A stretch of 64,000 nucleotides of DNA from Amaricoccus macauensis (GTDB taxonomy: Bacteria > Pseudomonadota > Alphaproteobacteria > Rhodobacterales > Rhodobacteraceae): NCBI RefSeq assembly GCF_014201905.1, contig NZ_JACHFM010000001.1:248001-312000 (forward strand), given 5' to 3'. The translations under genes were made by a program, and so were the position numbers. The number at the start of each line of letters is the position of its first letter. Position 1 is the stretch's first letter. Shown in pieces: positions 1-64,000 of this stretch. A model generated the notes under the pieces. That model was not told the origin of the DNA. It saw only the letters and a list, made by a program, of their open reading frames with translations, and made no database searches.

Positions 1-2289
1 GAGAAGACCGCCCTCGCCGAGGCGGAGGTGGAGTATCACGACCACCAGAGTCATACGATCTGGGTGAAGTTCCCGGTGGTCGAGGGACCGGAGGCCCTGA
101 AGGGCGCGAGCGTCGTGATCTGGACGACCACCCCCTGGACGATCCCGTCGAACCGTGGCGTGGCGTTCGCCTCGCGCATCTCCTACGGGCTCTACAAGGT
201 GACGGCCGCTGCGGACGACAACTGGGCGAAGGCCGGTGACGTCCTCCTTCTCGCCGATCCGCTGGCGGCGGACGTGATGGGCGCGGCGCGGGTCGAGAGC
301 TACGAGCGGGTGGGCGATGCCGGACCGCTCGAGGGCATCATGCTGGGCCACCCGCTGGCGGAGCTTGATCCCTTCTGGGCCTACGAGGTGCCGATGCTCG
401 AGGGTGATTTCGTCACCGACGACGCGGGCACCGGATTCGTGCACACCGCGCCCTCGCACGGCCTCGACGACTACGAGCTCTTCGTGAAGAACGGCATGGT
501 CGACCGGATGACCCACAACGTCACCGAGGACTCCTCCTTCGCCGAGCACGTGCCGTTCTTCGCCGGGCTCGCGGTGTTCGATCACAAGGGCAAGGAAGGC
601 AAGGCCAACAAGGCGGTCATCGACAAGCTGGTCGAGGCCGGCGCCCTGCTGGCGCGGGGCCGGATGAAGCACAGCTATCCGCACTCCTGGCGCTCGAAGG
701 CCCCGGTCATCTATCGCAACACTCCGCAGTGGTTCGTGGCGATCGACCGCCCGCTCGACGACGGGATGGGCACCTACGGCGCGACGATCCGCGAGCGGGC
801 GCTCACCTCCATCGACCGGCTGGTGAGCTGGACGCCGCAGACCGGGCGCAACCGGCTCTATTCGATGATCGAGGCCCGACCCGACTGGGTGCTGTCGCGC
901 CAGCGCGCCTGGGGCGTGCCGCTCACCTGCTTCGTGAAGCGCGCGCCGGACGGCACGGTCGAGATCCTGCGCGACCCGGCGGTCAACGCCCGGATCAAGG
1001 CGGCGTTCGAGACCGAAGGGGCGGATGCCTGGTTCGAGGCCGGCGCAAAGGAGCGGTTCCTCGGCAACGACCACCCGCACGCCGACTGGGATCGGGTGAC
1101 CGACATCCTCGACGTCTGGTTCGACTCCGGCTCCACCCACGCCTTCGCGCTCCGCGACCGGCCGGACGGCATCTGGCCGGCGTCGGTCTATCTGGAGGGC
1201 ACCGACCAGCATCGCGGCTGGTTCCACTCCTCGATGCTGCAGGCCTGCGGCACGCGGGGGCGCGCGCCCTATGACGCGGTGGTGACGCACGGCTTCACCC
1301 TCGACGAGAACGGCATGAAGATGTCGAAGTCGCTCGGCAACACCGTCTCGCCCGCCGACGTGGTGAAGCAGTACGGCGCCGACATCCTCCGGCTCTGGGT
1401 GGCGCAGACCGACTTCACCGTCGACCAGCGCATCGGCCCGGAGATCCTGAAGGGCACCGCCGACAGCTATCGGCGGCTCCGCAACACGCTGCGCTACATG
1501 CTGGGCGCGCTCGAAGGCTTCTCGGACGCCGAGCGGGTGGAGCCGCAGGCGATGCCGGAGCTGGAGCGCTTCGTGCTGCACAGGCTGTCGGAGCTTGACG
1601 GGGTGGTGCGCAAGGGCTTCGACGCCTTCGACTTCCAGGGGGTGTTCCAGGCGCTCTTCCAGTTCGCCACCGTCGATCTCTCGGCGTTCTGGTTCGATAT
1701 CCGCAAGGATGCCCTCTACTGCGACGCGCCGGGCGACCTGCGGCGCCGGGCGGTTCGCACGGTTATGGATGCGGTCTTCGCGCGCCTCGTCACCTGGCTG
1801 GCGCCGATTCTGCCGTTCACCATGGAAGAGGTCTGGCTCTCGCGCTTCCCCGGTGCGGAGTCCTCGGTGCATCTCGTCGACATCCCCGAGACCCCGGCCG
1901 ACTGGCTGAATGCCGGCCTCGCCGCGAAGTGGGAAGCGGTGCGCAAGGCGCGGCGCGTGGTGACGGGCGCGCTCGAGCTCGAGCGGCGCGAGAAGCGCAT
2001 CGGCGCGAGCCTCGAGGCCGCACCCGTCGTGCACGTCGCCGATCCGGGCCTGCGCGAGACGCTCTCGGGCGTCGAGTTTCAGGACGTCTGCATCACCTCC
2101 GCCCTCACCCTTTCGGCCGCGGAGGCACCCTCCGGCGCCTTCACGCTCGACGACATCCCCGGCATCGCGGTGGTGCCCACCCTGGCGGAAGGCGAGAAAT
2201 GCGCGCGCTGCTGGAAGATCCTGCCCGACGTCGGACGGCATGCCCATCCGGGCGTCTGCGAGCGCTGCAACGCGGCGATCACGGGGTGA
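1..2289 (+). CDS. ileS: isoleucyl-tRNA synthetase, 5' end missing
   Basis: Class Ia aminoacyl-tRNA synthetase that charges tRNA-Ile in the cytoplasm. The frame is open from base 1, so the N-terminal Rossmann half with the HIGH motif lies outside the window; 762 residues are visible. The CP1 editing domain is recognisable early by its threonine-rich TTTPWTIPSN segment. The catalytic KMSKS loop (GMKMSKSLGN) follows near base 1320, then the anticodon-binding helical domain and a C-terminal zinc knuckle of two CxxC pairs (CARC and CERC). A complete C-terminus and the normal motif order argue for a functional housekeeping gene. It is the chromosomal flank of the island and reads toward the tRNA gene 80 bases downstream. 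Confidence 0.97.
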   Translation, partial: EKTALAEAEVEYHDHQSHTIWVKFPVVEGPEALKGASVVIWTTTPWTIPSNRGVAFASRISYGLYKVTAAADDNWAKAGDVLLLADPLAADVMGAARVESYERVGDAGPLEGIMLGHPLAELDPFWAYEVPMLEGDFVTDDAGTGFVHTAPSHGLDDYELFVKNGMVDRMTHNVTEDSSFAEHVPFFAGLAVFDHKGKEGKANKAVIDKLVEAGALLARGRMKHSYPHSWRSKAPVIYRNTPQWFVAIDRPLDDGMGTYGATIRERALTSIDRLVSWTPQTGRNRLYSMIEARPDWVLSRQRAWGVPLTCFVKRAPDGTVEILRDPAVNARIKAAFETEGADAWFEAGAKERFLGNDHPHADWDRVTDILDVWFDSGSTHAFALRDRPDGIWPASVYLEGTDQHRGWFHSSMLQACGTRGRAPYDAVVTHGFTLDENGMKMSKSLGNTVSPADVVKQYGADILRLWVAQTDFTVDQRIGPEILKGTADSYRRLRNTLRYMLGALEGFSDAERVEPQAMPELERFVLHRLSELDGVVRKGFDAFDFQGVFQALFQFATVDLSAFWFDIRKDALYCDAPGDLRRRAVRTVMDAVFARLVTWLAPILPFTMEEVWLSRFPGAESSVHLVDIPETPADWLNAGLAAKWEAVRKARRVVTGALELERREKRIGASLEAAPVVHVADPGLRETLSGVEFQDVCITSALTLSAAEAPSGAFTLDDIPGIAVVPTLAEGEKCARCWKILPDVGRHAHPGVCERCNAAITG

Positions 2290-2368
2290 AACAAATGTGA
2301 CCGCGTTGAAAATCGCGGTCTCCGGCCCCTTGATCTCGGGCCTGGGACCGCGTATTCAGCCCGGGCAC

Positions 2369-2442
2369 TGGGGAATAGGTTAACGGTAGACCAGCGGACT
2401 CTGACTCCGTTAGTCCTGGTTCGAATCCAGGTTCCCCAGCCA
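2369..2442 (+). tRNA. tRNA-Gln (anticodon CUG)
   Basis: Cloverleaf read directly. The acceptor strand TGGGGAA pairs with TTCCCCA, followed by discriminator G and encoded CCA. The anticodon stem GCGGA/TCCGT (one G-T pair) encloses loop CTCTGAC with anticodon CTG at 2401-2403. The T arm has the standard GGTTCGAATCC. All elements are intact, so the gene should still work after integration. Its 3' 47 bases are the left attachment site of the island. Confidence 0.97.
2396..2442 (+). repeat. Left attachment site (att repeat copy 1)
   Basis: Identical over 47 bases to 58105-58151. This copy lies inside the intact tRNA-Gln gene, so it is the tRNA-proximal junction. Identity breaks at 2395 (C versus G) and at 2443 (G versus A). 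Confidence 0.9.
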
Positions 2443-2498
2443 GCCTAACACCCTGAAATCACAAGAGAAGTTGCGGAGGCGCTTCGTTCGCTCCGGCA

Positions 2499-2530
2499 TT
2501 TTCTGCCCTTTTTCTGCCCATTTTCTGCCC
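2499..2530 (+). repeat. Three phased TTTTCTGCCC repeats (arm-site candidates)
   Basis: TTTTCTGCCC occurs at 2499-2508, 2510-2519 and 2521-2530, an 11-base period that places each copy on the same helix face. A fourth copy, in the same orientation and within a 15-base identical block (ATTTTCTGCCCTTTT, 2498-2512 and 58064-58078), lies just inside the right attachment site. Position and phasing fit integrase arm-type binding sites; this is inference. Confidence 0.55.
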
Positions 2531-2933
2531 TCGCGGTTCACGTCCCGTTCTGGTTGAGTTCGTCACGAAGAGTTTGACCCAAGAGTCTCTGTAGCGCGCG
2601 ATCCGCCGCGACCTCAGCTCGATCATGGCGATCTGGAAGAGCGCCTTCGCCGTTTCGGCGAGCTCATATCATGCGGGAGCCGCGCTGGTATTCCGCCAAC
2701 GACACCGTTCGAAGGGATGCGACCCCGCGACCCTCTGTACCGAGTCTCGTCGCTTGCGAAGGGATGCCCTGGATTGGGCTGAGAAAGGGGGGCTCGCAAC
2801 GACGCCGACCCAATGGGAGTCGCGACGACTTCCGTTACAGCCAACCCGTCGGGACCCCGGCCCTCGCCATGTCTCCCATCTTTCCGCGAGCCTCTTGCGC
2901 GAATCACTCCTTAAACATATACGACACCGATAG

Positions 2934-2951
2934 CATGACATCGTTGTCATG
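2934..2951 (+). promoter_or_regulatory. Palindromic operator candidate upstream of LacI gene
   Basis: CATGACATCGTTGTCATG is a perfect inverted repeat with 7-base arms around a TCGT centre, ending 20 bases before the regulator start codon. LacI-family dimers bind palindromes of about this length with a central CG, and auto-regulation from such a site is common. Sequence symmetry is seen; the binding protein is inferred. Confidence 0.6.
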
Positions 2952-2971
2952 GACCGTAGGGGACCGGTGGG

Positions 2972-4027
2972 ATGGCAACGATCTACGACGTTGCAAAGGC
3001 CGCGGGGGTCTCGCCGAAGACTGTATCCCGGGTCATGAACGGCGACGCGCCGGTCAATGTCCGCACACGTGAGCTCGTCGAGGCGACAATGGACTCTCTC
3101 GGCTATGTCCCCTCGAGCGCCGCGCGCGCGATGCGTTCGCAACGCACCAGACTGGTCGGCCTAGTGACCGGCGCGATCAGCGGGTCGCAGGCGGCCGGGG
3201 GCGCGACCGGACTGCCGGACCTGCAGATCGTGCAGGGCATCCAGCGAACGCTGGCCGAAAGTGGCATGACGCTCCTCGTCTCGGACACGAGCGAGCCGGG
3301 CGGGGTTCCGCAGCTCGTGCGCACGCTGCGCGAGCATCGTGTCGAGGGGCTGTTTTACGTCGCCAGCCACCACCAGCGGATCGAGCTACCCGACGGGGCG
3401 CGGGCCGCCCGAATGGTGCTGGTGAACGGGTTCGATGATGCGGGCACCCCATGCGTGCTGCCCGACGACACGGAGGGCCAGTGGGCGCTGACCGCGGCGT
3501 TGATCGCACGGGGGCACCGCCGCATCGGCTTCCTGACGCTCCCGGCTGCGCTTGTGGCGCAGGGGCTGCGGCTCGAGGGCTATGCCCGGGCGCTGGCGGA
3601 GGCCGGGATCGCGTACGATCCGGCGCTCGTCGTGGAGACCAGTCACTCCGGCGCGGCACAGGAGCGAGAGGTGCTGCAGGCGGCGATCGAGGGGATGCTG
3701 GCGCTCGAGGAGCCGCCGACGGTGCTCTGCTGCGGCAACGACAGGCTGGCGGTGGCGGTCTACGGCATCCTGCGGGCGCGGGAGGTGAAGGTGCCGGAGG
3801 GAATGTCGGTCGCCGGGTACGACGACTACCGGGTGATCTCGGAGACGCTCTATCCGCAGCTGACCACGATGGAACTGCCCTATGGCCGCATGGGCGAGGC
3901 TGCGGCGCGGCTGATGCTCGGCGAGCTTCGCGGCAAGAAGCCGGCGGCTATCGGCGCGCGAGTCCTCGTCGAGGGCGAGCTGCGCTGGCGAGACTCCGTG
4001 ACGCCGGGGCCGGCCGCAGTGGCGTAA
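2972..4027 (+). CDS. LacI-family transcriptional regulator
   Basis: 351 residues. The N-terminal LacI helix-turn-helix (ATIYDVAKAAGVSPKTVSRV) occupies roughly residues 2-21, followed by the hinge helix (SSAARAMRSQ). A type I periplasmic-binding-fold sensor domain occupies the rest, with the usual GND and AGYDDY segments near residues 250-290. It is the first gene of the sugar module and is read in the same direction as the transport and hydrolase genes, so it most likely represses them until a sugar effector binds. The palindrome just upstream suggests autoregulation. Effector unknown; the downstream enzymes suggest a fructose-containing oligosaccharide or its breakdown product. Confidence 0.93.
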   Translation: MATIYDVAKAAGVSPKTVSRVMNGDAPVNVRTRELVEATMDSLGYVPSSAARAMRSQRTRLVGLVTGAISGSQAAGGATGLPDLQIVQGIQRTLAESGMTLLVSDTSEPGGVPQLVRTLREHRVEGLFYVASHHQRIELPDGARAARMVLVNGFDDAGTPCVLPDDTEGQWALTAALIARGHRRIGFLTLPAALVAQGLRLEGYARALAEAGIAYDPALVVETSHSGAAQEREVLQAAIEGMLALEEPPTVLCCGNDRLAVAVYGILRAREVKVPEGMSVAGYDDYRVISETLYPQLTTMELPYGRMGEAAARLMLGELRGKKPAAIGARVLVEGELRWRDSVTPGPAAVA

Positions 4028-4048
4028 CGAACCGTTCTGCAACGAGAA

Positions 4049-4163
4049 AGGTGTTGGCGTCGGTATTCGGCATCGCCGAGCTCCAGAGCCAACACCGATA
4101 ACAGGAGGAAGACCATGCCCATATTGACGCGGATGAGCGCGACCCTACTCGCCTCTGCCTGCC
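4049..4163 (+). repeat. Diverged duplicate of binding-protein leader region
   Basis: This stretch resembles 7930-8044 upstream of and within the intact solute-binding protein gene. The Shine-Dalgarno/start block ACAGGAGGAAGACCATG is identical (4101-4117 and 7982-7998), and the next 46 bases match at 37 positions by hand count. Similarity also extends about 50 bases upstream (GAGCCAAC, ATCGCCG blocks). The segment also contains inverted arms GGTGTTGGC and GCCAACACC. Confidence 0.7.
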
Positions 4164-4183
4164 CTTCGAGCGGGACTCGGTAG
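4115..4183 (+). pseudogene. Truncated start of sugar-binding protein gene
   Basis: A 22-codon frame starting MPILTRMSATLLASACP parallels the signal peptide of the intact binding protein at 7996 (MTMLTRVSAILLASTCL) with the same ribosome binding site, then runs into unrelated sequence and a TAG. It is a decapitated remnant, not a functional gene. It marks the left scar of the event that placed the SRPBCC, MFS, UspA and hydrolase genes between the regulator and the ABC transporter. Confidence 0.7.
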
Positions 4184-4280
4184 CTCCCGGCCGGGTCCCG
4201 GTTGGGGCCCAGCCTGACGCAACCGCTCCGAGCAGCGAAACGAGCTGACGCCGGCGCGTCATGTCGCAGGCGTCTGGGAG

Positions 4281-4303
4281 CCGGCATCTCATCGAGATGC
4301 CGG
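4281..4303 (+). promoter_or_regulatory. Perfect hairpin/palindrome before SRPBCC-MFS genes
   Basis: CCGGCATCTC, loop ATC, GAGATGCCGG: a perfect 10-base-pair inverted repeat ending 33 bases before the next start codon. It could be an operator or an RNA stem-loop in the leader. No T-tract follows (AAGGCAAATTATTCTC), so a terminator is less likely. Confidence 0.5.
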
Positions 4304-4336
4304 AAGGCAAATTATTCTCAGAAAGGAGGGAGGGTA

Positions 4337-4810
4337 ATGGTCGCAAACGTGATGGTTATCGTCGAACGACAGTTCGACTATCCGCGACCCGTGGTATTCC
4401 GGGCCTGGACGGTTCCCGAGGAGATGGCCGAATGGCGCGGGAGCCCGGGCTGGCACGTGGAGAAGGAAACGAACAAGGCCGACCTGCGGCTCGGGGGCAG
4501 GCACTACCACGTGAAGGTGCGCGACAACGACCCCGACACCCGCGTCGCCGCGGACGGGGTCTTCACCGAGTTCTTCGACCCCGACGTCTTCGTCTCGCGC
4601 GAGCGGATCACCGGCGATCCGGGCATCGACCCCGATGTACCGCTCGAGCTCCGGGTCGAGTTCATCAAGATGGGGCGCGACGGCACGCTCGTGCGGATCG
4701 TGCAGGGTCCCTACGACTCCGGCGTCGCCGGCTACCACAGCGAGGGTTGGGAGAAGGAGCTCGTGCGCCTTCAGGACTTTCTCGACCGGAAATCAGGAGG
4801 TGCACGATGA
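4337..4810 (+). CDS. SRPBCC (AHSA1-like) family protein
   Basis: 157 residues with the pattern of the Bet v 1/SRPBCC ligand-binding fold: an opening strand (VIVERQFDYP), the PRPVVFRAWTVPEEMAEWRG helix segment typical of AHSA1/YndB-like proteins, a central sheet with GVFTEFFDP, and a C-terminal amphipathic helix (GWEKELVRLQDFL). The ATG at 4337 is chosen because AAAGGAGGG lies at good distance; longer in-frame starts lack one. Its TGA overlaps the start of the MFS gene (ATGA), so the two are translationally coupled. Function in sugar use is unknown. Confidence 0.8.
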   Translation: MVANVMVIVERQFDYPRPVVFRAWTVPEEMAEWRGSPGWHVEKETNKADLRLGGRHYHVKVRDNDPDTRVAADGVFTEFFDPDVFVSRERITGDPGIDPDVPLELRVEFIKMGRDGTLVRIVQGPYDSGVAGYHSEGWEKELVRLQDFLDRKSGGAR

Positions 4811-6219
4811 CCACCGCGACCGCAACGGCTGATGGCGACGTCCACACCACCGGCCACGAGCTGACGCACACCACCATCGTTCGGCAGAAGCCGCTGATGG
4901 ACATGCGGCAGATCCTGCTGATGAACCTCGGGTTCTTCGGCATCCAGTACAGCTTCGGGATGCAGCAGACCGCGATCAACCCGATCTTCCAGTTCATCGG
5001 CGCCGACGCCCACAGCCTGCCGATCCTGAACCTCGCCGGCCCGATGACCGGCCTCCTGATCCAGCCGATGATCGGCGCGCTCAGCGACCGCACCTGGAGC
5101 CCGCGCTGGGGCCGCAGAAAGCCGTTCTTCCTGATCGGTGCGGTCGGCTGCTCGGTCTGCCTCTTCCTCTTCCCGTTCGTCTCGGCGATCTGGATGGCGG
5201 TGCTGCTGCTCTGGCTGCTCGACGCCTCCAACAACACCGCGATGGAGCCATACCGCGCCTTCATCGCCGACAAGCTGCCGCCTTCGCAGCTCGGCAAGGG
5301 CTTCCTCGCCCAGAGCTTCTTCACCGGGTTCGGCATCACGCTCGCCAACATCTCGCTCTTCGTCTTCCAGACCATGATCACGGGCGCGACCGAGGCCGGC
5401 ATCCCCTACTGGGTCGTCGGCTCGTTCATGCTCGGCGCGGTCTGCTCGATCGGCTCGGTGCTGGTTTCGGTGCTGACGACGCCGGAGATTCCGCCGACCG
5501 AGGCCGAGCTCAAGGCGCTGCGCGAGCACAAGGGCAGCGCGCTCGGCTTCGTGCGCGAGATCTGGGACGCGATCGTCGAGATGCCGGTCGAACTCCGCAA
5601 GCTCGGCCTCGTCTACCTGTTCCAGTGGTACGCGATGATGTGCTACTGGCAGTTCGTGACGCTCTCGATGGCGAAGTCGGTCTGGGGCACCACCGACGCC
5701 CATTCCGACGGTTTCCGCGAAGCGGTCGCCTGGACCGGTCTGATCAACGGCTGGTACAACATCGTCACCTTCTCGGTCGCGTTCTCGCTGGTCGCCATCG
5801 CGCGGCGCCGGGGGGCGAAGTTCGTGCACATGGCCTGTCTCCTCTGCGCGGCGGCCGGGCTGCTGATCTTCCCGCACCTGACCAACAAGTACGCGCTCTT
5901 CGTCCCGATCATCGGCCTCGGCATCGCCTGGGCGTCGATCATGGGCGTGCCCTACATCATGGCGGTGCGGATGATCCCCTCGACCCGTTACGGCGTCTAC
6001 ATGGGCATCATCAACATGATGATCGTGGTCCCGATGCTGATCCACTCGTTCACCTTCGGCTGGGTCTACTCGAACATCCTCGGGGACAACCCGAACAATG
6101 CGATCAGCTTCGCCGGCATCGGCCTCGGCGTGGCCGCGCTCGCGATGCTCTGGATCAAGGAGCCGCCGATCGTGCGCGACGTGGACGACGTCGCGGCGAT
6201 GCCGGTCGGCGGTCACTGA
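4807..6219 (+). CDS. MFS disaccharide (sucrose-type) symporter
   Basis: 470 residues, about 12 membrane segments. The loop between helices 2 and 3 carries the DRTWSPRWGRRKPF signature seen in sucrose/maltose:H+ symporters related to plant SUT and animal SLC45 proteins. The N-terminus is cytoplasmic and polar for about 35 residues. It starts within the stop of the SRPBCC gene. The window therefore carries two independent uptake routes, this secondary carrier and the ABC system at 7996-13474, next to two glycosidases. Substrate by inference is a glucosyl-fructoside such as sucrose. Confidence 0.85.
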   Translation: MTTATATADGDVHTTGHELTHTTIVRQKPLMDMRQILLMNLGFFGIQYSFGMQQTAINPIFQFIGADAHSLPILNLAGPMTGLLIQPMIGALSDRTWSPRWGRRKPFFLIGAVGCSVCLFLFPFVSAIWMAVLLLWLLDASNNTAMEPYRAFIADKLPPSQLGKGFLAQSFFTGFGITLANISLFVFQTMITGATEAGIPYWVVGSFMLGAVCSIGSVLVSVLTTPEIPPTEAELKALREHKGSALGFVREIWDAIVEMPVELRKLGLVYLFQWYAMMCYWQFVTLSMAKSVWGTTDAHSDGFREAVAWTGLINGWYNIVTFSVAFSLVAIARRRGAKFVHMACLLCAAAGLLIFPHLTNKYALFVPIIGLGIAWASIMGVPYIMAVRMIPSTRYGVYMGIINMMIVVPMLIHSFTFGWVYSNILGDNPNNAISFAGIGLGVAALAMLWIKEPPIVRDVDDVAAMPVGGH

Positions 6220-6232
6220 AAGGGACATCTCG

Positions 6233-6703
6233 ATGCCAAGAATGACGGACTACCGCATCATCGTCGTCGGCACCGACGGCTCGGGCCTGGCCGAGCCGAC
6301 GGTGACCCGGGCGGCCTGGCTCGCCAAACGCGAGGACGCCGACCTGGTGATCGTCTGCGCCTACAGCGGGCTGTCGCGCCGCGACGAGGCAAAGAACGTC
6401 GCCACGGCCGGCGGCGACGTGCGGGTCGACGAGGTGCTCGGGCGCGCGGCGGCCAGCGAGGCGATGAACCGCGCCGTGGCGGTCGCGGCGGAGGAGGGCG
6501 CCACGGTCGCGGCGGCCCTGCTGCTCGAGGGGGAGCCCGCCGCCGCGCTGATCAAGACCGCGCGGGACCGGAAGGCGGAACTCCTCGTCGTCGGCGCGCG
6601 CCACGACCGCTCGCTCACCGAGCGCCTGCTCGGCACCGTCGCCACGGAGGTCACCAAGCGGGCGACGTGCGACGTGCTGATCGTCCGGCCACCCAAGGCG
6701 TGA
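6233..6703 (+). CDS. Universal stress protein, UspA family
   Basis: 156 residues, single Usp domain. It opens with a beta strand and the Asp of the nucleotide pocket (IIVVGTDGS), and the C-terminal half carries the ATP-loop region LLVVGARHDRS followed by LLGTVATEV and the closing strand CDVLIV. It sits 13 bases after the MFS gene and is presumably co-transcribed with it. A strong stem-loop follows the gene. Confidence 0.9.
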   Translation: MPRMTDYRIIVVGTDGSGLAEPTVTRAAWLAKREDADLVIVCAYSGLSRRDEAKNVATAGGDVRVDEVLGRAAASEAMNRAVAVAAEEGATVAAALLLEGEPAAALIKTARDRKAELLVVGARHDRSLTERLLGTVATEVTKRATCDVLIVRPPKA

Positions 6704-6725
6704 GACTTCCAGCCTGACCGAAGTT

Positions 6726-6761
6726 CGGGAGCGCGTGCGTTCGAAGGCTCGCGCGCTCCCG
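6726..6761 (+). terminator. Strong intergenic stem-loop
   Basis: CGGGAGCGCG (6726-6735) pairs perfectly with CGCGCTCCCG (6752-6761) between the UspA and hydrolase genes. There is no T-run after it, so it may be a Rho-assisted or partial terminator or an mRNA-stabilising stem that separates the SRPBCC-MFS-Usp transcript from the hydrolase-ABC part. Confidence 0.45.
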
Positions 6762-6820
6762 AGAAGCCAGCGGGGCCTACCGCCGGGCAACCGAAACCTG
6801 CCTCTGAACAGGACGACCCG

Positions 6821-7930
6821 ATGAGCCAGTACATCCATCCGAAAAGTCCGCAGACCTTCACGAACGGCATCCGGCATCCCGATCTCCACTTGTGGGACGC
6901 ATGGTCCTTCGTCGGCGATGGCGATGTCCTGCACCTCTATTCCCTGGCAGTCCCCAAGGCGAGGCAGGACGGCACGCCGATTACGGGCCCCGAGCGCAAC
7001 GACACCCCCTTTCACGTGCGCCACTTCTCATCCCATGACCTCGGGGCCTCGTGGACTGACGAAGGCAGCCTCATCGCGCCGCGCATCGGGCAAGGTCTGC
7101 CGGACTCGAGGACGATCTGGAGCGGCAGCATCGAGCCGCTGCCGGACGGCAAGAAGCTGCTCGCCTACACCGGACTGTACGCGCTGGATGCCGAGCACTG
7201 CTTCGCACAGAACATCATGCTGGCCCTGTCGGACGGATACGAGGTCGAGAGCCGGGAAGACGAGGCTCTGATCTGCCCGATACGGGATTGGAAAGCCATC
7301 ACCGATGCGGGCTACTACCTGGCTCCACCCGACGACATCGGCCATCGCGGAGGCGAGGGCGGGGGGCCGATATTGGCCTGGCGCGACCCCTTCGTGTTCA
7401 TCGACGCGGATGACCAGATCCATCTCTTCTGGAGCGCCAAGGCGGGGCCGAGAGTGGGCGCCATGGGGCACGGGCTCGTCCGGCGCGAGGGGCGACGGTT
7501 CCGGCTGGAGAAGCTCTACCCGCCGGTGACCATTCCGGACGGCAATGACGTGACGCAGCTCGAGCTTCCCAAGATCTACCACGACGCCAGGCGGGGGACC
7601 TACTATCTCATCAGCGCGACCTGCAACCGGATCGACGAGCGGCAGCCGGACGAGGAGCTGAGCAAGACGATCCGACTGCATCTTTCCTCGTCGCTGGACG
7701 GACCCTGGCGGCCCTGGAACCCGGAGGGCAGCGCCTTGCCGGGTCTGGAGGGTCTCTTCGGAATGACCGTGCTCGAGGCGGACTTCGACCGAGGGAGCCT
7801 GCTCTGCATCGCCCCCTACACCGGTGCCGGGGGGGACGAGCGGGGGCTGACGTTCTCTCCCTGTTACCGCATCGACCTCGATCCGGTGCGGGTCTCGATC
7901 CCGTCATACTCGGGAGCCGAATCTGGATAG
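6821..7930 (+). CDS. Clan GH-J glycosidase (GH68/GH32-like)
   Basis: 369 residues, five-bladed beta-propeller glycosidase. The retaining active-site triad can be placed: nucleophile Asp26 in HLWDAW, transition-state stabiliser in the RDP motif (WRDPF, 188-190), and acid/base Glu248 in QLELPKIY. A WSGS segment near 100 matches the conserved blade motif. There is no signal peptide, so it should act on imported sugar in the cytoplasm, unlike classical secreted levansucrases. Likely beta-fructofuranosidase activity on sucrose or a short fructan; hydrolysis versus transfer cannot be decided. A second GH-J enzyme lies at 11420. Confidence 0.82.
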   Translation: MSQYIHPKSPQTFTNGIRHPDLHLWDAWSFVGDGDVLHLYSLAVPKARQDGTPITGPERNDTPFHVRHFSSHDLGASWTDEGSLIAPRIGQGLPDSRTIWSGSIEPLPDGKKLLAYTGLYALDAEHCFAQNIMLALSDGYEVESREDEALICPIRDWKAITDAGYYLAPPDDIGHRGGEGGGPILAWRDPFVFIDADDQIHLFWSAKAGPRVGAMGHGLVRREGRRFRLEKLYPPVTIPDGNDVTQLELPKIYHDARRGTYYLISATCNRIDERQPDEELSKTIRLHLSSSLDGPWRPWNPEGSALPGLEGLFGMTVLEADFDRGSLLCIAPYTGAGGDERGLTFSPCYRIDLDPVRVSIPSYSGAESG

Positions 7931-7995
7931 GCGTTGACGCCAGTGAACGGGGATCGCCGGGATCCCGAGCCAACGACGAACACAGGAGGAAGACC

Positions 7996-9264
7996 ATGAC
8001 CATGCTGACCCGGGTGAGCGCGATCCTGCTCGCCTCCACCTGCCTCGCTGGCGCAGCCGCGGCGCAGGCCGAGCTCACCTTCTGGCAGCACGGGGCCGGC
8101 AACCCGTGGGAGCCGCGGCTCTTCGGCCAGATAGTGGAAGATTTCAACGCCTCCCAGTCGGACTGGAAGGTGACGCTCCAGCAGTTTCCGCAGGCCGCCT
8201 ACAACGACTCGGTGACTGCGGCGGCGCTCTCGGGAGAACTGCCCGACATTATCGACGTCGACGGGCCGCTGATGCCGAACTGGGCCTGGGCGGGGTACTT
8301 GGCGCCGCTCGAGATCACCGAGGAGGAGCTCGAAGGCTTCCTGCCCGGCACGATCGGCCGATGGCAGGATCAGATCTACTCGGTCGGCCTTTGGGACGCG
8401 GCCGTGGCGATGATCACCCGCAAGTCGACGCTCGAGAAGTACGGCATCCGCGTCCCGACGCTCGGGGAGCCGTGGACGGGCGAGGAGTTCAACGCGGCGC
8501 TCGAGACGATGAAGGAGAGCGGCGACTTCGAGTATCCGCTCGACCTCGGCATGTGGGACAAGGTCGAGTGGTATCCGTACGCCTTCTCGCCCTTCCTGCA
8601 GAGCTTCGGCGGCGACATCGTCGACCGCTCGACCTACCAGACCGCCGAGGGCGTGCTGAACGGCGACGCGGCGATCGCGTTCGGCGAGTGGTGGCAGGGC
8701 CTCTTCACGGACGGGCTGGTGCCTGGCACCTCGCAGGATCCCGCCGACGGGAACCAGGCGTTCGGATTCCGCGACGGCAAGTACGCGATCGTCTGGTCCG
8801 GCAACTGGAACGGGGCCGGCGTGCTGGAGGCCTTCGGGGATGACGCGCTGTTCCTGCCGGCCCCGGACTTCGGGAATGGACCGAAGATCGGCGCGGCTTC
8901 TTGGCAGTTCGCCGTTTCGGCCCAGAGCGAGAACCAGCAGGGCGCCAACGCCTTCATCCGCTTCGCGCTCCAGGACAAGTACCAGGCGATGTTCTCGGAC
9001 GCCTCGGGCCTCGCGCCCGCCACGGCGACCGCAGCGCAGATGACAGAGAATTATAAGGAGGGCGCGCCGATGGCGGTCTTCTACGATCTCAGCGCCGCGC
9101 AGGCGTTGGTGCGGCCCGTCACCCCCGGCTACGTGGTGCAGAGCGCCGTGTTCCGGAAGGCAGTCTCCGACATCGCCGACGGAGCCGACGTGGCGACCGC
9201 CCTCGACGCGGCGGTCGACGAGATCGACGCCGACATCGAGAACAACCAGGGCTACGGCCACTGA
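7996..9264 (+). CDS. ABC sugar-binding protein (family 1)
   Basis: 422 residues with a Sec signal peptide (cleavage after about residue 24, AAAAQA/E) and a mature start LTFWQHG typical of family 1 binding proteins of CUT1 importers. Periplasmic capture of an oligosaccharide for the two permeases that follow. Aromatic residues typical of sugar stacking are abundant (WAWAGY, WDKVEWYPY, WSGNWNG). The start is fixed by ACAGGAGG 7 bases before the ATG. A ghost copy of its first codons lies 3.9 kb upstream. It is followed by a strong stem-loop, a common way to keep binding-protein message in excess over permease message. Confidence 0.92.
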   Translation: MTMLTRVSAILLASTCLAGAAAAQAELTFWQHGAGNPWEPRLFGQIVEDFNASQSDWKVTLQQFPQAAYNDSVTAAALSGELPDIIDVDGPLMPNWAWAGYLAPLEITEEELEGFLPGTIGRWQDQIYSVGLWDAAVAMITRKSTLEKYGIRVPTLGEPWTGEEFNAALETMKESGDFEYPLDLGMWDKVEWYPYAFSPFLQSFGGDIVDRSTYQTAEGVLNGDAAIAFGEWWQGLFTDGLVPGTSQDPADGNQAFGFRDGKYAIVWSGNWNGAGVLEAFGDDALFLPAPDFGNGPKIGAASWQFAVSAQSENQQGANAFIRFALQDKYQAMFSDASGLAPATATAAQMTENYKEGAPMAVFYDLSAAQALVRPVTPGYVVQSAVFRKAVSDIADGADVATALDAAVDEIDADIENNQGYGH

Positions 9265-9325
9265 GCCGAGCGTCGCACGCGTGCGACTCCGCCTAAGTTG
9301 CTGAAATTACACGAATAGCTTCAGG

Positions 9326-9391
9326 GCGTTAACCTGGCTTCAACCGATGTTAACGCGCTGATCCGGCCCCCCTTCCTCCCAGGGGGGCCGG
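9326..9391 (+). promoter_or_regulatory. Two inverted repeats between binding protein and permease
   Basis: GCGTTAAC (9326-9333) with GTTAACGC (9349-9356), then a perfect 10-base-pair hairpin CCGGCCCCCC (9363-9372), loop of 9, GGGGGGCCGG (9382-9391). The second is a very stable stem between the binding-protein and permease genes, as seen in maltose-type operons where it stabilises upstream mRNA or attenuates downstream expression. The first could be an operator. Confidence 0.6.
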
Positions 9392-9421
9392 ACTCGATCC
9401 ACCCACTCCGGGGAAGAGGCC

Positions 9422-10504
9422 ATGGCCGCAACACCAACCCGACTACTATCTTCGAACCGCGCCGGCTGGGCGATGGCCGCCCCGGCAGTCGGTCTGATCC
9501 TGCTCTTCATCATCGTGCCGTTCGCGCTCGCCTTCGGGTTCAGCTTCACCAATCAGCGATTGTTCTCGCCCAATCCGACGCAATGGGTCGGAACCGCGAA
9601 CTTCCAGCAGCTGCTCGGCGTCAGCACGCTGACCCTCGAGCCCGAGCGCGACGCGAGCGGCGCGGTCGTGCTCGACGACGACGGCCAGCCGAAGTATCCG
9701 CGGCTGCGCAGCTACACCCGCAACAACCCGGACTATCCGCACCTGCAGGGCAAGCAGGAGTGGTTCAGCTTCGGCTGGGGCGACAGCCGGGTCTTCGTGC
9801 TCGCGAGCGACGTCGTCTTCATGAAGGCGCTCCGGAACACGTTCCTCTTCGTGCTGGTGGTCGCGCCGCTCCAGGGCGGGCTCGCGCTCCTGCTCGCGGT
9901 GATGACCAATCAGAAGCTAAAGGGCATCAACTTCTTCCGCACCGTCTACTTCATGCCGGTCGTGGTCTCGATCGTCGTCGTCTCGCTGCTCTGGCGCTTC
10001 ATCTACGACGGCGACAACGGCCTCCTGAACAACGTGCTCGGCTGGCTGACATTCGGGGCGTTCGAGCCGGTCGACTGGCTCGGCAACCCGTCGACGGCGC
10101 TGCCCGCGATCATCGCCATGTCGATCTGGCAGGCGGTGGGCTTCCACATGGTGATCTGGCTCGCCGGCCTCCAGTCGATCTCGCCGACGCTCTACGAGGC
10201 CGCGAACATCGAGGGCGCCTCGCGCTGGCAGGCGTTCCGCTACGTGACCTGGCCCGGCCTGCGCAACACCGCCGTGCTGGTCTTGATCGTCATCACCATG
10301 CAGGCCTTCGCGCTCTTCGCCCAGATCGACGTGATGACCAAGGGCGGGCCCGTCGACTCGACGCAGACCATGGTGTTCCAGGCCGTCGAGCGCGGCTACC
10401 GCAAGCAGGACATCGCCGCCGGCTCGGTGATCTCGGTGGTCCTGTTCCTCATCGTGCTGACGATCTCGCTCGTGCAAGGCTACCTGACCCGGGAGAAGAA
10501 GTGA
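9422..10504 (+). CDS. ABC sugar permease, MalF/UgpA type
   Basis: 360 residues, six or more membrane helices. An extended periplasmic insert (residues about 50-120, charged and proline/tyrosine-rich) lies between helices 1 and 2, as in MalF-like subunits. The cytoplasmic EAA loop is readable as YEAANIEGASRWQAFRYVTW with the conserved G, and contacts the ATPase. It starts after GAAGAGG, and its TGA overlaps the next permease start by one base (TGATG). One of the two membrane subunits of the CUT1 importer. Confidence 0.93.
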   Translation: MAATPTRLLSSNRAGWAMAAPAVGLILLFIIVPFALAFGFSFTNQRLFSPNPTQWVGTANFQQLLGVSTLTLEPERDASGAVVLDDDGQPKYPRLRSYTRNNPDYPHLQGKQEWFSFGWGDSRVFVLASDVVFMKALRNTFLFVLVVAPLQGGLALLLAVMTNQKLKGINFFRTVYFMPVVVSIVVVSLLWRFIYDGDNGLLNNVLGWLTFGAFEPVDWLGNPSTALPAIIAMSIWQAVGFHMVIWLAGLQSISPTLYEAANIEGASRWQAFRYVTWPGLRNTAVLVLIVITMQAFALFAQIDVMTKGGPVDSTQTMVFQAVERGYRKQDIAAGSVISVVLFLIVLTISLVQGYLTREKK

Positions 10505-11409
10505 TGGCGACGGTCGAAGAAGCGCAAGGGACAGCCACCCTCGAAGCAAGGAGTGTCTCCTGGGACCGGGTCTGGCGCTATGCGCTCCTGATCCTCGGGG
10601 CGGTGATCTTCATCTTCCCGCTGCTCTTCATGGTGATGTCCTCGCTCAAGCCGGACGCGCAGCTCCTCGCCGACACCGCGAACCTGCGCGCCTTCCTGCC
10701 GGTCGGGGACATCTCGCTCGACAACTACTTCGGAGCGTTCCGCCGGGCGCCGGTCGCGACCTTCATCTTCAACTCGGTGCTCGTCACCGCCGTGACGGTG
10801 GTGCTGTCGCTCTTCGTCTGCTCGCTCGCCGCCTTCGCCTTCGTGTTCCTGAAGTGGCGGGGCCGGGACATCGTGCTCGCGGTCATCATCGCGACGCTGA
10901 TCGTCCCCTTCGAAACGATCGCGATCCCGATGCTGATCGTCGTCAACAACCTGCCGTGGATCTCGAGCGACGGCCTGACCCTCGGATGGCTCAACAGCTA
11001 CCGCGTGCAGATCGTGCCGTTCATCGCCGACGGCCTGACGATCTTCCTGTTCGCGCAGTTCTTCAAGGACATGCCGCGCGAGCTGATCGAGGCCTGCCGC
11101 GTGGAGGGCGCGACCTGGTTCCAGATCTACCGCAAGGTGGTGATGCCGCTCTCGGGACCGGTGCTCGCCACGGGCGCGATCCTGAAGTTCCTGGCCATGT
11201 ACAACCAGTACCTGTGGCCCCTGATGGTAACGCAGGACGAAGGATACCGCCCGGTGATGGTCGGATTGCAGTACTTCTTCCAGCTCAACCCAGTCTGGGG
11301 CGAGATAATGGCGTACCTTTCGGTCATCACCGTGCCGGTGCTCGCCTTCTACCTCTTCCTGCAACGCGCTTTCATCGCCTCGATCGCCTCGACCGGCGTC
11401 AAGGGCTAA
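10504..11409 (+). CDS. ABC sugar permease, MalG/UgpE type
   Basis: 301 residues, six membrane helices, with the EAA loop EACRVEGATWFQIYRKVVMP near residues 199-218. It partners the preceding permease to form the transmembrane channel. Start chosen at the ATG overlapping the upstream stop codon. The gene for a second cytoplasmic glycosidase follows after 10 bases. Confidence 0.93.
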   Translation: MATVEEAQGTATLEARSVSWDRVWRYALLILGAVIFIFPLLFMVMSSLKPDAQLLADTANLRAFLPVGDISLDNYFGAFRRAPVATFIFNSVLVTAVTVVLSLFVCSLAAFAFVFLKWRGRDIVLAVIIATLIVPFETIAIPMLIVVNNLPWISSDGLTLGWLNSYRVQIVPFIADGLTIFLFAQFFKDMPRELIEACRVEGATWFQIYRKVVMPLSGPVLATGAILKFLAMYNQYLWPLMVTQDEGYRPVMVGLQYFFQLNPVWGEIMAYLSVITVPVLAFYLFLQRAFIASIASTGVKG

Positions 11410-11419
11410 GGAGACGACT

Positions 11420-12376
11420 TTGACGATCGCCCTTCCTACCAAGTGGATCTGGGACAGCTGGTACGCGCGCGACGGCGAGCTCTGGCACGCCTTCTTCCTG
11501 CAGGCCGACAAGTCGATCGGCGATCCGGAGCTCAGGCACTACAACGTGACGCAGGGCCACGCCACCAGCCGCGACCTGAAGGCCTGGGAGCATCGGGGCG
11601 TCACCTTCGCGCCGGCCCCAGGGCCGGCGTGGGACGACTACACCACCTGGACCGGCTCGGTGGTGAAGGGCGACGACCAGCTCTGGCACCTGTTCTACAC
11701 CGGCGCGAGCCGGGCCGAGGACGGCCTGAAGCAGCGGATCGGGCACGCGACGAGCCCCGACCTGCACGACTGGCAGCGGGTAGGCGACGGGCTCGTGCTC
11801 GACATCGACGAGCGTTACGAGGAGCTCGACCCGGGCCACTGGCACGACCGGGCGATGCGCGACCCTTGGGTGATGCGCGACCCGACGGGCGGCTGGATGA
11901 TGTTCTTCACTGCCCGGGTGCCGGGCGTCGAAGAGCCGAACGCCGGCGGCGCCATCGGCTTCGCCACTTCGCCGGATCTCTACGACTGGACGTTGCAGGC
12001 GCCGGTCTATGCCGGCGGGACCTTCGGGCAGATGGAGGTGCCGCAGGTGTTCGAAGCCGGCGGGCGCTGGTACTGCCTGTTCTGCACCGCGGCCAAGCAC
12101 TACTCGCGCGCCTATGCGGCCGCCTATCCGGGCAGGCCGGTGCAGGGGACCCACTACATGACCGCGCCAGACCCGCGCGGGCCTTGGGAGGTGGCGCCGG
12201 GGCCGTTCCTCGACGGCGACCCGGCCGTCGATCGCTACGCGGCGCGGATCGTCGACACCGACGCCGGCCCGGTGCTGCTCGGCTTCCTGCATAACCCCGC
12301 CGGCGGGGAGTTCGTCGGCGAGATTGCCGATCCAGTACCTGTGACCATAGACGACGGCCGACTCCGGCTCGGCTGA
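11420..12376 (+). CDS. Clan GH-J beta-fructosidase-like glycosidase
   Basis: 318 residues, no signal peptide. Active-site pattern of GH32-type enzymes: Asp12 in WIWDSW, RDP at 147-149 (MRDPWV), and Glu206 in QMEVPQVF. A WTGS blade motif lies at 77-80. Start is TTG at 11420, supported by TAAGGAG at ideal distance with no better ATG. It is only distantly like the GH-J enzyme at 6821, so the two probably act in sequence or on different linkages. It sits between permease and ATPase genes, so imported substrate is likely its target. Confidence 0.8.
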   Translation: MTIALPTKWIWDSWYARDGELWHAFFLQADKSIGDPELRHYNVTQGHATSRDLKAWEHRGVTFAPAPGPAWDDYTTWTGSVVKGDDQLWHLFYTGASRAEDGLKQRIGHATSPDLHDWQRVGDGLVLDIDERYEELDPGHWHDRAMRDPWVMRDPTGGWMMFFTARVPGVEEPNAGGAIGFATSPDLYDWTLQAPVYAGGTFGQMEVPQVFEAGGRWYCLFCTAAKHYSRAYAAAYPGRPVQGTHYMTAPDPRGPWEVAPGPFLDGDPAVDRYAARIVDTDAGPVLLGFLHNPAGGEFVGEIADPVPVTIDDGRLRLG

Positions 12377-12403
12377 AGCGCAACGAACACGGAGGAAACG
12401 GAA

Positions 12404-13474
<1,071 letters not shown>

Positions 13475-13533
13475 GCAAACGCGCGGCGCCGCAAGGCAGG
13501 TTCACGCGGAGCGACGCTGACGCGCCGCGTCAC

Positions 13534-13549
13534 CCGAAGCGTACTTCGG
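13534..13549 (+). terminator. Stem-loop between convergent ATPase and integrase genes
   Basis: CCGAAG, loop CGTA, CTTCGG gives a 6-base-pair tetraloop hairpin in the 90-base gap where the sugar operon and the integrase gene converge. It lacks a clear T-tract, so it is only a weak terminator candidate. Confidence 0.4.
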
Positions 13550-13564
13550 TTCGCGCGAATGGGC

Positions 13565-14656
13565 TCAGCGTGCTGTGCTGTCCCGTCTCCCCATCCCGGG
13601 CAGCGCCACCACCGATGCCCGCCCCGGGTTCAGCGCGGCGTATACGCCGAGCATCTTCGCGGCGGTCTCGATCTTCCAGCCGATGCGAATGGCAAGATCG
13701 GGCACGCTGATTCCCGACCACACCATCTCGGTCACCTTCGTACCGCGCAGGTCGTTGAACCGGAGCTCGGGGCGGATCTCGTACTTGGTCGCGTACTCGC
13801 GGACCTCGCGGGAGAGCCGTGCGGGGTCCCATGCGTCCGCGCGCTTCGGCTTCAGGATCAGTCGGCGCGAGATCGGCGCCTTGTCGATGATCGCCTCCGC
13901 CGCAGGGGACAGCGGCATGTTGACGATGCGCCGCCGCCGCTTGTTCGGGCGCAGGATGATCGCACGGCTGCCATCCGGCGCTCGCTTGATCTCGCTGCGC
14001 TCAAGCTCGACGAGGTCGCCGATGCGCAGGCCTGTCTCCCGCGCCAGCCGCACCGCGTCCGCATGCTGCTCGGGGGCCCGGCTGCAGAACAGGTCGATCT
14101 CGGCGTCCTCCCAGATGATCTCTGCCCGATCTGCGCCCTCGTAGAAGCGCGGGATGCCGTGCAGGTAGTTGACCGGCACCCGCTCGGGGTGCCGCCCCGT
14201 CGCCCAGCTCAGCGAGAACTTGAACGGGTCGAGCCGCTTGTCGGCGGCCTTGCCCGCCCAGCGCATCTCGATCCAGTCGAGCACGTTGCCCTTGAGGGCG
14301 ACGCTGTTGATGATCCCGAGCGGCGCGGCGCCGTACCTCGCCCGCACGTCGACCAGCCCTCTCAGGTAATCGCTCCGGGTGCGAGGGGCGAGGCGGCAGA
14401 ACTCGCGGGAGCGCTCGTAGGCGTCGAGCAGGTCGTTCACCGTGCCCCAGCCGTGGCCCGTCGCCGGCGGATCGATCACGGCCCGGACGCCGATCGCCGC
14501 GTCGTAGGCGGCCTGGTAACCCGGCGTCCCGGGCGGGTTCGGCTCGCCGGTACGCCAGATGCTCGGACCCCTACGGCCGACCGTATGGTACTCGACCTCC
14601 TCGCCCCTCGCGTTCTTCTTTCGGACGACGATGATGGTGTCGTAGCGTGCCGGCAT
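13565..14656 (-). CDS. Tyrosine-recombinase integrase
   Basis: 363 residues. A core-binding SAM-like domain occupies about residues 70-175 and the catalytic domain runs from about 185. Readable catalytic residues are Arg211 (TGLRIGDL), Arg304 in NDLRG and the nucleophile Tyr339 (GVYAALN), with a Trp (GWK) where His/Trp is expected. The box II His of the common HxxR motif is Asn301 here, which may weaken activity. It is the obvious candidate for inserting the island into tRNA-Gln. It lies 11 kb from the left attachment site, with the sugar module between. Two small genes that look like partners follow upstream on the same strand. Confidence 0.9.
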   Translation of the reverse strand: MPARYDTIIVVRKKNARGEEVEYHTVGRRGPSIWRTGEPNPPGTPGYQAAYDAAIGVRAVIDPPATGHGWGTVNDLLDAYERSREFCRLAPRTRSDYLRGLVDVRARYGAAPLGIINSVALKGNVLDWIEMRWAGKAADKRLDPFKFSLSWATGRHPERVPVNYLHGIPRFYEGADRAEIIWEDAEIDLFCSRAPEQHADAVRLARETGLRIGDLVELERSEIKRAPDGSRAIILRPNKRRRRIVNMPLSPAAEAIIDKAPISRRLILKPKRADAWDPARLSREVREYATKYEIRPELRFNDLRGTKVTEMVWSGISVPDLAIRIGWKIETAAKMLGVYAALNPGRASVVALPGMGRRDSTAR

Positions 14657-14733
14657 GAGGTCCTATCCCCCCGTTCCCCAACGGACACGGACGCTCTGTT
14701 CTCGCGGACTAGCAAGAGAATAAGTGACGGGAT

Positions 14734-14982
14734 TCATTTGGCTTTCCGTTGCCTGACCTCTTGCGGACCGCCGGCTGCGTTGTCGCGGAACCAGCTTGCG
14801 ACGGGGTCAGTCTCCGCCGCCGGCTTCTCCGCTGGCCCGTCGTCGCGCGGGCGCGTGAGGACGATCACGTCGCGGCCTCGGACCTCGAAGCCGTAGACCG
14901 GCAGTTCGAGCCGCTGCGCCAGCCGCACGAAGCGCTCGACGCGAGCCTCGGTCGTGTTCCAGCGGACCCGCGGCGGTTTCAT
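14734..14982 (-). CDS. Small hypothetical protein beside integrase
   Basis: 82 residues, not recognised. The N-terminal half is basic (MKPPRVRWNTTEARVERFVRL) with a compact alpha/beta look (LPVYGFEVRGRDVIVLTRP); the C-terminus is charged and probably disordered. ATG at 14982 chosen because the upstream extension is out of character. It lies between the integrase and the helix-turn-helix gene on the same strand, so it is probably in one short operon with them. Accessory recombination factor is possible but unproven. Confidence 0.55.
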   Translation of the reverse strand: MKPPRVRWNTTEARVERFVRLAQRLELPVYGFEVRGRDVIVLTRPRDDGPAEKPAAETDPVASWFRDNAAGGPQEVRQRKAK

Positions 14983-15055
14983 TGCTTTGATCCTATGGGG
15001 AGGATCACTTCGGCCAGACGCTCCTTCGAGCTCATGTGGCGGGGGTGCAGCGGGT

Positions 15056-15292
15056 TCATCGGCGCACTCCGCCGCGGCCGCCAGCGGCGGCGCCCGCCTC
15101 GAAGGCGAGGACATCGGCGATCGGGTAGAGGACGCGGCCACCAAGCCGCAGGTACCGTGGCACCTTGCCGGCCTGCCGCCAGCGCTGCAGCGTCCGCTCC
15201 GACATGCGCCAGCGCAGCGCCAGCTCGGATTCCCGGAGGTAGAGGGCCAGCCCGATCGGCAGCTCGGAACCGGCAGGGTCGTCATTCTGCAT
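15056..15292 (-). CDS. Helix-turn-helix protein, excisionase-like
   Basis: 78 residues. The segment ESELALRWRMSERTLQRWRQ is a clear helix-turn-helix, followed by a wing (GKVPRYLRLGGRVLYPIADV) as in the MerR/excisionase family (HTH_17). Start at about 15292, preceded by GGAAGGAAAAT. Located upstream of the integrase on the same strand; by size and context it could be the recombination directionality factor that bends attachment-site DNA during excision. Confidence 0.8.
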   Translation of the reverse strand: MQNDDPAGSELPIGLALYLRESELALRWRMSERTLQRWRQAGKVPRYLRLGGRVLYPIADVLAFEAGAAAGGRGGVRR

Positions 15293-15413
15293 ATTTTCCT
15301 TCCGCCCGCACCCCGCGACGCTGGTGGCGCCTCGGGCCTTGGGTCCATCAAAGGGACTGTCCGGTCTCACGACGGTCAGTGCGCTTCTTCGCGGCGTCCG
15401 CAGACTCCGCGCC

Positions 15414-16145
15414 TTACAGTTCCTCCTCCTTTCCTGCTTCGATCAGCCGCCGGTGCGCGGCCTCGTTGCTCTCGCGCCAGCCGGGATCACGCAGCCCGGC
15501 CACGACCTGCCCGAGCGGCAGCAACTCGACCGCCGAGATCTCCCGGGTGCTGCGGATGCCACCGCGGTACCTGCGTGACGCCGCGAGATACTGTTCGGTG
15601 AGCGCCACGCCCTCCTCGGGATGCTTCGCTTGATTTGCCCGGAGCAGCGCGGAGTGGTGATAGGTGTACGTGGTAGCACCGAAGCAGATTGCGCCCGACA
15701 TGCTGCTATCGCTGAGCATGGCCAGCATGCCCGGCCAAATGCCCCTCGGACCGACCAGGGCCTCCATCCGCGCCACGAGCCGGTCCTCGCCCCAGACGGC
15801 GATCAGGCCGGCAAGCCCCTCCTCGAAGACGTGCTCCGGTGCCACGCCGGCCATCTCGAGGCTGAGGCTACCGTAGACATGCTCCGGCTCGACCGAGCGG
15901 CGCGAGAGCTGCAGCTGACCGAAGTCGCGGACCACCGTCGAGGCATCCTTGGACTTGCCGCCGACCATCAGCGCGATGCAGAGCCGCGCCGCATCGAGCG
16001 GCGTGGCGTGCGCGGCACCGCGGCCCCTGCCCTTCTGCGACAGCAGCCCATCCTCGCGCAGCCGTCGCGCCACCCCCACGATCGAGGTCTCGGCAAGCCC
16101 GCTCATCACGTTCAGCTCGGTGACCAGGTCGGAGATCAGGGCCAT
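15414..16145 (-). CDS. Hypothetical protein with winged-helix-like N-terminus
   Basis: 243 residues. The first 60 residues have the length and pattern of a winged helix (LNVMSGLAETSIVGVARRL then REDGLLSQKGRGRGAAH), and the rest is mixed alpha/beta without a recognised family. Plausibly a regulator of the integrase/excisionase unit, since it lies upstream on the same strand and an intergenic region of about 180 bases separates it from the divergent gene at 16328. Function not known. Confidence 0.6.
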   Translation of the reverse strand: MALISDLVTELNVMSGLAETSIVGVARRLREDGLLSQKGRGRGAAHATPLDAARLCIALMVGGKSKDASTVVRDFGQLQLSRRSVEPEHVYGSLSLEMAGVAPEHVFEEGLAGLIAVWGEDRLVARMEALVGPRGIWPGMLAMLSDSSMSGAICFGATTYTYHHSALLRANQAKHPEEGVALTEQYLAASRRYRGGIRSTREISAVELLPLGQVVAGLRDPGWRESNEAAHRRLIEAGKEEEL

Positions 16146-16327
16146 CGTCGTTCATTTGCTCCTTTCACAATAGTATAGCTTCCCCGCGCGGATTTTGGAA
16201 TAATCACAGGCAATAACAGGAATGAACGCAAGCTCTGGTGCTGAATGGGTGGGGCTCGAGCATGCGTCGACGGCGGACTCACCTCGGAGAAACCAGATTG
16301 CCTGAAATAGTGTGGAAGGGCGTCGGT

Positions 16328-16963
16328 ATGATGCGGCGCAGGGTCATCGAAATAAACTTCGAGGACGACCCCGAAGCCTTCTTGAGTGCCTTGACGCAGC
16401 GACGCCAGACCGCCGATGAGTGGCGCCAGGCGCACGCTGAGGGTGTGCGTAAGCAACTCGACCGAGCGGCCGCCAAGCGGGGGACGCACATCAAGGCGTT
16501 CGTGTTTGGTCTCCCCGAAGACGATGGCTTTTCTATCCTCTGGGAGTGGCTCTGTACCTATAAAAGGCTGATGCGGGAGCGTTCGAAAGCCACGCCCGAC
16601 ATTGCCCTCATTGTAGAGCATGCAGAAGAACTCGGGAGAATCGATCAAAAGTTCCAATGGCGAGCGGGCCGCGATCCCGAGACAGGCGAACGTCGCGAGG
16701 CGCTTGCCCTTCAAAGCCGCAAGAGCAGACTGGCGCTGGCTGGTGATCGCGACGGCGGTCGGGCAAGCGCCAACAAGCGCCGCCATGACGAGGCCGAGGC
16801 ATGGCGCACCGTCGCCCGCGAAGTGGCTGCTACGTCCCCGGTCGGCGGCGCCAGACTGGAGAAGCGCATCCTGGAGGAGCTGCGGCGCCGCGGCTTCGGG
16901 CCGCGGTCAGGCCCCGCGATCCGCAAGGCCATCAAGGGCGTGCGCGGACGACCAGTGGGGTAA
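16328..16963 (+). CDS. Hypothetical basic protein
   Basis: 211 residues if it starts at the ATG pair at 16328, preceded by GGAAGGG. A GTG start 90 bases upstream has no ribosome site. It is very rich in Arg/Glu and mostly helical. A hydrophobic segment (FSILWEWLCTYKRLM) near residue 75 breaks the charge, and the C-terminal 35 residues look like a small basic nucleic-acid-binding helix pair (RGFGPRSGPAIRKAIKG). Divergent from the gene at 15414. No family recognised. Confidence 0.5.
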   Translation: MMRRRVIEINFEDDPEAFLSALTQRRQTADEWRQAHAEGVRKQLDRAAAKRGTHIKAFVFGLPEDDGFSILWEWLCTYKRLMRERSKATPDIALIVEHAEELGRIDQKFQWRAGRDPETGERREALALQSRKSRLALAGDRDGGRASANKRRHDEAEAWRTVAREVAATSPVGGARLEKRILEELRRRGFGPRSGPAIRKAIKGVRGRPVG

Positions 16964-16977
16964 TCTCCGAAGAAACA

Positions 16978-17002
16978 TGTTCGGGCACGCTCGGCCCGAA
17001 CA
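16978..17002 (+). promoter_or_regulatory. Inverted repeat upstream of AlpA-like gene
   Basis: TGTTCGGGC (16978-16986), loop of 7, GCCCGAACA (16994-17002): a perfect 9-base inverted repeat 50 bases before the next start codon. It could terminate the preceding transcript or be an operator for the AlpA-like protein. Confidence 0.45.
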
Positions 17003-17052
17003 AAAGCAAGCTGGCATCTTCCTCGTAGGCCCAAGTTGCCACGAGGAGTCCA

Positions 17053-17277
17053 ATGGCACAAAACTCAAACTTCCTTCCCGCCCGCCGCGTCTGGGAGCGC
17101 TACGGCGTCACGTCGATGACGTTGTGGCGCTGGCTCCGCGACGAGAGCATCAACTTCCCGCAGCCTGTCTATGTCGGCAGATTCCGCTATTTTCGGATCG
17201 CCGAGCTCGAGGCGTGGGAGGCGGACCGCATTGCGGCCCGCAAGGGCGGGGTGCCTGATCCATGCGCCTCGCGCTGA
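17053..17277 (+). CDS. AlpA-like DNA-binding protein
   Basis: 74 residues. ARRVWERYGVTSMTLWRWLR is a helix-turn-helix followed by a hairpin wing (NFPQPVYVGRFRYFRIAELEAWEA). This pattern is typical of AlpA/HTH_17 phage regulators and excisionases. GAGGAG lies before the ATG. It is the first gene of the replication segment, ahead of the primase-helicase-like gene, and may control it or excision. Confidence 0.85.
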   Translation: MAQNSNFLPARRVWERYGVTSMTLWRWLRDESINFPQPVYVGRFRYFRIAELEAWEADRIAARKGGVPDPCASR

Positions 17278-17386
17278 AGCTCGCCGCCGTTCCCTCGGGC
17301 ACCGCGGCTCGGGATCGCAATCCCTGTGCAGCCCCTGCCCCGCATAGGCGCCGCCAGGACCACGCCTCGAAGCGGAGGGTCGAGCC

Positions 17387-17569
17387 TTGAGCGACCCCGA
17401 TCCCTTCACGCCCAGATGGCAGGTGGTCCGGATCTCCACTGGCGGCGTTCACGCGCTGGAAACGGCAGACACCGCCGAGGAAGCGCGAAGGCTCGCGGAC
17501 ACGCATCACGCCGCCGTCGTCGTGTTCCGGTCCACCCGTCCGGTGCCGCGCCCGCCTTGGGAGGTCTAG
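17387..17569 (+). CDS. Small hypothetical protein ahead of primase-helicase gene
   Basis: 60 residues from a TTG start preceded by GGAGGG. It has a short beta-alpha-beta pattern (WQVVRISTGGVHALETADT ... AAVVVFRST). It ends three bases before the GTG start of the next gene, so it is likely translationally coupled. No family recognised. Confidence 0.55.
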   Translation: MSDPDPFTPRWQVVRISTGGVHALETADTAEEARRLADTHHAAVVVFRSTRPVPRPPWEV

Positions 17570-17572
17570 GCG

Positions 17573-19798
17573 GTGACGGTACACGATTCCAGCACGCGCG
17601 CGGGCCTGCGGACTTTCCCTTCCGGCTACGGTCAGGCCGACACGCGGATCCGGCGGGGCACGCCCTACGAAGCGATCGACACGGCGGCAATCATCGCGAT
17701 GCTGTCGGACCCGCCCTCCGCTCCGAAGGAGCAGGCGCGTTGGTTCTTGCCGAGCACCTACAACGCGCACGACGCCCGCACGCATGCGGTTCAGCGCGAG
17801 CGCGGGTCGTTCTGCTTCCTCGTACTCGACGTGGATGACAACAACCTTGCCTTGGCCGAGGTCAACGAGGCGCTCGAGGCAGTCGTCCCGGGTGCCTCGC
17901 GTCTCGTTTACTCGACCCGCTCGGCGACCCCCGTCGACCGGCGCTGGCGCGCCCTTGTGCCGCTCGTGGTGCCGATCCCGGGCGTCGACTACACCGACAC
18001 GGCCAACGCCTTCTACGACCTTCTGGAGGAATCCACGGGCGGACACCTGATCCCCTGCCGCTGCCACGCCGACGTGGGGCAGCTCGCGTATCTTCCGAAC
18101 CGCGGCTCACTCTACGAGCATTACGTCCACCATGCCAGGCGCCTGGACCTCAGCGGACATCCGATCATCGCCCGCCGGGACGAATGCCGCCGGCAGAGAG
18201 CGGAAGCCGAGGCTGCGGCCAGAGCTAAGCGAGAGCAGCGCGCGCGGGACCGTGCGGCAAAGGGTGAGACCGGCGAAAGCCCGGTGGAGCACTTCAACCG
18301 CACCCACTCCATCGCAGAACTCCTGGAGCACTACGGGTATTCGCAAGCCGGGAGCACCGACGATTGGCGCTCCCCCTACCAGTCCAGCGGGTCCTATGCG
18401 ACGCGGGATTGCGGCGAGCACTGGGTGAGCTTGTCTCAGTCGGACGCTGCCAACGGGATCGGGGCCGAAAGCAAGAGCGGCCGCCGCTTCGGTGACGCCT
18501 TCGACCTCTACGTGCACTTCGAGCATCTCGGCGACTTTGCCAAGGCGGTACGCGCGTACGCCAGGGAGGCAGGATTGAACGCCAGACCTTCGGACGACAG
18601 CTTCGCCGGGGGCGCAGACTTCGGCTGGGAAGCGAAGCAGAACCGCGGCGATACCCGGGAAGAGAAGGCGTCCCTCTTCCGCTCATGGAGACCGATCGAC
18701 CCTCTGACGTTCCCGCCGCGATGCTTCCTCTACGGCAAGCACTACATCAGGAAGTTCGCCTCCGTTACGGTGGCACCGCCCGGGATCGGCAAATCCACCC
18801 TCGACCTGATCGATGCGCTGGCCATGGCAACGGGCCGCCAGCTCATCGGAGTGCAGCCGGTACAACGGCTGCGCGTCGTCTACTTCAACGCGGAAGACCC
18901 GCGCGAGGAGATTGAGCGCCGGGTCCTGGCAGCCTGCCAGCACTTCGACATCGATCAGGCCGAGCTCGAGGGCCGGCTATTCACCGCCTCCGGCCGGGAG
19001 GTCGACCTGATCCTCGCCCGGGGCGAAGCAGGCGATATCGTCGAGGATGCCTTCGCGCTGGTCACGGCCTTCTACGCCGAGTTCAAGCCCGATGTCCTCA
19101 TCTTCGACCCGCTCGCCAACATGACCGAGAGCCCGGAGACGAACGATGTCTTCCGACGATTGGGCAAGCGGCTCTCCCATCTCGCCGATGAGTGCGACTG
19201 CGCCATCGAGGTGGTGCATCACACCCGCAAGCTCGGAGGCCGCGAGGCAGACATCGAGGACAGCCGCGGCGGCAGCGCCCTCGTGGGGGCCGTGCGATCC
19301 GGGCGGGTGCTCAATCCGATGACCGCCGATGAGGCCGTGAGGGCGGGGCTTTCGACACACATCGATCACTTCCGGATCGACCGCGGCGGCAAGAGCAACG
19401 TCGCCCGCCCGTCGGACCGCGCCGTCTGGTTCCGGAAGTTCGGTGTTGAACTGCCCAACGGCGATGATGTCGCCGTCGTCGAGCCCTGGGAATGGCCCGA
19501 TGCCTTCGAGGGCGTTTCCCTTGAGATGACGCGCAAGGTGCGGACCAGGCTCGCCGAGCAGGACCCGCCTGCGCGCGCGAACTCCCAGGCGAAGGAATGG
19601 GCCGGCTACATCATCGCCGAGGTTGTGGGGATCGATGCGTCCGACAAAGCCAGTCGTGCTCGCATCAGCCAGATGATCAGGACCTGGCTCCGCACCGGCG
19701 TCCTGCAACAGGAAGAGCGCCGCAGCCCGCGAGATGGCCGGGACATTCCGGTGATCCTCCCAGGGCCGAACGATCCTTCGAACCCGGAGATGCCGTGA
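17573..19798 (+). CDS. RepA/primase-helicase-like AAA ATPase
   Basis: 741 residues from a GTG start. The N-terminal 220 residues resemble phage primase-polymerase-type regions (FCFLVLDVDDNN; LVYSTRSATP), followed by an Arg/Lys-rich linker. A central segment with a C/H/W pattern (about residues 235-340) leads to a RecA-fold AAA_25 ATPase with Walker A APPGIGKST (about residues 402-410), FNAEDP, and Walker B DVLIFDPLAN. A HHTRK motif lies beyond, and the C-terminus is helix-turn-helix-like (RARISQMIRTWLRTGVL). Probably unwinds or primes the element during replication. An array of CCGCACC repeats follows directly after the stop, a plausible origin. Confidence 0.8.
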   Translation: MTVHDSSTRAGLRTFPSGYGQADTRIRRGTPYEAIDTAAIIAMLSDPPSAPKEQARWFLPSTYNAHDARTHAVQRERGSFCFLVLDVDDNNLALAEVNEALEAVVPGASRLVYSTRSATPVDRRWRALVPLVVPIPGVDYTDTANAFYDLLEESTGGHLIPCRCHADVGQLAYLPNRGSLYEHYVHHARRLDLSGHPIIARRDECRRQRAEAEAAARAKREQRARDRAAKGETGESPVEHFNRTHSIAELLEHYGYSQAGSTDDWRSPYQSSGSYATRDCGEHWVSLSQSDAANGIGAESKSGRRFGDAFDLYVHFEHLGDFAKAVRAYAREAGLNARPSDDSFAGGADFGWEAKQNRGDTREEKASLFRSWRPIDPLTFPPRCFLYGKHYIRKFASVTVAPPGIGKSTLDLIDALAMATGRQLIGVQPVQRLRVVYFNAEDPREEIERRVLAACQHFDIDQAELEGRLFTASGREVDLILARGEAGDIVEDAFALVTAFYAEFKPDVLIFDPLANMTESPETNDVFRRLGKRLSHLADECDCAIEVVHHTRKLGGREADIEDSRGGSALVGAVRSGRVLNPMTADEAVRAGLSTHIDHFRIDRGGKSNVARPSDRAVWFRKFGVELPNGDDVAVVEPWEWPDAFEGVSLEMTRKVRTRLAEQDPPARANSQAKEWAGYIIAEVVGIDASDKASRARISQMIRTWLRTGVLQQEERRSPRDGRDIPVILPGPNDPSNPEMP

Positions 19799-19805
19799 TC
19801 CGCTT

Positions 19806-19961
19806 CCGCACCTGCCGCACCGGATCCGCACCAGATCCGCACCTGTCAAAACCCCGCTCTCAGCCGCACCGCCGCACCCATCCTTATGGGGTGCGGGGGT
19901 GCGGTGCGGAGCGGAATGGCCGCACGGCGGCTGACTTCCGAACCGCACCGCTTACCGCACC
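19806..19961 (+). repeat. CCGCACC repeat array, candidate replication origin
   Basis: Eight direct copies of CCGCACC (19806, 19815, 19826, 19837, 19864, 19872, 19943, 19955) and three inverted copies (19890, 19898, 19903) lie within 156 bases, several spaced 11-12 bases. The central part forms a 16-base inverted repeat with one mismatch (19864-19879 against 19889-19904) around a 9-base loop. The array lies immediately downstream of the primase-helicase-like gene. Iteron-like spacing plus a large hairpin is what replication origins of phages and integrative elements show; the role is inferred. Confidence 0.65.
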
Positions 19962-20103
19962 GCTGCGAACTCTCGGCTGAACTGCTGGCCGATGGAGAGC
20001 GAGGCGGCACCGGCGTGATGCCGGTTCACCGATCCGGGCCGAACCTGTAGGCGGCGCGCGTCTGGCATGCGAGAGTACGGAGCTGGGTACGGGGGAACAA
20101 CGG

Positions 20104-20373
20104 ATGAGACGGCACCTGTCCGCAGGCGCTCTCGCGCTGGCGATGCTGACGCTTCCGGCTGCCTCCCATGCCGTGCAGACGTCTGAGGATGCCGCTGGCG
20201 CCGACATCGGACGCCGGCTGATGGAGATCGCTCAGGGGCACTCGTGCAGCCCGAAGCTCACGTGCGGACGCATTTCTTCGTGCGAGGAGGCTCATTGGCT
20301 TCTCGCCAACTGCTCCTGGGGCGGCAAGCTGGACAGGAATGGCGACGGGGTGCCTTGTGAGAGTCTCTGCTAA
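20104..20373 (+). CDS. Secreted Excalibur-domain protein
   Basis: 89 residues with a signal peptide (MRRHLSAGALALAMLTLPAASHA). The C-terminal Excalibur domain has paired cysteines and a calcium loop (LDRNGDGVPCESLC), resembling an EF-hand loop closed by a disulfide. Likely an extracytoplasmic calcium-binding module. Its end overlaps the start of the nuclease gene, and Excalibur domains are commonly attached to or encoded beside thermonuclease-like proteins, so the two probably act together in the periplasm. Confidence 0.8.
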   Translation: MRRHLSAGALALAMLTLPAASHAVQTSEDAAGADIGRRLMEIAQGHSCSPKLTCGRISSCEEAHWLLANCSWGGKLDRNGDGVPCESLC

Positions 20374-21046
20374 GTCCGCCTTGGGGCTCCTGATCGCGAT
20401 CCTTGCCCTCGCCGCGCCGGCCCGCGCCGACGAGGTCCGGATCTCCGGCCGTGCCGACGTCATCGACGGCGACACCATCAGCATCGGTCCGCTGAAGGTC
20501 CGGCTCTACGGCATCGACGCGGCGGAGGTCGGCCAGACCTGCAAGCGGGCGGGCGGCGGCACCTGGGACTGCGCGACCTCGGCGGCCAACCGACTGCAGC
20601 AGCTGATCGGCGACGAGCCCGTCGATTGCGTCGCGCTCGAGCAGGACGTCTACGGTAGGATCGTCGCGACCTGCCGCGCGACGGGCGCCGACCTCGGCCG
20701 GCAGCTCGTTGCCGAGGGACTGGCATGGGCGTTCGTCCGCTACAGCGATGCCTACGCGACAGAGGAAGCAACGGCGCGCACGGCAGCGGCAGGCATCTGG
20801 CAGAGCACGTCGGAGCCGCCGTGGGAGTATCGCGAAGCGCGGTGGGATCGGGCCGCCGAACGGTCGCCGCGCCCGGGCTGCCCGATCAAGGGCAACGTCA
20901 GCGTCTCCAACGGCGAACGCATTTATCACACGCCGTGGTCCGCCAACTACGAGCGGACGGTGATCGACGAGAGCAAGGGGGAGCGCTGGTTCTGTGACGA
21001 GGCGGAGGCCATCGCGGCCGGATGGCGCGCCGCCCGGTCGCGATAG
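20357..21046 (+). CDS. Secreted thermonuclease-family protein
   Basis: 229 residues from a GTG at 20357, chosen because it yields a clean signal peptide (SALGLLIAILALAAPARA). An ATG 18 bases upstream is also possible. The staphylococcal nuclease-like fold is evident from VIDGDTISIGPLKVRLYGID, AAE and DVYGRIVATC, supplying the Arg and Glu of the active site. A C-terminal extension of about 65 residues with two Cys (GCPIKGNVS ... RWFCDEAEA) follows. Overlaps the Excalibur gene by 17 bases. Probable periplasmic or secreted nuclease carried by the island. Confidence 0.85.
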   Translation: MRVSAKSALGLLIAILALAAPARADEVRISGRADVIDGDTISIGPLKVRLYGIDAAEVGQTCKRAGGGTWDCATSAANRLQQLIGDEPVDCVALEQDVYGRIVATCRATGADLGRQLVAEGLAWAFVRYSDAYATEEATARTAAAGIWQSTSEPPWEYREARWDRAAERSPRPGCPIKGNVSVSNGERIYHTPWSANYERTVIDESKGERWFCDEAEAIAAGWRAARSR

Positions 21047-21188
21047 TCCATTGGCGAGGTCGGCCGCATGCCAATCGACGCCGGTGTCGGCGAGCGCGTA
21101 CGCATACCCTCTCTTCCGGACCGCTAGCCGGCGAACTGCAGCGCGACTGCGAAGACGCGGCGCGGCGGGTCCGAGCAGTCGGCGGGGC

Positions 21189-21782
21189 TCACAGCCCCGC
21201 CTCCGCGTCGAGCCTGTAGACCCGTCCGCGCCCCTCGACCTTCTCCGAGGTGACCTCGAGACCGAGCTTCTTCTTCAACGCCCCGGCAAAGGCGCCACGG
21301 ACCGTGTGCGGCAGCCAATCGGTGGCGGCGACGATCTCGGCGATGGTGGCGCCCTCGGGCGCGCGCAGCATGGCGATGAGCTGGGCCTGCTTGGTGCCCT
21401 CGCGCGGCGTCCGCGCCTTGGGCGCGGCTTTGGTTTCGGTGGGAGCGTCCTCCGGAGCCTCCGCGCTCGGCGCCTCGTCGGCGCCCACAGGCGCGCTGTC
21501 GCCCTCCGGCTCGATGCCGATGACGGCGAGGCCCGCGTCGGTGATGCGCAGGAGGATGGCCCGGCCGTCCTCGTCGTTGCGCCAGATCCGGTTCAGCGCG
21601 GTGTCGGCCTTCGTCTCGCTGTTGGTCGTCATCTCGGCGATCAGCCCACGGGAGAGCAGCGCCCCCACCACCTTGGCAGCGGCGCCGCCGCGAAGCGAGC
21701 CGGGGAGCGGCAGGACGTTGCGGTCCTCACGCTGCGCCGCGGCGCTGAGGATCACGGCTTGAGTGTCGGAAAGCTTGGGCAT
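21189..21782 (-). CDS. DUF3489 domain protein
   Basis: 197 residues from ATG at 21782. The N-terminal winged-helix-like half begins MPKLSDTQAVILSAAAQR, then an Ala/Pro/Glu-rich linker. The C-terminal DUF3489 module (GTKQAQLIAMLRAPEGATIA ... WLPHTVRGAFAGALKKKLGL) looks like a helix-turn-helix. This family is common in alphaproteobacterial phage islands, next to recombinase and small hypothetical genes. Probable DNA-binding role. Confidence 0.85.
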   Translation of the reverse strand: MPKLSDTQAVILSAAAQREDRNVLPLPGSLRGGAAAKVVGALLSRGLIAEMTTNSETKADTALNRIWRNDEDGRAILLRITDAGLAVIGIEPEGDSAPVGADEAPSAEAPEDAPTETKAAPKARTPREGTKQAQLIAMLRAPEGATIAEIVAATDWLPHTVRGAFAGALKKKLGLEVTSEKVEGRGRVYRLDAEAGL

Positions 21783-21877
21783 CTCGGGGTCTCCGGGTGC
21801 GGGGTCGCGACCGTCGCGACCCTCCCACGACCCCGAGCCGCGCGAGGCGCGGCAGGAGTTTCCGGCGGCGCCGGAGA

Positions 21878-22102
21878 TCAGCGGGCGTGTTCGCCTTCGC
21901 TGAAGGCGCTGTCGGTGATCTCGCGCAGCCTGGCGCGGTAGTGATTCAGGGTGCCGACATCGCCCCAGTTCACCTTGTCGGGGTGGGTACCGAAATGGTC
22001 CGCGCTGAGGGCGGCGAGCCGCGCCAGCATCGCGTCGATCTCGACCTTGGCGGCGAGGAAGGCATCGAGGGCCGGGGTGTCGTCGGTCACGCGGCGGGTC
22101 AT
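21878..22102 (-). CDS. Small conserved hypothetical protein
   Basis: 74 residues, all-helical and acidic, with a central DHFGTHPDKVNWGDVG segment. It lies upstream of the DUF3489 gene on the same strand, a pairing I recognise from related phage islands, though the family has no known role. A GGAG lies 14 bases before the ATG. Confidence 0.65.
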   Translation of the reverse strand: MTRRVTDDTPALDAFLAAKVEIDAMLARLAALSADHFGTHPDKVNWGDVGTLNHYRARLREITDSAFSEGEHAR

Positions 22103-22706
22103 CGTGGCGGCTCCGGATCGAGTTGCATCGCGTCGTCGGACGGAGGTTCGCTCCGGTGCCGAGGCTTATCAACTCGATAAGCGCTTGAACCGGAATGGCT
22201 CTCGGAGCCGACGGCTCATCCGGCATGAGGATGCAGCCTCGAGGCCGCAGCATCGTGCCGGAGTTGACCGATCCGTCGAAGACGCGAGTTGTCTCGGTGG
22301 GTCGCCCCTGCTTCGAAAGGAGCGGTTCACGAGGCCGCGCGGCACCCGCGATTTCGGCAGCACCCCGAAATTGTCGCCTCCTGCGCAGGAATGTCAGGGA
22401 ATGTCAGGGTGACAAGCCGCTGGAATCTTTGATATACTTCCTTGTAGCGCCCCTCCTGCGCCAGCGTGCAGGCGGGGGGGGGGCGGGTCAGAACTCGGAG
22501 GCTTTCGACCGTGCGGACCGGCCGATCGGTCTTCTTCAACGCCCGCGAAATTGGCAGGGGGGTATCCCCCGGTCTTCACCGCCCGAAGGCAGCAGCTTTG
22601 TCAATGAATACCGCCACTTACCTCGACACCACCTGCCGCGCACCCGCCGGAATCACTCGACCAACTGCGGAGTCGCGAGCCCCTGCCCTCCTGAGGTCGC
22701 CCGACC
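22103..22706. other. Non-coding gap with G10 tract
   Basis: 600 bases between divergent genes. It contains a run of ten G (22474-22483) and a tandem GGAATGTCA repeat near 22391-22408. Several short open frames on both strands show no family resemblance. Promoters for both neighbours must lie here. No gene called. Confidence 0.5.
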
Positions 22707-23984
22707 ATGAACGCCCCCGTCCGATCTGACCTCGACCGCCTCGCCGGCCTGGGGCTGCGCCTCGAGCACCGCCCGGTCGATGCGCTCATCCCATACGCCC
22801 GCAACGCCCGCACCCACAGCGAGGCGCAGGTGGCGCTGATCGCCGGCTCGATCCGCGAGTTCGGCTTCACCAACCCGGTGCTGGTCGATGGCGAGAGCGG
22901 CATCATCGCCGGCCACGGCCGGCTGCTGGCGGCGCGCCAGCTCGGGCTCCGCCAGGTGCCGGTGATCGAGCTTGCCCATCTCACCCCGGCGCAGAAGCGG
23001 GCCCTGGTGCTCGCCGACAACAAGCTCGCCGAACGCGCCGGCTGGGACGAGCAGCTGCTGGCGCTGGAAGCCGGCGAGCTGGCCGAGCTTGGCGTCGATC
23101 TCTCCACCCTCGGCTTCGAGGCAGGCGAGATCGACGACCTGCTGCATGGCGATGCCGCCGATCCGCGCGAGGAGGAGACGCCGGAGGTGCCGGCCGACCC
23201 AGTATCGCGCCCCGGCGATCTCTGGCTCTGCGGCACGCACCGGGTGCTCTGCGGCGACGCCACAGTCATCACCGATCTCGAGCGGCTCATGGCGGGACGA
23301 AAGGCTGACCTCTGCTTCGCCGACAGCCCCTACAACGTCGACTATGCCGGAGGCGTCGGGGCAGAGAAAGCCGGCAAGGGCCGACGCATCCTGAACGACG
23401 CGCTGGGCGATGGATTCGAGCGCTTCCTCTACGATGCGTGCGTGTCGATCATCGCACACACGGCCGGCGCAATCTACATGTGCATGTCTTCAAGCGAGCT
23501 GCACACCCTGCAGAAGGCGTTCGTCGCCGCAGGTGGGCACTGGTCGACCTTCATCATCTGGGCGAAAGACCGCTTCACGCTCGGGCGATCCGACTACCAG
23601 CGGCAGTTCGAGCCGATCCTCTACGGCTGGCCGAAAGGCGGCAAGCACCACTGGTGCGGCGCGCGCGATCAGGGCGACGTCTGGTTCATCGACCGGCCGA
23701 GCCGCAATGACCTGCATCCGACCATGAAGCCGGTCGACCTTGTTGAGCGGGCGATCCAGAACTCGAGCCCGCCCGGCGGGGTGGTGCTCGACCCGTTCGG
23801 CGGCAGTGGCACGACGCTGATTGCGGCGGAGCGTACCGGGCGCGCTGCCCGGCTGATGGAGCTCGACCCGGCCTACGTCGATGTCATCATCGAGCGCTGG
23901 CAGGGGTTCACCGGCAAGGCGGCCACGCTGGAGGGCGACGGGCGCAGCTTCGCCGAGGTGGCCGCCGAGCGGAGGCCATCATGA
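22707..23984 (+). CDS. ParB-fused DNA methyltransferase
   Basis: 425 residues. Residues about 20-90 form a ParB/Srx-like nuclease-fold domain (LIPYARNARTHSE; GIIAGHGRLLAA). Residues 170-400 form an amino-methyltransferase with motif IV written DSPY (206-209) rather than the usual DPPY, and motif I DPFGGSGTT near the C-terminus, the beta-class order. It probably methylates adenine or cytosine N4 in island or phage DNA without a cognate nuclease. Next come a DUF7220 gene (ATGA overlap) and a small terminase gene, the normal order in these prophages. Confidence 0.9.
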   Translation: MNAPVRSDLDRLAGLGLRLEHRPVDALIPYARNARTHSEAQVALIAGSIREFGFTNPVLVDGESGIIAGHGRLLAARQLGLRQVPVIELAHLTPAQKRALVLADNKLAERAGWDEQLLALEAGELAELGVDLSTLGFEAGEIDDLLHGDAADPREEETPEVPADPVSRPGDLWLCGTHRVLCGDATVITDLERLMAGRKADLCFADSPYNVDYAGGVGAEKAGKGRRILNDALGDGFERFLYDACVSIIAHTAGAIYMCMSSSELHTLQKAFVAAGGHWSTFIIWAKDRFTLGRSDYQRQFEPILYGWPKGGKHHWCGARDQGDVWFIDRPSRNDLHPTMKPVDLVERAIQNSSPPGGVVLDPFGGSGTTLIAAERTGRAARLMELDPAYVDVIIERWQGFTGKAATLEGDGRSFAEVAAERRPS

Positions 23985-24202
23985 AGCAGACGCGGCGGCA
24001 CTCGGCCTTGGAGGCGATCGTCAACACCGTCGTCGGCTACGTCCTAGCCGTGCTGACACAGATGGCGGTGTTCCCGCACTACGGAGTTGCGCTGCCGCTG
24101 GAGCAGAACCTCGCGATCGGCGGCATCTTCACCGTCCTGTCGCTGGTCCGCGGCTACGGGCTGCGCCGGGTCTTCGAGGCCTGGCGCATGCGGCAGGGGT
24201 AG
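23981..24202 (+). CDS. DUF7220-like small membrane protein
   Basis: 73 residues with two hydrophobic segments (NTVVGYVLAVLTQMAVF and NLAIGGIFTVLSLVRGY) and a basic C-terminus. It starts within the methyltransferase stop codon (ATGA). Such proteins commonly sit between methyltransferase and terminase genes in alphaproteobacterial prophages; role unknown. Confidence 0.75.
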   Translation: MKQTRRHSALEAIVNTVVGYVLAVLTQMAVFPHYGVALPLEQNLAIGGIFTVLSLVRGYGLRRVFEAWRMRQG

Positions 24203-24204
24203 CT

Positions 24205-24693
24205 ATGCGCGGCCGCAAGCCCACACCCACCTCGCTGAAGCTGCTGCACGGCAACCCCGGGCATCGGCCGATCCGCGGCGACGAGCCGAAGCCGCCGGCC
24301 AGCCAGCCGAGCTGCCCGGCGCATCTCTCGCCTACCGCCAAGGCGGAGTGGAAGCGGCTGGCACAGAGCCTGAATGCCATCGGGCTGCTGACCCAGGCCG
24401 ACCGGGCCGCCTTCGCCGCCTATTGCCAGGCTTACGGCCGCTGGGTGGAAGCCGAGCGCAAGCTCGCCGAGACCCCGGTGATCCTGAAGACCCCTGCAGG
24501 TTACGTCCAAGCCTCACCGTGGCTCGCCATCGCCAACAAGCAGCTCGAGCTGATGGCGAAGTTCATGGCGGAGATCGGGCTCACCCCCTCGGCGCGCAGC
24601 CGGCTCTCGGTGCAGATGCCGAGGGGGCCGAAGCCATGGGACTACCCCCACGACCCCGAGGGGCTGATCGCCACGCCATGGGAGTTCGACTGA
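24205..24693 (+). CDS. Phage terminase small subunit, P27 family
   Basis: 162 residues opening with MRGRKPTPTSLKLLHGNPGH, the characteristic P27-family start, then helical repeats (LSPTAKAEWKRLAQSLNAIG; DRAAFAAYCQAYGRWVEAE). It recognises phage DNA for packaging together with a large subunit. No large terminase, portal or capsid gene follows, so the packaging module is truncated and this gene is probably a relic. Confidence 0.88.
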   Translation: MRGRKPTPTSLKLLHGNPGHRPIRGDEPKPPASQPSCPAHLSPTAKAEWKRLAQSLNAIGLLTQADRAAFAAYCQAYGRWVEAERKLAETPVILKTPAGYVQASPWLAIANKQLELMAKFMAEIGLTPSARSRLSVQMPRGPKPWDYPHDPEGLIATPWEFD

Positions 24694-25170
24694 GAGCGCT
24701 TAGGGCCGGCCGTCGCCACCCCACGGTGACGCCGACGCCGCGATGGTCGTCGAGGAATCTTAGTGGGCGACGCCACCAGCTTCGGGGCAATTGCGCCGGA
24801 GGTTGAACGACCCGGGATGGTGAACCGGCGCGGAGGCCGCTGGTATCTCTCCGCGGTGGAGATCCTACCGGAACGGCAAAGAACCCGCCTGAGCCATTTC
24901 CCGTGGACGCAGATCGGCCCGCGCAGACCTTGCTCCCGGTTCGTTGACACATCCGTACCGCAGGTCAGATCAGCCGGGCGCATCAATGCGGGTCGGCTGG
25001 GCGCTGCCGACCGCCATCGCGCTTCAGCCCTGACAATGCCTGTTCTCACGACAAGGTCCCAACAAGGTCCCACGGAGTGCTTGACTGCGAATTGGATAGG
25101 TAATATCCTGTTCTATCTAGTGATTGCTCCAACAGTCTCTTTGATAGCCTTAGCGGCAATCGAGGTGCGC
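24694..25170. other. Non-coding junction between phage and RiPP segments
   Basis: About 480 bases without a convincing gene, probably the scar where the late phage genes were replaced. It has a tandem CAAGGTCCCA repeat near 25052-25071. The last 90 bases become visibly AT-richer and carry the promoter candidate listed next. Confidence 0.55.
25081..25109 (+). promoter_or_regulatory. Promoter candidate for RiPP locus
   Basis: TTGACT (25081-25086), spacing 17, TATCCT (25104-25109): a near-consensus -35 and a moderate -10 in an AT-rich patch 62 bases before the precursor start. Read by eye only. Confidence 0.45.
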
Positions 25171-25683
25171 ATGACTTTCCGTGTGCGAGACTTAGTGATC
25201 AACATCCTCCCGGCGGGAACCAACGAGCGCGACCGGCTGGTCTGCGGCGGATGCTCCTTTGGCTTCAGTCACTGTGGAGGCAGTTGTGATTTCGCAACGA
25301 TCTGCACCTATAGTGGCTGCCGCGAGTGCTCTGGAGCGTTTACCTGCCTTGGCGCCTCGGCTTGCGGGGGGTGCACGCTGAACGTGACCTGCTTTCCCAA
25401 CACGTGCGGGGCGTTGACGTGCGGCTGCACCGAGAGCGCATCGGTGCTCTTCGGCGGCGGGGGCGGTCGCGCTTTCACTCCCGAGGCATTGGCTGCACTC
25501 AAGCTTCAGCTCCGCGAGGCTTTGCGCGAGGTGGATCGTGCCGAGCAGGTGGTGGCCGAGCAGATGAAGCCCCATTCGGTCGAGGAAGTCGAGGAGCTCG
25601 AGAAGAAGCTCCGGGACGCTCTGGAGGAACTCAGTGCTCGCAAGGAGCAGTTGCGCGGCCGGGAAGGTGGATCAGAGAGCTGA
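25171..25683 (+). CDS. Cysteine-rich RiPP precursor candidate
   Basis: 170 residues. The start ATG is preceded by GAGGTG. Residues 1-24 form a short N-terminal part (MTFRVRDLVINILPAG). Residues 25-91 hold 14 Cys interleaved with 16 Ser/Thr and many Gly (CGGC, CGGSC, CRECSG, CGGCT, CGCTES), then a Gly5 spacer. Residues 101-165 are a charged heptad-type coiled coil. The Cys/Ser/Thr mix and the following kinase-LanC gene suggest a substrate for lanthionine formation. The long helical C-terminus is unlike ordinary lanthipeptides. It could also be a disulfide or metal-binding repeat protein. No family recognised; no Sec signal. Confidence 0.65.
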   Translation: MTFRVRDLVINILPAGTNERDRLVCGGCSFGFSHCGGSCDFATICTYSGCRECSGAFTCLGASACGGCTLNVTCFPNTCGALTCGCTESASVLFGGGGGRAFTPEALAALKLQLREALREVDRAEQVVAEQMKPHSVEEVEELEKKLRDALEELSARKEQLRGREGGSES

Positions 25684-25728
25684 CTTCCTGGCGCCGACCG
25701 GGACTTGGGCGTCGATTCAGGTCGTCAC

Positions 25729-26901
25729 ATGAGAGTTGAAGTCGCCGGGGCCGAGTACCGTGCGGGTTCGGCGTACCGTTTCGTGCCGGTGGACCGTCTC
25801 ACCGCAGAGGAACGGTCCGCTGTCGGCAATCTCGCGGACGACCCGGAAATTTACGCCTTGCTGATCCCGCTGCGCGACGGTGCCCAGACCGTCAAGGCAA
25901 TCGATAGCCAGACCGCGCTTGTGTACCTTACGCTTCGGGAGCCAGGTCCTCTGCCTTCGTTGATGCGCGCGGCGTTGAGAGACGACCTCTCCGCCGCAGT
26001 CGCGCGGTTAGTGCTCGACGGCGTGCTGGAGATCCGCACTGGTGCCGACTTCGTCTCGGGGGCGGACGCGGTCGCACTCCTGAACCTGGACAGCAATCCA
26101 AGCGACCCTCGAGGCCGGCTGGCGCGGTTGTCGATCCAGGCGCTCCGGTACGGACAGCACTTGGACATTCAGAACGTTCAGACGCTCGCGGGCCGTCTCT
26201 ACGCCTTCAATCGTCTGGTCCTCACCCCCTCGTGGGGCCAACGACTGCCGACACGGGAGTCGACGGCGGTCTATCTTGGTATTGGCGACGACCGCGGCTC
26301 GGTGCGACCGCCCAGCCCCGGCTGGGTCGCCCAGGGAGGGGCGATGACATCATCGAGCTGGCTCGCGTGGCACTCGGGCGCGCCGATCAGTCGCGCGGGT
26401 CACGGTCCCGTGTACAAGCTGTACGTCAGTCCGCAACCTTCGGCGGTAGCGGAGTGCCTTCGAATATGCGCCGAGATCGTTCGCAAGCGAGGGGCACATG
26501 CATTGAAGGTGGGAGCCGACGTCCACGGGCTTCTGCGTCCGGACAAGCTCGTGGCCTATTTCGGCACCTTCGAGTCTCTCGGGGAGGCAGCGGCCTCGCT
26601 CGCACCGCGGCTTGCCGGCATGCCTGCGCACGGCGTCCCCTTCACTGCGGAGATCACACCTGACGGCATGCTGTCCTGGGGCGTCGATCCTCCTCGGCAG
26701 GAACATGAGTTGGCTTGGACGGGGGAAAGCTGGCGCGTGTGGGTGGCCGGGCGGCTTGCCTCCGCGCTTGTCGCGGCCAGGACGGCCTCGAATTCGGGCG
26801 AGCCCTGGCGCTACGCGTTGGAGCGGATCGCGCTTGAAGGCATCGATCCATCCATTTGGGTGCCGAGCCAGGGAGTGTTCGCGGCGGGGACCGGAGCATG
26901 A
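25729..26901 (+). CDS. RiPP-locus partner protein (possible lyase)
   Basis: 390 residues, no confident family. Residues about 40-105 look like a winged-helix peptide-recognition module (IYALLIPLRD ... LSAAVARLVLDGVLEI). The second half has mixed alpha/beta with AHALKVGADVHGLLRPDKLV followed by VAYF near 257-278, reminiscent of HopA1-like lyases used with stand-alone kinases in class V lanthipeptide pathways. No lyase domain is seen in the next protein although it has kinase and LanC parts, so this gene is the logical candidate for the elimination step. Ends overlapping the next start (ATGA). Confidence 0.55.
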   Translation: MRVEVAGAEYRAGSAYRFVPVDRLTAEERSAVGNLADDPEIYALLIPLRDGAQTVKAIDSQTALVYLTLREPGPLPSLMRAALRDDLSAAVARLVLDGVLEIRTGADFVSGADAVALLNLDSNPSDPRGRLARLSIQALRYGQHLDIQNVQTLAGRLYAFNRLVLTPSWGQRLPTRESTAVYLGIGDDRGSVRPPSPGWVAQGGAMTSSSWLAWHSGAPISRAGHGPVYKLYVSPQPSAVAECLRICAEIVRKRGAHALKVGADVHGLLRPDKLVAYFGTFESLGEAAASLAPRLAGMPAHGVPFTAEITPDGMLSWGVDPPRQEHELAWTGESWRVWVAGRLASALVAARTASNSGEPWRYALERIALEGIDPSIWVPSQGVFAAGTGA

Positions 26902-28676
26902 GTGAGGACATCACTACGCGGTTCGTGCTGCAGCCGGACGTCGTGTTCACGCCGGTTCAGGACCTGCCAATGGCCGCGCGCGAACAGCTCGGCGCAGACG
27001 AAGGCGACTATGCCTTGAGTCGGACGATGTCACGCGCTCCCGTGCGGGTACTCGATCGGGACTCTGCCGAGCTCCTGCAGCGCTTTCGATCGCCGACCCG
27101 TATCGTGGACGCCATCGTGAGCTACAGTCGCGATCACCGCGCCGATGCCGAGGCCACATTGGAGGAGGCGTTCCCGATGCTCCAGCGCCTGATCGACAAT
27201 CAGGTTCTGGTGGTAGCGACCTCAGATGCGAGCACGTCAGCTCAGTCCGGGCTGAAGGTTGGTGATCTATTCGAGGGCTCCCTGGTGCTGGCGACCGTTC
27301 AAGTGCTCGAGGACACCGAGGTGCATCTCGTCCGGACGGAGGACGGTGTTCATGCAGCGCTGAAGCTGTTCAATGCCCCGGAGGGTGCCTGCTCTCTGCA
27401 GCAAATGAGAGGAGAGGAGGCTATCCTCCGCCACCTCGACGGCAGTGTCGCACCGCGTGTGCTCGTCGCCGGGGATCGAGCTGGCGTGGCGTACCTCCTT
27501 CTCGAGTGGCGTCCCGGAGTCTCTGCAGAGGTCGCGGCAGCGGAGGCACGGCGTGCCGGCCGAGAGTCTCGGCAGGCCCTCTTGAACATCTGCTGTTCGA
27601 TCGCGAATGCGTACGCTCGCCTGCACGCGGTCGGTGTGGTGCATGGCGACGTCCATCCCCGCAACATCCTCGTCGACGGCGATGGGGCGGTGACTATCAT
27701 CGATTTCGGTTACGCGGTAATGCCCGCTAGCGTTGAGCCACGGACGGCCAGGGCGTCGCGGGGAGGAATTGCGTTCTTTCTCGAGCCCGAGTACGCGCAG
27801 GCGCTGCGGGCCGGCGAACCGAGTCCGCCCGCCACGGCGCTCGGCGAGCAATACGCGGTCGCGGCCCTTCTGTACTTGCTTGTGACGGGCAGCCACTACG
27901 TTGATTTCTCGCTCGAGCCGGACCAACTGCTTGGACAGATAGCCGAGGAGCAGCCGCTGCCCTTCGCGAAGCGGAACACGCGGCCGTGGCCGCAGCTCGA
28001 GCATCTCCTTCTGAAGTGTCTCTCGAAGCGTCCTGAGGACCGCCTTCCGGATTTGTCCGTGGTGGCCGAGCGGCTCGGAGCTATAAGGGATGCTGTTCCC
28101 GTGCCTGCGGTAGGACCGCGCGGCGACATGGCACCGGCCCCGCAACTGCTCGACGGGGTGCTCAGGCGGGTCGGGTTCGAGGGTCCCCTGGTGTCGCAAG
28201 GACTTCCACAGCCGCCGACTAGCTCGCTCAACTACGGTGCTGCCGGTATCGCCTATGCGCTGTACCGGCTTGCCGGCGTGCGTGACGATCCTGTTCTCCT
28301 CGCCCTGGCGGACGTGTGGGTGAGCCGTGCGCAAGCGCACATGGACGACGACGACGGCTGCTTCAGTGACGAGCTGGACATCACACCCGACACCGTCGGC
28401 CGGAGCTCACTTTTTCACTCCGGCGCGGGAGTGGAGGCAGTGTCGGCGGTCGTTGCGCACGCCCGCGGGGACGTTGCGGCGTGCAAGGTCGCCGTCAGCG
28501 CCTTTCTCCAACGCTCACACTCGCCGTCTCGGGGACTTGATCTCACCTTGGGCCGCTGCAGTTCACTCCTCGGCTGTTGCATTCTCCTCGAGACGCTCGT
28601 GACCGCAGACGCCGCCGAGCACGAGGAGATCCGGCGTTTTGGGATCGCACGGCCCAAGAGATCCGAGCTGAGATAG
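26898..28676 (+). CDS. RRE-like/kinase/LanC lanthionine synthetase, N-terminal part
   Basis: 592 residues before a premature TAG. Residues 38-105 resemble a PqqD-like recognition module (VRVLDRDSAELLQRF ... LIDNQVLVVA). A Ser/Thr kinase spans about 122-395 with Lys156 (ALKLF), Glu in RGEEAIL, catalytic HGDVHPRN (249-256) and DFG 269-271. From about 415 a LanC-type toroid begins, with repeats LNYGAAGIAY, LFHSGAGVEA and LGRCSSLLGC. The remaining four LanC repeats, including the zinc site, continue in the -1 frame (next entry). Predicted to phosphorylate and cyclise the Cys-rich substrate encoded just upstream. One missing T in TTTT (28637-28640) would restore one 800-residue enzyme. Confidence 0.78.
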   Translation: MSEDITTRFVLQPDVVFTPVQDLPMAAREQLGADEGDYALSRTMSRAPVRVLDRDSAELLQRFRSPTRIVDAIVSYSRDHRADAEATLEEAFPMLQRLIDNQVLVVATSDASTSAQSGLKVGDLFEGSLVLATVQVLEDTEVHLVRTEDGVHAALKLFNAPEGACSLQQMRGEEAILRHLDGSVAPRVLVAGDRAGVAYLLLEWRPGVSAEVAAAEARRAGRESRQALLNICCSIANAYARLHAVGVVHGDVHPRNILVDGDGAVTIIDFGYAVMPASVEPRTARASRGGIAFFLEPEYAQALRAGEPSPPATALGEQYAVAALLYLLVTGSHYVDFSLEPDQLLGQIAEEQPLPFAKRNTRPWPQLEHLLLKCLSKRPEDRLPDLSVVAERLGAIRDAVPVPAVGPRGDMAPAPQLLDGVLRRVGFEGPLVSQGLPQPPTSSLNYGAAGIAYALYRLAGVRDDPVLLALADVWVSRAQAHMDDDDGCFSDELDITPDTVGRSSLFHSGAGVEAVSAVVAHARGDVAACKVAVSAFLQRSHSPSRGLDLTLGRCSSLLGCCILLETLVTADAAEHEEIRRFGIARPKRSELR

Positions 28677-29323
28677 TTGCTTTCCCCCCAATCGGCGATC
28701 CTGGCGAGATCGCATACATGGGCGTCGCTCACGGGTGGGCGGGCATCCTCTACGGTTTGCTCCTGTGGGACGAGGTGACCGGACGCGGCCCTGCCTCCGA
28801 ATTGGCCGTGCGTCTGGACCAACTCGCCCTCTCAGCCCAGCCATGGGGCCGCGGCGTCCGATGGCCCATTCGCAGCGGGGGGCTCACCAGCTATATGGGG
28901 GGATGGTGCAACGGCAGCGCCGGGTTCGTGCATCTCTTCACACTGGCTTGGCGTACGACCAGAGACGACCGGTGGATCCGGCTAGCCGAGCAGGCCGCGT
29001 GGACGACTTGGGAAGCGGACGAGCCGGTGAGTTCCCTGTGCTGCGGCCGCAGCGGCCGGGCGTACGCCCTGCTCAACCTCTACCGACACACAGACGAGGC
29101 GGCGTGGCACGAACGCGCGTGCGATCTTGCTCTGATCGCTTCCGCCCATGCGGTCGACGGCGTTGAGCAGGGTCGCGTCGATAGCCTTTACAAAGGTCTT
29201 CTCGGCGTCTCGCTCCTCGCAGCGGAGATCGAAGTGCCGACCCTAGCGAGGATGCCGTTCTTCGAACCGGAAGGATGGCCGAAGCCCGAGACCCCTGCAC
29301 CGACAGCGAGTATCCTGAGGTAA
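28640..29323 (+). pseudogene. LanC cyclase C-terminal part, frame-shifted
   Basis: 228 codons continuing the LanC domain after an apparent 1-base deletion. It resumes WDRTAQEIRAEIV and has four toroid repeats: MGVAHGWAGILYG with the active-site His, GWCNGSAGFVHL with the first zinc Cys, SSLCCGRSGRAYALL with the second and third ligands, and DSLYKGLLGVSLL. The CCG triplet replaces the usual CHG, giving a three-Cys zinc site like that of ProcM-type synthetases. No ribosome site or start codon fits an independent protein. Either a real inactivating frameshift or a homopolymer sequencing error. Confidence 0.7.
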
Positions 29324-29404
29324 GCGTCCGGGGCCCCTGCCCTGCCACGGTCAGGGAGCTTCGGATAGTGTCCGCCTCGGATAGCGTACACTAGGGGCCC
29401 GCCA

Positions 29405-29560
29405 ATGGTGCGTCGGACGAAGGGGTGGAGCGCGGAGGAGAAGCGGTCGGTCTGTCGCCAGACGACGGCGCCCGGTGCTTCCCTGGCGCAGGTGGCGGGG
29501 CGCTACTCGCTGAACCCCTCGCGCATGCAGGCCCTTCGCGCCGCCATGCAAGACTCGGGC
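29405..29560 (+). pseudogene. Transposase OrfA fragment (IS66/IS3-like)
   Basis: A frame opening MVRRTKGWSAEEKRSVCRQT then PGASLAQVAGRYSLNPSRM has the helix-turn-helix of small transposase subunits, then degenerates. No downstream transposase is found. It is insertion-sequence debris directly after the lanthionine synthetase, and may have removed export or protease genes of that locus. Family assignment is tentative. Confidence 0.5.
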
Positions 29561-29804
29561 GCGCCGCCAGCCGCCGAAGCTCCGGCCCGTGCGACCCGCC
29601 GGCGCAGGCCCGCTCTTCGGGGCAATCCCGGCCGCTTGCCACGACGCTTGCTGGCGTGCAGTCGTCAGCTAAATACCCATGCCATCTCGTCTCCAGCGGC
29701 GCGCGCCGAAGGCCGGCATATCGACAAGCAGCTCGAACTCAGGCATCATCGGCCCGGCTCCCATCCTCTCGCGGCGCCCGCGAAGGCTCGGGGGATGAGC
29801 AAGC

Positions 29805-30068
29805 CTATCGCACGGAAATGCTCGCCCTGAGCACGTGCCACACGAACTGCTCCCCGACCGCTCCGCACGGGCACTTCATCTCCCGCGTGATGTCCAGCAA
29901 TCGCTCATAGGCCGGATAACGGTCGTGCAGCCGGTGCGTCGCAATGCGCCACGTCCGGTCGCAGGCGAGACATCGGGCGAAAACGCAATCCGTCGCGGCC
30001 ATGTCCTCCAGGCGGACCTGATAGCGCGGGCCGAGGATGACCTTGGTGTACGGCATGGTGGAAAACAT
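29805..30068 (-). CDS. Small zinc-ribbon-like hypothetical protein
   Basis: 87 residues if it starts at 30068; an internal ATG at 30056 is equally possible, as neither has a clear ribosome site. Two Cys pairs (FARCLACDRTW and MKCPCGAVG) separated by about 35 residues suggest a zinc ribbon. Family not recognised by name; similar small proteins occur in alphaproteobacterial islands. Bases 29561-29804 before its 3' end hold nothing recognisable. Confidence 0.55.
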   Translation of the reverse strand: MFSTMPYTKVILGPRYQVRLEDMAATDCVFARCLACDRTWRIATHRLHDRYPAYERLLDITREMKCPCGAVGEQFVWHVLRASISVR

Positions 30069-30187
30069 TACGCGAACACGGTGAGTCTGGAAGGGAGCGC
30101 TAACCGGTATCGACCCGCCGTGCTTGCCCTGTGGCGGCTCCCGTCGATCCTGCTGACGGGGACTTCCAGTTCGGAATTGGGGCATTC

Positions 30188-30424
30188 ATGGAAACCATAG
30201 CCACAGCTCTGACCGTCATCATCGGGCTCGTGATACTCACCTTCACGGTCTGTGGCGCGTATGGCCTGGGCGGCTGGCTGGCGGTTGCGGCAATGGGCGG
30301 CGTGGGGTCGTTTGCCGGGATGCTGTTCATGTGTGGTGGCGCCCGGCGCGATCGCGAGGAGGAGGGCGGCTTTAGCGGCGGGCGTTTCCACCCGATCTTC
30401 ACCCGCCAGGAGCGACAGGGGTAA
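30188..30424 (+). CDS. Small membrane protein, hypothetical
   Basis: 78 residues with two hydrophobic segments (ALTVIIGLVILTFTVCGAYG and GWLAVAAMGGVGSFAGMLFM) and a charged C-terminal tail. Start at 30188 preferred because it puts the first membrane segment near the N-terminus. Function unknown; lies 80 bases upstream of the SRAP gene. Confidence 0.5.
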   Translation: METIATALTVIIGLVILTFTVCGAYGLGGWLAVAAMGGVGSFAGMLFMCGGARRDREEEGGFSGGRFHPIFTRQERQG

Positions 30425-30503
30425 TGCCCCTGTCGCTTTCTAGTCTCGTCAACAGTCACAGTGGTTAGTAGCCTCCGGGGTCGCGCCCCAGGAGTTCGAG
30501 CCG

Positions 30504-31190
30504 ATGTGCAACCTCTACTCGATGACGCGCTCCCAGGAGGCGATCCGCCGGCTCTTCGCCGGCATCCACGACCGGGTGGGCAACATGCCGCCGCTGCCCG
30601 GCGTCTATCCGGACTACCCGGCGCCAATCGTCCGCAACGGGGATGGGGATGATCGCGAGCTCGTCATGGCGCGCTGGGGCATGCCGACGCCGCCGCAGTA
30701 CCTCGTCGGTAAGAAGGTTGACCGCGGCGTGACCAACATCCGGCAGACGACATCGTCGCACTGGCGGCCGTGGCTCGGGCCCGAGCATCGCTGCCTGGTG
30801 CCCTTCACCAGCTTTGCCGAGAACGAGACCCTGCCCGACGGCTCACGCCCCCCGGTCTGGTTCGCCTTCGATGAGAGCCGGCCGCTCGCTTTCTTCGCCG
30901 GCCTGTGGGCGCGCTGGACCAGCGTCAGGAAGCTGAAGGAGGGCGAGGTGACTGCCGAGCTCTACGGCTTCCTGACGACCCGACCGAACGCCGAGGTCGG
31001 CGCCGTGCACCCGAAGGCGATGCCGGTGATCCTGACGGAGCCAGCCGAATGGGACGCCTGGCTAACGGAGCCGTGGAGCGAGGCAAAGGCACTGCAGCGG
31101 CCGCTGCCGGATGGCTCGCTGCGCATTGTGCTCCGCGGCGAGAAGGAGGATTTCGGAGAGAGTTTGTCCGATACGCCGGTGACTGGATGA
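30504..31190 (+). CDS. SRAP-family abasic-site peptidase (YedK/HMCES type)
   Basis: 228 residues. It crosslinks to abasic sites in single-stranded DNA to shield them. The catalytic Cys2 is right after the initiator Met (MCNLYS), with Asn78 in TNIRQT, Glu106 in FAENE and His169 in HPKAMP, the positions expected in YedK. Its stop overlaps the start of a DNA ligase gene (ATGA), so the pair is co-translated and probably acts in one repair step, perhaps on breaks or foreign single strands entering with the element. Confidence 0.93.
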
Positions 31191-32155
31191 ACGCTTCGAC
31201 CCCGCTGCCGCTCGATGTCCCGCCGATGGAGGCCGAAGCTGTCGACGAACTCCCAGCCGGACCAGGATGGCAGTACGAGCCGAAGTACGATGGTTTTCGC
31301 TGCCTTGCACATCGGCGCGGGGACCGCGTCCACCTGCAGTCGAAGAACCAGAAGCCGCTCGAGCGCTACTTCCCGGAGGTCGCCCACGGCATGGAGGAGA
31401 TCGCCGAGGACGGCTTTGTGCTCGACGGCGAGCTCGTTATCGCCGCTGGCTCCTTCGAGAGCCTGCAGCTGCGCCTGCACCCCGCCGAGAGCCGCATTCG
31501 CAAGCTGGCGAGCGAAACCCCGGCGGAGCTGATCTCCTTTGATCTGCTGGCGCGCTCGGGCATCTCGCTGCTCGAGCGGCCCCTCGCCGAGCGGCGGCGC
31601 GAGCTCGAGGACTTCATGGCACGGGCGGCCTCCTCGGTGCTCAGGCTTGGGGAGGCGACGGATCAGGAACTCGTCGCACGGGACTGGCTCGGACGCGAAG
31701 GCCTCGACGGCATCGTGGCCAAGCGGCTCGATCTTCCGTATCAGCCCGCCGAACGGGCGATGCGCAAGTTCAAGCTTTGGAAGACCGTCGACTGCGTCGT
31801 GGCGGGACTCTACCGGAAGCGCGGCACGCAGGACGTGGAGCATCTGCTGCTTGGCCTCTATGACGAGGAGGGCAAGCTGAACTACGTCGGCCGCGCCCGA
31901 ATCTACGAGGAAGCAGCCGAGATTGGGCGCCTGCTCGAGCCGCTCGTCGGCGGCCAAGGGTTCACCGGCCGTGCTCCGGGCGGCAAGAGCCGCTGGTCGA
32001 GCAAGGAGCGGGTGCCGGTTCCACTCGAGCCGGTGATGGTCGTCGAGGTCAGCGCCGACCACATCACCGGCGAGCACATGCGCCACGGAGCGCGACTCCT
32101 GCGCTGGCGGACGGACAAAGCGCCCGAGAGCTGCACCATGGATCAGATCAGGTGA
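31187..32155 (+). CDS. ATP-dependent DNA ligase, LigD/LigC type
   Basis: 322 residues. Adenylation lysine Lys33 in EPKYDGFR, then the other nucleotidyltransferase motifs ([24 protein letters not shown]) and an OB-fold with basic surface at the C-terminus ([23 protein letters not shown]). There is no polymerase or phosphoesterase domain, so it is a stand-alone ligase of the class used in bacterial end joining. Coupled to the SRAP gene upstream. No Ku gene is seen in the window. Confidence 0.92.
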
Positions 32156-32352
32156 GCCAATTCAGAAAACCCTGATCGGTCGCACTCGGCCACATAGAGC
32201 CTAACGAAGCCGCCCTGGATAACCCAGCCGATCATTGCTCCGGCGTGTTGTAGCGAACTCGAGGGCGCCACCAGAAGAACTATGGAGATTCCTCCTGTTC
32301 AGTCAGTGGATCCGGTAGTTTGCTCACCTGCGGCATAACCGCCGCCTGGCGT

Positions 32353-33110
32353 TCAGGACACCCTTTGACGTCCCTCCTCCCAGCGGACGCTGACAGCATC
32401 GTCGGTCAGGGTGACGAGCCGGCTGTTGGCGATGGTCACGCGGCGGGTGTAGCGGCCGAGATAGGCGAGCACCTGCTCGGGGTCGCCGAAGGGCGGTTTG
32501 GCATAGACCACCCAGTCGATCCGGCGCCGCGACGTGCAGTGGACGGCGAAGGCGCGGGGCTCGGCGAGCGGAGCGAGGTCGCCGAAGAAGCGCAGCCCGC
32601 CCTCGGCGAAGGCGGCGGCGAGACGTTCGAGCAAGAGCCGCCGGAATAGCCGCCCGAGCACCTTGACCGACATGAAGAACCCAGGCGGGCAGGCGATCCA
32701 GCGCGTGCGGTCGGGCGAGAGGCCGCCGCCCGGCCCGATGCAGTGGACATGCGGATGGTGCTGCATCGCCTGGCCTCAGCTATGCAGCACGGCGACGCCG
32801 CCGATCTCGGCACCGAGATGGGGCGGGTCGGCCGCAATCAGGCGCAGCGTCTCGGCGGCGGCGCGGAACAGGATGGCGTAGACCGCCGCTTGTTCTGGAA
32901 CGCGATCGCCGCGACCGGCGCCGGCACGGTGAAGACCACGTGGAAATAGGGAACAGGCAGCAGTTCTGCCCGCCGTGCGGCGACCCAGGCTTCCCGCGCC
33001 CGGCCTGGCCCTTGGGAGAGTGACGGTTGCGGCAGGAATTGTAGGCGATCGCGGTGTTGCCGCAGTCGGGACAGCGGCGGCATGCCCGCTTGTCTTCGCC
33101 GTGGTGTCGA
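32353..33110 (-). pseudogene. IS91-family transposase remnant
   Basis: Pieces of an IS91 Y-type transposase in three frames on the minus strand: a zinc-finger part (SCRNRH), then WVAARRAELLPVPYFHVVFT, then AAVYAILFRAAAETLRLIAA, then MQHHPHVHCIGPGGGLSPD and YLGRYTRRVTIANSR. At least one internal stop (HS*) and two frameshifts, and the C-terminus is cut. IS91 relatives mobilise neighbouring DNA by rolling-circle transposition, so this remnant may mark how the catabolic block to its right was acquired. Confidence 0.85.
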
Positions 33111-33321
33111 TCGGGCGGAGCTTCCGTCGGAGGCGTCTGTTCGGGGAGCGTGGCATTCCTGCGAAAGCTCGGCGCTGTTGCAGCGCAATTTCAGACAACA
33201 TTCTCTCAACCGAACCGATGAAGAACTTGTTTGTCTTTCAGAGGCCCGGCGCGCCATCCTTCCCGACGGGTCGGCCGAGGTCACGCGGGCCAAGGGAGAT
33301 AAGCTGCGAGATTGAGAGGAA

Positions 33322-34983
33322 ATGCGAGTGGTTGAGCGTCGACGAAAGTTTTATGCGTGGGGCTTCGAGGATCAGGCTGCGACGGCCGAGGAGATGGCTC
33401 CGGTCCTCGATACTTGGCACCGGATATTCGGGACCGACCGCTTCGAGGTGATGCCGGCGCCGACGCTCGAGACGATCGACATGCGGCCGCCGCGGATCAC
33501 CGCGATTCCAGCGGCGTTCCGCGAGATCTGCCGGCAGGACCGCTACGAGCGGGCACTGCACGCCTACGGTCGGTCATTCCTCGACAGCGCAAGGATGTTC
33601 CGGGGCGACTTTACCCGGGCGCCGGACGTGGTCGCGTATCCGCGCACCGAGGCGGAGGTGCAGGCGCTCATCGACTGGGCGTCCGACATCGACGCCGCAG
33701 TCATTCCCTTCGGCGGCGGATCGAGTGTCGTCGGCGGCGTGAACCCAGAGATCGACGGGAACTACTCCGGCGTCATCACCATCGACATGTGGTACATGAA
33801 CCGGGTGCTCGAGGTCGACCAGGTGTCGCGCTCGGCGCGGGTGCAGGCCGGCATATATGGACCGGACCTCGAGAAGCAGCTGAAGGAGCACAGCCTCACG
33901 CTGCGGCACTTCCCGCAGAGCTTCGAGCTCTCGACACTCGGCGGATGGATCGCCACGCGCGCGGCCGGGCACTTCGCCTCGAACGCGACCTACATCGACG
34001 ACTACGTCGAAGGCATCCGCATGGTGACGCCGGAAGGCGTGACCGAGAGCCGGCGGCTCCCGGCCTCCGGCGCCGGGCCTTCGCCCGACCGCTACGTGAT
34101 GGGGACCGAGGGCTCGGCAGGCATCATCACCGAGGCGTGGATCCGGGTCCTGAATCGGCCGCGCCACAAGGTCGGTGCGACCCTCGTCTTCGACGACTAC
34201 TACCGCGCCGCCGAAGCGGTGCGGGCGATCTCGCAGGCCGGGCTCCAACCCGACAACTGCCGACTGATCGACGCGCTCGAGGCGAGGCTCACCAAATCCT
34301 ACGACGGTGACAAGCCGATCCTCGTGCTCGGCTATGAGAGTGCTCACTATCCCGTCGACCACCTCCTGAAACTCACGGTCGAGCTCTGCGCCGAGTACGG
34401 CGGGGCGCCGGTCGAGAGGAGCGAACGGCCGGAGGAGCGGAGCGCGGTCGCTGGCCAGTGGCGGAACGCCTTCATTCGCGGCCCCTACTACCGCGAGCAC
34501 ATGACGGCACGCGGCATCTGCCGCGAGACCTTCGAGACCGCGGTGCCGTGGAGCGGCTTCGCGGAACTGCACGACTCGGTCATCCGAACCGTGGACGAGG
34601 CGATCCGGCGGGTGACCGGGCGCCCCGGCACGGTCACCTGTCGCTTTACCCACATCTATCCGAACGGGCCGGCGCCCTACTTTACCTTCCACTGCCTGCC
34701 GGAGCGCGCGCGGATGGACGCGCAGTGCATGGAGATCAAGTCCGCCGCCTACGACGCGGTGATGAAGGCCGGCGGCACGATCACCCACCACCACGCGGTC
34801 GGGCGCCTCCACATGCCCTGGTACGTCGAGCAACGGCCGAAGCTGATCGGCAACGCCTTCGCCGCGGCGAAGCGGGCGCTCGATCCGGCCGGCATCATGA
34901 ACCCGGGCGTCATCGTCACTGAGGAGGCGATCGCGGCCTGGCGCCGTGCGCCGGCGAACCACGAGGCGGTCGCCGCATCATGA
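33322..34983 (+). CDS. FAD-linked oxidase (AGPS/GlcD-like)
   Basis: 553 residues of the PCMH/vanillyl-alcohol-oxidase superfamily. FAD-binding segment VIPFGGGSSVVGGVNPEIDG (residues about 129-148) and the FELSTLGGWIATRAAGH stretch as in alkyldihydroxyacetone-phosphate synthase. The C-terminal cap carries GRPGTVTCRFTHIYPNGPAP and a HHHAVGR motif near 488. Probably oxidises a hydroxy acid, or a related carbon chain, with FAD in the cytoplasm. Start supported by GAGAGGAA. First gene of the catabolic block, with ATGA overlap into the CoA-transferase gene. Confidence 0.88.
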   Translation: MRVVERRRKFYAWGFEDQAATAEEMAPVLDTWHRIFGTDRFEVMPAPTLETIDMRPPRITAIPAAFREICRQDRYERALHAYGRSFLDSARMFRGDFTRAPDVVAYPRTEAEVQALIDWASDIDAAVIPFGGGSSVVGGVNPEIDGNYSGVITIDMWYMNRVLEVDQVSRSARVQAGIYGPDLEKQLKEHSLTLRHFPQSFELSTLGGWIATRAAGHFASNATYIDDYVEGIRMVTPEGVTESRRLPASGAGPSPDRYVMGTEGSAGIITEAWIRVLNRPRHKVGATLVFDDYYRAAEAVRAISQAGLQPDNCRLIDALEARLTKSYDGDKPILVLGYESAHYPVDHLLKLTVELCAEYGGAPVERSERPEERSAVAGQWRNAFIRGPYYREHMTARGICRETFETAVPWSGFAELHDSVIRTVDEAIRRVTGRPGTVTCRFTHIYPNGPAPYFTFHCLPERARMDAQCMEIKSAAYDAVMKAGGTITHHHAVGRLHMPWYVEQRPKLIGNAFAAAKRALDPAGIMNPGVIVTEEAIAAWRRAPANHEAVAAS

Positions 34984-36200
34984 GCCTGCCGCTTTCCGGT
35001 CTCCGCGTCCTCGACCTGTCACGGATCCTCGCGGGTCCGAGCGCGACGCAGATCCTCGGCGACCTCGGCGCCGACGTCATCAAGGTCGAGCGTCCCGGCG
35101 CCGGGGACGACACCCGCGGGTGGGGACCCCCTTTCCTGCCCGCGGGTGCCGACGGCGCCCCGCACGGCGACAGCGCCTACTTCCTGTCAACGAACCGCAA
35201 CAAGCGCTCGCTGACCGTCGACATCTCCCAGCCCGCGGGGCTCGCGATCGTGCGTGAGCTCGCGAAAGAATCGGACGTCCTCATCGAGAACTTCAAGGTC
35301 GGCGACCTCGAGCGGCGCGGGCTCGGCTGGGAAGCCGTGCACGCGTTCGCGCCGCGTCTCGTCTACTGCTCGGTGACGGGCTTTGGCCAGACCGGCCCCT
35401 ACGCGACCCAGGCAGGATACGACTTCATCATCCAGGGCATGGGCGGGCTGATGAGCCTCACCGGAGAGACCGACGGCGCGCCGATGAAGGTCGGCGTGCC
35501 AATCTCCGACATCATGGCGGGCATGTATGCGACGGTCGCGATCCTCGCCGCGCTCCGCGAGCGCGACGCGACGGGGCTCGGGCGGCGGATCGACATCTCG
35601 CTTCTCGATTGCCAGGTGGCCTGGCTCTACAATCAGGTGTCGAACTATCTCGTCAGCGGCCGCGTTCCCGCGCGCCACGGCAACGCCCACCCGAACATCG
35701 TGCCCTATGAGACGTTCCAGACCGCCGACGGGCACGTCAACCTCGGGGTGGGCAACGACAGCCAGTTCCGCCGCCTCTGCGCGCTCATTGGCATGCCGGA
35801 GCTCGGGACCGACGCGCGCTTCGAGCGCAACGCCGGGCGGCTCGAGCATCGCGACGCGCTGCTCGCGCAGATCCGGCCGGCCTTCCTCGCGCGTACGAGC
35901 GCAGAATGGATCGCGGGCTGCAACGGGGCCGGACTCCCCTGCGGCCCGATCTACTCGGTGCCGGAGATGCTGGCGGATCCGCACGTGCAGGCCCGCGGCG
36001 TGGTACAGGAAACCGCCCACCCGGGCCAGCCTGGGGAGCCGATCCGGCTGATGCGCTCGCCCCTTAGGATCGAGGGGCACGACCTCGGCATCCGCCGGCC
36101 GCCGCCGACGCTCGGCGAGCATACCGGCGAGGTGCTCGCCGAGGTCCTCGGCTACGACGCCGCCCGGATCGCCGGGCTCCGCGCGAGCGGGGTCGTGTGA
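34980..36200 (+). CDS. Class III CoA-transferase (CaiB/BaiF), copy 1
   Basis: 406 residues. Opens LPLSGLRVLDLSRILAGPSA, then the interlocked-dimer core with ADVIKVERPG, FLSTNRNKRSLTVD and the catalytic Asp region MKVGVPISDIMAGM. Transfers CoA between carboxylic acids to activate the substrate of the pathway. Overlaps both neighbours by four bases. Two more family members lie at 45258 and 47631, so the region handles several CoA-activated intermediates or two parallel substrates. Confidence 0.93.
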   Translation: MSLPLSGLRVLDLSRILAGPSATQILGDLGADVIKVERPGAGDDTRGWGPPFLPAGADGAPHGDSAYFLSTNRNKRSLTVDISQPAGLAIVRELAKESDVLIENFKVGDLERRGLGWEAVHAFAPRLVYCSVTGFGQTGPYATQAGYDFIIQGMGGLMSLTGETDGAPMKVGVPISDIMAGMYATVAILAALRERDATGLGRRIDISLLDCQVAWLYNQVSNYLVSGRVPARHGNAHPNIVPYETFQTADGHVNLGVGNDSQFRRLCALIGMPELGTDARFERNAGRLEHRDALLAQIRPAFLARTSAEWIAGCNGAGLPCGPIYSVPEMLADPHVQARGVVQETAHPGQPGEPIRLMRSPLRIEGHDLGIRRPPPTLGEHTGEVLAEVLGYDAARIAGLRASGVV

Positions 36201-37537
36201 TGGGCGAGAGCTCCGTGCGGCTGCCGGCCCGCGACGTCCCCGTTCTCCGCGAGGTCGACGTCCTCGTCGCCGGCGGCGGATCGGCGGGGGTCGCGGCGGC
36301 GGTGAGCGCCGCCCGTACTGGCGCTTCCGTCCTCCTCGTCGAGCGGAACGGCTTTCTCGGCGGCACGATGACCGCGACGAGCCTAGGGGGCATCTGCGGG
36401 CTCTACAGCCTGGTCGACGGCGCGCCGGTTCAGATGGTTTTCGGATTCGCCGAAGAGGTTCGCGCCCGGCTCGCCGCCGCCGGCGGAACCCGCGGGCCGC
36501 TGCCGTGGCTGAACACCGCCTCGTTGCCCTACGACCTCTTCACCCTGAAGTCCGTGCTGGACGACCTCGTGGAGGTTCCTGGCCTCGGTGTGCTCTATCA
36601 GGCCCGGCTGACCGACGTGCTGCGGGACGGCGGCAGGGTCACCCATGCGATCGTCCGCGGGCGCGAGGCGCCCTTCGCCGTCGCCGCGCGGGTCTTCGTC
36701 GACGCGTCCGGCGATGGCGAGCTCGCGGCACTCGCCGGCGCCGAGGCGGAGATCGAGCGCGGGCACCTGCAGTTCCCCTCGACGATGTTCCGCATGGGGA
36801 GCGTCGATACGGCGCGGGCGATGGGCGTCACGCGCGAGGAGATGCACGCGCTGCTCGAGCGGGCGGTCGCGGACGGCCACGACCTGCCGCGGACCGCCGG
36901 CGGCATCTACTCGGCGCGGGATGGCATCGTCCATCTCAACATCACCAAGGTGAAGGTCGACGGCCGCTCGCCCGACCCGTTCGACCCCGAGAGCCTCAGC
37001 CGGGCCGAGCGCGAGGGGCGCGCCCAGGCGCGCCGCTATCTCGAGGTCTTCCGCCGCTACGTTCCAGGCTATGCGGACGCCTTCATCCTAGACACCGGCA
37101 CCGAGCTCGGCGTGCGCGAGACGCGGCGGATCGTCGGCGACCGGACAGTGACGGCCGAGGACGTGCTCGGCGAGCGCAAGGTCGAGGACGCCATCGCGGC
37201 GAGCTGCTGGCCAATCGAGGAACACGGCGCGGGACGAGCGACCCGCTGGGTATGGATGTCGCCGGGGGGCTACTGCCAGATACCCTACGGCGCGCTGGTG
37301 CCGCGCGGCCTCGACAACGTGCTCGTCGCCGGCCGCTGCCTGTCGGCCACGCACGAGGCCCAGGCGGCGCTGCGCGTCACGGCCAACTGCTTCTCGATGG
37401 GCCAGGCCGCGGGACTCGCCGCCGTCCTCGCCGGCGGGCGGACGGTTCGGGATGTCTCGATGCCCGCGCTCCAGCAGGCGCTCGCGGCGGCAGGCGCGGT
37501 CCTCGCCCCGCGCCCGGAGGCGACGATCGATGCATGA
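36197..37537 (+). CDS. FAD-dependent oxidoreductase
   Basis: 446 residues. The dinucleotide-binding motif VLVAGGGSAGVAAAVSAAR occurs near residues 17-35, followed by FLGGTMTATSLGGICGLY. A second FAD contact lies near the C-terminus (VLVAGRCLSATHEAQAALRV). This matches the FAD_oxidored group (PF12831-like), whose reactions are mostly unassigned. Its 3' end overlaps the IlvD-like gene by eight bases. Substrate unknown; presumably oxidises an intermediate of this pathway. Confidence 0.87.
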   Translation: MMGESSVRLPARDVPVLREVDVLVAGGGSAGVAAAVSAARTGASVLLVERNGFLGGTMTATSLGGICGLYSLVDGAPVQMVFGFAEEVRARLAAAGGTRGPLPWLNTASLPYDLFTLKSVLDDLVEVPGLGVLYQARLTDVLRDGGRVTHAIVRGREAPFAVAARVFVDASGDGELAALAGAEAEIERGHLQFPSTMFRMGSVDTARAMGVTREEMHALLERAVADGHDLPRTAGGIYSARDGIVHLNITKVKVDGRSPDPFDPESLSRAEREGRAQARRYLEVFRRYVPGYADAFILDTGTELGVRETRRIVGDRTVTAEDVLGERKVEDAIAASCWPIEEHGAGRATRWVWMSPGGYCQIPYGALVPRGLDNVLVAGRCLSATHEAQAALRVTANCFSMGQAAGLAAVLAGGRTVRDVSMPALQQALAAAGAVLAPRPEATIDA

Positions 37538-39209
37538 CACGCCCCAGCTTCGCAGCAACTTCCGCCCCGGGACCACTGCCTGGGCGGTGCGACGGGCCCA
37601 GTGGCGCGCCCTCGGTCTCACCGACGAGGAGATGGCGCGGCCGAAGATCGCGGTGGTGAATACCTCCTCCGAGCTCTCGATCTGCTTCAGCCATCTCGAC
37701 ACCGTTGCGGCGACGGTGAAGGCGGCGGTCCGGGCTGCCGGCGGCCTGCCCTTCGAGGTGCGCACCACGGCGCCGAGCGACTTCATCCACGGCGCCGCCA
37801 AAGGCGCGCGCTACATCCTTCCCAGCCGCGACCTGATCGCGAGCGACATCGAAGTCGGCGTCGAGGGGCCGCTGCTCGACGGCATGGTCTGCCTCGCCTC
37901 GTGCGACAAGACGACCCCCGGCCAGCTCATGGCGGCGGCGCGGCTGGATCTCCCCACCGTTTTCGTGCTCTGCGGCTACCAGGGACATGGGACGAGCGAG
38001 AGCGAGGAAGTTGATATCGAAGAGGTCTTCGAGCGGGTCGGGGCGCTCGTCACCGGCGCGATCACGCTCGACCGACTCCACGATATGACCGAGCACGCGA
38101 TCAAGGGCCCCGGTGTCTGCGCCGGCATGGGCACGGCGAACTCGATGCACCTCGTCTGCGAGGCGCTGGGCCTCGCGCTTCCCGGTAGCGCGCCCGTCCG
38201 GGCGATGACCGCGGCGATGTTCGCCCAAGCCGAGGCGGCCGGACGGCGGATCGTCGGGATGGTCGAGGAAGGCCTGACCGCCCGCCGGATACTGACCGAG
38301 GCCGCTTTCCGCAACGCCATCGCGGTCACGCTTGCGGCGAGCGGCTCGGGCAACTGCGTGCGTCATCTGCAGGCCGTAGCGGTGGAGGCGGGGCTCTCGC
38401 TCAGCATCTACGATCTCGTCGACGCGCTCGGACCGAAGGTGCCGCTCCTCTGTGCCGTGCGGCCCAATGGGCCTGACCGGATCGAGGACCTCGACCGGGC
38501 AGGCGGCGCGCGGGCGATCCTCAAGCGGCTCGGCACCCGCATCGACGGCGACGCCATGACCGCGACCGGCCGGACGTGGGGCGAGGAGCTCGCCGACTAC
38601 CGGCCGCCAGACGACGCGGCGCTCCGCCATGCGGACGACCCGCACTCGACGACGCCGGCCCTCGTTACGCTTCGAGGCTCGCTCGCGCCCGACGGCGCGC
38701 TCCTGAAGCTCGGGCTCGGCGGCGCGGAGAAGATGCACTTCGCCGGGCCGGCGCGGACCTTCGAGGATCAGGACGACGCGATCGCCGGCCTCGCCGACGG
38801 CCGCATCGGCGCGGGCGACGTTGTGGTGCTGCGCGGCCTCGGCCCGCGCGGCGGCCCGGGCATCGCCTCGGCCTCGTGGTTCGTCGCGGCCTTGAACGGC
38901 GCGGGATTGGCGGGCAAGGTCGCCGTCGTGACCGACGGCCAGCTCTCCGGCCTCAACCACGGGATCACCATCAACCAGGTCGCGCCCGAGGCCTTCGAGG
39001 CCGGCCCGATCGCCCTCGTCGAGGACGGAGACGCCATCGTCATCGACGTTGCCAGCCGCTCGCTCGGGCTTGGCGTGCCCGAGGCGGAACTCGCCCGCCG
39101 ACGGGCCACCCTCGCGGCGGCGCCGCCGACCGCGGAGCGCGGATGGCTCTCAGTCTTCCAGCGGCTCGCGAGCCCAATCCACCGGGGGGCGACCCTGGCA
39201 CCCGACTGA
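37530..39209 (+). CDS. IlvD/Edd family dehydratase
   Basis: 559 residues. Iron-sulfur dehydratase of the dihydroxy-acid/sugar-acid family: cluster cysteine region ASCDKTTPGQLMAAARL, a second cysteine segment GVCAGMGTANSMH, and the C-terminal DGQLSGLNHGITINQVAPEA. Removes water from a 2,3-dihydroxy acid to give a 2-oxo acid. Start at ATG 37530, overlapping the upstream stop. Context (CoA-transferases, no branched-chain biosynthesis genes) favours a sugar-acid or hydroxy-acid catabolic role over valine/isoleucine synthesis. Confidence 0.9.
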   Translation: MHDTPQLRSNFRPGTTAWAVRRAQWRALGLTDEEMARPKIAVVNTSSELSICFSHLDTVAATVKAAVRAAGGLPFEVRTTAPSDFIHGAAKGARYILPSRDLIASDIEVGVEGPLLDGMVCLASCDKTTPGQLMAAARLDLPTVFVLCGYQGHGTSESEEVDIEEVFERVGALVTGAITLDRLHDMTEHAIKGPGVCAGMGTANSMHLVCEALGLALPGSAPVRAMTAAMFAQAEAAGRRIVGMVEEGLTARRILTEAAFRNAIAVTLAASGSGNCVRHLQAVAVEAGLSLSIYDLVDALGPKVPLLCAVRPNGPDRIEDLDRAGGARAILKRLGTRIDGDAMTATGRTWGEELADYRPPDDAALRHADDPHSTTPALVTLRGSLAPDGALLKLGLGGAEKMHFAGPARTFEDQDDAIAGLADGRIGAGDVVVLRGLGPRGGPGIASASWFVAALNGAGLAGKVAVVTDGQLSGLNHGITINQVAPEAFEAGPIALVEDGDAIVIDVASRSLGLGVPEAELARRRATLAAAPPTAERGWLSVFQRLASPIHRGATLAPD

Positions 39210-39292
39210 ACCGCAGGATCCCGAGCCGGACGGGACGAACAACAACCCGGTAGGACCGCCGCTCGACGGTAAAAAAACAGGAGGAAAACACG

Positions 39293-40813
39293 ATGTCTCT
39301 GCGCTGGAGATTGTTGATGGCGGCTGCTGCCGCCCTGCCGGCGGCGGCGCCGGCGTGGGCGCAAGACACGCCCACCGATGTCGTCATCGTGCTCGAGACC
39401 CAGCCCGATCAGCTCGACCCGTGCCAAGCGTCGAAGTCGCAGGTCGGCAAAGTCATCAAGCAGAACGTGATCGAGACCCTCACCGAGATCGACCCGGAGA
39501 GCGGGCAGGTGAATCCGCGGCTCGCCACGGAGTGGAGCCAAGTCGACGATCTCACCTGGCGCTTCAAGCTCCGGGACGACGTGACCTTCCACGACGGAAC
39601 GCCCTTCAACGCCGAGGCCGTCAAGTACTCGATCGAGCGGACGATGGACGAGAGCATCGACTGCGAGATCCGCGTCAAGTACTTCGGCGGCCTGACGCTC
39701 GAGGTCACGCCTGCCGGCGAGCACGAGATCGAGGTCAAGACCAGCGAGCCGACCCCGATCCTGCCGACGCTGATGGGCACGGTCGTCGCCATGTCGACCG
39801 CCACGCCGATGGGCGAGATCACCCGCGAGCCAATCGGCACCGGTCCCTACCGGCTCGAAGAGTGGACCCCTGGCCAGCAGATCGTGCTGACCCGCGTCGA
39901 CGACTACTGGGGCGACCAGCCCGAGGTGACCAAGGCCACCTACATCTGGCGCTCGGAGTCGACGGTGCGCGCGGCGATGGTCGCCGCCGGCGAGGCCGAC
40001 ATCGCTCCGAACATCGCCGTCCAGGACGCCACAAATCCGGAGATGGACTTCAGCTTCCTGAACTCGGAGACTTCGCGGCTTCGGATCGACGCCGAGATTC
40101 CGCCGCTCGACGACCGCCGGGTGCGGCTTGCGCTCAACTACGCGACCGACCGCGACGGGATGAAGGGCACGATCTTCAGCGACAAGGTCATCCCCTCGAC
40201 CCAGCACGTCGTTCCGGGGATCAACGGCCACAACCCGGACCTGACCCCCTACGCGTACGATCCCGAGAAGGCGATGGAGCTCCTCGCCGAGGCGAAGGCC
40301 GACGGGGTGCCGGTCGACGCGGAGATCATTCTCGTTGGACGCCACAACCTCTATCCGAACTCGCAGGAGTCGCTGCAGGCCCTCGAGGCGATGTACGAGG
40401 CCGTCGGCTTCAACATCACCCTCAAGATGACCGAGGCGGCGGAGTGGTACGACCTGCTCTTCAAGCCCTATGCCGAGGATCGTGCCCCGAATCTGTTCCA
40501 GGAGCAGCACGACAACAACAACGGCGACGCGGTGTTCACGATCTTCGTGAAGTACCATTCGGAGGGCGGCCAGTCGACCTTCGCGGACGCCGAGGTCGAC
40601 GACCTCATCGACCGCGGCGGGCAGGCCAGCGGTGAGGAGCGCACGAAGCTCTACCAAGAGGCCTTCAAGCGTATCCACGAGGAGATCGTGCCGGACGTGT
40701 CGCTCTTCCACATGGTCGGCTTCACAAGAGTGAATCCGCGTCTGGAGTTCACCCCTTCCATTGCGACGAATAGCGAGCTCCAGCTGTCCGAGATCGGGTT
40801 CAACAACAGCTGA
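39293..40813 (+). CDS. ABC peptide/organic-solute binding protein, family 5
   Basis: 506 residues with a signal peptide (MSLRWRLLMAAAAALPAAAPAWA/QD). Family 5 features are present: TWRFKLRDDVTFHDGTPFNA near residues 85-104, EPIGTGPYRLEEW, and DDRRVRLALNYATDR. Periplasmic capture protein for the permease and ATPase genes that follow. These importers carry peptides, opines, nickel chelates or glycosides. Given its neighbours, the substrate is probably the compound the pathway degrades. AACAGGAGG precedes the start. Confidence 0.92.
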   Translation: MSLRWRLLMAAAAALPAAAPAWAQDTPTDVVIVLETQPDQLDPCQASKSQVGKVIKQNVIETLTEIDPESGQVNPRLATEWSQVDDLTWRFKLRDDVTFHDGTPFNAEAVKYSIERTMDESIDCEIRVKYFGGLTLEVTPAGEHEIEVKTSEPTPILPTLMGTVVAMSTATPMGEITREPIGTGPYRLEEWTPGQQIVLTRVDDYWGDQPEVTKATYIWRSESTVRAAMVAAGEADIAPNIAVQDATNPEMDFSFLNSETSRLRIDAEIPPLDDRRVRLALNYATDRDGMKGTIFSDKVIPSTQHVVPGINGHNPDLTPYAYDPEKAMELLAEAKADGVPVDAEIILVGRHNLYPNSQESLQALEAMYEAVGFNITLKMTEAAEWYDLLFKPYAEDRAPNLFQEQHDNNNGDAVFTIFVKYHSEGGQSTFADAEVDDLIDRGGQASGEERTKLYQEAFKRIHEEIVPDVSLFHMVGFTRVNPRLEFTPSIATNSELQLSEIGFNNS

Positions 40814-40885
40814 CTCCCGCGACCGGCGACCATGACAACGCAGCGCGGCCCGGAGAGGGCCGCGCCACGCAAAGGAAGGTCCGAC

Positions 40886-41803
40886 TTGAACCGCTTCGTC
40901 CTCAAACACGGCACGCAGTCGCTCTTCGCTCTGCTCTGCCTGCTCGTCCTCGTGTTCTTCCTCGCCCGGCTCACCGGCGACCCGACGGACCTCTACCTGC
41001 CGATGGACGCCTCGATCGAGCAGCGCGCCGAGTTCGCCGCGAGCCACGGCTTCGACGATCCCGTCGTGGTGCAGTTCGGCCGCTACCTCGCCGGCGTCAT
41101 GCGCTTCGACTTCGGCGACTCGCTCTTCCAGGGCCGACCGGCGATCGACGCCGTGCTCGCGGCGTTCCCCGTGACGCTGAAGCTCGCGGGCGTTACCATG
41201 GCGCTGTCGCTGGTGCTCGCCATCGTCATCGGCTCGCTCGCCGCCTGGCGCCCGCGCAGCATCTTCGACCGTGTCGCCAGCATGCTGACGATCGCGAGCG
41301 CGAGCGCGCCGGACTTTTGGGTCGCCATCGTCGCCATCCTCGTCTTCGCCGTGTCGCTCGGCTGGCTGCCGACCTCCGGCATGGGGTCGCCCGCGCACTG
41401 GATCATGCCGGTCGGCGTCCTGATGTTCCGGCCGCTCGGGCTCCTCACCCAGGTGGTGCGTGCCGCGATGATCGGCGCCCTCGCCGCCCCCTACGTCAAG
41501 ACTGCCCGCGCCAAGGGCGCCGGCAAGAGCCGGATCATCTTCGTCCACGGTCTCCGCAACGCCATGCTGACGGTGATCACCGTCGCCGGCGACCAGGCCG
41601 CGACCCTCATCAACGGCGCCGTCGTCGTCGAGACCGTCTTCGGCTGGCCAGGCATCGGCAACCTGATGATCCAGGCGATCCAGCAGCGCGACTTCGCGGT
41701 GCTCCAAGCCTGTATCCTCATGACCGCCTTCGCGATCTTCTTCATGAACGTCCTGATCGACATCGCCTACTCGCGGCTCGATCCGCGCGTCCGGACATCG
41801 TGA
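40886..41803 (+). CDS. ABC permease, DppB type
   Basis: 305 residues from TTG at 40886, chosen because AAGGAAGG is at ideal distance and the first membrane helix then follows directly (SLFALLCLLVLVFFLARL). An ATG 54 bases upstream is the alternative. Six helices, with an EAA-like loop PYVKTARAKGAGKSRIIFVH. Membrane channel half with the next gene. Confidence 0.9.
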   Translation: MNRFVLKHGTQSLFALLCLLVLVFFLARLTGDPTDLYLPMDASIEQRAEFAASHGFDDPVVVQFGRYLAGVMRFDFGDSLFQGRPAIDAVLAAFPVTLKLAGVTMALSLVLAIVIGSLAAWRPRSIFDRVASMLTIASASAPDFWVAIVAILVFAVSLGWLPTSGMGSPAHWIMPVGVLMFRPLGLLTQVVRAAMIGALAAPYVKTARAKGAGKSRIIFVHGLRNAMLTVITVAGDQAATLINGAVVVETVFGWPGIGNLMIQAIQQRDFAVLQACILMTAFAIFFMNVLIDIAYSRLDPRVRTS

Positions 41804-41814
41804 GGAGGGCGACC

Positions 41815-42690
41815 ATGCGCAACTCGAGCCTCCTCGCCCTCCTCCGCAGCGACCGCGTCGCCTTCGTCGCGGCGATCTGGCTGATGCTCGTCGTCGGCAT
41901 CGCCCTCGTCGGGCCCGAGGTGGTCGGCAAGGCCGCGACCGGCCTCGACCTCCGGGCGCGCAACGCCCCGCCGTTCGACTTCTCGCGCGGCTGGGTCCAC
42001 TGGCTCGGGTCGGACGCGCTCGGCCGCGGCATCCTTGCGCGCATATTCCTCGCCGCGCGCACGACGCTTGGCATCGCCGTCGCCTCGGTGCTGCTCTCGA
42101 TGGTCATCGGGGGCACGCTCGGCATCATCGCCGGCCTCAGCCGCGGCAGCCTCGGCAAGGTGATCATGCGCGGCACGGACGTGATCATGAGCTTCCCTTC
42201 GCTGCTCATGGCGTTGATCGTGCTCTACGTCCTCGGCGGCGCGCCGGCGAACCTCGTCGTCGTCCTGGCCATCACCCGCCTGCCTGTCTACGTGCGCACC
42301 GCGCGCGCCGAGGTGCTCGAGATCCGCGAGCGCGCCTTCATCAACGCTGCGCGGGTGATGGGCGCGGGCCAAGTCCACCTCGCGCTCCGCCACATCGCGC
42401 CCCTGGTCCTGCCGACGCTCTTCATCATCGGATCGCTCGACTTCGCCTACGTGATGCTGGCGGAGTCCGCACTGTCCTTCCTCGGCATGGGCGTGCAGCC
42501 CCCGTCGATCACCTGGGGGCTGATGGTGGCCGAGGGCCGGAGCTACCTGAACAGCGCGTGGTGGCTTTCGTTCTGGCCAGGCCTCTTCATCATGCTGACC
42601 GCGCTCTCGGCCAACCTCCTCGCGAGCTGGTTCCGCATCGCGGGCGATCCGACGCTCCGCGCCGCGCAGGGGAACACCGGCCATGCATGA
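41815..42690 (+). CDS. ABC permease, DppC type
   Basis: 291 residues. Polar N-terminus, then the typical HWLGSDALGRGILARIFLAA motif of DppC-like subunits, six helices and the ATPase-contact loop RAFINAARVMGAGQVHLALR. GAGGAGGGC lies just before the ATG. Its end overlaps the fused ATPase gene by eight bases. Confidence 0.92.
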   Translation: MRNSSLLALLRSDRVAFVAAIWLMLVVGIALVGPEVVGKAATGLDLRARNAPPFDFSRGWVHWLGSDALGRGILARIFLAARTTLGIAVASVLLSMVIGGTLGIIAGLSRGSLGKVIMRGTDVIMSFPSLLMALIVLYVLGGAPANLVVVLAITRLPVYVRTARAEVLEIRERAFINAARVMGAGQVHLALRHIAPLVLPTLFIIGSLDFAYVMLAESALSFLGMGVQPPSITWGLMVAEGRSYLNSAWWLSFWPGLFIMLTALSANLLASWFRIAGDPTLRAAQGNTGHA

Positions 42691-44320
42691 ACCGAAGCCG
42701 CTCCTCGAGATCGACCGGCTTTCGGTCGACTTCCCGGCGCCCGACGGCCTTTTCTCCGCCGTGCGCGACGTGAGCATCACCATCGCCCCGAGCGAGGCGC
42801 TCGCCATCATCGGCGAGAGCGGGTCGGGCAAGAGCGTTACCGCGAACGCGGTGATGGGCCTGCTCGATGCGCCGCCCGCCCGCGTACACGGCGACGTCCG
42901 CTTCGAGGGGCGGAGCCTTTTCTCGATGCCGGATCGGCAGCGGCGCGACCTCTGGGGGCGCCGCATCGCCATGGTGTTCCAGGACCCGCTCACCCACCTC
43001 AACCCGGTCTACCCGGTCGGCTGGCAGGTGACCGAGGTCTGCCGCATCCACGGCATGGCGCGGACCGAGGCCGACCGCCGGGCGATGGAGCTCCTCGACC
43101 GCGTCGGCATCCCCGACGTGCGGCGGCGCATGGGCGACTTCCCCCACGAGTTCTCCGGCGGCCAGCGGCAGCGGGTCATGATCGCCATGGCAATGGCGCT
43201 CTCGCCCGACCTCCTCATCGCCGACGAGCCGACGACCGCGCTCGACGTCACCGTGCAGGCGCAGATCCTCGACCTGCTGCGAGACCTGCGCACCGAGTCG
43301 GGCATGGCGCTGATGATGATCACCCACGATCTCGGGGTCGCCGCCGACATCGCCGAGAGGGTGGTCGTCATGCGCCGCGGCGAGATCGTCGAGGAAGGCG
43401 CGCTCGACCGGGTCTTCGCCGCGCCGGTGCATCCCTACACTCGCCAACTCCTCACCGACCGGTCGGAGGAGTATCGCTCCGCTCGGCCGGGCGTCGCTCC
43501 GGCGGTACTCGAGCTCGACCGCGTCGGCGTCCACTACGGCACCTTCGAGGCGGTGCGTGACGTCACCGTCACGCTCCGCAAGGGAGAGATCCTCGGGATC
43601 GTCGGCGAGAGCGGCTCGGGCAAGTCCTCGCTCGCGAGTGCGATCCTGAAGCTTCGCCGGCCGAGCAGCGGCAACATCCGCTTTCACGGCCGGGACATCT
43701 ACGCGCTGGGCCGCGAAGAGGAGACCGGCTTCCATCGCGGCGTGCAGGCGATCTTCCAGGATCCGTTCAGCTCGCTCAATCCGCGGATGACTGTACTGAA
43801 GGTGATCTCCGAGCCTTGGCTGCTCCACCGGGACGTGCTGCCACGGGACCGTTGGCGCGGCCGCGCCGCCGAACTCCTTGACATGGTCGGCCTTACGGAG
43901 TCCGACCTCGACAAGTATCCGGCCGAGTTCTCCGGCGGGCAGCGCCAGCGCATTGCCATCGCCCGGGCACTCGCGCTCGAGCCAGAAGTGATCGTGTGCG
44001 ACGAGGCCGTCTCGGCCTTGGACATGACCGTGCAGGCCCAGGTCATCACGCTGCTCGCCGACCTCCGGACGCGACTCGGCCTCTCCTACGTCTTCATCGC
44101 CCACGACCTCACCCTGATCCGCAAGTTCGCAGACCACGTGCTGGTGATGAAAGCAGGCGACGTCGTCGAGCAGGGCGTCGCCGAGGAGGTCTTCTCCCGG
44201 CCGTCGGCGCTCTACACCCGCCAGCTCATCGCCTCGAGCCCAGTGCCAGACCCGAGGCGGCAGGCCGAGCGCCGGACCGCCCGCCGGCGCACCCTCGTGC
44301 ACGCGTCGACGGCTCCCTGA
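42683..44320 (+). CDS. Fused ABC ATPase (DppD-DppF)
   Basis: 545 residues carrying two complete ATPase domains: Walker A GESGSGKSV near residue 42 and GESGSGKSS near 308, signatures FSGGQRQRVMIAM and FSGGQRQRIAIAR, and two Walker B/D-loop sets (LLIADEPTTALD and VIVCDEAVSALD). In most family-5 importers these are separate proteins; the fusion fixes stoichiometry. Powers the importer encoded at 39293-42690. The second Walker B ends DEAVSALD rather than DEPVSALD. Confidence 0.93.
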   Translation: MHEPKPLLEIDRLSVDFPAPDGLFSAVRDVSITIAPSEALAIIGESGSGKSVTANAVMGLLDAPPARVHGDVRFEGRSLFSMPDRQRRDLWGRRIAMVFQDPLTHLNPVYPVGWQVTEVCRIHGMARTEADRRAMELLDRVGIPDVRRRMGDFPHEFSGGQRQRVMIAMAMALSPDLLIADEPTTALDVTVQAQILDLLRDLRTESGMALMMITHDLGVAADIAERVVVMRRGEIVEEGALDRVFAAPVHPYTRQLLTDRSEEYRSARPGVAPAVLELDRVGVHYGTFEAVRDVTVTLRKGEILGIVGESGSGKSSLASAILKLRRPSSGNIRFHGRDIYALGREEETGFHRGVQAIFQDPFSSLNPRMTVLKVISEPWLLHRDVLPRDRWRGRAAELLDMVGLTESDLDKYPAEFSGGQRQRIAIARALALEPEVIVCDEAVSALDMTVQAQVITLLADLRTRLGLSYVFIAHDLTLIRKFADHVLVMKAGDVVEQGVAEEVFSRPSALYTRQLIASSPVPDPRRQAERRTARRRTLVHASTAP

Positions 44321-44349
44321 GCTGCCGAGCCGCTGGCCTTGCGCCGGGC

Positions 44350-45111
44350 TCAGGAGCGGGCAGAGAAGCGCGATATCCGCTCCTGATAGCCGGGGTCGGC
44401 GTGGCAGGCGTCGGAGACGAGGCCGTGCAGCGCCGCCGCGCGAGCGTCCCCCGGCATCGCGAGGGCAAGCCGCAGATAGCGCACCGCTTCGCGCGGCAGG
44501 CGGGCGAGCGCCTCGGCCCGGGCGAGCGCCTCCTCGACCGCGGCGCCGGGCGCCGTCACCTGCGTGACGAGGCCCGCCCGCCGGGCGGCCTCGGCATTGA
44601 GCGGCGTGCCGTCGAGCAGGAGCTCGAGGGCGCGGGCGCGGCCGACGAGCGCCGGCAGCCGCTGCACCGCGCCGAAGGAAGGCACGCTGCCGAGCGCGAG
44701 CTCGGGCAGCCCGAGGCGCGCCCCCGGGTCGGCGAAGCGGAGGTCGCAGGCGAGGGCTAGCTCGAGCCCGCCGCCGAGCACATGGCCGTGCAGCGCCGCG
44801 ACCGAGGGCACCGGCGCTGCCGCCACCCGGTCGAGCGCTCGCCAGGCCCCCTCGATGAAGCGCCGCTTGGCCGCCCCGGCGAGGCCCGACACCGTCGCGA
44901 GGTCGGCTCCGGCGCAGAAGCCCCGCGGACCCCGGCCGGCGACGACCATGGCGCCGACCGCCTCGTCGGCTTCCACCGCGTCGATGGCCTCGACAAGACC
45001 GCGGCAGAGGCCCGGGTCGAGGGCGTTGATCTTCGCCGGGCGATCGAGCCAGACGAGGGCGACCGTCCCCCGCCGCTCGACCGTCACCCTGCTTGCGCCG
45101 TCCTCCGCCAT
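44350..45111 (-). CDS. Enoyl-CoA hydratase/isomerase family protein
   Basis: 253 residues of the crotonase fold. Oxyanion-hole segments GFCAGADLATV and HGHVLGGGLELALA are present, and both catalytic glutamates expected for a hydratase are there (Glu in GGLELAL and in GLPELALG). Start at ATG 45111; longer frames are unlike the family. Read opposite to its neighbours, divergent from the CoA-transferase at 45258 and convergent with the ATPase gene. It likely hydrates an enoyl-CoA made by the acyl-CoA dehydrogenase at 46447. Confidence 0.9.
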   Translation of the reverse strand: MAEDGASRVTVERRGTVALVWLDRPAKINALDPGLCRGLVEAIDAVEADEAVGAMVVAGRGPRGFCAGADLATVSGLAGAAKRRFIEGAWRALDRVAAAPVPSVAALHGHVLGGGLELALACDLRFADPGARLGLPELALGSVPSFGAVQRLPALVGRARALELLLDGTPLNAEAARRAGLVTQVTAPGAAVEEALARAEALARLPREAVRYLRLALAMPGDARAAALHGLVSDACHADPGYQERISRFSARS

Positions 45112-45257
45112 CGCCGCCTCCGCTGTTCCAACGCGCCGAACGTAGTGGCGGACGCCGTGGCGGACGCACAACAAAAACTCAAGCGACGGCACGATTTTGT
45201 CGTTTGTGCCCGGCGCACTACCGGACAAGCCTGCGGGAAACCCGGGAGGAGAAGACC
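45112..45257. promoter_or_regulatory. Divergent promoter region
   Basis: 146 bases between the divergent hydratase and CoA-transferase genes. It holds a tandem 12-base repeat (GTGGCGGACGCC at 45145-45156, then GTGGCGGACGCA at 45157-45168) and an A/T-rich stretch with imperfect symmetry (ACAACAAAA ... TTTTGTCGTTTGT, 45168-45206) that could bind a LysR-type activator such as the one at 48780. Confidence 0.45.
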
Positions 45258-46457
45258 ATGGCCGAGGCCGCAAAGCCGCTTGCCGGCATCAGAGTGCTCG
45301 ATCTGACGCGGTTCTTCGCCGGGCCCTTCTGCTCGATGCACCTCGGGGACCACGGCGCCGATGTCCTCAAGGTGGAGGTGCCGGGCGGCGAGCCGACACG
45401 GCGGCAGGGGCCGCCGTTCCACGCCGGCAACGGCATGACCTTCATGGCCGCGAACCGCAACAAGCGCTCGATCGAGATCGACGCAAAGACGGAGGCCGGA
45501 CGCGACCTCCTCTTCCGCCTCGCCTGCGCCGCGGATGTCGTCGTCGAGAACTTCCGCCCGCCGGTCCTGAAGCGCATGGGCATCGACTACGAGCGGGTGG
45601 CGGCGGCGAACCCCGGCGTCGTCTACGCCTCGCTCTCCGCCCTCGGCGCCGACGGACCGCAGGCCGAGCGCGGCGGCTTCGACCTCACCGTGCAGGCCGA
45701 GTTCGGCTTCATGAGCATCAGCGGCGAAAGGGGCGGCAAGTCGATCAAGCAGGGCACCTCGACCTTCGACCTCGTCTCCGGACTTTACGGCTTCTCCGGC
45801 GTCCTCGCGGCGCTCCTACAGCGCGAGCGCACCGGGCGAGGCCAGGTGGTGCAGACGAGCCTGATGGAGGCGGAGGTGACCTTCCTCGTCGATGCGGGCA
45901 TGGAATATCTGATCGCCGGACAGGTCCGCCAGAAGTGGGGCTCCGAGCACAGCCAGATCGTCCCCTACAAAGCCTTCACTACCGCAGATGGCGAGATGGT
46001 GATCGGCGCGGGCTACCAGTCGGTCTACGAGCCGTTCTGCCGGGCGATCGGCCGCGAGGACCTGCTCGCGGACCCGCGCTTTGCGACGCTCGAGGACCGG
46101 GTCGTCAACCGCGACGAGATGTACGCGATCCTCGACGCCGAGATGCTCACGCACGGCAACGAGGGACTCGGGACGCTCCTGGCTGCAGCCGGCGTGCCGC
46201 ACGCGCCGGTCAACGACATGGCCCGCACCTTCGCGCATCCCCAGCTCCTGCACCGGCGCATGAAGCTCGACCTTGACCATCCCGAGTACGGAACGACGCC
46301 GACGATTGGGCCGGCGATCAAGTATTCGGGCTTCGAGATCACCGAGGGCTGGCGCGCGCCGCCGCTGCTCGGCGAGGGAGCGGAGGAGGCGCTCGCCGAG
46401 TGGCTCGGCGCGCCGGCCGAGGGAAAGACAAAGGAGCGCCTCGCCGATGGAGTTTGA
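45258..46457 (+). CDS. Class III CoA-transferase (CaiB/BaiF), copy 2
   Basis: 399 residues from an ATG with GGGAGGAG upstream. Conserved start KPLAGIRVLDLTRFFAGPFC, the FMAANRNKRSIEID stretch, and Asp in the TFDLVSGLYG segment where the covalent intermediate forms. First gene of a three-gene unit with the acyl-CoA dehydrogenase and an AMACR-like gene. Likely loads CoA onto a carboxylate before dehydrogenation. Confidence 0.93.
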   Translation: MAEAAKPLAGIRVLDLTRFFAGPFCSMHLGDHGADVLKVEVPGGEPTRRQGPPFHAGNGMTFMAANRNKRSIEIDAKTEAGRDLLFRLACAADVVVENFRPPVLKRMGIDYERVAAANPGVVYASLSALGADGPQAERGGFDLTVQAEFGFMSISGERGGKSIKQGTSTFDLVSGLYGFSGVLAALLQRERTGRGQVVQTSLMEAEVTFLVDAGMEYLIAGQVRQKWGSEHSQIVPYKAFTTADGEMVIGAGYQSVYEPFCRAIGREDLLADPRFATLEDRVVNRDEMYAILDAEMLTHGNEGLGTLLAAAGVPHAPVNDMARTFAHPQLLHRRMKLDLDHPEYGTTPTIGPAIKYSGFEITEGWRAPPLLGEGAEEALAEWLGAPAEGKTKERLADGV

Positions 46458-47634
46458 GCTTTCCACCGAAGACCGCATGGCGATCGACAGCCTTCGCCGC
46501 CACGTGGAGGCCGAGGTGCTGCCGAAGATCCGCCCGGTCTGGGACAAGGCGTTCCCGCCCGAACTCGCGCACGAGCTCATGGCCGGGCTCGTCGACTACG
46601 GCATAGGCGCCGGCTGGCTGCCGGAGGCAGACGGGGGTCTCGGGCTCTCCTATCTGACGAGCGGGCTCCTCTACGGCGAGCTGGCCCGCCTCGCACCGGA
46701 CGTCGCCGGCCTCGCCTACGTGAGCGAGGGCGCCTCGATGAAGCTCAGCCGCCACGGCACCCCCGAGCAGAAGGCCCGCTATCTCCCCGGCATGTCCGAG
46801 GGGCGGGTCATCGGCTGCGGCGCCGTCACCGAGCCCGGCGCCGGCTCGAACGTCCGCCAGCTCCGGACCCGGGCGGTGCGCGACGGCACCGGCTGGCGGC
46901 TCTCGGGCGAGAAGACCTTCATCTCGAACGCAACGGTCTTCGACATCGCGACAGTTCTCGCCCGGACCGGCGAGAAGGAGTTCACGATCTTCATCCTCGA
47001 CCGGGCCGAACACCGCTTCGAGACGCGCGAGATCGCGAAACTCGGGCTGAACGGCTGGTCCTTCGGCTCGATCAGCTTCGACGACCTTGGCATCGATGAC
47101 GCCTTCCGCCTCGGCGATCCGGGAGACGGGCTCCGCGAGGCGCTGTCGGGCTTCGAGCGCGCCCGCGCCTGGGTGGCAGTGATCGCCTCCGGCATCGCCC
47201 GCGCCGCGCTCGACGACGCGGTCGGCTACTCGGTCGAGCGCGACCAGTTCGGCGTTCCGATCGCGAGCCACCAGCTCGTGCAGGGAATTCTCGCCGACAT
47301 GGCCTGCGAGACCGAGGCCGCAATGCTCCTGACCCTGAAGGCGCTCGCGAGCCTCGACCGCGGCGGTCGTGCCGACCTGCCGACCTCGATGGCCAAGATT
47401 TACGCCTCGGAGGCGGCGGTGCGGGTGGCTTCGAAGGCGATCCAGGTCCATGGCGCCTGCGGCGTGACCCGCGAGTTCCCGGTGGAGCGCCACCTGCGCA
47501 ACGCCAGGATGCTGACGATCCCCGACGGCACCACCCAGATCAACCAGCTCATCGTCGGGCGCGAACTCACCGGCATCGCCGCCTTTCTCGGCGCCAGCCG
47601 GCCTGCGGCACCGACACGGACTGCCGCGGAATGA
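46447..47634 (+). CDS. Acyl-CoA dehydrogenase
   Basis: 395 residues. FAD flavoenzyme with the usual domains: N-terminal helices, a middle beta domain (GCGAVTEPGAGSNVRQLRTR, GEKTFISNA) and C-terminal helices (ERDQFGVPIASHQLVQGILA; AIQVHGACGVTREFPVERH). In the segment that normally reads Y-E-G-T before the C-terminus, this protein reads P-D-G-T, so the usual catalytic Glu is Asp. It overlaps the upstream gene by 11 bases. It may introduce a double bond next to a CoA thioester for the hydratase at 44350. Confidence 0.92.
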   Translation: MEFELSTEDRMAIDSLRRHVEAEVLPKIRPVWDKAFPPELAHELMAGLVDYGIGAGWLPEADGGLGLSYLTSGLLYGELARLAPDVAGLAYVSEGASMKLSRHGTPEQKARYLPGMSEGRVIGCGAVTEPGAGSNVRQLRTRAVRDGTGWRLSGEKTFISNATVFDIATVLARTGEKEFTIFILDRAEHRFETREIAKLGLNGWSFGSISFDDLGIDDAFRLGDPGDGLREALSGFERARAWVAVIASGIARAALDDAVGYSVERDQFGVPIASHQLVQGILADMACETEAAMLLTLKALASLDRGGRADLPTSMAKIYASEAAVRVASKAIQVHGACGVTREFPVERHLRNARMLTIPDGTTQINQLIVGRELTGIAAFLGASRPAAPTRTAAE

Positions 47635-48737
47635 GCGGTCCCCTCGCGGGCCTCAAGGTGGTCGAGATGGCGGGCATCGGGCCGGCGCCGATGTGCGGCA
47701 TGTTGCTCGCCGACCTTGGCGCCGAAATCGTCCGGATCGACCGCCCCGGCGAATCCGACGTCGGCATCAAGCGGCCGCCGGAGGCGAACTTCCTCCTCCG
47801 CGGCCGCCCGACCATCCGCATCGACCTCAAGGGCCCGGTGGGCCGGGACCGGGTGCTGGCGTTGATCGAAAAGACGGACTGTCTGATCGAGGGCTTCCGT
47901 CCCGGCGTCATGGAACGGCTCGGCCTCGGCCCCGAGCCTTGTCTCGAACGCAACCCTCGCCTCGTCTACGGCCGCGTCACCGGATGGGGCCAGAGCGGCC
48001 CGATGGCGCCGTGGGCCGGGCACGACCTCAACTACATCGGCCTGACCGGCGCGCTCGAGGCGCTCGGCCGTGCCGACGCGCCGCCGCCGGCGCCGCTCAA
48101 TCTCATCGGCGACTTCGGCGGCGGCGCGCTCTTTCTGGCGCTCGGCCTCCTCGCCGGCGTTCTCGACGCCCGCCGCTCCGGCCGGGGGCAGGTGGTCGAC
48201 GCCGCGATCGTCGACGGGGTCGCGGCGATGATGACCTCGCTCAATGGCCTCCGCGCCAGCGGCGTCTTCCCAACCGAGCGGCAGGCGAGCATTCTCGACT
48301 CGGGCGCCTACTTCTACGACGTCTATGCTTGCGCCGACGGACGTCATCTCGCCGTCGGGGCCATCGAGCCCCGCTTTTTCCGGACCTTCCTCGCCCGCCT
48401 CGGCCTTGGCTGGGACGACTTGCCTCCGCAGCAGGACAGGAGCCGCTGGGCGGAAGGACGTGCCCGCCTCCGCGCCATCTTCGCGACCGAGCCGCGCGAT
48501 CACTGGGTCGCCCTCTTCGAGGGCTCTGACGCCTGCGTGACCCCGGTCCTCTCGCTCGAGGAATCCTTCGAGAACCCGCACATGCGCGGCCGCGGCACCT
48601 ACGTCGAGGCCGGCGGCTTCCTGCAGGCCGCGCCGGCGCCGCGCTTCAGCCGAACGCTCCCGCCACCCCCGGGCAAGCCCGATGTTAACATGCCTCTGCC
48701 CCGCTGGGCCGCGATACCGGCGGACCCTGGCGCCTGA
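47631..48737 (+). CDS. CoA-transferase/alpha-methylacyl-CoA racemase-like protein
   Basis: 368 residues. CaiB/BaiF fold opening GPLAGLKVVEMAGIGPAPMC, with the NLIGDFGGGALF segment that in alpha-methylacyl-CoA racemase carries the catalytic Asp. GWGQSGP and NYIGLTGALEALG also match racemases rather than transferases. It may interconvert epimers at the alpha carbon of a methyl-branched acyl-CoA. Starts within the dehydrogenase stop codon (ATGA). Confidence 0.87.
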   Translation: MSGPLAGLKVVEMAGIGPAPMCGMLLADLGAEIVRIDRPGESDVGIKRPPEANFLLRGRPTIRIDLKGPVGRDRVLALIEKTDCLIEGFRPGVMERLGLGPEPCLERNPRLVYGRVTGWGQSGPMAPWAGHDLNYIGLTGALEALGRADAPPPAPLNLIGDFGGGALFLALGLLAGVLDARRSGRGQVVDAAIVDGVAAMMTSLNGLRASGVFPTERQASILDSGAYFYDVYACADGRHLAVGAIEPRFFRTFLARLGLGWDDLPPQQDRSRWAEGRARLRAIFATEPRDHWVALFEGSDACVTPVLSLEESFENPHMRGRGTYVEAGGFLQAAPAPRFSRTLPPPPGKPDVNMPLPRWAAIPADPGA

Positions 48738-48779
48738 AGGTCATGCCGGTGCCCGCTCCATGCATCCGGAACCCCCGTG

Positions 48780-49670
48780 TCATTCTGTGCCGACCTCCCT
48801 TCGGATCCATTGCCGGAAGGCCGCGAAGTCGGGATGCCCATCGGTGCTCGCCGGCCAGATCATGTAGAACGGGCAGGGCGCCGGCACCATCTCGGGGAAA
48901 GGTTCGATCAGACTGCCGGTCGCGAACTCCCGGACTAGGATCTCGCGAATGCCGATGCCGATCCCCATGCCCGCGATCGCCGCTTGGTACAGGAGTGGCG
49001 AGCTCTCGAAGCGTCGTCCGCTGAAGGGATCGAAACGCCACTGTCCCCCATTTGCCTGCTGCCATCGGGCCCAGTCGTTCGGGCGGGTCTCGGAGATAAG
49101 AAGGCCGTCCGTCCACTCCTCGACGTCAGCCGCCATCGTCCCCGGCGCGAGATAGTTGGAGCTGCATACCGGCACCAGCGAGGCCGTGAACAGCTTCTCG
49201 CAGCGGTTGTTGTGGTAGACTTCCCGATCCGTCAGGATAGCAACGTCGATCTCCCCCGAGAAATCCACGTCGTGAGTGTGGGTGGTGACGAAGCGGATGT
49301 CGAAGCTGTTCTCGCGGAGCTGCTGGCTCGACCATCGCGGAATCAGCCAGTCGATGATGAAGCTGGGAAAAGCGCAGACTGCCAGCGGCCGTTTCATTCG
49401 CCGCGCCGCAAGATTCTGGGTCGCGAGCGCGATCCGCTCGAAGGCGTCGCCGAGCTCACGGAGATAGAACTGGCCATCTTCGGTCAGCTTGATCTGGCGG
49501 TGCCCTCGATCGAAGAGCATGCAGCCTAGGTGGTCTTCGAGCGCCCGCACACTGCGGCTCACGGCGGCCGGCGTCACGCAGAGTTCGTCGGCGGCCTTCA
49601 GAAAGCTGCCGGCGCGGGCGGCCGTGACGAAGGTTCGAACGCTTGTAAGGGGCGGGAGGCGGGTGACCAT
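48780..49670 (-). CDS. LysR-family regulator (GcvA-like)
   Basis: 296 residues from ATG at 49670. N-terminal winged helix PLTSVRTFVTAARAGSFLKA, then DELCVTPAAVSRSVRALEDH and LFDRGHRQIKLTEDG, then a two-lobed effector domain. The wing sequence resembles the GcvA/AmpR subgroup. Encoded convergently at the end of the CoA operon, it is the only regulator in the catabolic block and probably controls it in response to a pathway acid. Binding site not identified with confidence. Confidence 0.92.
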   Translation of the reverse strand: MVTRLPPLTSVRTFVTAARAGSFLKAADELCVTPAAVSRSVRALEDHLGCMLFDRGHRQIKLTEDGQFYLRELGDAFERIALATQNLAARRMKRPLAVCAFPSFIIDWLIPRWSSQQLRENSFDIRFVTTHTHDVDFSGEIDVAILTDREVYHNNRCEKLFTASLVPVCSSNYLAPGTMAADVEEWTDGLLISETRPNDWARWQQANGGQWRFDPFSGRRFESSPLLYQAAIAGMGIGIGIREILVREFATGSLIEPFPEMVPAPCPFYMIWPASTDGHPDFAAFRQWIRREVGTE

Positions 49671-50257
49671 GGAACTCTTCCTCACCGCACCATAGAGCCA
49701 CCCAGAGCGGAGGCAACCAAGCACGTACAAGGACCAGACTACGACGGGCCGGTTCGGCGTCCGGCGGACCAACCGCCACGGCGCCTTGGAAACGATCGCG
49801 GCATTGCGGTCCGTTCGGTCAGCAATCCTTCAAGCTTCTTTCGCTTGCCGAAGGACGGATCTTCCGCTGCCGGTTGGTTTCGCTCCACTTCCCGCTGGCC
49901 AGAGAGTGTTCGACCCCAGATCCTGTTCCTCCGCCAACCTTCCGACACAACGCGTTCTCCGCTCGTTCGCGGGGCCAAAATTTCCCGTTGTTTTCGAGGG
50001 TTGTAGCCGGTGGGCTGTTCACCTCGGGGCCGGTGCCGGACCCGAAATCCACTCTCCGGGGCCCGAATTCTCTGAACCTGTTCTCTTCGGGCTCCAAGGT
50101 GAACAGCTTTAAGTTACTGTTGTCACACGGTTTCCCGGAGAGGGCCTCATCCCGACGTTCGCTTGTTACCTTGGGTCTGAGGTCCGGGACAGAACCTGAA
50201 ATCCAACTACCCGCCGGTGATGCGACCAACCACGGAGCCACGAGGACCTGGGATGGC
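49671..50257. other. Non-coding stretch, no gene seen
   Basis: About 590 bases between the LysR gene and the IS256 remnant. Open frames on both strands are low quality and unlike proteins. Codon bias drops and homopyrimidine patches appear, consistent with an intergenic scar. Confidence 0.5.
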
Positions 50258-50290
50258 TGACCTTTCCCCCGGTATCCGGGGGAAAGGTCA
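50258..50290. repeat. Perfect 15-base palindromic hairpin
   Basis: TGACCTTTCCCCCGG (50258-50272), spacer TAT, CCGGGGGAAAGGTCA (50276-50290). The 15 perfect pairs and 3-base loop make a very stable structure 10 bases before the IS256 transposase start remnant. Could be a leader element or an insertion-sequence end; unresolved. Confidence 0.6.
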
Positions 50291-50300
50291 CGGCGACGGC

Positions 50301-50400
50301 ATGACCCACGAGAGAATGGGGCTGCTGGAGCTCGTGGAGAGTCCGCGGATGCGGACCTCGTGCGCGAGATGCTGCCGTTTGCGGCCGCGCGAAGGACGGC
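50301..50400 (+). pseudogene. IS256-family transposase N-terminal fragment
   Basis: MTHERMGLLELVE from 50301, continuing in another frame as ESADADLVREMLPFAAA, matches the start of IS256/Mutator-type transposases as I know them. A frameshift follows within 15 codons and the remaining 350 or so residues are missing. The restriction gene's 3' end lies about 90 bases beyond, so insertion and deletion happened at this junction. Confidence 0.7.
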
Positions 50401-50489
50401 TCGAGGTCGCCAATCGAGCCTGTCGACGGCGTGCGCGCTGCCTGCCAGCTGACGGCGCACGACCTGTTCGCCATGCGCCGCGCCGCCGG

Positions 50490-53400
50490 CTAACCCAGCC
50501 GGAGGGGCGGCAGTGCTTCCACAATCCGGACCGTCTCCACGCTCACGGCGATGACCCGGCGGAGCAGCAGGAGCGGATAAGCGGGGTCGCCCATCGTCTC
50601 GATCGCGAAGCGGTTGGCGTCATTGATGATGCCGCTGCCCGACTTCCTGTCGGGGTCGTACTTGTCGACCGACACACCCTGGCGTTCTATGACGTGCTCG
50701 ATGGCAGACTTGCCGTTGACCACATATCGGTAGGCATCCAGCGGCACCCCAGTCAGGGTGAGGTTGGCGTTGTAGATGATGCGGCTACGGTCCTCTGCCC
50801 CTCGCTTGCCGGCGAAGCGCATCTTCTCGACCCGGAAGAACCGCTCCGGATCATCTACGGTGGCGAGCCGAAGGTCGCCCTGCTCATAGGTGACCCCGAA
50901 TGGGTCCACCTCCTCGAAGCCGACATGGAGGTCTGCGAGTGCCCGGCCAGCCGTCGCAAAGGCCGTGAAGTCCTCGAAGCTCGCGACGGCAGGGATCCGC
51001 GGCAGCTCCTTCTTGAGGTTGTCGTCGTAGCTCGAGCGGTAGTCCGGGGAGTGAAGCAGGCCGTAGACGTAGTAGAAGACGTCCTTCTTGGTGATTGCCT
51101 GTCCGGGGTAGGCAGCTTGGAAGTGGGCCAGTCCGGCATCGGTAATGCCGTCGTGTTCCTGCCATTCCGGTTCACGATCGGCCTCGATCAGATCACCGTA
51201 GTGGTCGTCATCCCCGGCCTCGGTCTTCCCGAAGTAGCGAAGGGGGAAGCACTGCGAGCCGGCCATGTCTCCCGTGTGCAGGCTTGGCACGCGATCGACC
51301 ATGATCGCAGAGAACTGGCCTTTGTGACCCACAGCGGAAAGACAGATCGTGCGGGTTCGATGCTCGGCAGTCGGGAAGAATGATGGAATGCGGTAGACCC
51401 TCTCGTTGAGGCGCCGGTCAAAATACAGCCACTGGGATGTGAAGGGTCGGTAAGTCGACACGATGCACCGAGATTCATCGAAATCCAGGGCCTTCTGACG
51501 CTCGGCGTCCTGGCGCAGCGCGCTGGTCCACGCAATCTGTCGGCTGTCGTTGTTCCAGGCGATCTGCGCTCGTCCATCGGCCTCCGTAGCCAGCTTGACC
51601 TGCTCGACCACGGCCTCATAGGCACCGACCAGACGCGCCACATTCCGCTCGAGCTCACGTCGGGAGGAGTTCACCACCCACGCGTCGCGCTGGGTCTTCA
51701 CCCCGTTCGAGTGAGTGGCGAACAGAGCCGGGGCCGTGCCCTTGTCCCCGATCTTGATGAAGGCGTCGAAGCTCAGGTCGCGCTGGTTGATCCAGTCGCC
51801 GTGCTCGTCCGGGACAATCTGTGTCCAACCTCCCTCCCGCTCTATTCCATCCGCACTACCGAAAGCCCGGATGGTGGCGAGCTTCTGTTGGCGAGAGAGA
51901 TAGTCGCCGATATCGTGATAGTGGATCGCACCCGCCGCGGGCTTGGTCGGGTTCTTGGTCAGGATCGAGATAGCGATCGGCGCACGGCTGCCGGCGTCGA
52001 AGATCTTGCCACCCTCGCGGCGTGACCGCTCCCCACTGGTACGCTGATTTCCGCGAAGGTCGAAGATGCGAAGGTCGCTGAACTCCTCGACCAGGGACCG
52101 CCGCACTCCTGCCGAAGCGTTGCCGTCGAGGAACCCTCCGTTGGTCACGAACGCAACGACACCGCCATCTGCCCCGAGTCGGTCACTGGCCCATCGGATC
52201 GCTCGAATGTAGCTGTTGTAGAGGCCGTTCTTATTCTGCGCGCCCGTGCGAGCGGCATAGGTATCGCGAATGCGCCCATCGAGCGACGGATAGGAGACCC
52301 TGGCGTCGTCGCTGTTGGCATCGTCCTCCCCCACAACATACGGCGGATTGCCGACGATGACCTTGATGTCGAGCTTCCGCTGCCGCGCACGCCGCTCCGA
52401 GTTGTCCGGCATGATCCGGTCGACCAGGTCGCCAGCCTCATACATCTGGAAGGTGTCGGTCAGGCAGATGCCCTCGAAGGGCCGGTAGGCGTCGGCATCC
52501 ACAAGCCCTTGAAAGGCCGTCTCAATGTTGATTGCGGCGATGTAATAAGCGAGCAGGATGATCTCGTTGGCGTGGATCTCCCGCTGGTACTTCCGCTCGA
52601 GCTCCGCCGACGTGATGAAGCCAGACTGGAGGAGGCGCGTGATGAAGGTGCCGGTTCCGGTGAACGGGTCGATTATGTGAACCCCCTCAGAGCCGAGGGT
52701 CTGCCCAAACTCTCGCTGTAGCGTCTCGTCCACCGAGCAAAGGATGAAGTCGATGATCTCGACCGGGGTATAGACCACCCCCATGCGTTTCGTCGTGCGG
52801 GGGAATGCCCGGTAGAAGAAGCGGTCGTACAGCTGGACGATGAGCTGCTGCTTCGCGGCCGGATCGGTGATGCCCTTCGCGCGTCGGCGAACACTGGCGT
52901 AGAATTGCTCGAGCTCGCCCGATTCCTTGTCGATGCGCGCTTCGTCGATCCGGTCGAGGATGGACTGCATGGCGCGGGAGACCGGGTTCTGGGACACGAA
53001 GCTGTGCCCCTCGAACAGGGTTTCGAAGACCGGCCGGGTGATCGAGTGCTGAGCGAGCATCTCGATGGCGTCCTCGGCGGTGATGGTGTCGTTGAGGTTG
53101 CCGCGGAGGTCCCGCAGAAACTCGTCGAAGGCGGCCCGCATCTCGGCGTCGCCACTCTCGATCATGGCCTTGATGCGGGTGATGTGCTTCTGGGCAATCT
53201 CGGCCACGTTGGCAGCCCAGTCCTCCCAGTAGTCGCGGGTGCCGCACTTCTTGACGATGCGCGCCCGCACCGCCGCGGCGAAATCATCGACGAAGAGCTG
53301 ACCCTGCCCGTCACCGTGACCCGAACTGCTGCTGGTCGATCCCTCATCCTGATCGTCGCCGGCGGCGGAGCCGGACCCGATGCCGATCCCTGGCGTCGCT

Positions 53401-55388
53401 TTCTCCTCCCGCCCTGGGAGCGAACTGGCGACGGCTACCACCTCGATGCGCGAGCTGACGTCCTGTCCCAGGCTCATCTGGTTGATCGTGCCGTCGAGCC
53501 GCTCATCGTGCGCCCGCAGCGCGTTGAGGATCTGCCACACCACCTTGTATCGCTCATTGCTGGCGAGCGCCTGCTCCGGCGTCTGTTCGGCAGGGATACC
53601 GATCGGAAGGATGACGTAGCCCATGCGCTTGCCCTCGGCGCGGCGCATCACCCGACCTACCGATTGGACAACGTCGATCTGCGATTTCCGCGGATGGAGG
53701 AACAGGATCGCGTCGAGCGCCGGCACATCCACGCCCTCGGACAGACAGCGAGCGTTGGTCAGGATGCGACAGACCCCCTCGGTGCTGCTGTGCTTCAGCC
53801 AGTCGAGGCGGCGCGTGCGTGTCTCGGCATTGAAGGTGCCATCCACATGCCGAACCTCGCAGTGGAGCGCGGGGACGTCGTCTTCACCTGGGTCCTGTTC
53901 GAGGAAGTTCTCGACCACCCTGACGAACTCCCCCTCGATGAGCTTCGACGAGCGGATGTCCTTGCAGAAGGCGATCGCACGGCGCATCGGCGCGGGATCG
54001 TCTCGCAGGTCGAGAGTAAGGCCCGTCTTGCACAGGGCCTTGTAACAGCCGACGATCTTGGTCGCGTCGTCGAGCTTGAGCTCGTTGTCCTCCGAGAGCC
54101 GGCGCTGGACGCTGCGGGCCACTTGGTCCTCGTCCATCGCCAGGACGATGACCCTGTAGTCCGTCAGCAGCCCGGCCTCGACCGCCCACGAGAAACCGCG
54201 CTCGAACAGGACCTCGCCGTAGATCGCGGGATCGTCCATCGCGCAGAGCGTGATCGACCGCTCTTCAGCCTGCTTCTTGACCGCCTCGCCATAGATGCGC
54301 GGGGTGGCGGTCATGTAGAGCCGCTTGAGGCCCTTCACGTTGGCATCGTCGTGGATGCGCACGAAGTTGGAGTCGTCCTCGTCGCCGAGCTTCGCACCGG
54401 TGGTGCGGTGAGCTTCATCGCAGAGGATGAGATCGAAGGCACCGACGCCCGCGGCCTGCGCCTCAGTTAGGACGTTGATCGACTGGTAGGTGGCGAAGAC
54501 GACCGTCACTTCCTCTGCCGACGCGTGCCCGAGCTGCGCCGCCAGCTTCAGCCCGTCGGTCGTGGCCGGATAGGCCAGGTCGTGGATGGTGATGTCGGCC
54601 GTGTCCTCGCGGCCCTGCCTTTTGCCGACCTTCACGTCCGAGCAGACAGCGAAGGAGCGCAAGGGCACCGTAGCGTCATTGGTCCAATCACGCACGGCCT
54701 GCGACATGAGCGCGAGCGACGGCACCATGAAGAGAACCGTGCCGCCGGCGCCGACCATTTCCTCGGCGATGCGGAGCGCGGTGAAGGTCTTCCCCGTACC
54801 GCAGGCCATAATGAGCTTGCCGCGGTCAGCTTCTGCGAGACCTTCCTGGACGGCGCGAAGGGCGTCCTGCTGGTCAGGCCGAAGCACCCGTTTGGCGCTC
54901 GTCCGCAGTTCACCCGTCCGAGTGAAGGCAGACCACTCGATGTCACTGGCCGCGAGATCGGAGAGGCCGATGCGCTGGGTCGGAATGCTCTGGTTGGAGA
55001 GCGCGTCTTCGGCGTTGGCGCTCCAGTTTCCATCGCTGGTGTCGATGATCAAGCGCCGAACGAACCCTGCCTTGCCCGAGGCCGTGAAGAAGCTGTCGAT
55101 GTCCTTCTTCTCGACCCGATGGTGCGGAGCGTAGAACTTGCACTGCACCGCGCAGAACCCGCTTCCGTCCGCGAGCGTGGCCACGAGGTCAATCCCGGTG
55201 TCGCGCGCATCCCTGCCTTGCGCCCGCGCCCAATCGGAAAAGCCTTGGACCTCGGAGTAGTGCTGCTTCTGGACGGCGTCGTGCTTGAGGTACGCCGCCA
55301 CGATCTTTTCGAAGTAGTCGCCCTTCTCGCGCTCGCTTCGAGCACTGATGCGGAAGTTCGAAAGGATCGTCAGGAGATCGTCGCTCAT
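50490..55388 (-). CDS. Type ISP restriction-modification enzyme
   Basis: 1632 residues, all activities in one chain. Mrr-like nuclease domain with GIDLVATLADG and VQCKFY (residues 65-86); superfamily 2 helicase-translocase with GTGKT 197-201, DEAH 324-327 and later QSVGRVMRRAEG; a coupler; an adenine methyltransferase with DPFTGTGTF and NPPYVV; and a C-terminal target-recognition region. Order and length match the LlaGI/LlaBIII class, which moves along DNA and cuts when two enzymes meet. Protects the island host from unmodified phage DNA. The methyltransferase in the same chain means loss of the gene is not toxic. Upstream neighbours on the same strand are TcmP and DUF5131 genes. Confidence 0.9.
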   Translation of the reverse strand: MSDDLLTILSNFRISARSEREKGDYFEKIVAAYLKHDAVQKQHYSEVQGFSDWARAQGRDARDTGIDLVATLADGSGFCAVQCKFYAPHHRVEKKDIDSFFTASGKAGFVRRLIIDTSDGNWSANAEDALSNQSIPTQRIGLSDLAASDIEWSAFTRTGELRTSAKRVLRPDQQDALRAVQEGLAEADRGKLIMACGTGKTFTALRIAEEMVGAGGTVLFMVPSLALMSQAVRDWTNDATVPLRSFAVCSDVKVGKRQGREDTADITIHDLAYPATTDGLKLAAQLGHASAEEVTVVFATYQSINVLTEAQAAGVGAFDLILCDEAHRTTGAKLGDEDDSNFVRIHDDANVKGLKRLYMTATPRIYGEAVKKQAEERSITLCAMDDPAIYGEVLFERGFSWAVEAGLLTDYRVIVLAMDEDQVARSVQRRLSEDNELKLDDATKIVGCYKALCKTGLTLDLRDDPAPMRRAIAFCKDIRSSKLIEGEFVRVVENFLEQDPGEDDVPALHCEVRHVDGTFNAETRTRRLDWLKHSSTEGVCRILTNARCLSEGVDVPALDAILFLHPRKSQIDVVQSVGRVMRRAEGKRMGYVILPIGIPAEQTPEQALASNERYKVVWQILNALRAHDERLDGTINQMSLGQDVSSRIEVVAVASSLPGREEKATPGIGIGSGSAAGDDQDEGSTSSSSGHGDGQGQLFVDDFAAAVRARIVKKCGTRDYWEDWAANVAEIAQKHITRIKAMIESGDAEMRAAFDEFLRDLRGNLNDTITAEDAIEMLAQHSITRPVFETLFEGHSFVSQNPVSRAMQSILDRIDEARIDKESGELEQFYASVRRRAKGITDPAAKQQLIVQLYDRFFYRAFPRTTKRMGVVYTPVEIIDFILCSVDETLQREFGQTLGSEGVHIIDPFTGTGTFITRLLQSGFITSAELERKYQREIHANEIILLAYYIAAINIETAFQGLVDADAYRPFEGICLTDTFQMYEAGDLVDRIMPDNSERRARQRKLDIKVIVGNPPYVVGEDDANSDDARVSYPSLDGRIRDTYAARTGAQNKNGLYNSYIRAIRWASDRLGADGGVVAFVTNGGFLDGNASAGVRRSLVEEFSDLRIFDLRGNQRTSGERSRREGGKIFDAGSRAPIAISILTKNPTKPAAGAIHYHDIGDYLSRQQKLATIRAFGSADGIEREGGWTQIVPDEHGDWINQRDLSFDAFIKIGDKGTAPALFATHSNGVKTQRDAWVVNSSRRELERNVARLVGAYEAVVEQVKLATEADGRAQIAWNNDSRQIAWTSALRQDAERQKALDFDESRCIVSTYRPFTSQWLYFDRRLNERVYRIPSFFPTAEHRTRTICLSAVGHKGQFSAIMVDRVPSLHTGDMAGSQCFPLRYFGKTEAGDDDHYGDLIEADREPEWQEHDGITDAGLAHFQAAYPGQAITKKDVFYYVYGLLHSPDYRSSYDDNLKKELPRIPAVASFEDFTAFATAGRALADLHVGFEEVDPFGVTYEQGDLRLATVDDPERFFRVEKMRFAGKRGAEDRSRIIYNANLTLTGVPLDAYRYVVNGKSAIEHVIERQGVSVDKYDPDRKSGSGIINDANRFAIETMGDPAYPLLLLRRVIAVSVETVRIVEALPPLRLG

Positions 55389-55543
55389 GATGCGTGTGCA
55401 ACCTTGGGGGTAGTCGGAACCTGCCGGCAGAACAGACCCCAGGACGCGGCGCCTCGCAAGCTATTGCGCCACCGCGCTGTGTCTTTCTTTCTGATCAGGA
55501 GAACCAGCGGCCGATCCGGCCGCCCCTTCCCTTTAAAACCGCG

Positions 55544-56695
55544 CTACGTGTCGACGGAAACCTGCGAAAGCTTCAGGATAGTATTGTCCTGTGGCTTCCT
55601 CTTGCCAGGCTCCAGATCGAACGTCAGCACGCCACGCCTCTTCATGTCGACAACGATGTCTCTGGCGTCGGTCATGCGGATTGGCACCTCGCTCATGGCG
55701 TGGAGAGCAGCCGCCCTGAAGACAGCAGATGGGCGGGATTGGAGAAACTCAGTGACCCGCTCCTCGGCAAGGGTCCTGTACTTGGTGCATCCCACCCCCT
55801 TGATGCCTTGAACCATTGCGGCGAGGTCATCGTCCGAAAAGAGACGCACCTGCATTGGGTCGGTGCGTCGAAGCTCATCCCGGAGCTTGATCTCTTCTAG
55901 CTCCACGATCCGCTCAACCTCGCGAAAGACCTCAAGGCCCCTTTCGTTCTTCGTGCCGAGTACGAGCCTCATCTTCAGGCGATCCTCGCGCGGTAGCATG
56001 ATCGAGAAGTCAGGAAGATAGGTCGCAAGGCCCTCTTCACGGATACGCTCCTTCAAAAGATGAAGTATACGGTACTCGTTGCCGATATTGCAGGGCAGCG
56101 ATGCCCAACGGGCCTTCCACCTCGGATCAGCAAGAAAGCGACCAAACGAGCCCTCGACCGGAGGGTGCTCGCTGTGGCGATTGATGTGATCTGCCATGAA
56201 GTTCAGGAGGAACTCGCCCTTTTGCCGGCGCAGAAATTGGAAGATGTCCTCGGTTCGGATGTCCCATCCAGTTGGGTCGATGAAGGTGAACGTGAAGCCG
56301 TCAGGGATTTTCGACGCGACAGCGTCCAGGTTGTCCTCGAACCGCCCTTGAAAGACATGGATCTCGTAGTTGCCTTTGCTTTGGGCATATGTGCGCAGCC
56401 GATTTGTCGCTTCTGGGTCGAGCTCGCAGAAGCAGAAGCGCAGCTTTAAGCGCCGGCCACCCTTCGCCAGCTCGGCGCGAACCGCCTCAAGGGTGTCGAT
56501 CGCCTGATCAAAGGAAGCGTCGGAATACTTCGCCTCGTCTCGGACCTTCCAAGGCCCTGCAAACGCATCGACAAAATTGAACGTGGAGTACGCCTGAAGG
56601 ACCTTGAACGCCGCAGTCTGCAAGTATCGGGTTAGAAACTGGTGCTTGATGTAGCTCTGTTCCCGCCCGGAATACAGTGCGATGTCCGCCGGCAT
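55544..56695 (-). CDS. tcmP: Three-Cys-motif partner protein (TcmP-like)
   Basis: 383 residues from ATG at 56695. The N-terminal half has a methyltransferase-like Rossmann pattern (TFNFVDAFAGPW near 59-70, FCFCELDPEATNRL near 108-121, FTFIDPTGW near 155-163). The C-terminal half is helical with a winged-helix-like end (DIVVDMKRRGVLTFDL). Encoded 10 bases after the three-Cys DUF5131 gene, the partnership that gave the family its name. Biological role unknown; here the pair precedes a type ISP restriction gene, suggesting a defence or DNA-modification function. Confidence 0.85.
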   Translation of the reverse strand: MPADIALYSGREQSYIKHQFLTRYLQTAAFKVLQAYSTFNFVDAFAGPWKVRDEAKYSDASFDQAIDTLEAVRAELAKGGRRLKLRFCFCELDPEATNRLRTYAQSKGNYEIHVFQGRFEDNLDAVASKIPDGFTFTFIDPTGWDIRTEDIFQFLRRQKGEFLLNFMADHINRHSEHPPVEGSFGRFLADPRWKARWASLPCNIGNEYRILHLLKERIREEGLATYLPDFSIMLPREDRLKMRLVLGTKNERGLEVFREVERIVELEEIKLRDELRRTDPMQVRLFSDDDLAAMVQGIKGVGCTKYRTLAEERVTEFLQSRPSAVFRAAALHAMSEVPIRMTDARDIVVDMKRRGVLTFDLEPGKRKPQDNTILKLSQVSVDT

Positions 56696-56705
56696 GCGTA
56701 CCTCG

Positions 56706-57464
56706 TTAGGTGCGTAGCTCCTGAACGATCGATATTGGCACGATCCGCCAGGGAAAGCCATTCCACTCCTCACCTTCGAGAAGCCTGCCGCCGGACTTCG
56801 GGCGAGCTCCGCCCCATTGCTTGAAGAAGAACGCGACATCGAAGTGCTGACACGCCAGCCGGAGCTCGGTCGCCCAGTCGGGGCGCATGGCCCGGGCCCG
56901 GGGTCCGCTCTCCCCGCCGACGATTGCCCATGCGATGCCGGTGAGCTCCACATTGCCGATCGGCCCAAGCAGGGGCTCGAACGAGATGAAGCGCGCCTCC
57001 GAGTTGATCTGGCGCAGGTGGTCAATCCGGCCCTTGTGCGCCGCGTCCTCAACGGACACGCCGAGCCAGATGTGGGTTGGCACCTTCCCTCCAGCATACC
57101 TCGCCCTGACGTAATTTCGCATCAGGGAGCTCCGCTTGGTCAGCACCTGGTAGACGTGCCAGTCAGCTACCTCCATCGTTTCGAACACTCGGTCGATGTG
57201 CCTGCGGTCGACGTCCTTATGGAAGAGATCGCTCATGGAGTTCACGAAGATCATGCGCGGCTTCTTCCAGAGCAGCGGTTGCCGGAGGCGAGCGGGCCAG
57301 AGGCGGAGGTCAAAGCCCTGCTCATACGGGTGACCGGGGATGCCACGCCACCGCTCGGCAAACCTCTCCGCGTAGCAGTTGTCGCAGCCAGGGCCGACCT
57401 TCGTGCACCCCGTCACGGGGTTCCAGGTGGCATCGGTCCATTCGATCTCGGATTTCTGCGCCAT
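56706..57464 (-). CDS. DUF5131 (phage Gp37/Gp68) three-Cys protein
   Basis: 252 residues. Begins SEIEWTDATWNPVTGCTKVG, with three clustered cysteines in CTKVGPGCDNCYAERF (CxxxxxxCxxCY), reminiscent of an iron-sulfur or radical-SAM-like site. Later segments IFVNSMSDLFHKDV, VYQVLTKR, HIWLGVSVED and FISFEPLLGPIG form a TIM-barrel-like pattern, and AIVGGESGPRARAM completes it. Family known from phages and islands; biochemical role not established. Forms a two-gene unit with TcmP. Confidence 0.9.
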   Translation of the reverse strand: MAQKSEIEWTDATWNPVTGCTKVGPGCDNCYAERFAERWRGIPGHPYEQGFDLRLWPARLRQPLLWKKPRMIFVNSMSDLFHKDVDRRHIDRVFETMEVADWHVYQVLTKRSSLMRNYVRARYAGGKVPTHIWLGVSVEDAAHKGRIDHLRQINSEARFISFEPLLGPIGNVELTGIAWAIVGGESGPRARAMRPDWATELRLACQHFDVAFFFKQWGGARPKSGGRLLEGEEWNGFPWRIVPISIVQELRT

Positions 57465-57602
57465 GCCTCAACTCACAGTTTTTACCGGCCACTATAGCCG
57501 TTTCTTGGAATGAACGGAAAGCATTGAGTGAGGCAGCCGCGGCTCTGTCGGCGGGCGAACTCGGCGATCGACTGTGGGCCACCACGCCCTTTGTGTCTCC
57601 GG

Positions 57603-57950
57603 TCAACGCTCGGGCTTGGAAAGGCTCGGTCCAAAGCGCCGCTGCCCCTCCCACTCAAGCGGAAACCCCGCCAACAGATCGTCCAGTTGGATCTCGGCCA
57701 GCTGCCGCCCGTCGAGGATGGCTTCTACGATCTTCGGTGCCAGCAGGGTCAGCCGCAGGATGGAGCTGACGTAGGACTGCGGGAGGCGCTTGGCCGCGGC
57801 GAGATCTTCGATCGTCTCGTGTACACCTTCGTCCAGCATCTTCCGCCACCGGAACGCCCGCGCCAGCGCCTTGACCATGGCGTTGTCGCTCTGAGGCCGC
57901 GGTGCCCACGGCGCCCCATCCGGCATGACCACCAAGTCTGGTTGAAGCAT
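57603..57950 (-). CDS. ParB/KorB-like helix-turn-helix protein
   Basis: 115 residues. The core MVKALARAFRWRKMLDEGVH, ETIEDLAAAKRLPQSYVSSI and LRLTLLAPKIVEAILDGRQ contains a KorB/ParB-type helix-turn-helix. Such proteins usually accompany serine recombinase genes in alphaproteobacterial phage islands, but no recombinase remains here. It is the last gene before the right attachment site, probably a relic of the mobility module. Confidence 0.65.
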   Translation of the reverse strand: MLQPDLVVMPDGAPWAPRPQSDNAMVKALARAFRWRKMLDEGVHETIEDLAAAKRLPQSYVSSILRLTLLAPKIVEAILDGRQLAEIQLDDLLAGFPLEWEGQRRFGPSLSKPER

Positions 57951-58018
57951 TGGATAAGCGTGCCGGTGGAGAGCCGGTCTCTAAATAGCTAAGAAAAACG
58001 CGCGCCTTCCGCGCGCTG

Positions 58019-58078
58019 CTGCGGCAGGCGAGGTCGCGGGTGACTGCCGCAGACCGGCGGCGGATTTTCTGCCCTTTT
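58019..58078. repeat. Right-end inverted repeat and arm-site copy
   Basis: CTGCGGCAG (58019-58027) and CTGCCGCAG (58044-58052) form a 9-base inverted repeat. ATTTTCTGCCCTTTT follows at 58064-58078, identical to 2498-2512 at the left end. Both lie 27-86 bases inside the right attachment site, where integrase or accessory-protein arm sites are expected. Confidence 0.5.
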
Positions 58079-58104
58079 ATCCAAGGAAATTAAAGAGTGC
58101 TATG

Positions 58105-58151
58105 GGACTCTGACTCCGTTAGTCCTGGTTCGAATCCAGGTTCCCCAGCCA
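58105..58151 (+). repeat. Right attachment site (att repeat copy 2)
   Basis: Exact 47-base copy of the tRNA-Gln 3' part (anticodon stem through CCA). No acceptor or D arm precedes it (TTAAAGAGTGCTATG instead), so it is a displaced tRNA end and not a second gene. Chromosome resumes directly after it. Confidence 0.9.
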
Positions 58152-58291
58152 ATCCTCCACAAGTCATTGATCCAACCGCGCTTCACCGGGAAACCGGTGC
58201 GATTCCGGGCGCGTGTGCCAGCGCGCTATGCCACGGGCGCTGTGAAGCCCGCGGCGCATGGGCCCGCGTGCCGCGACCGCCCGCTCCTGTC

Positions 58292-59278
58292 TCAGTCCGC
58301 AGGTGGGACGCGTCCGCGGCTCGTGACGAGGCCCGTGGTCGGACGCGCCAGGAGCCGGGCTTCCCAGGTCTCGAGCAGTTCGTCACGGGTCCGGAGCGGG
58401 CAGCCGCCGCAGTATCCCTTGTCCGGCACACGGTAGATCAGGCAGCAGGTGCCGCGGCGAAAGATGACCCCCTCGCGCTCGCCGGCCTGCTGGAGCTGCA
58501 TGTCGCCGGATACGCCCTGACCGGCAATCTCCGCCGTCGTGCGCTCAAGGAACTCCAGCGCGATGCGGCTGACCGTCTGCCATGGCGCAGCACTCTGGGC
58601 GTCGATGAAGCTCAGCGCTGCACCGATCTGCGATGCCACCGAGCCCTTCGCCACGGGCAGGCCGAGCTTGCCGAAGGGTCGCAGGCGCGTCATCAGCGGC
58701 AAGAGGTGACGGGTGAGGAGCACCTCGATTGCGGCCCCGGCGAGATCCGCGACGGGGACGACCTCGGCGTCAGTCATGCTGTCGCCCGGCAGGGCATAGA
58801 CCCGGGGCACCCTCATCGTGACGTCCTGCGGACGGCCAATGGCGTTGAAGCGCAAAGACAGATTGGCTGCCGACACGTCCGGGATACGCCCGTGCAGAAC
58901 CCATGCCGCCAGCATCGGTGCGGCCACGCGATAGGCGTAGCTGTGCAGGTAGAGGACGGTCGCGACCCGGTCCTCGTCAGTTCCGACGTCGCGCCCGCGG
59001 TCGGCGATGCCGCGCGACAGGTCGGCGTCGGTCAATCCGTCAGCGGGCAGCCCGTCGGCGGTCAGTCCGTCGGCGGGCAGTCCGTTGGCGGGCATCGAGC
59101 CGCGCGCCGCGTCTGCGACGGAGAGGATGAACCGCTCCCCGATCTCAGCCACGACCGCGAGGGTAGCGGCGAGGGTGTCCGGCCGATCCGGCCAGGTGAG
59201 CGGCGCGTCGAGCGGCCAGGGGCCGACCGGGATCCGCTCGGCGGGGATCGTGCGGAAGCCGGAGTCAGTCATCGTCAT
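58292..59278 (-). CDS. FhuF-like ferric reductase
   Basis: 328 residues. The C-terminal cysteine motif CC-x10-C-x2-C (TCCLIYRVPDKGYCGGCP) binds the [2Fe-2S] cluster of FhuF-type siderophore-iron reductases, which release iron inside the cell. The N-terminal third contains an unusual run of PADGL repeats from a 15-base tandem repeat. Its ATG overlaps the stop of the upstream ATPase gene, so it is the last gene of the importer operon. That linkage suggests the importer brings in a metal-metallophore complex rather than peptides. Confidence 0.85.
   Translation of the reverse strand: MTMTDSGFRTIPAERIPVGPWPLDAPLTWPDRPDTLAATLAVVAEIGERFILSVADAARGSMPANGLPADGLTADGLPADGLTDADLSRGIADRGRDVGTDEDRVATVLYLHSYAYRVAAPMLAAWVLHGRIPDVSAANLSLRFNAIGRPQDVTMRVPRVYALPGDSMTDAEVVPVADLAGAAIEVLLTRHLLPLMTRLRPFGKLGLPVAKGSVASQIGAALSFIDAQSAAPWQTVSRIALEFLERTTAEIAGQGVSGDMQLQQAGEREGVIFRRGTCCLIYRVPDKGYCGGCPLRTRDELLETWEARLLARPTTGLVTSRGRVPPAD
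59033..59092. repeat. 15-base tandem repeat inside FhuF gene
   Basis: Four units (starting 59033, 59048, 59063, 59078) related to CAGTCCGTCGGCGGG. In frame on the minus strand they encode PANGL, PADGL, TADGL, PADGL. Length change by whole units keeps the frame, so the repeat number may vary between strains. Confidence 0.8.
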
Positions 59279-60072
59279 CCGTCATTCCTGCTGACAGCAA
59301 GCCGCGGGCTTGCCTGTGGTGGCGTGAAGGGAAAGGGCAGAACGTTCCCGAGGAGCGACCGCGTGACGTCGCTGGTGGAGTGGTCGAGCACGTCGTCCAC
59401 CGCTCCGGTCTCGACCACCCGTCCCGCGTCGATCACGACGACACGGTGGCAGATGTCGCGGACGACGGCGAAGTCGTGGGTTATGACAAGAAAGCTCAGT
59501 CGCCTCTGCCGGTGCAGGTCGTGGAGCATCCTCAGGATGCGCGCCTGTACCGAAACGTCGAGCGCGGACAACGGCTCGTCGAGGACCAGGAGCTTCGGCC
59601 CCGGGGCGAGGGCGCGGGCAATGCAGATGCGCTGGCACTGCCCGGTGCTGAGTTCATGCGGGTAGCGCGCGAGCAGGTCGGGCGCGAGCGACACCTGATG
59701 CAGGAGGGCCTCGAGCTCTGCCGTCCGCGCCGGCCGACCGGTTCGGCCCGACCAGTTGTCAAGCGGCTCGGACAGGATCGCGCGCACGGTCCAGCGCGGG
59801 TTGAGGCTCGACCGGGGGTCCTGGAACACGGTCTGGATCTCGCGCCGTGCGAGCCGGCGGACCGTCCGGTCGGCGAGCGAGCGGCCCTCCCAGCGGATCG
59901 TGCCGCTGTCGGGCCGTTCGAGACCGAGGATGCAGCGGGCGATGGTGCTCTTGCCCGATCCCGACTCGCCGACCAGCCCGACGATCTCGGACGCACCCAC
60001 ATCGAAGGACACGTCCGCGACCGCCGGCCGGCCGGCGCCGAAGTTTCTGGTGATACCTTCCAGTGACAGCAT
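59275..60072 (-). CDS. ABC ATPase, DppF/OppF type
   Basis: 265 residues, one ATPase domain: Walker A GESGSGKST, Q-loop VFQDPRSSLNPRWT, signature LSTGQCQRICIAR, Walker B LLVLDEPLSALD and switch VITHDF. The signature reads STGQ in place of SGGQ. Second ATPase of the importer; three bases separate it from the permease-ATPase fusion gene, and it overlaps the FhuF gene. Confidence 0.92.
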   Translation of the reverse strand: MLSLEGITRNFGAGRPAVADVSFDVGASEIVGLVGESGSGKSTIARCILGLERPDSGTIRWEGRSLADRTVRRLARREIQTVFQDPRSSLNPRWTVRAILSEPLDNWSGRTGRPARTAELEALLHQVSLAPDLLARYPHELSTGQCQRICIARALAPGPKLLVLDEPLSALDVSVQARILRMLHDLHRQRRLSFLVITHDFAVVRDICHRVVVIDAGRVVETGAVDDVLDHSTSDVTRSLLGNVLPFPFTPPQASPRLAVSRNDG

Positions 60073-60075
60073 GGA

Positions 60076-61818
60076 TCAGGTTCCCGTTGCCTGCATGAGC
60101 TCTCGCCGCCGCCCCGGAATCGCGGCCATCAGCTCGCGCGTGTAGGGCTGGCGGGACGTGGTGAAGACCGTTTCGGTCGGCCCCTCCTCTACCACCCGCC
60201 CCTCCTTCAGGATCACCACCCGGTCGGCGACCCGCGACACGACGCGCAGGTCGTGCGACACGAAGAGCAGACCGAGGCCATAGCGGCCCTGCAGGTCGCG
60301 CAGCAGGTCGAGGATGCGGAGCTGCGTCGAGACGTCGAGCGCCGTGGTCGGCTCGTCGGCGATCAGGAGCGAAGGGCGGTTGACGAGACCCATCGCGATG
60401 ACGACCCGCTGCCGCATCCCGCCCGACAGTTCATGCGGATAGCGCTCCGTCACGCTCTCCGGCAGGTGGACCTCCCGCACGATCTCGCGAACCCGGGCTT
60501 CGATGGCTTCAGGGGAGGCCGCGGAATGCACCGCCATGACCTCGCCGATCTGCTCGCCGATCCGCAGCACCGGGTTCAGGGCGGAAAGCGGGTCCTGACT
60601 GACAAGTGAGACCGCCCGGCCGCGAACGTCGCGCCAGTCATCCCATGTCCAGTCGCCGGTCCCCGCGCCGAAGAGCCTGACCGAGCCGGCCGTCAGCGCC
60701 AGCGGCCGCCGGGTCAGGCCGAGGGTGAGCGCGGCGAGCGTGCTCTTGCCCGACCCGCTCTCGCCGATCAGGCCGACGCATTCACCCTGCCTCACGCTCA
60801 CGCTGACGCCGTCGAGGATCCGGCGCCCGAAATAGGGCGAGCGGGGATCAGTGACATCGACGGTGACCCGATCCAGGGCCACCAGCGGTTGCTCCGCCGC
60901 GGATGGCTCCCTCACGGAAGTCCTGGGCAGGCGGCGCGCTCCGGGCCTGCCGGGGCGAAGCCAGTCGGACGGGCCGTGGACCGGACGGCCCTCGGCGCTG
61001 TCGCGCACGATGTCGCCGAAGTAGTTGGCCGCGAGCACCACGAGAAAGATCGCGCCGCCGGGCGCCAGCACCAGCCAGGGCGCGAGTTCCATCATCGCCC
61101 GGCCCTCGTTCAGCATTGCGCCCCATTCGGGCCGTGGCGGCGCCACGCCGAGGCCGAGGAAGGAGAGCGCCGAGATGGCGAGGATCAGGTTGCCGAGATC
61201 GAGCATCGCCAGCACGAGGATCGGCCCGAGCAGGTTGAGGCCCACGTGGTGAACCAGCACCTTCCAGGTGGGCGTGCCGATTGTCCGGGCGGCCAGGACG
61301 TAGCCCTCCCGCCTGATCTGCAGTGTGAAGGCCCGGATGATCCGCGCGTAGGCAGGCCATGCGACGGCCGAGACGGCGATGATCAGCGGGACCATGCCGC
61401 CGCCCATCAGCGCCGCCACCGCGATGGCGAGAACGAGGCGTGGAAAGGCGAGGAGCACGTCGACGATCTTGGTCAGGACGATGTCGACCGCGCCGCCGAA
61501 GTAGCCGGCCGCGATCCCGACCGTCACGCCGAGCGCCATCACCACGACAACGGCGACCGCTGCAATCGAGAGCGAGGCCCGGCCGCCATGCAGCAGGCGC
61601 GCAAGGACGTCGCGCCCGAAATCGTCGGTGCCGAGCGGATGCGCCAGACCCGGCGGCAGAAGCATGTTGGCGAAGTCCGTGGCGGTGGGGTCGGCGTCGG
61701 TGATCCATGGCGCCATGAGGCAGAGGGCGACGAGGATGCCGACCATGGCGAGCAGCACCAGTCCGGGCGGATCGTGCCGCAGCGTGCCGAGGAGGTTGCG
61801 AGTCAGGCGCTCAGACAC
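60076..61818 (-). CDS. Fused ABC permease-ATPase (DppC-DppD)
   Basis: 580 residues from GTG at 61818, favoured because GGAGG lies nine bases before it; ATG at 61827 is possible. Residues 1-275 are a DppC-like permease (HPLGTDDFGRDVLARLLHGG; YVLAARTIGTPTWKVLVHH). After a Pro/Arg-rich linker of about 35 residues comes a full ATPase (GESGSGKST, SLVSQDPLSALNP, LSGGMRQRVVIAM, LLIADEPTTALD). Fusion of these two subunits is uncommon but recurrent. Overlaps the DppB-like gene by eight bases. Confidence 0.9.
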   Translation of the reverse strand: MSERLTRNLLGTLRHDPPGLVLLAMVGILVALCLMAPWITDADPTATDFANMLLPPGLAHPLGTDDFGRDVLARLLHGGRASLSIAAVAVVVVMALGVTVGIAAGYFGGAVDIVLTKIVDVLLAFPRLVLAIAVAALMGGGMVPLIIAVSAVAWPAYARIIRAFTLQIRREGYVLAARTIGTPTWKVLVHHVGLNLLGPILVLAMLDLGNLILAISALSFLGLGVAPPRPEWGAMLNEGRAMMELAPWLVLAPGGAIFLVVLAANYFGDIVRDSAEGRPVHGPSDWLRPGRPGARRLPRTSVREPSAAEQPLVALDRVTVDVTDPRSPYFGRRILDGVSVSVRQGECVGLIGESGSGKSTLAALTLGLTRRPLALTAGSVRLFGAGTGDWTWDDWRDVRGRAVSLVSQDPLSALNPVLRIGEQIGEVMAVHSAASPEAIEARVREIVREVHLPESVTERYPHELSGGMRQRVVIAMGLVNRPSLLIADEPTTALDVSTQLRILDLLRDLQGRYGLGLLFVSHDLRVVSRVADRVVILKEGRVVEEGPTETVFTTSRQPYTRELMAAIPGRRRELMQATGT

Positions 61819-62773
61819 GGGCCGCATCCTCCACACGGACCCGCGGGTCGAGGAAACGGTAGAGGATGTCCACGACGTAGTTCAGCCCGACGAACAGGGC
61901 CGCCATGAACAGCGTGAAGCCCTGAATGACCGGATAGTCGCGGCCGCCGATTGCCTCGATCATGTAACGGCCGACACCGGGCCAGGCGAAGACGGTCTCG
62001 ACCACGACCGCGCCGCCCAGCAGCCCGCCGGCGACCAGCGAGGACGAGGTCAGCACCGGCACCATCGCCGGGCGCAGGGCGTGCCGGAACAGGAGCCGGC
62101 CGCGCGGCAGGCCCTTTGCCTCGGCCATCAGTATGTAGGGCTGCGACAGCGTGTCGAGCAGGCTCGCGCGCAGGAGCCGCGACGTGGTGGCGGCAATGCC
62201 GGAGCCGAGGGTCAGCGCCGGCAGGAGGATGCTCTCCGGGCCCTGCCGTCCGATCGCGGGCAACCAGTCGAGCCTGATCGCGAACAGGTAGATCAAGAGG
62301 ACACCAAGGAAGAAGCTGGGCAGCGACTCGCCGAGCAGACTGAGGATGCGTGTGACGTGGTCGGCCGGGCGCCCGGCATGGAGCGCGCCGATGATGCCGC
62401 TCGGCAGCGCGATCGCGAACATGACGACGAGCGCGGCGCCCGCCAGCATCAGCGTGCCGGGGATGCGCTGAGCCAGTTCGTCGAGGATCGGCTGGCGGCT
62501 GCGGAGCGACGTCCCGAGATTGCCCTGGAGTATCTCCGTGAGCCACGAGACGTACTGCACGTGCAGAGGATCCGACAGGCCGAGCTTGTCCCTCAGTTCC
62601 TCGATGTCGGCTGTGGTGATCCCGGCGCTGCTCGCGCCGGGATCGAACATGGTCAAGAGGACGGCGGTCGCCGGATCGCCGGGGATCAGCCTGAGCAGCA
62701 GGAATACCACCACCGAGATCCCGAACAGCACCGCGACGGCCGCGACCGCCCGCCAGAGCGCATAGCGCAGCAT
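61811..62773 (-). CDS. ABC permease, DppB/NikB type
   Basis: 320 residues from ATG at 62773. First helix AVAAVAVLFGISVVVFLLLR, LIPGDPAT motif, six helices, and the contact loop PYILMAEAKGLPRGRLLFRH. Forms the membrane channel together with the permease half of the next protein. Eight bases after the binding-protein gene. Confidence 0.93.
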   Translation of the reverse strand: MLRYALWRAVAAVAVLFGISVVVFLLLRLIPGDPATAVLLTMFDPGASSAGITTADIEELRDKLGLSDPLHVQYVSWLTEILQGNLGTSLRSRQPILDELAQRIPGTLMLAGAALVVMFAIALPSGIIGALHAGRPADHVTRILSLLGESLPSFFLGVLLIYLFAIRLDWLPAIGRQGPESILLPALTLGSGIAATTSRLLRASLLDTLSQPYILMAEAKGLPRGRLLFRHALRPAMVPVLTSSSLVAGGLLGGAVVVETVFAWPGVGRYMIEAIGGRDYPVIQGFTLFMAALFVGLNYVVDILYRFLDPRVRVEDAARV

Positions 62774-62780
62774 GTGATGA

Positions 62781-64000
62781 CTACTCAGCCGCGATGTACA
62801 TGCCCGGCACGATATCGTTGGGGCGCTCCGGATCGACCCCGCGCACGTCGCCGGCATGGGCGATGGAGAGCATCGCCGCGTTGGAGACGTAGAGCAGTGC
62901 GGTATCGTTCATGACGATGTCCTGAATCTGCCGGGCAAGGTCGAAGCGTCGCTCCTGCTCCGTCTCGGCGCGGAGTTTCCCGAGCAGGGCGTCAACTTCC
63001 GGGCTCGAATAGGACTGCCAGTTCCGGACTGAGTCCGTGTGATACCACTGGTGCAGCGTGCCGTAGAGATCGCCGGTGGCCGTCGGGCAGGAGCAATAGG
63101 TCGCGATGTCGAAGGCGCCGTCGAGCATGATCTGGTTCGACGCCGCCGGCTCGACCACCTGCAGGTTCACCCGCACCCCGATCTGGCGCCACTGGGACTC
63201 GAGGGCCACGGCCACCGTGTTCCACCACCCGTAGGTCAGCAGCCCGAATTCCAGCGGCTTGCCGTCTTTCACGCGGATCCCGTCGGGACCGGGCGTCCAG
63301 CCCATTTCGTCGAGGATGGCATTCGCGCGGCTCGCGTCCGACGCCTGCGGGCGGTCGATGGCATAGGGCAGGCCGGCGGGGAAATGCCCGGTCGGCGACA
63401 CCGCGAAGGGCGCCATGATGGAGGTCACGATCTCGTCGCGATCGACCCCGAGGCTGAGGGCCTCGCGCATGCGAGGGTCGGCAAGAAGCGGATGATCGTA
63501 GTTCATCCAGACGTTCCAGGTGTTGCGCGCCCGTTCGACGATGTTGATCCCGTCGTTGCGCAGATAGAGGCGCAGTTGTTCGAACTGCACGTTGGCGTCC
63601 ATGTCCGCCTCACCGGAGAGCATGGCGAGATAGCGGGTCTGCGGATCGACGACAAAGCGCGCCTCGATGCGCTCCAGCCGCGGGCGCTCGCCGTGGTATC
63701 CGTCGAAGGGCACGCCGGTGATCAGCTCGCCCGAGACGAACTCGACCGGCCGGAAGTAGCCGGACATGTCGCCCGTGGTGGCGTAAGCATCGCCGAGCGT
63801 CTCGATGGCCGCCACGTTCTCGATGGGAAGGGTCGTCAGATTGTAGAGGAAGGCCGGATCCTCGCTCGGTGTTCTGATCTCGAGCGTCGTCGGCCCGACC
63901 GCCGCGAAGGAAACCCCGCCGAGCACGGACGTTGCCCGCGAGTTGTCGCTCTGGTGACGGCTGAGCGAGGCCGCCACGGCCTCAGCCGTCACCGGAGTTC
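62781..64000 (-). CDS. ABC substrate-binding protein, family 5, N-terminus missing
   Basis: About 406 residues visible; the start lies beyond the right edge. Frame is open to base 64000 with the family 5 segment TPVTAEAVAASL at the very end of the window. Further features: RMREALSLGVDRDEIV-like region, FPAGLPYAIDRPQASD, and a C-terminal region DTALLYVSNAAMLS. First gene of the operon with permeases, ATPases and FhuF. Ligand by context may be a metallophore; not shown by sequence. Confidence 0.9.
   Translation of the reverse strand, partial: TPVTAEAVAASLSRHQSDNSRATSVLGGVSFAAVGPTTLEIRTPSEDPAFLYNLTTLPIENVAAIETLGDAYATTGDMSGYFRPVEFVSGELITGVPFDGYHGERPRLERIEARFVVDPQTRYLAMLSGEADMDANVQFEQLRLYLRNDGINIVERARNTWNVWMNYDHPLLADPRMREALSLGVDRDEIVTSIMAPFAVSPTGHFPAGLPYAIDRPQASDASRANAILDEMGWTPGPDGIRVKDGKPLEFGLLTYGWWNTVAVALESQWRQIGVRVNLQVVEPAASNQIMLDGAFDIATYCSCPTATGDLYGTLHQWYHTDSVRNWQSYSSPEVDALLGKLRAETEQERRFDLARQIQDIVMNDTALLYVSNAAMLSIAHAGDVRGVDPERPNDIVPGMYIAAE

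What the first reader, a model, noticed from the sequence alone, without database searches (positions are those of the whole stretch)
25171..29323. Unusual lanthipeptide-like RiPP locus: 14-Cys precursor, separate partner, kinase-LanC fusion
A 170-residue protein with 14 Cys and 16 Ser/Thr packed between residues 25 and 91 and a long C-terminal coiled coil is followed, in a tight operon, by a 390-residue protein and an RRE-like/kinase/LanC fusion. Known class III/IV enzymes place the lyase before the kinase in one chain. Here that position holds a winged-helix-like module, and the lyase would have to be the separate protein. Substrate size, core-first layout and enzyme split do not match a class I know.
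Basis: partly seen in the sequence, partly recalled or inferred. Interest (0 to 1): 0.9.

Follow-up and report, generated by a model that had tools for sequence, protein, structure and literature searches.

The report
Split lanthipeptide-like cassette, many phyla
A three-gene set found in very different microbes appears to build large sulfur-bridged peptides with an unfamiliar combination of enzymes, and the sequences of its peptides suggest which residues are joined.

Summary
The window encodes a 170-residue precursor (14 Cys and 16 Ser/Thr in residues 25-91), a 390-residue protein and a kinase-LanC protein whose frame breaks inside LanC. The 390-residue protein models well (pLDDT 88.4); its best solved match is the class V LxmKY dehydratase (chain B), then HopA1, lanthipeptide synthetases and SpvC. 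The domain before the kinase models as an RRE (best matches PqqD, TigE, TbiB1). I found 31 related loci in nine bacterial phyla and one archaeal MAG. The synthetase is next to the lyase in 28 and one gene away in 2; a precursor candidate (one a tail, three weak or short) is present in all 29 with enough sequence. Precursors have an N-terminal F-x-x-[KR]-D-L-like motif, a variable Cys-rich core and a helix-prone tail: sandwiched, not core-first. In 28 cores, 193 of 208 Cys can be paired one-to-one with a Ser/Thr 3-5 residues downstream (shuffles 100.6, z 15.9); upstream pairing is at chance. I read this as a lanthipeptide-type RiPP system of an architecture I found in no paper searched: separate lyase, RRE-kinase-LanC fusion, rings predicted from Cys to a downstream dehydro residue. 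No chemistry is shown. Class III and IV curated cut-offs are not met.

The parts
25081..25109 (+). sigma-70-like promoter match upstream of the precursor gene
   Evidence: Consensus scan: 2 found in the region, 0.4 expected from shuffles; a match is not proof of function.
25171..25683 (+). precursor gene, 170 aa
   Evidence: Translation. A precursor candidate sits beside the lyase or synthetase gene in 29 of 29 relatives with enough flanking sequence; L009 shows only a tail, L018 and L031 are weak, L022 is short.
25177..25212 (+). leader-like motif FRVRDLVINILP (residues 3-14), predicted RRE-binding strand
   Evidence: 24 of 28 precursors match the loose pattern used; L003, L019, L031 and the second L032 copy do not; shuffled N-termini match 0.33 on average, at most 3 of 28. 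RRE binding is inferred.
25243..25443 (+). Cys-rich core (residues 25-91), 14 Cys and 16 Ser/Thr
   Evidence: All 14 Cys can be given a unique Ser/Thr at +3 to +5; 7.4 expected; none of 1000 shuffles reached 14.
25477..25656 (+). C-terminal helix-prone segment (residues 103-162)
   Evidence: Residues A,E,L,K,R,Q,M make up 0.59 of the tails after the last Cys against 0.18 of the cores, higher in the tail in 28 of 28 precursors. Helix not modelled; follower role inferred.
25729..26901 (+). stand-alone phospho-Ser/Thr lyase, LanY/HopA1/SpvC fold
   Evidence: AlphaFold2 pLDDT 88.4, pTM 0.85; Foldseek best 9dk3_B of the LxmKY complex, E 4.1e-7. K230, Y232, K260, R270, D272, K273, Y277 invariant in the 29 rows of A2 (window and 28 of 31 relatives; L002, L003, L031 not in it).
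26898..28676 (+). synthetase, first frame: RRE + Ser/Thr kinase + first part of LanC
   Evidence: PF00069 53.4 bits (cut-off 31.7); PF05147 profile 5-117, 19.7 bits, below its cut-off of 23.2 on this piece alone.
26898..27236 (+). N-terminal RRE domain (residues 1-113)
   Evidence: AlphaFold2 pLDDT 84.1, pTM 0.74; Foldseek ranks 1-8 are PqqD, TigE, TbiB1 (twice), MibB, ThcOx (twice), TglHI. Best E 4.5e-3, probability 1.00; from rank 9 also PKMT methyltransferases.
27252..28097 (+). kinase domain (approximate limits)
   Evidence: Pkinase match residues 145-383; catalytic-loop pattern matched in 28 of 31 kinase rows, not in L025, L026, L031.
28577..29323 (+). rest of the LanC domain in another frame, with the Cys motifs
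   Evidence: PF05147 74.9 bits, profile 157-348 of 350; C[NH]G and CCG in 29 of 29 LanC rows that reach this part.

Best explanation
This is a compact RiPP cassette of lanthipeptide type. Proposed course: (1) the RRE of the synthetase binds the precursor's N-terminal FRVRDLVINILP segment as a strand; (2) the kinase phosphorylates Ser/Thr of the core; (3) the separate LanY-like lyase removes phosphate to give Dha/Dhb; (4) the LanC domain, with a presumed Cys-Cys-Cys metal set, adds each Cys to a dehydro residue about four positions downstream, giving up to 14 small thioether rings in a chain. The C-terminal segment stays on as a follower or scaffold. Shown by computation: gene set, predicted folds, active-site residues, conservation, linkage and the Cys to Ser/Thr spacing code. 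Inferred: every chemical step, ring direction, leader binding and the role of the tail. In this window the LanC frame is broken, so this copy may be inactive or carry a sequence error; I count 26 of 30 relatives with a synthetase as reading through.
For: Lyase fold and residues: K260-R270-Y277 has the spacing of CaoY K219-R229-Y236, and K230 falls on the Lys that PMC9486802 passages give as SpvC Lys104. RRE fold. Kinase and LanC. Linkage: lyase in 31 loci outside the window; synthetase directly downstream on the same strand in 28, one gene away on the other strand in 2 (L002, L016), contig end in 1 (L022). Precursor candidate in 29 of 29 with flanks. Pairing code: 193 of 208 Cys, 100.6 expected, z 15.9, 0 of 1000; upstream 93 against 100.1; 90 segments of other ORFs with 4 or more Cys gave z 0.6 downstream and 1.6 upstream. 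In Cupriavidus the same module precedes a 2OG oxygenase.
Against: No product is known. The window's synthetase is frame-broken. The lyase reaches no Pfam family (HopA1 in 2 of 29 members, best E 0.007), and a global profile alignment with class III/IV lyases has probability only 16.5. RRE E-values stay above 1e-3, methyltransferases follow in the list, and sequence profiles are at chance (TbiB1 E 0.43) or mixed (DUF7782 in 5, ThcOx in 3, PqqD in 1 of 30). One precursor matched Fer4_23 at 2.6e-5. No shared protease or transporter was seen among neighbours, but the test was only BLASTP between ORFs of 90 aa or more. The SpvC/LanKC His106 position is Tyr in all 29 lyases. Many loci are metagenome bins; the archaeal one may be misassigned. 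Offsets 3-5 were chosen after an offset scan; 8 of 27 cores are not significant alone.
Confidence: 0.85

Rival explanations
1. The Cys-rich protein is an unmodified metal-binding or disulfide-rich protein and the kinase-LanC-lyase genes act on something else.
For: Cys-rich segments of this size occur in metal-binding proteins (recalled); one of 27 precursors matched the 4Fe-4S model Fer4_23 at E 2.6e-5.
Against: No family matched by more than 2 of 27 precursors in Pfam or NCBIfam. Leader motif recurs while the core varies. Cys are paired with Ser/Thr at +3 to +5 far above shuffles, which metal binding does not require. Linkage to dehydration-cyclisation enzymes.
Confidence: 0.05
2. An ordinary class III or IV synthetase whose lyase domain was split off into its own gene.
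For: The kinase-LanC half is closest to the class IV model (123-169 bits in 8 relatives); LanC keeps its Cys motifs; the lyase profile aligns with class III/IV lyase domains.
Against: The eight intact relatives tested lie far below the class IV (650) and class III (575) cut-offs. An RRE-like domain stands where the lyase would be. In a quick kinase+LanC tree 28 rows of this kind are split from 13 class III/IV references with support 100; long branches were flagged and L013, L024, L030 were left out. The lyase's best solved match is the class V LxmKY complex.
Confidence: 0.12
3. Enzymes dehydrate the core but LanC makes canonical rings (Ser/Thr N-terminal to Cys), or adds another thiol; the +4 spacing reflects a repeat fold rather than ring partners.
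For: Most lanthipeptides have that polarity (recalled). Some cores look like short repeats (L007, L011, L019, L025, L026).
Against: No enrichment upstream of Cys: 93 pairs against 100.1 expected. Without those five cores, and without weak L018, L022 and L031, the downstream z is still 12.3.
Confidence: 0.25

Closest known systems
Class V lanthipeptides (LanK + LanY; subgroup Vb with separate LanC)
   Same: Separate HopA1-fold lyase paired with a kinase; chain B of the LxmKY complex (which I take to be LxmY) is the best structural match of the lyase; Vb uses LanC (PMC12291118 passages).
   Different: Kinase is fused to LanC and an RRE and matches PF00069 best; the lyase has Lys where CaoY has Arg187; the precursor is long, with leader, Cys-rich middle and tail.
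Class IV LanL and class III LanKC
   Same: Ser/Thr kinase followed by LanC in one chain; lyase pattern KL(H/Y)VS, FK and K..YP alignable.
   Different: No lyase domain in the chain; an RRE instead; curated cut-offs not met; separate branch.
RRE-dependent RiPP enzymes (PqqD, TbiB1, TigE, MibB, ThcOx)
   Same: N-terminal domain has the same predicted fold. That TigE, MibB and ThcOx carry RREs is recalled.
   Different: Fused here to a Ser/Thr kinase and LanC. The 2023 ThurKC paper says none of the core enzymes of classes II-V contains an identifiable RRE (PMC10604976 passage).
Class VI (streptococcal) synthetases
   Same: Kinase-based lanthipeptide synthetase.
   Different: Described in a review as having truncated lyase and cyclase domains and a short substrate (PMC10676316 passage; original paper not read).

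Membership tests
Class III/IV lanthipeptide synthetase | lyase, kinase and LanC in one chain | tested here: not met
   RRE-like domain in front of the kinase; lyase is a separate gene.
Class III/IV lanthipeptide synthetase | curated NCBIfam cut-off (650 and 575 bits) | tested here: not met
   0 of 8 intact relatives tested (of 30 with a synthetase); best 168.5 and 97.1 bits. Window pieces 71.5/58.7 and 83.5/31.8.
Class IV lanthipeptide synthetase | metal-ligand Cys motifs in LanC | tested here: met
   C[NH]G and CCG in 29 of 29 LanC rows reaching that part; truncated L013, cut L024, kinase-only L030 piece and the window's first piece not counted. Metal binding itself untested.
Class V lanthipeptide system | stand-alone HopA1-fold phospho-Ser/Thr lyase | tested here: met
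   AlphaFold2 + Foldseek. By sequence, Pfam HopA1 only at E 0.007 at best in 2 of 29 members. Activity untested.
Class V lanthipeptide system | stand-alone APH-type kinase (PF01636) | tested here: not met
   Kinase is fused to the RRE and LanC. PF00069 scores 53.4 and PF01636 43.8 bits, both over cut-off. In L030 LanC is a separate gene.
RiPP recognition element | three strands then three helices | tested here: met
   Strands 15-19, 38-42, 50-52 then helices 54-64, 69-79, 84-100; first eight fold matches as named in parts. Feature as given in PMC12710340.
RiPP recognition element | binds the leader peptide | not testable with these tools
   No complex prediction was available.
Lanthipeptide | (methyl)lanthionine thioethers in the product | not testable with these tools
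   Only the enzyme set and the Cys to Ser/Thr spacing code support it.
Known Cys-rich metal-binding family | match of the precursor family to a curated model | tested here: not met
   27 precursors: no family matched by more than 2 members (36 Pfam families, 25 shown, and 9 NCBIfam families); one member matched Fer4_23 at 2.6e-5.

The most novel reading that the evidence does not exclude
A further, widely spread class of lanthipeptide biosynthesis: RRE-kinase-LanC synthetase plus separate lyase, making long chains of up to 19 small rings with the Cys on the N-terminal side of its dehydro partner, mostly at i to i+4. The product may be a protein-sized scaffold kept between leader and tail rather than a small antibiotic.
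Probability: 0.55. Interest if true: 0.92.

Novelty: new variant of a known kind. Interest (0 to 1): 0.85.

Why it matters
It joins parts that mark different lanthipeptide classes (a class V-like lyase, a class IV-like kinase and LanC, and an RRE) in one three-gene set found from Paenibacillus and Cupriavidus plasmids to Acidobacteriota, Actinomycetota and Bacteroidota. A published mining rule that sorts LanC proteins matching PF00069 into class III or IV (PMC7268733 passage) would misfile it. The spacing code lets ring partners be predicted from sequence, and its uniform direction makes a clear test of what sets LanC ring direction. If the rings are real, the longest precursors would be among the most densely cross-linked ribosomal peptides (my judgement).

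Tried and rejected
P0002 alone found no relatives in genome contigs or viral contigs, none in phages, and only itself in 299 genomes of the phylum. The three-sequence alignment then found 29 loci. Sequence searches of solved structures with P0002 and with alignment A2 gave nothing usable. P0001 had no match in plasmids. Considered and rejected: an ordinary class IV synthetase, a metal-binding protein, and canonical ring direction (see rivals). L020 at first seemed to lack a precursor; a candidate lies downstream of its synthetase. L018, L022 and L031 precursors are weak or short; leaving them out changes little. L027 and L030 lack enough upstream sequence to judge, and L009 shows only a precursor tail. 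In one search, 8 of 27 cores do not reach P 0.05 for pairing on their own: L003, L008, L018, L024, L026, L028, L029 and the first L032 copy. A neighbour cluster shared by 7 loci proved to be common two-component signalling proteins (9 of its 16 members scanned), so I do not count it as part of the cassette. The leader counts were made on sequences picked by a pattern, so I replaced them by the shuffle test.
Full report
What is there. The precursor ORF (25171-25683), the 390-aa ORF (25729-26901) and the synthetase (26898 on) lie in one direction; the second follows the first after 45 nt, and the third overlaps the end of the second by 4 nt. The synthetase reads as RRE-kinase-first part of LanC to 28676, while the rest of LanC is in another frame at 28577-29323. 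Lyase and synthetase each gave one match in the 4.8-Mb genome. Among 30 relatives with a synthetase I count 26 as one full-length ORF; L005 runs into masked bases, L013 is truncated, L024 meets the contig end and L030 is split into RRE-kinase and LanC genes.

The 390-residue protein. Pfam and NCBIfam give nothing for P0002. Two plasmid relatives gave alignment A1, which found 29 loci in GTDB genomes. The AlphaFold2 model, made with A2 (window and 28 of 31 relatives; L002, L003 and L031 left out), has pLDDT 88.4. Foldseek lists chain B of the lexapeptide dehydratase LxmKY (E 4.1e-7), two Pseudomonas syringae effector structures (4.4e-5; 4RSW is named HopA1 in PMC10604976), SalKC, CuvL and SpvC. 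Against lyase domains of 13 class III/IV synthetases the family profile aligns locally over 129 columns at E 2.7e-5, probability 74 (globally probability 16.5), while kinase, LanC and reversed-lyase controls give E 0.35-0.76. In that alignment K230-L-Y232 meets the KLH/KIH motif, K260 the FK motif, and DKLVAYF meets GKFITVYP; R270 is not aligned with an Arg there. All 29 members have Tyr at the His position. In the class V study the active-site residues are Arg187, Lys219, Arg229 and Tyr236 in CaoY, and Lys104, His106, Lys136, Arg148 and Tyr158 in SpvC (PMC9486802 passages). The spacing K260-R270-Y277 equals that of CaoY, but this family keeps Lys at the first position, unlike CaoY.

The synthetase. 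Residues 1-113 model as strands then three helices (pLDDT 84.1). The first eight fold matches are PqqD, TigE, TbiB1 with leader (two), MibB, ThcOx (two) and TglHI; from rank 9 Rickettsia PKMT methyltransferases also appear. E-values are 4.5e-3 and above, so the identity of the matches, more than their size, is the evidence. Sequence profiles add little: TbiB1 heads the solved-structure list at E 0.43, beside unrelated viral proteins, and single members match DUF7782 (5 of 30, best 0.0036), ThcOx (3, 0.011) and PqqD (1, 0.012). The same module precedes a 2OG oxygenase in the two Cupriavidus loci (PF13640 tested for L016), whose precursor core is rich in proline. The eight intact relatives tested fail the class IV and III cut-offs, and their matches begin past the lyase part of those models. 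A quick tree of kinase plus LanC splits 28 rows of this kind (window's first piece included; L013, L024, L030 left out) from 13 class III/IV references, support 100; the program flagged long branches.

Linkage and spread. Lyase relatives were found in 31 loci (L002-L032), among them near-copies (L002/L016, L004/L005, L009/L011). The synthetase is directly downstream on the same strand in 28, one gene away on the other strand in L002 and L016, and beyond the contig end in L022. A precursor candidate lies beside the lyase or synthetase in all 29 with enough flank. Record titles and taxonomy lines name Pseudomonadota, Bacillota, Acidobacteriota, Actinomycetota, Nitrospirota, Vulcanimicrobiota, Gemmatimonadota, Bacteroidota, Elusimicrobiota and one Nitrososphaerales MAG. 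Many are metagenome bins. A search of plasmids with the Paenibacillus synthetase returns the same two records as the lyase search. In BLASTP between neighbour ORFs of 90 aa or more, clusters across more than two loci were the synthetase with other kinases (29 loci), the lyase (26), a precursor group (9) and two-component signalling proteins (7).

The precursors. 24 of 28 (L005 and L016 dropped) match a loose leader pattern and 21 a strict one, [FY]xx[KR]x[LIV]x[VI]x[VIL]; shuffled N-termini match 0.33 and 0.03 on average. L003 instead repeats an FRTVDL stretch before each of its three cores. The cores vary and carry 3-19 Cys; the tail after the last Cys is rich in helix-forming residues, 0.59 against 0.18 in the cores. 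Between the related loci L004 and L005 lyase and synthetase are 96% identical, the leader 14 of 14, the C-terminal part 44 of 49 and the core 49 of 65 columns. L008 carries two leader motifs in one chain.

The spacing code. With Cys held fixed and other residues shuffled within each core, Ser/Thr at +4 from Cys was seen 98 times against 39.2 expected in 24 cores (z 11.6, 0 of 2000; L003, L005, L016, L018, L022 dropped). Of the residue-offset pairs tested, Ser at +4 (z 10.8) and Thr at +4 (z 5.6) ranked first and second (27 cores). One-to-one pairing at +3 to +5 covers 193 of 208 Cys in 28 cores (L005 and L016 dropped as near-copies, one of three repeats of L003 used) against 100.6 (z 15.9, 0 of 1000); pairing upstream covers 93 against 100.1. 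Without the window z is 15.3; without the weak and the repeat-like cores z is 12.3. 8 of 27 cores are not significant alone, and in L006 and L025 the +3 spacing dominates. In 90 segments of other ORFs from the same sequences z is 0.6 downstream and 1.6 upstream. In this window all 14 Cys find partners, using 14 of 16 Ser/Thr. Offsets 3-5 were fixed after the first scan, so the +4 result is the cleaner test. Canonical lanthipeptides mostly have the Ser/Thr first and Cys second (recalled); in rosin A1 the Lan6-10 ring depends on Dha-Dhb-X-X-Cys (PMC12291118 passages).

Novelty. Ten full-text searches of the open PMC library found no paper that I could see, from listings and the passages read, to describe this architecture. 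Twelve papers were opened, eleven as passages only; of PMC12710340 I saw abstract, sections 5-6 and passages, and its held text does not contain the word kinase. PMC10604976 states that no class II-V core enzyme contains an identifiable RRE. PMC7268733 sorts LanC proteins that also match PF00069 into class III or IV, so such loci may sit unrecognised in earlier lists. Subscription papers were not searchable; the class VI paper was seen only through reviews. The plasmid record calls the Paenibacillus lyase and precursor hypothetical proteins.

Judgement. The gene set and its linkage are firm, the lyase fold well supported, the RRE likely, the lanthipeptide reading likely, and ring direction a strong prediction from sequence only. 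I rate it a new variant of a known kind.

Noticed in passing
24190-24693 and 22707-23984: Phage terminase small subunit (Terminase_4) and a ParB-like/DNA methylase gene just upstream, suggesting a prophage or island remnant beside the cassette.
   Followed up: partly
29405-29830 and 32353-32766: Transposase matches (HTH_Tnp_1 and Y2_Tnp) downstream of the cassette, in keeping with mobility.
   Followed up: no
L002:6250-9411 and L002:5333-6247: LanB-type dehydratase (Lant_dehydr_N and _C) and a Cupin_8 protein upstream of the Cupriavidus precursor, with an RRE-2OG oxygenase and a proline-rich core: two dehydration routes may meet in one cluster.
   Followed up: partly
L003:9011-9763: Precursor made of three near-identical helix-core repeats, possibly several products from one chain.
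   Followed up: partly
L025:7309-7935: Precursor core is a run of TCKRTNDDD-like units with Ser/Thr at +3 (12 of 14 Cys) rather than +4.
   Followed up: partly
L030:1383-3831: Synthetase split into an RRE-kinase gene and a separate LanC gene.
   Followed up: partly
L034, L035, L036: Three of five actinobacterial genomes that carry this cassette also carry a class III synthetase over the curated cut-off.
   Followed up: no
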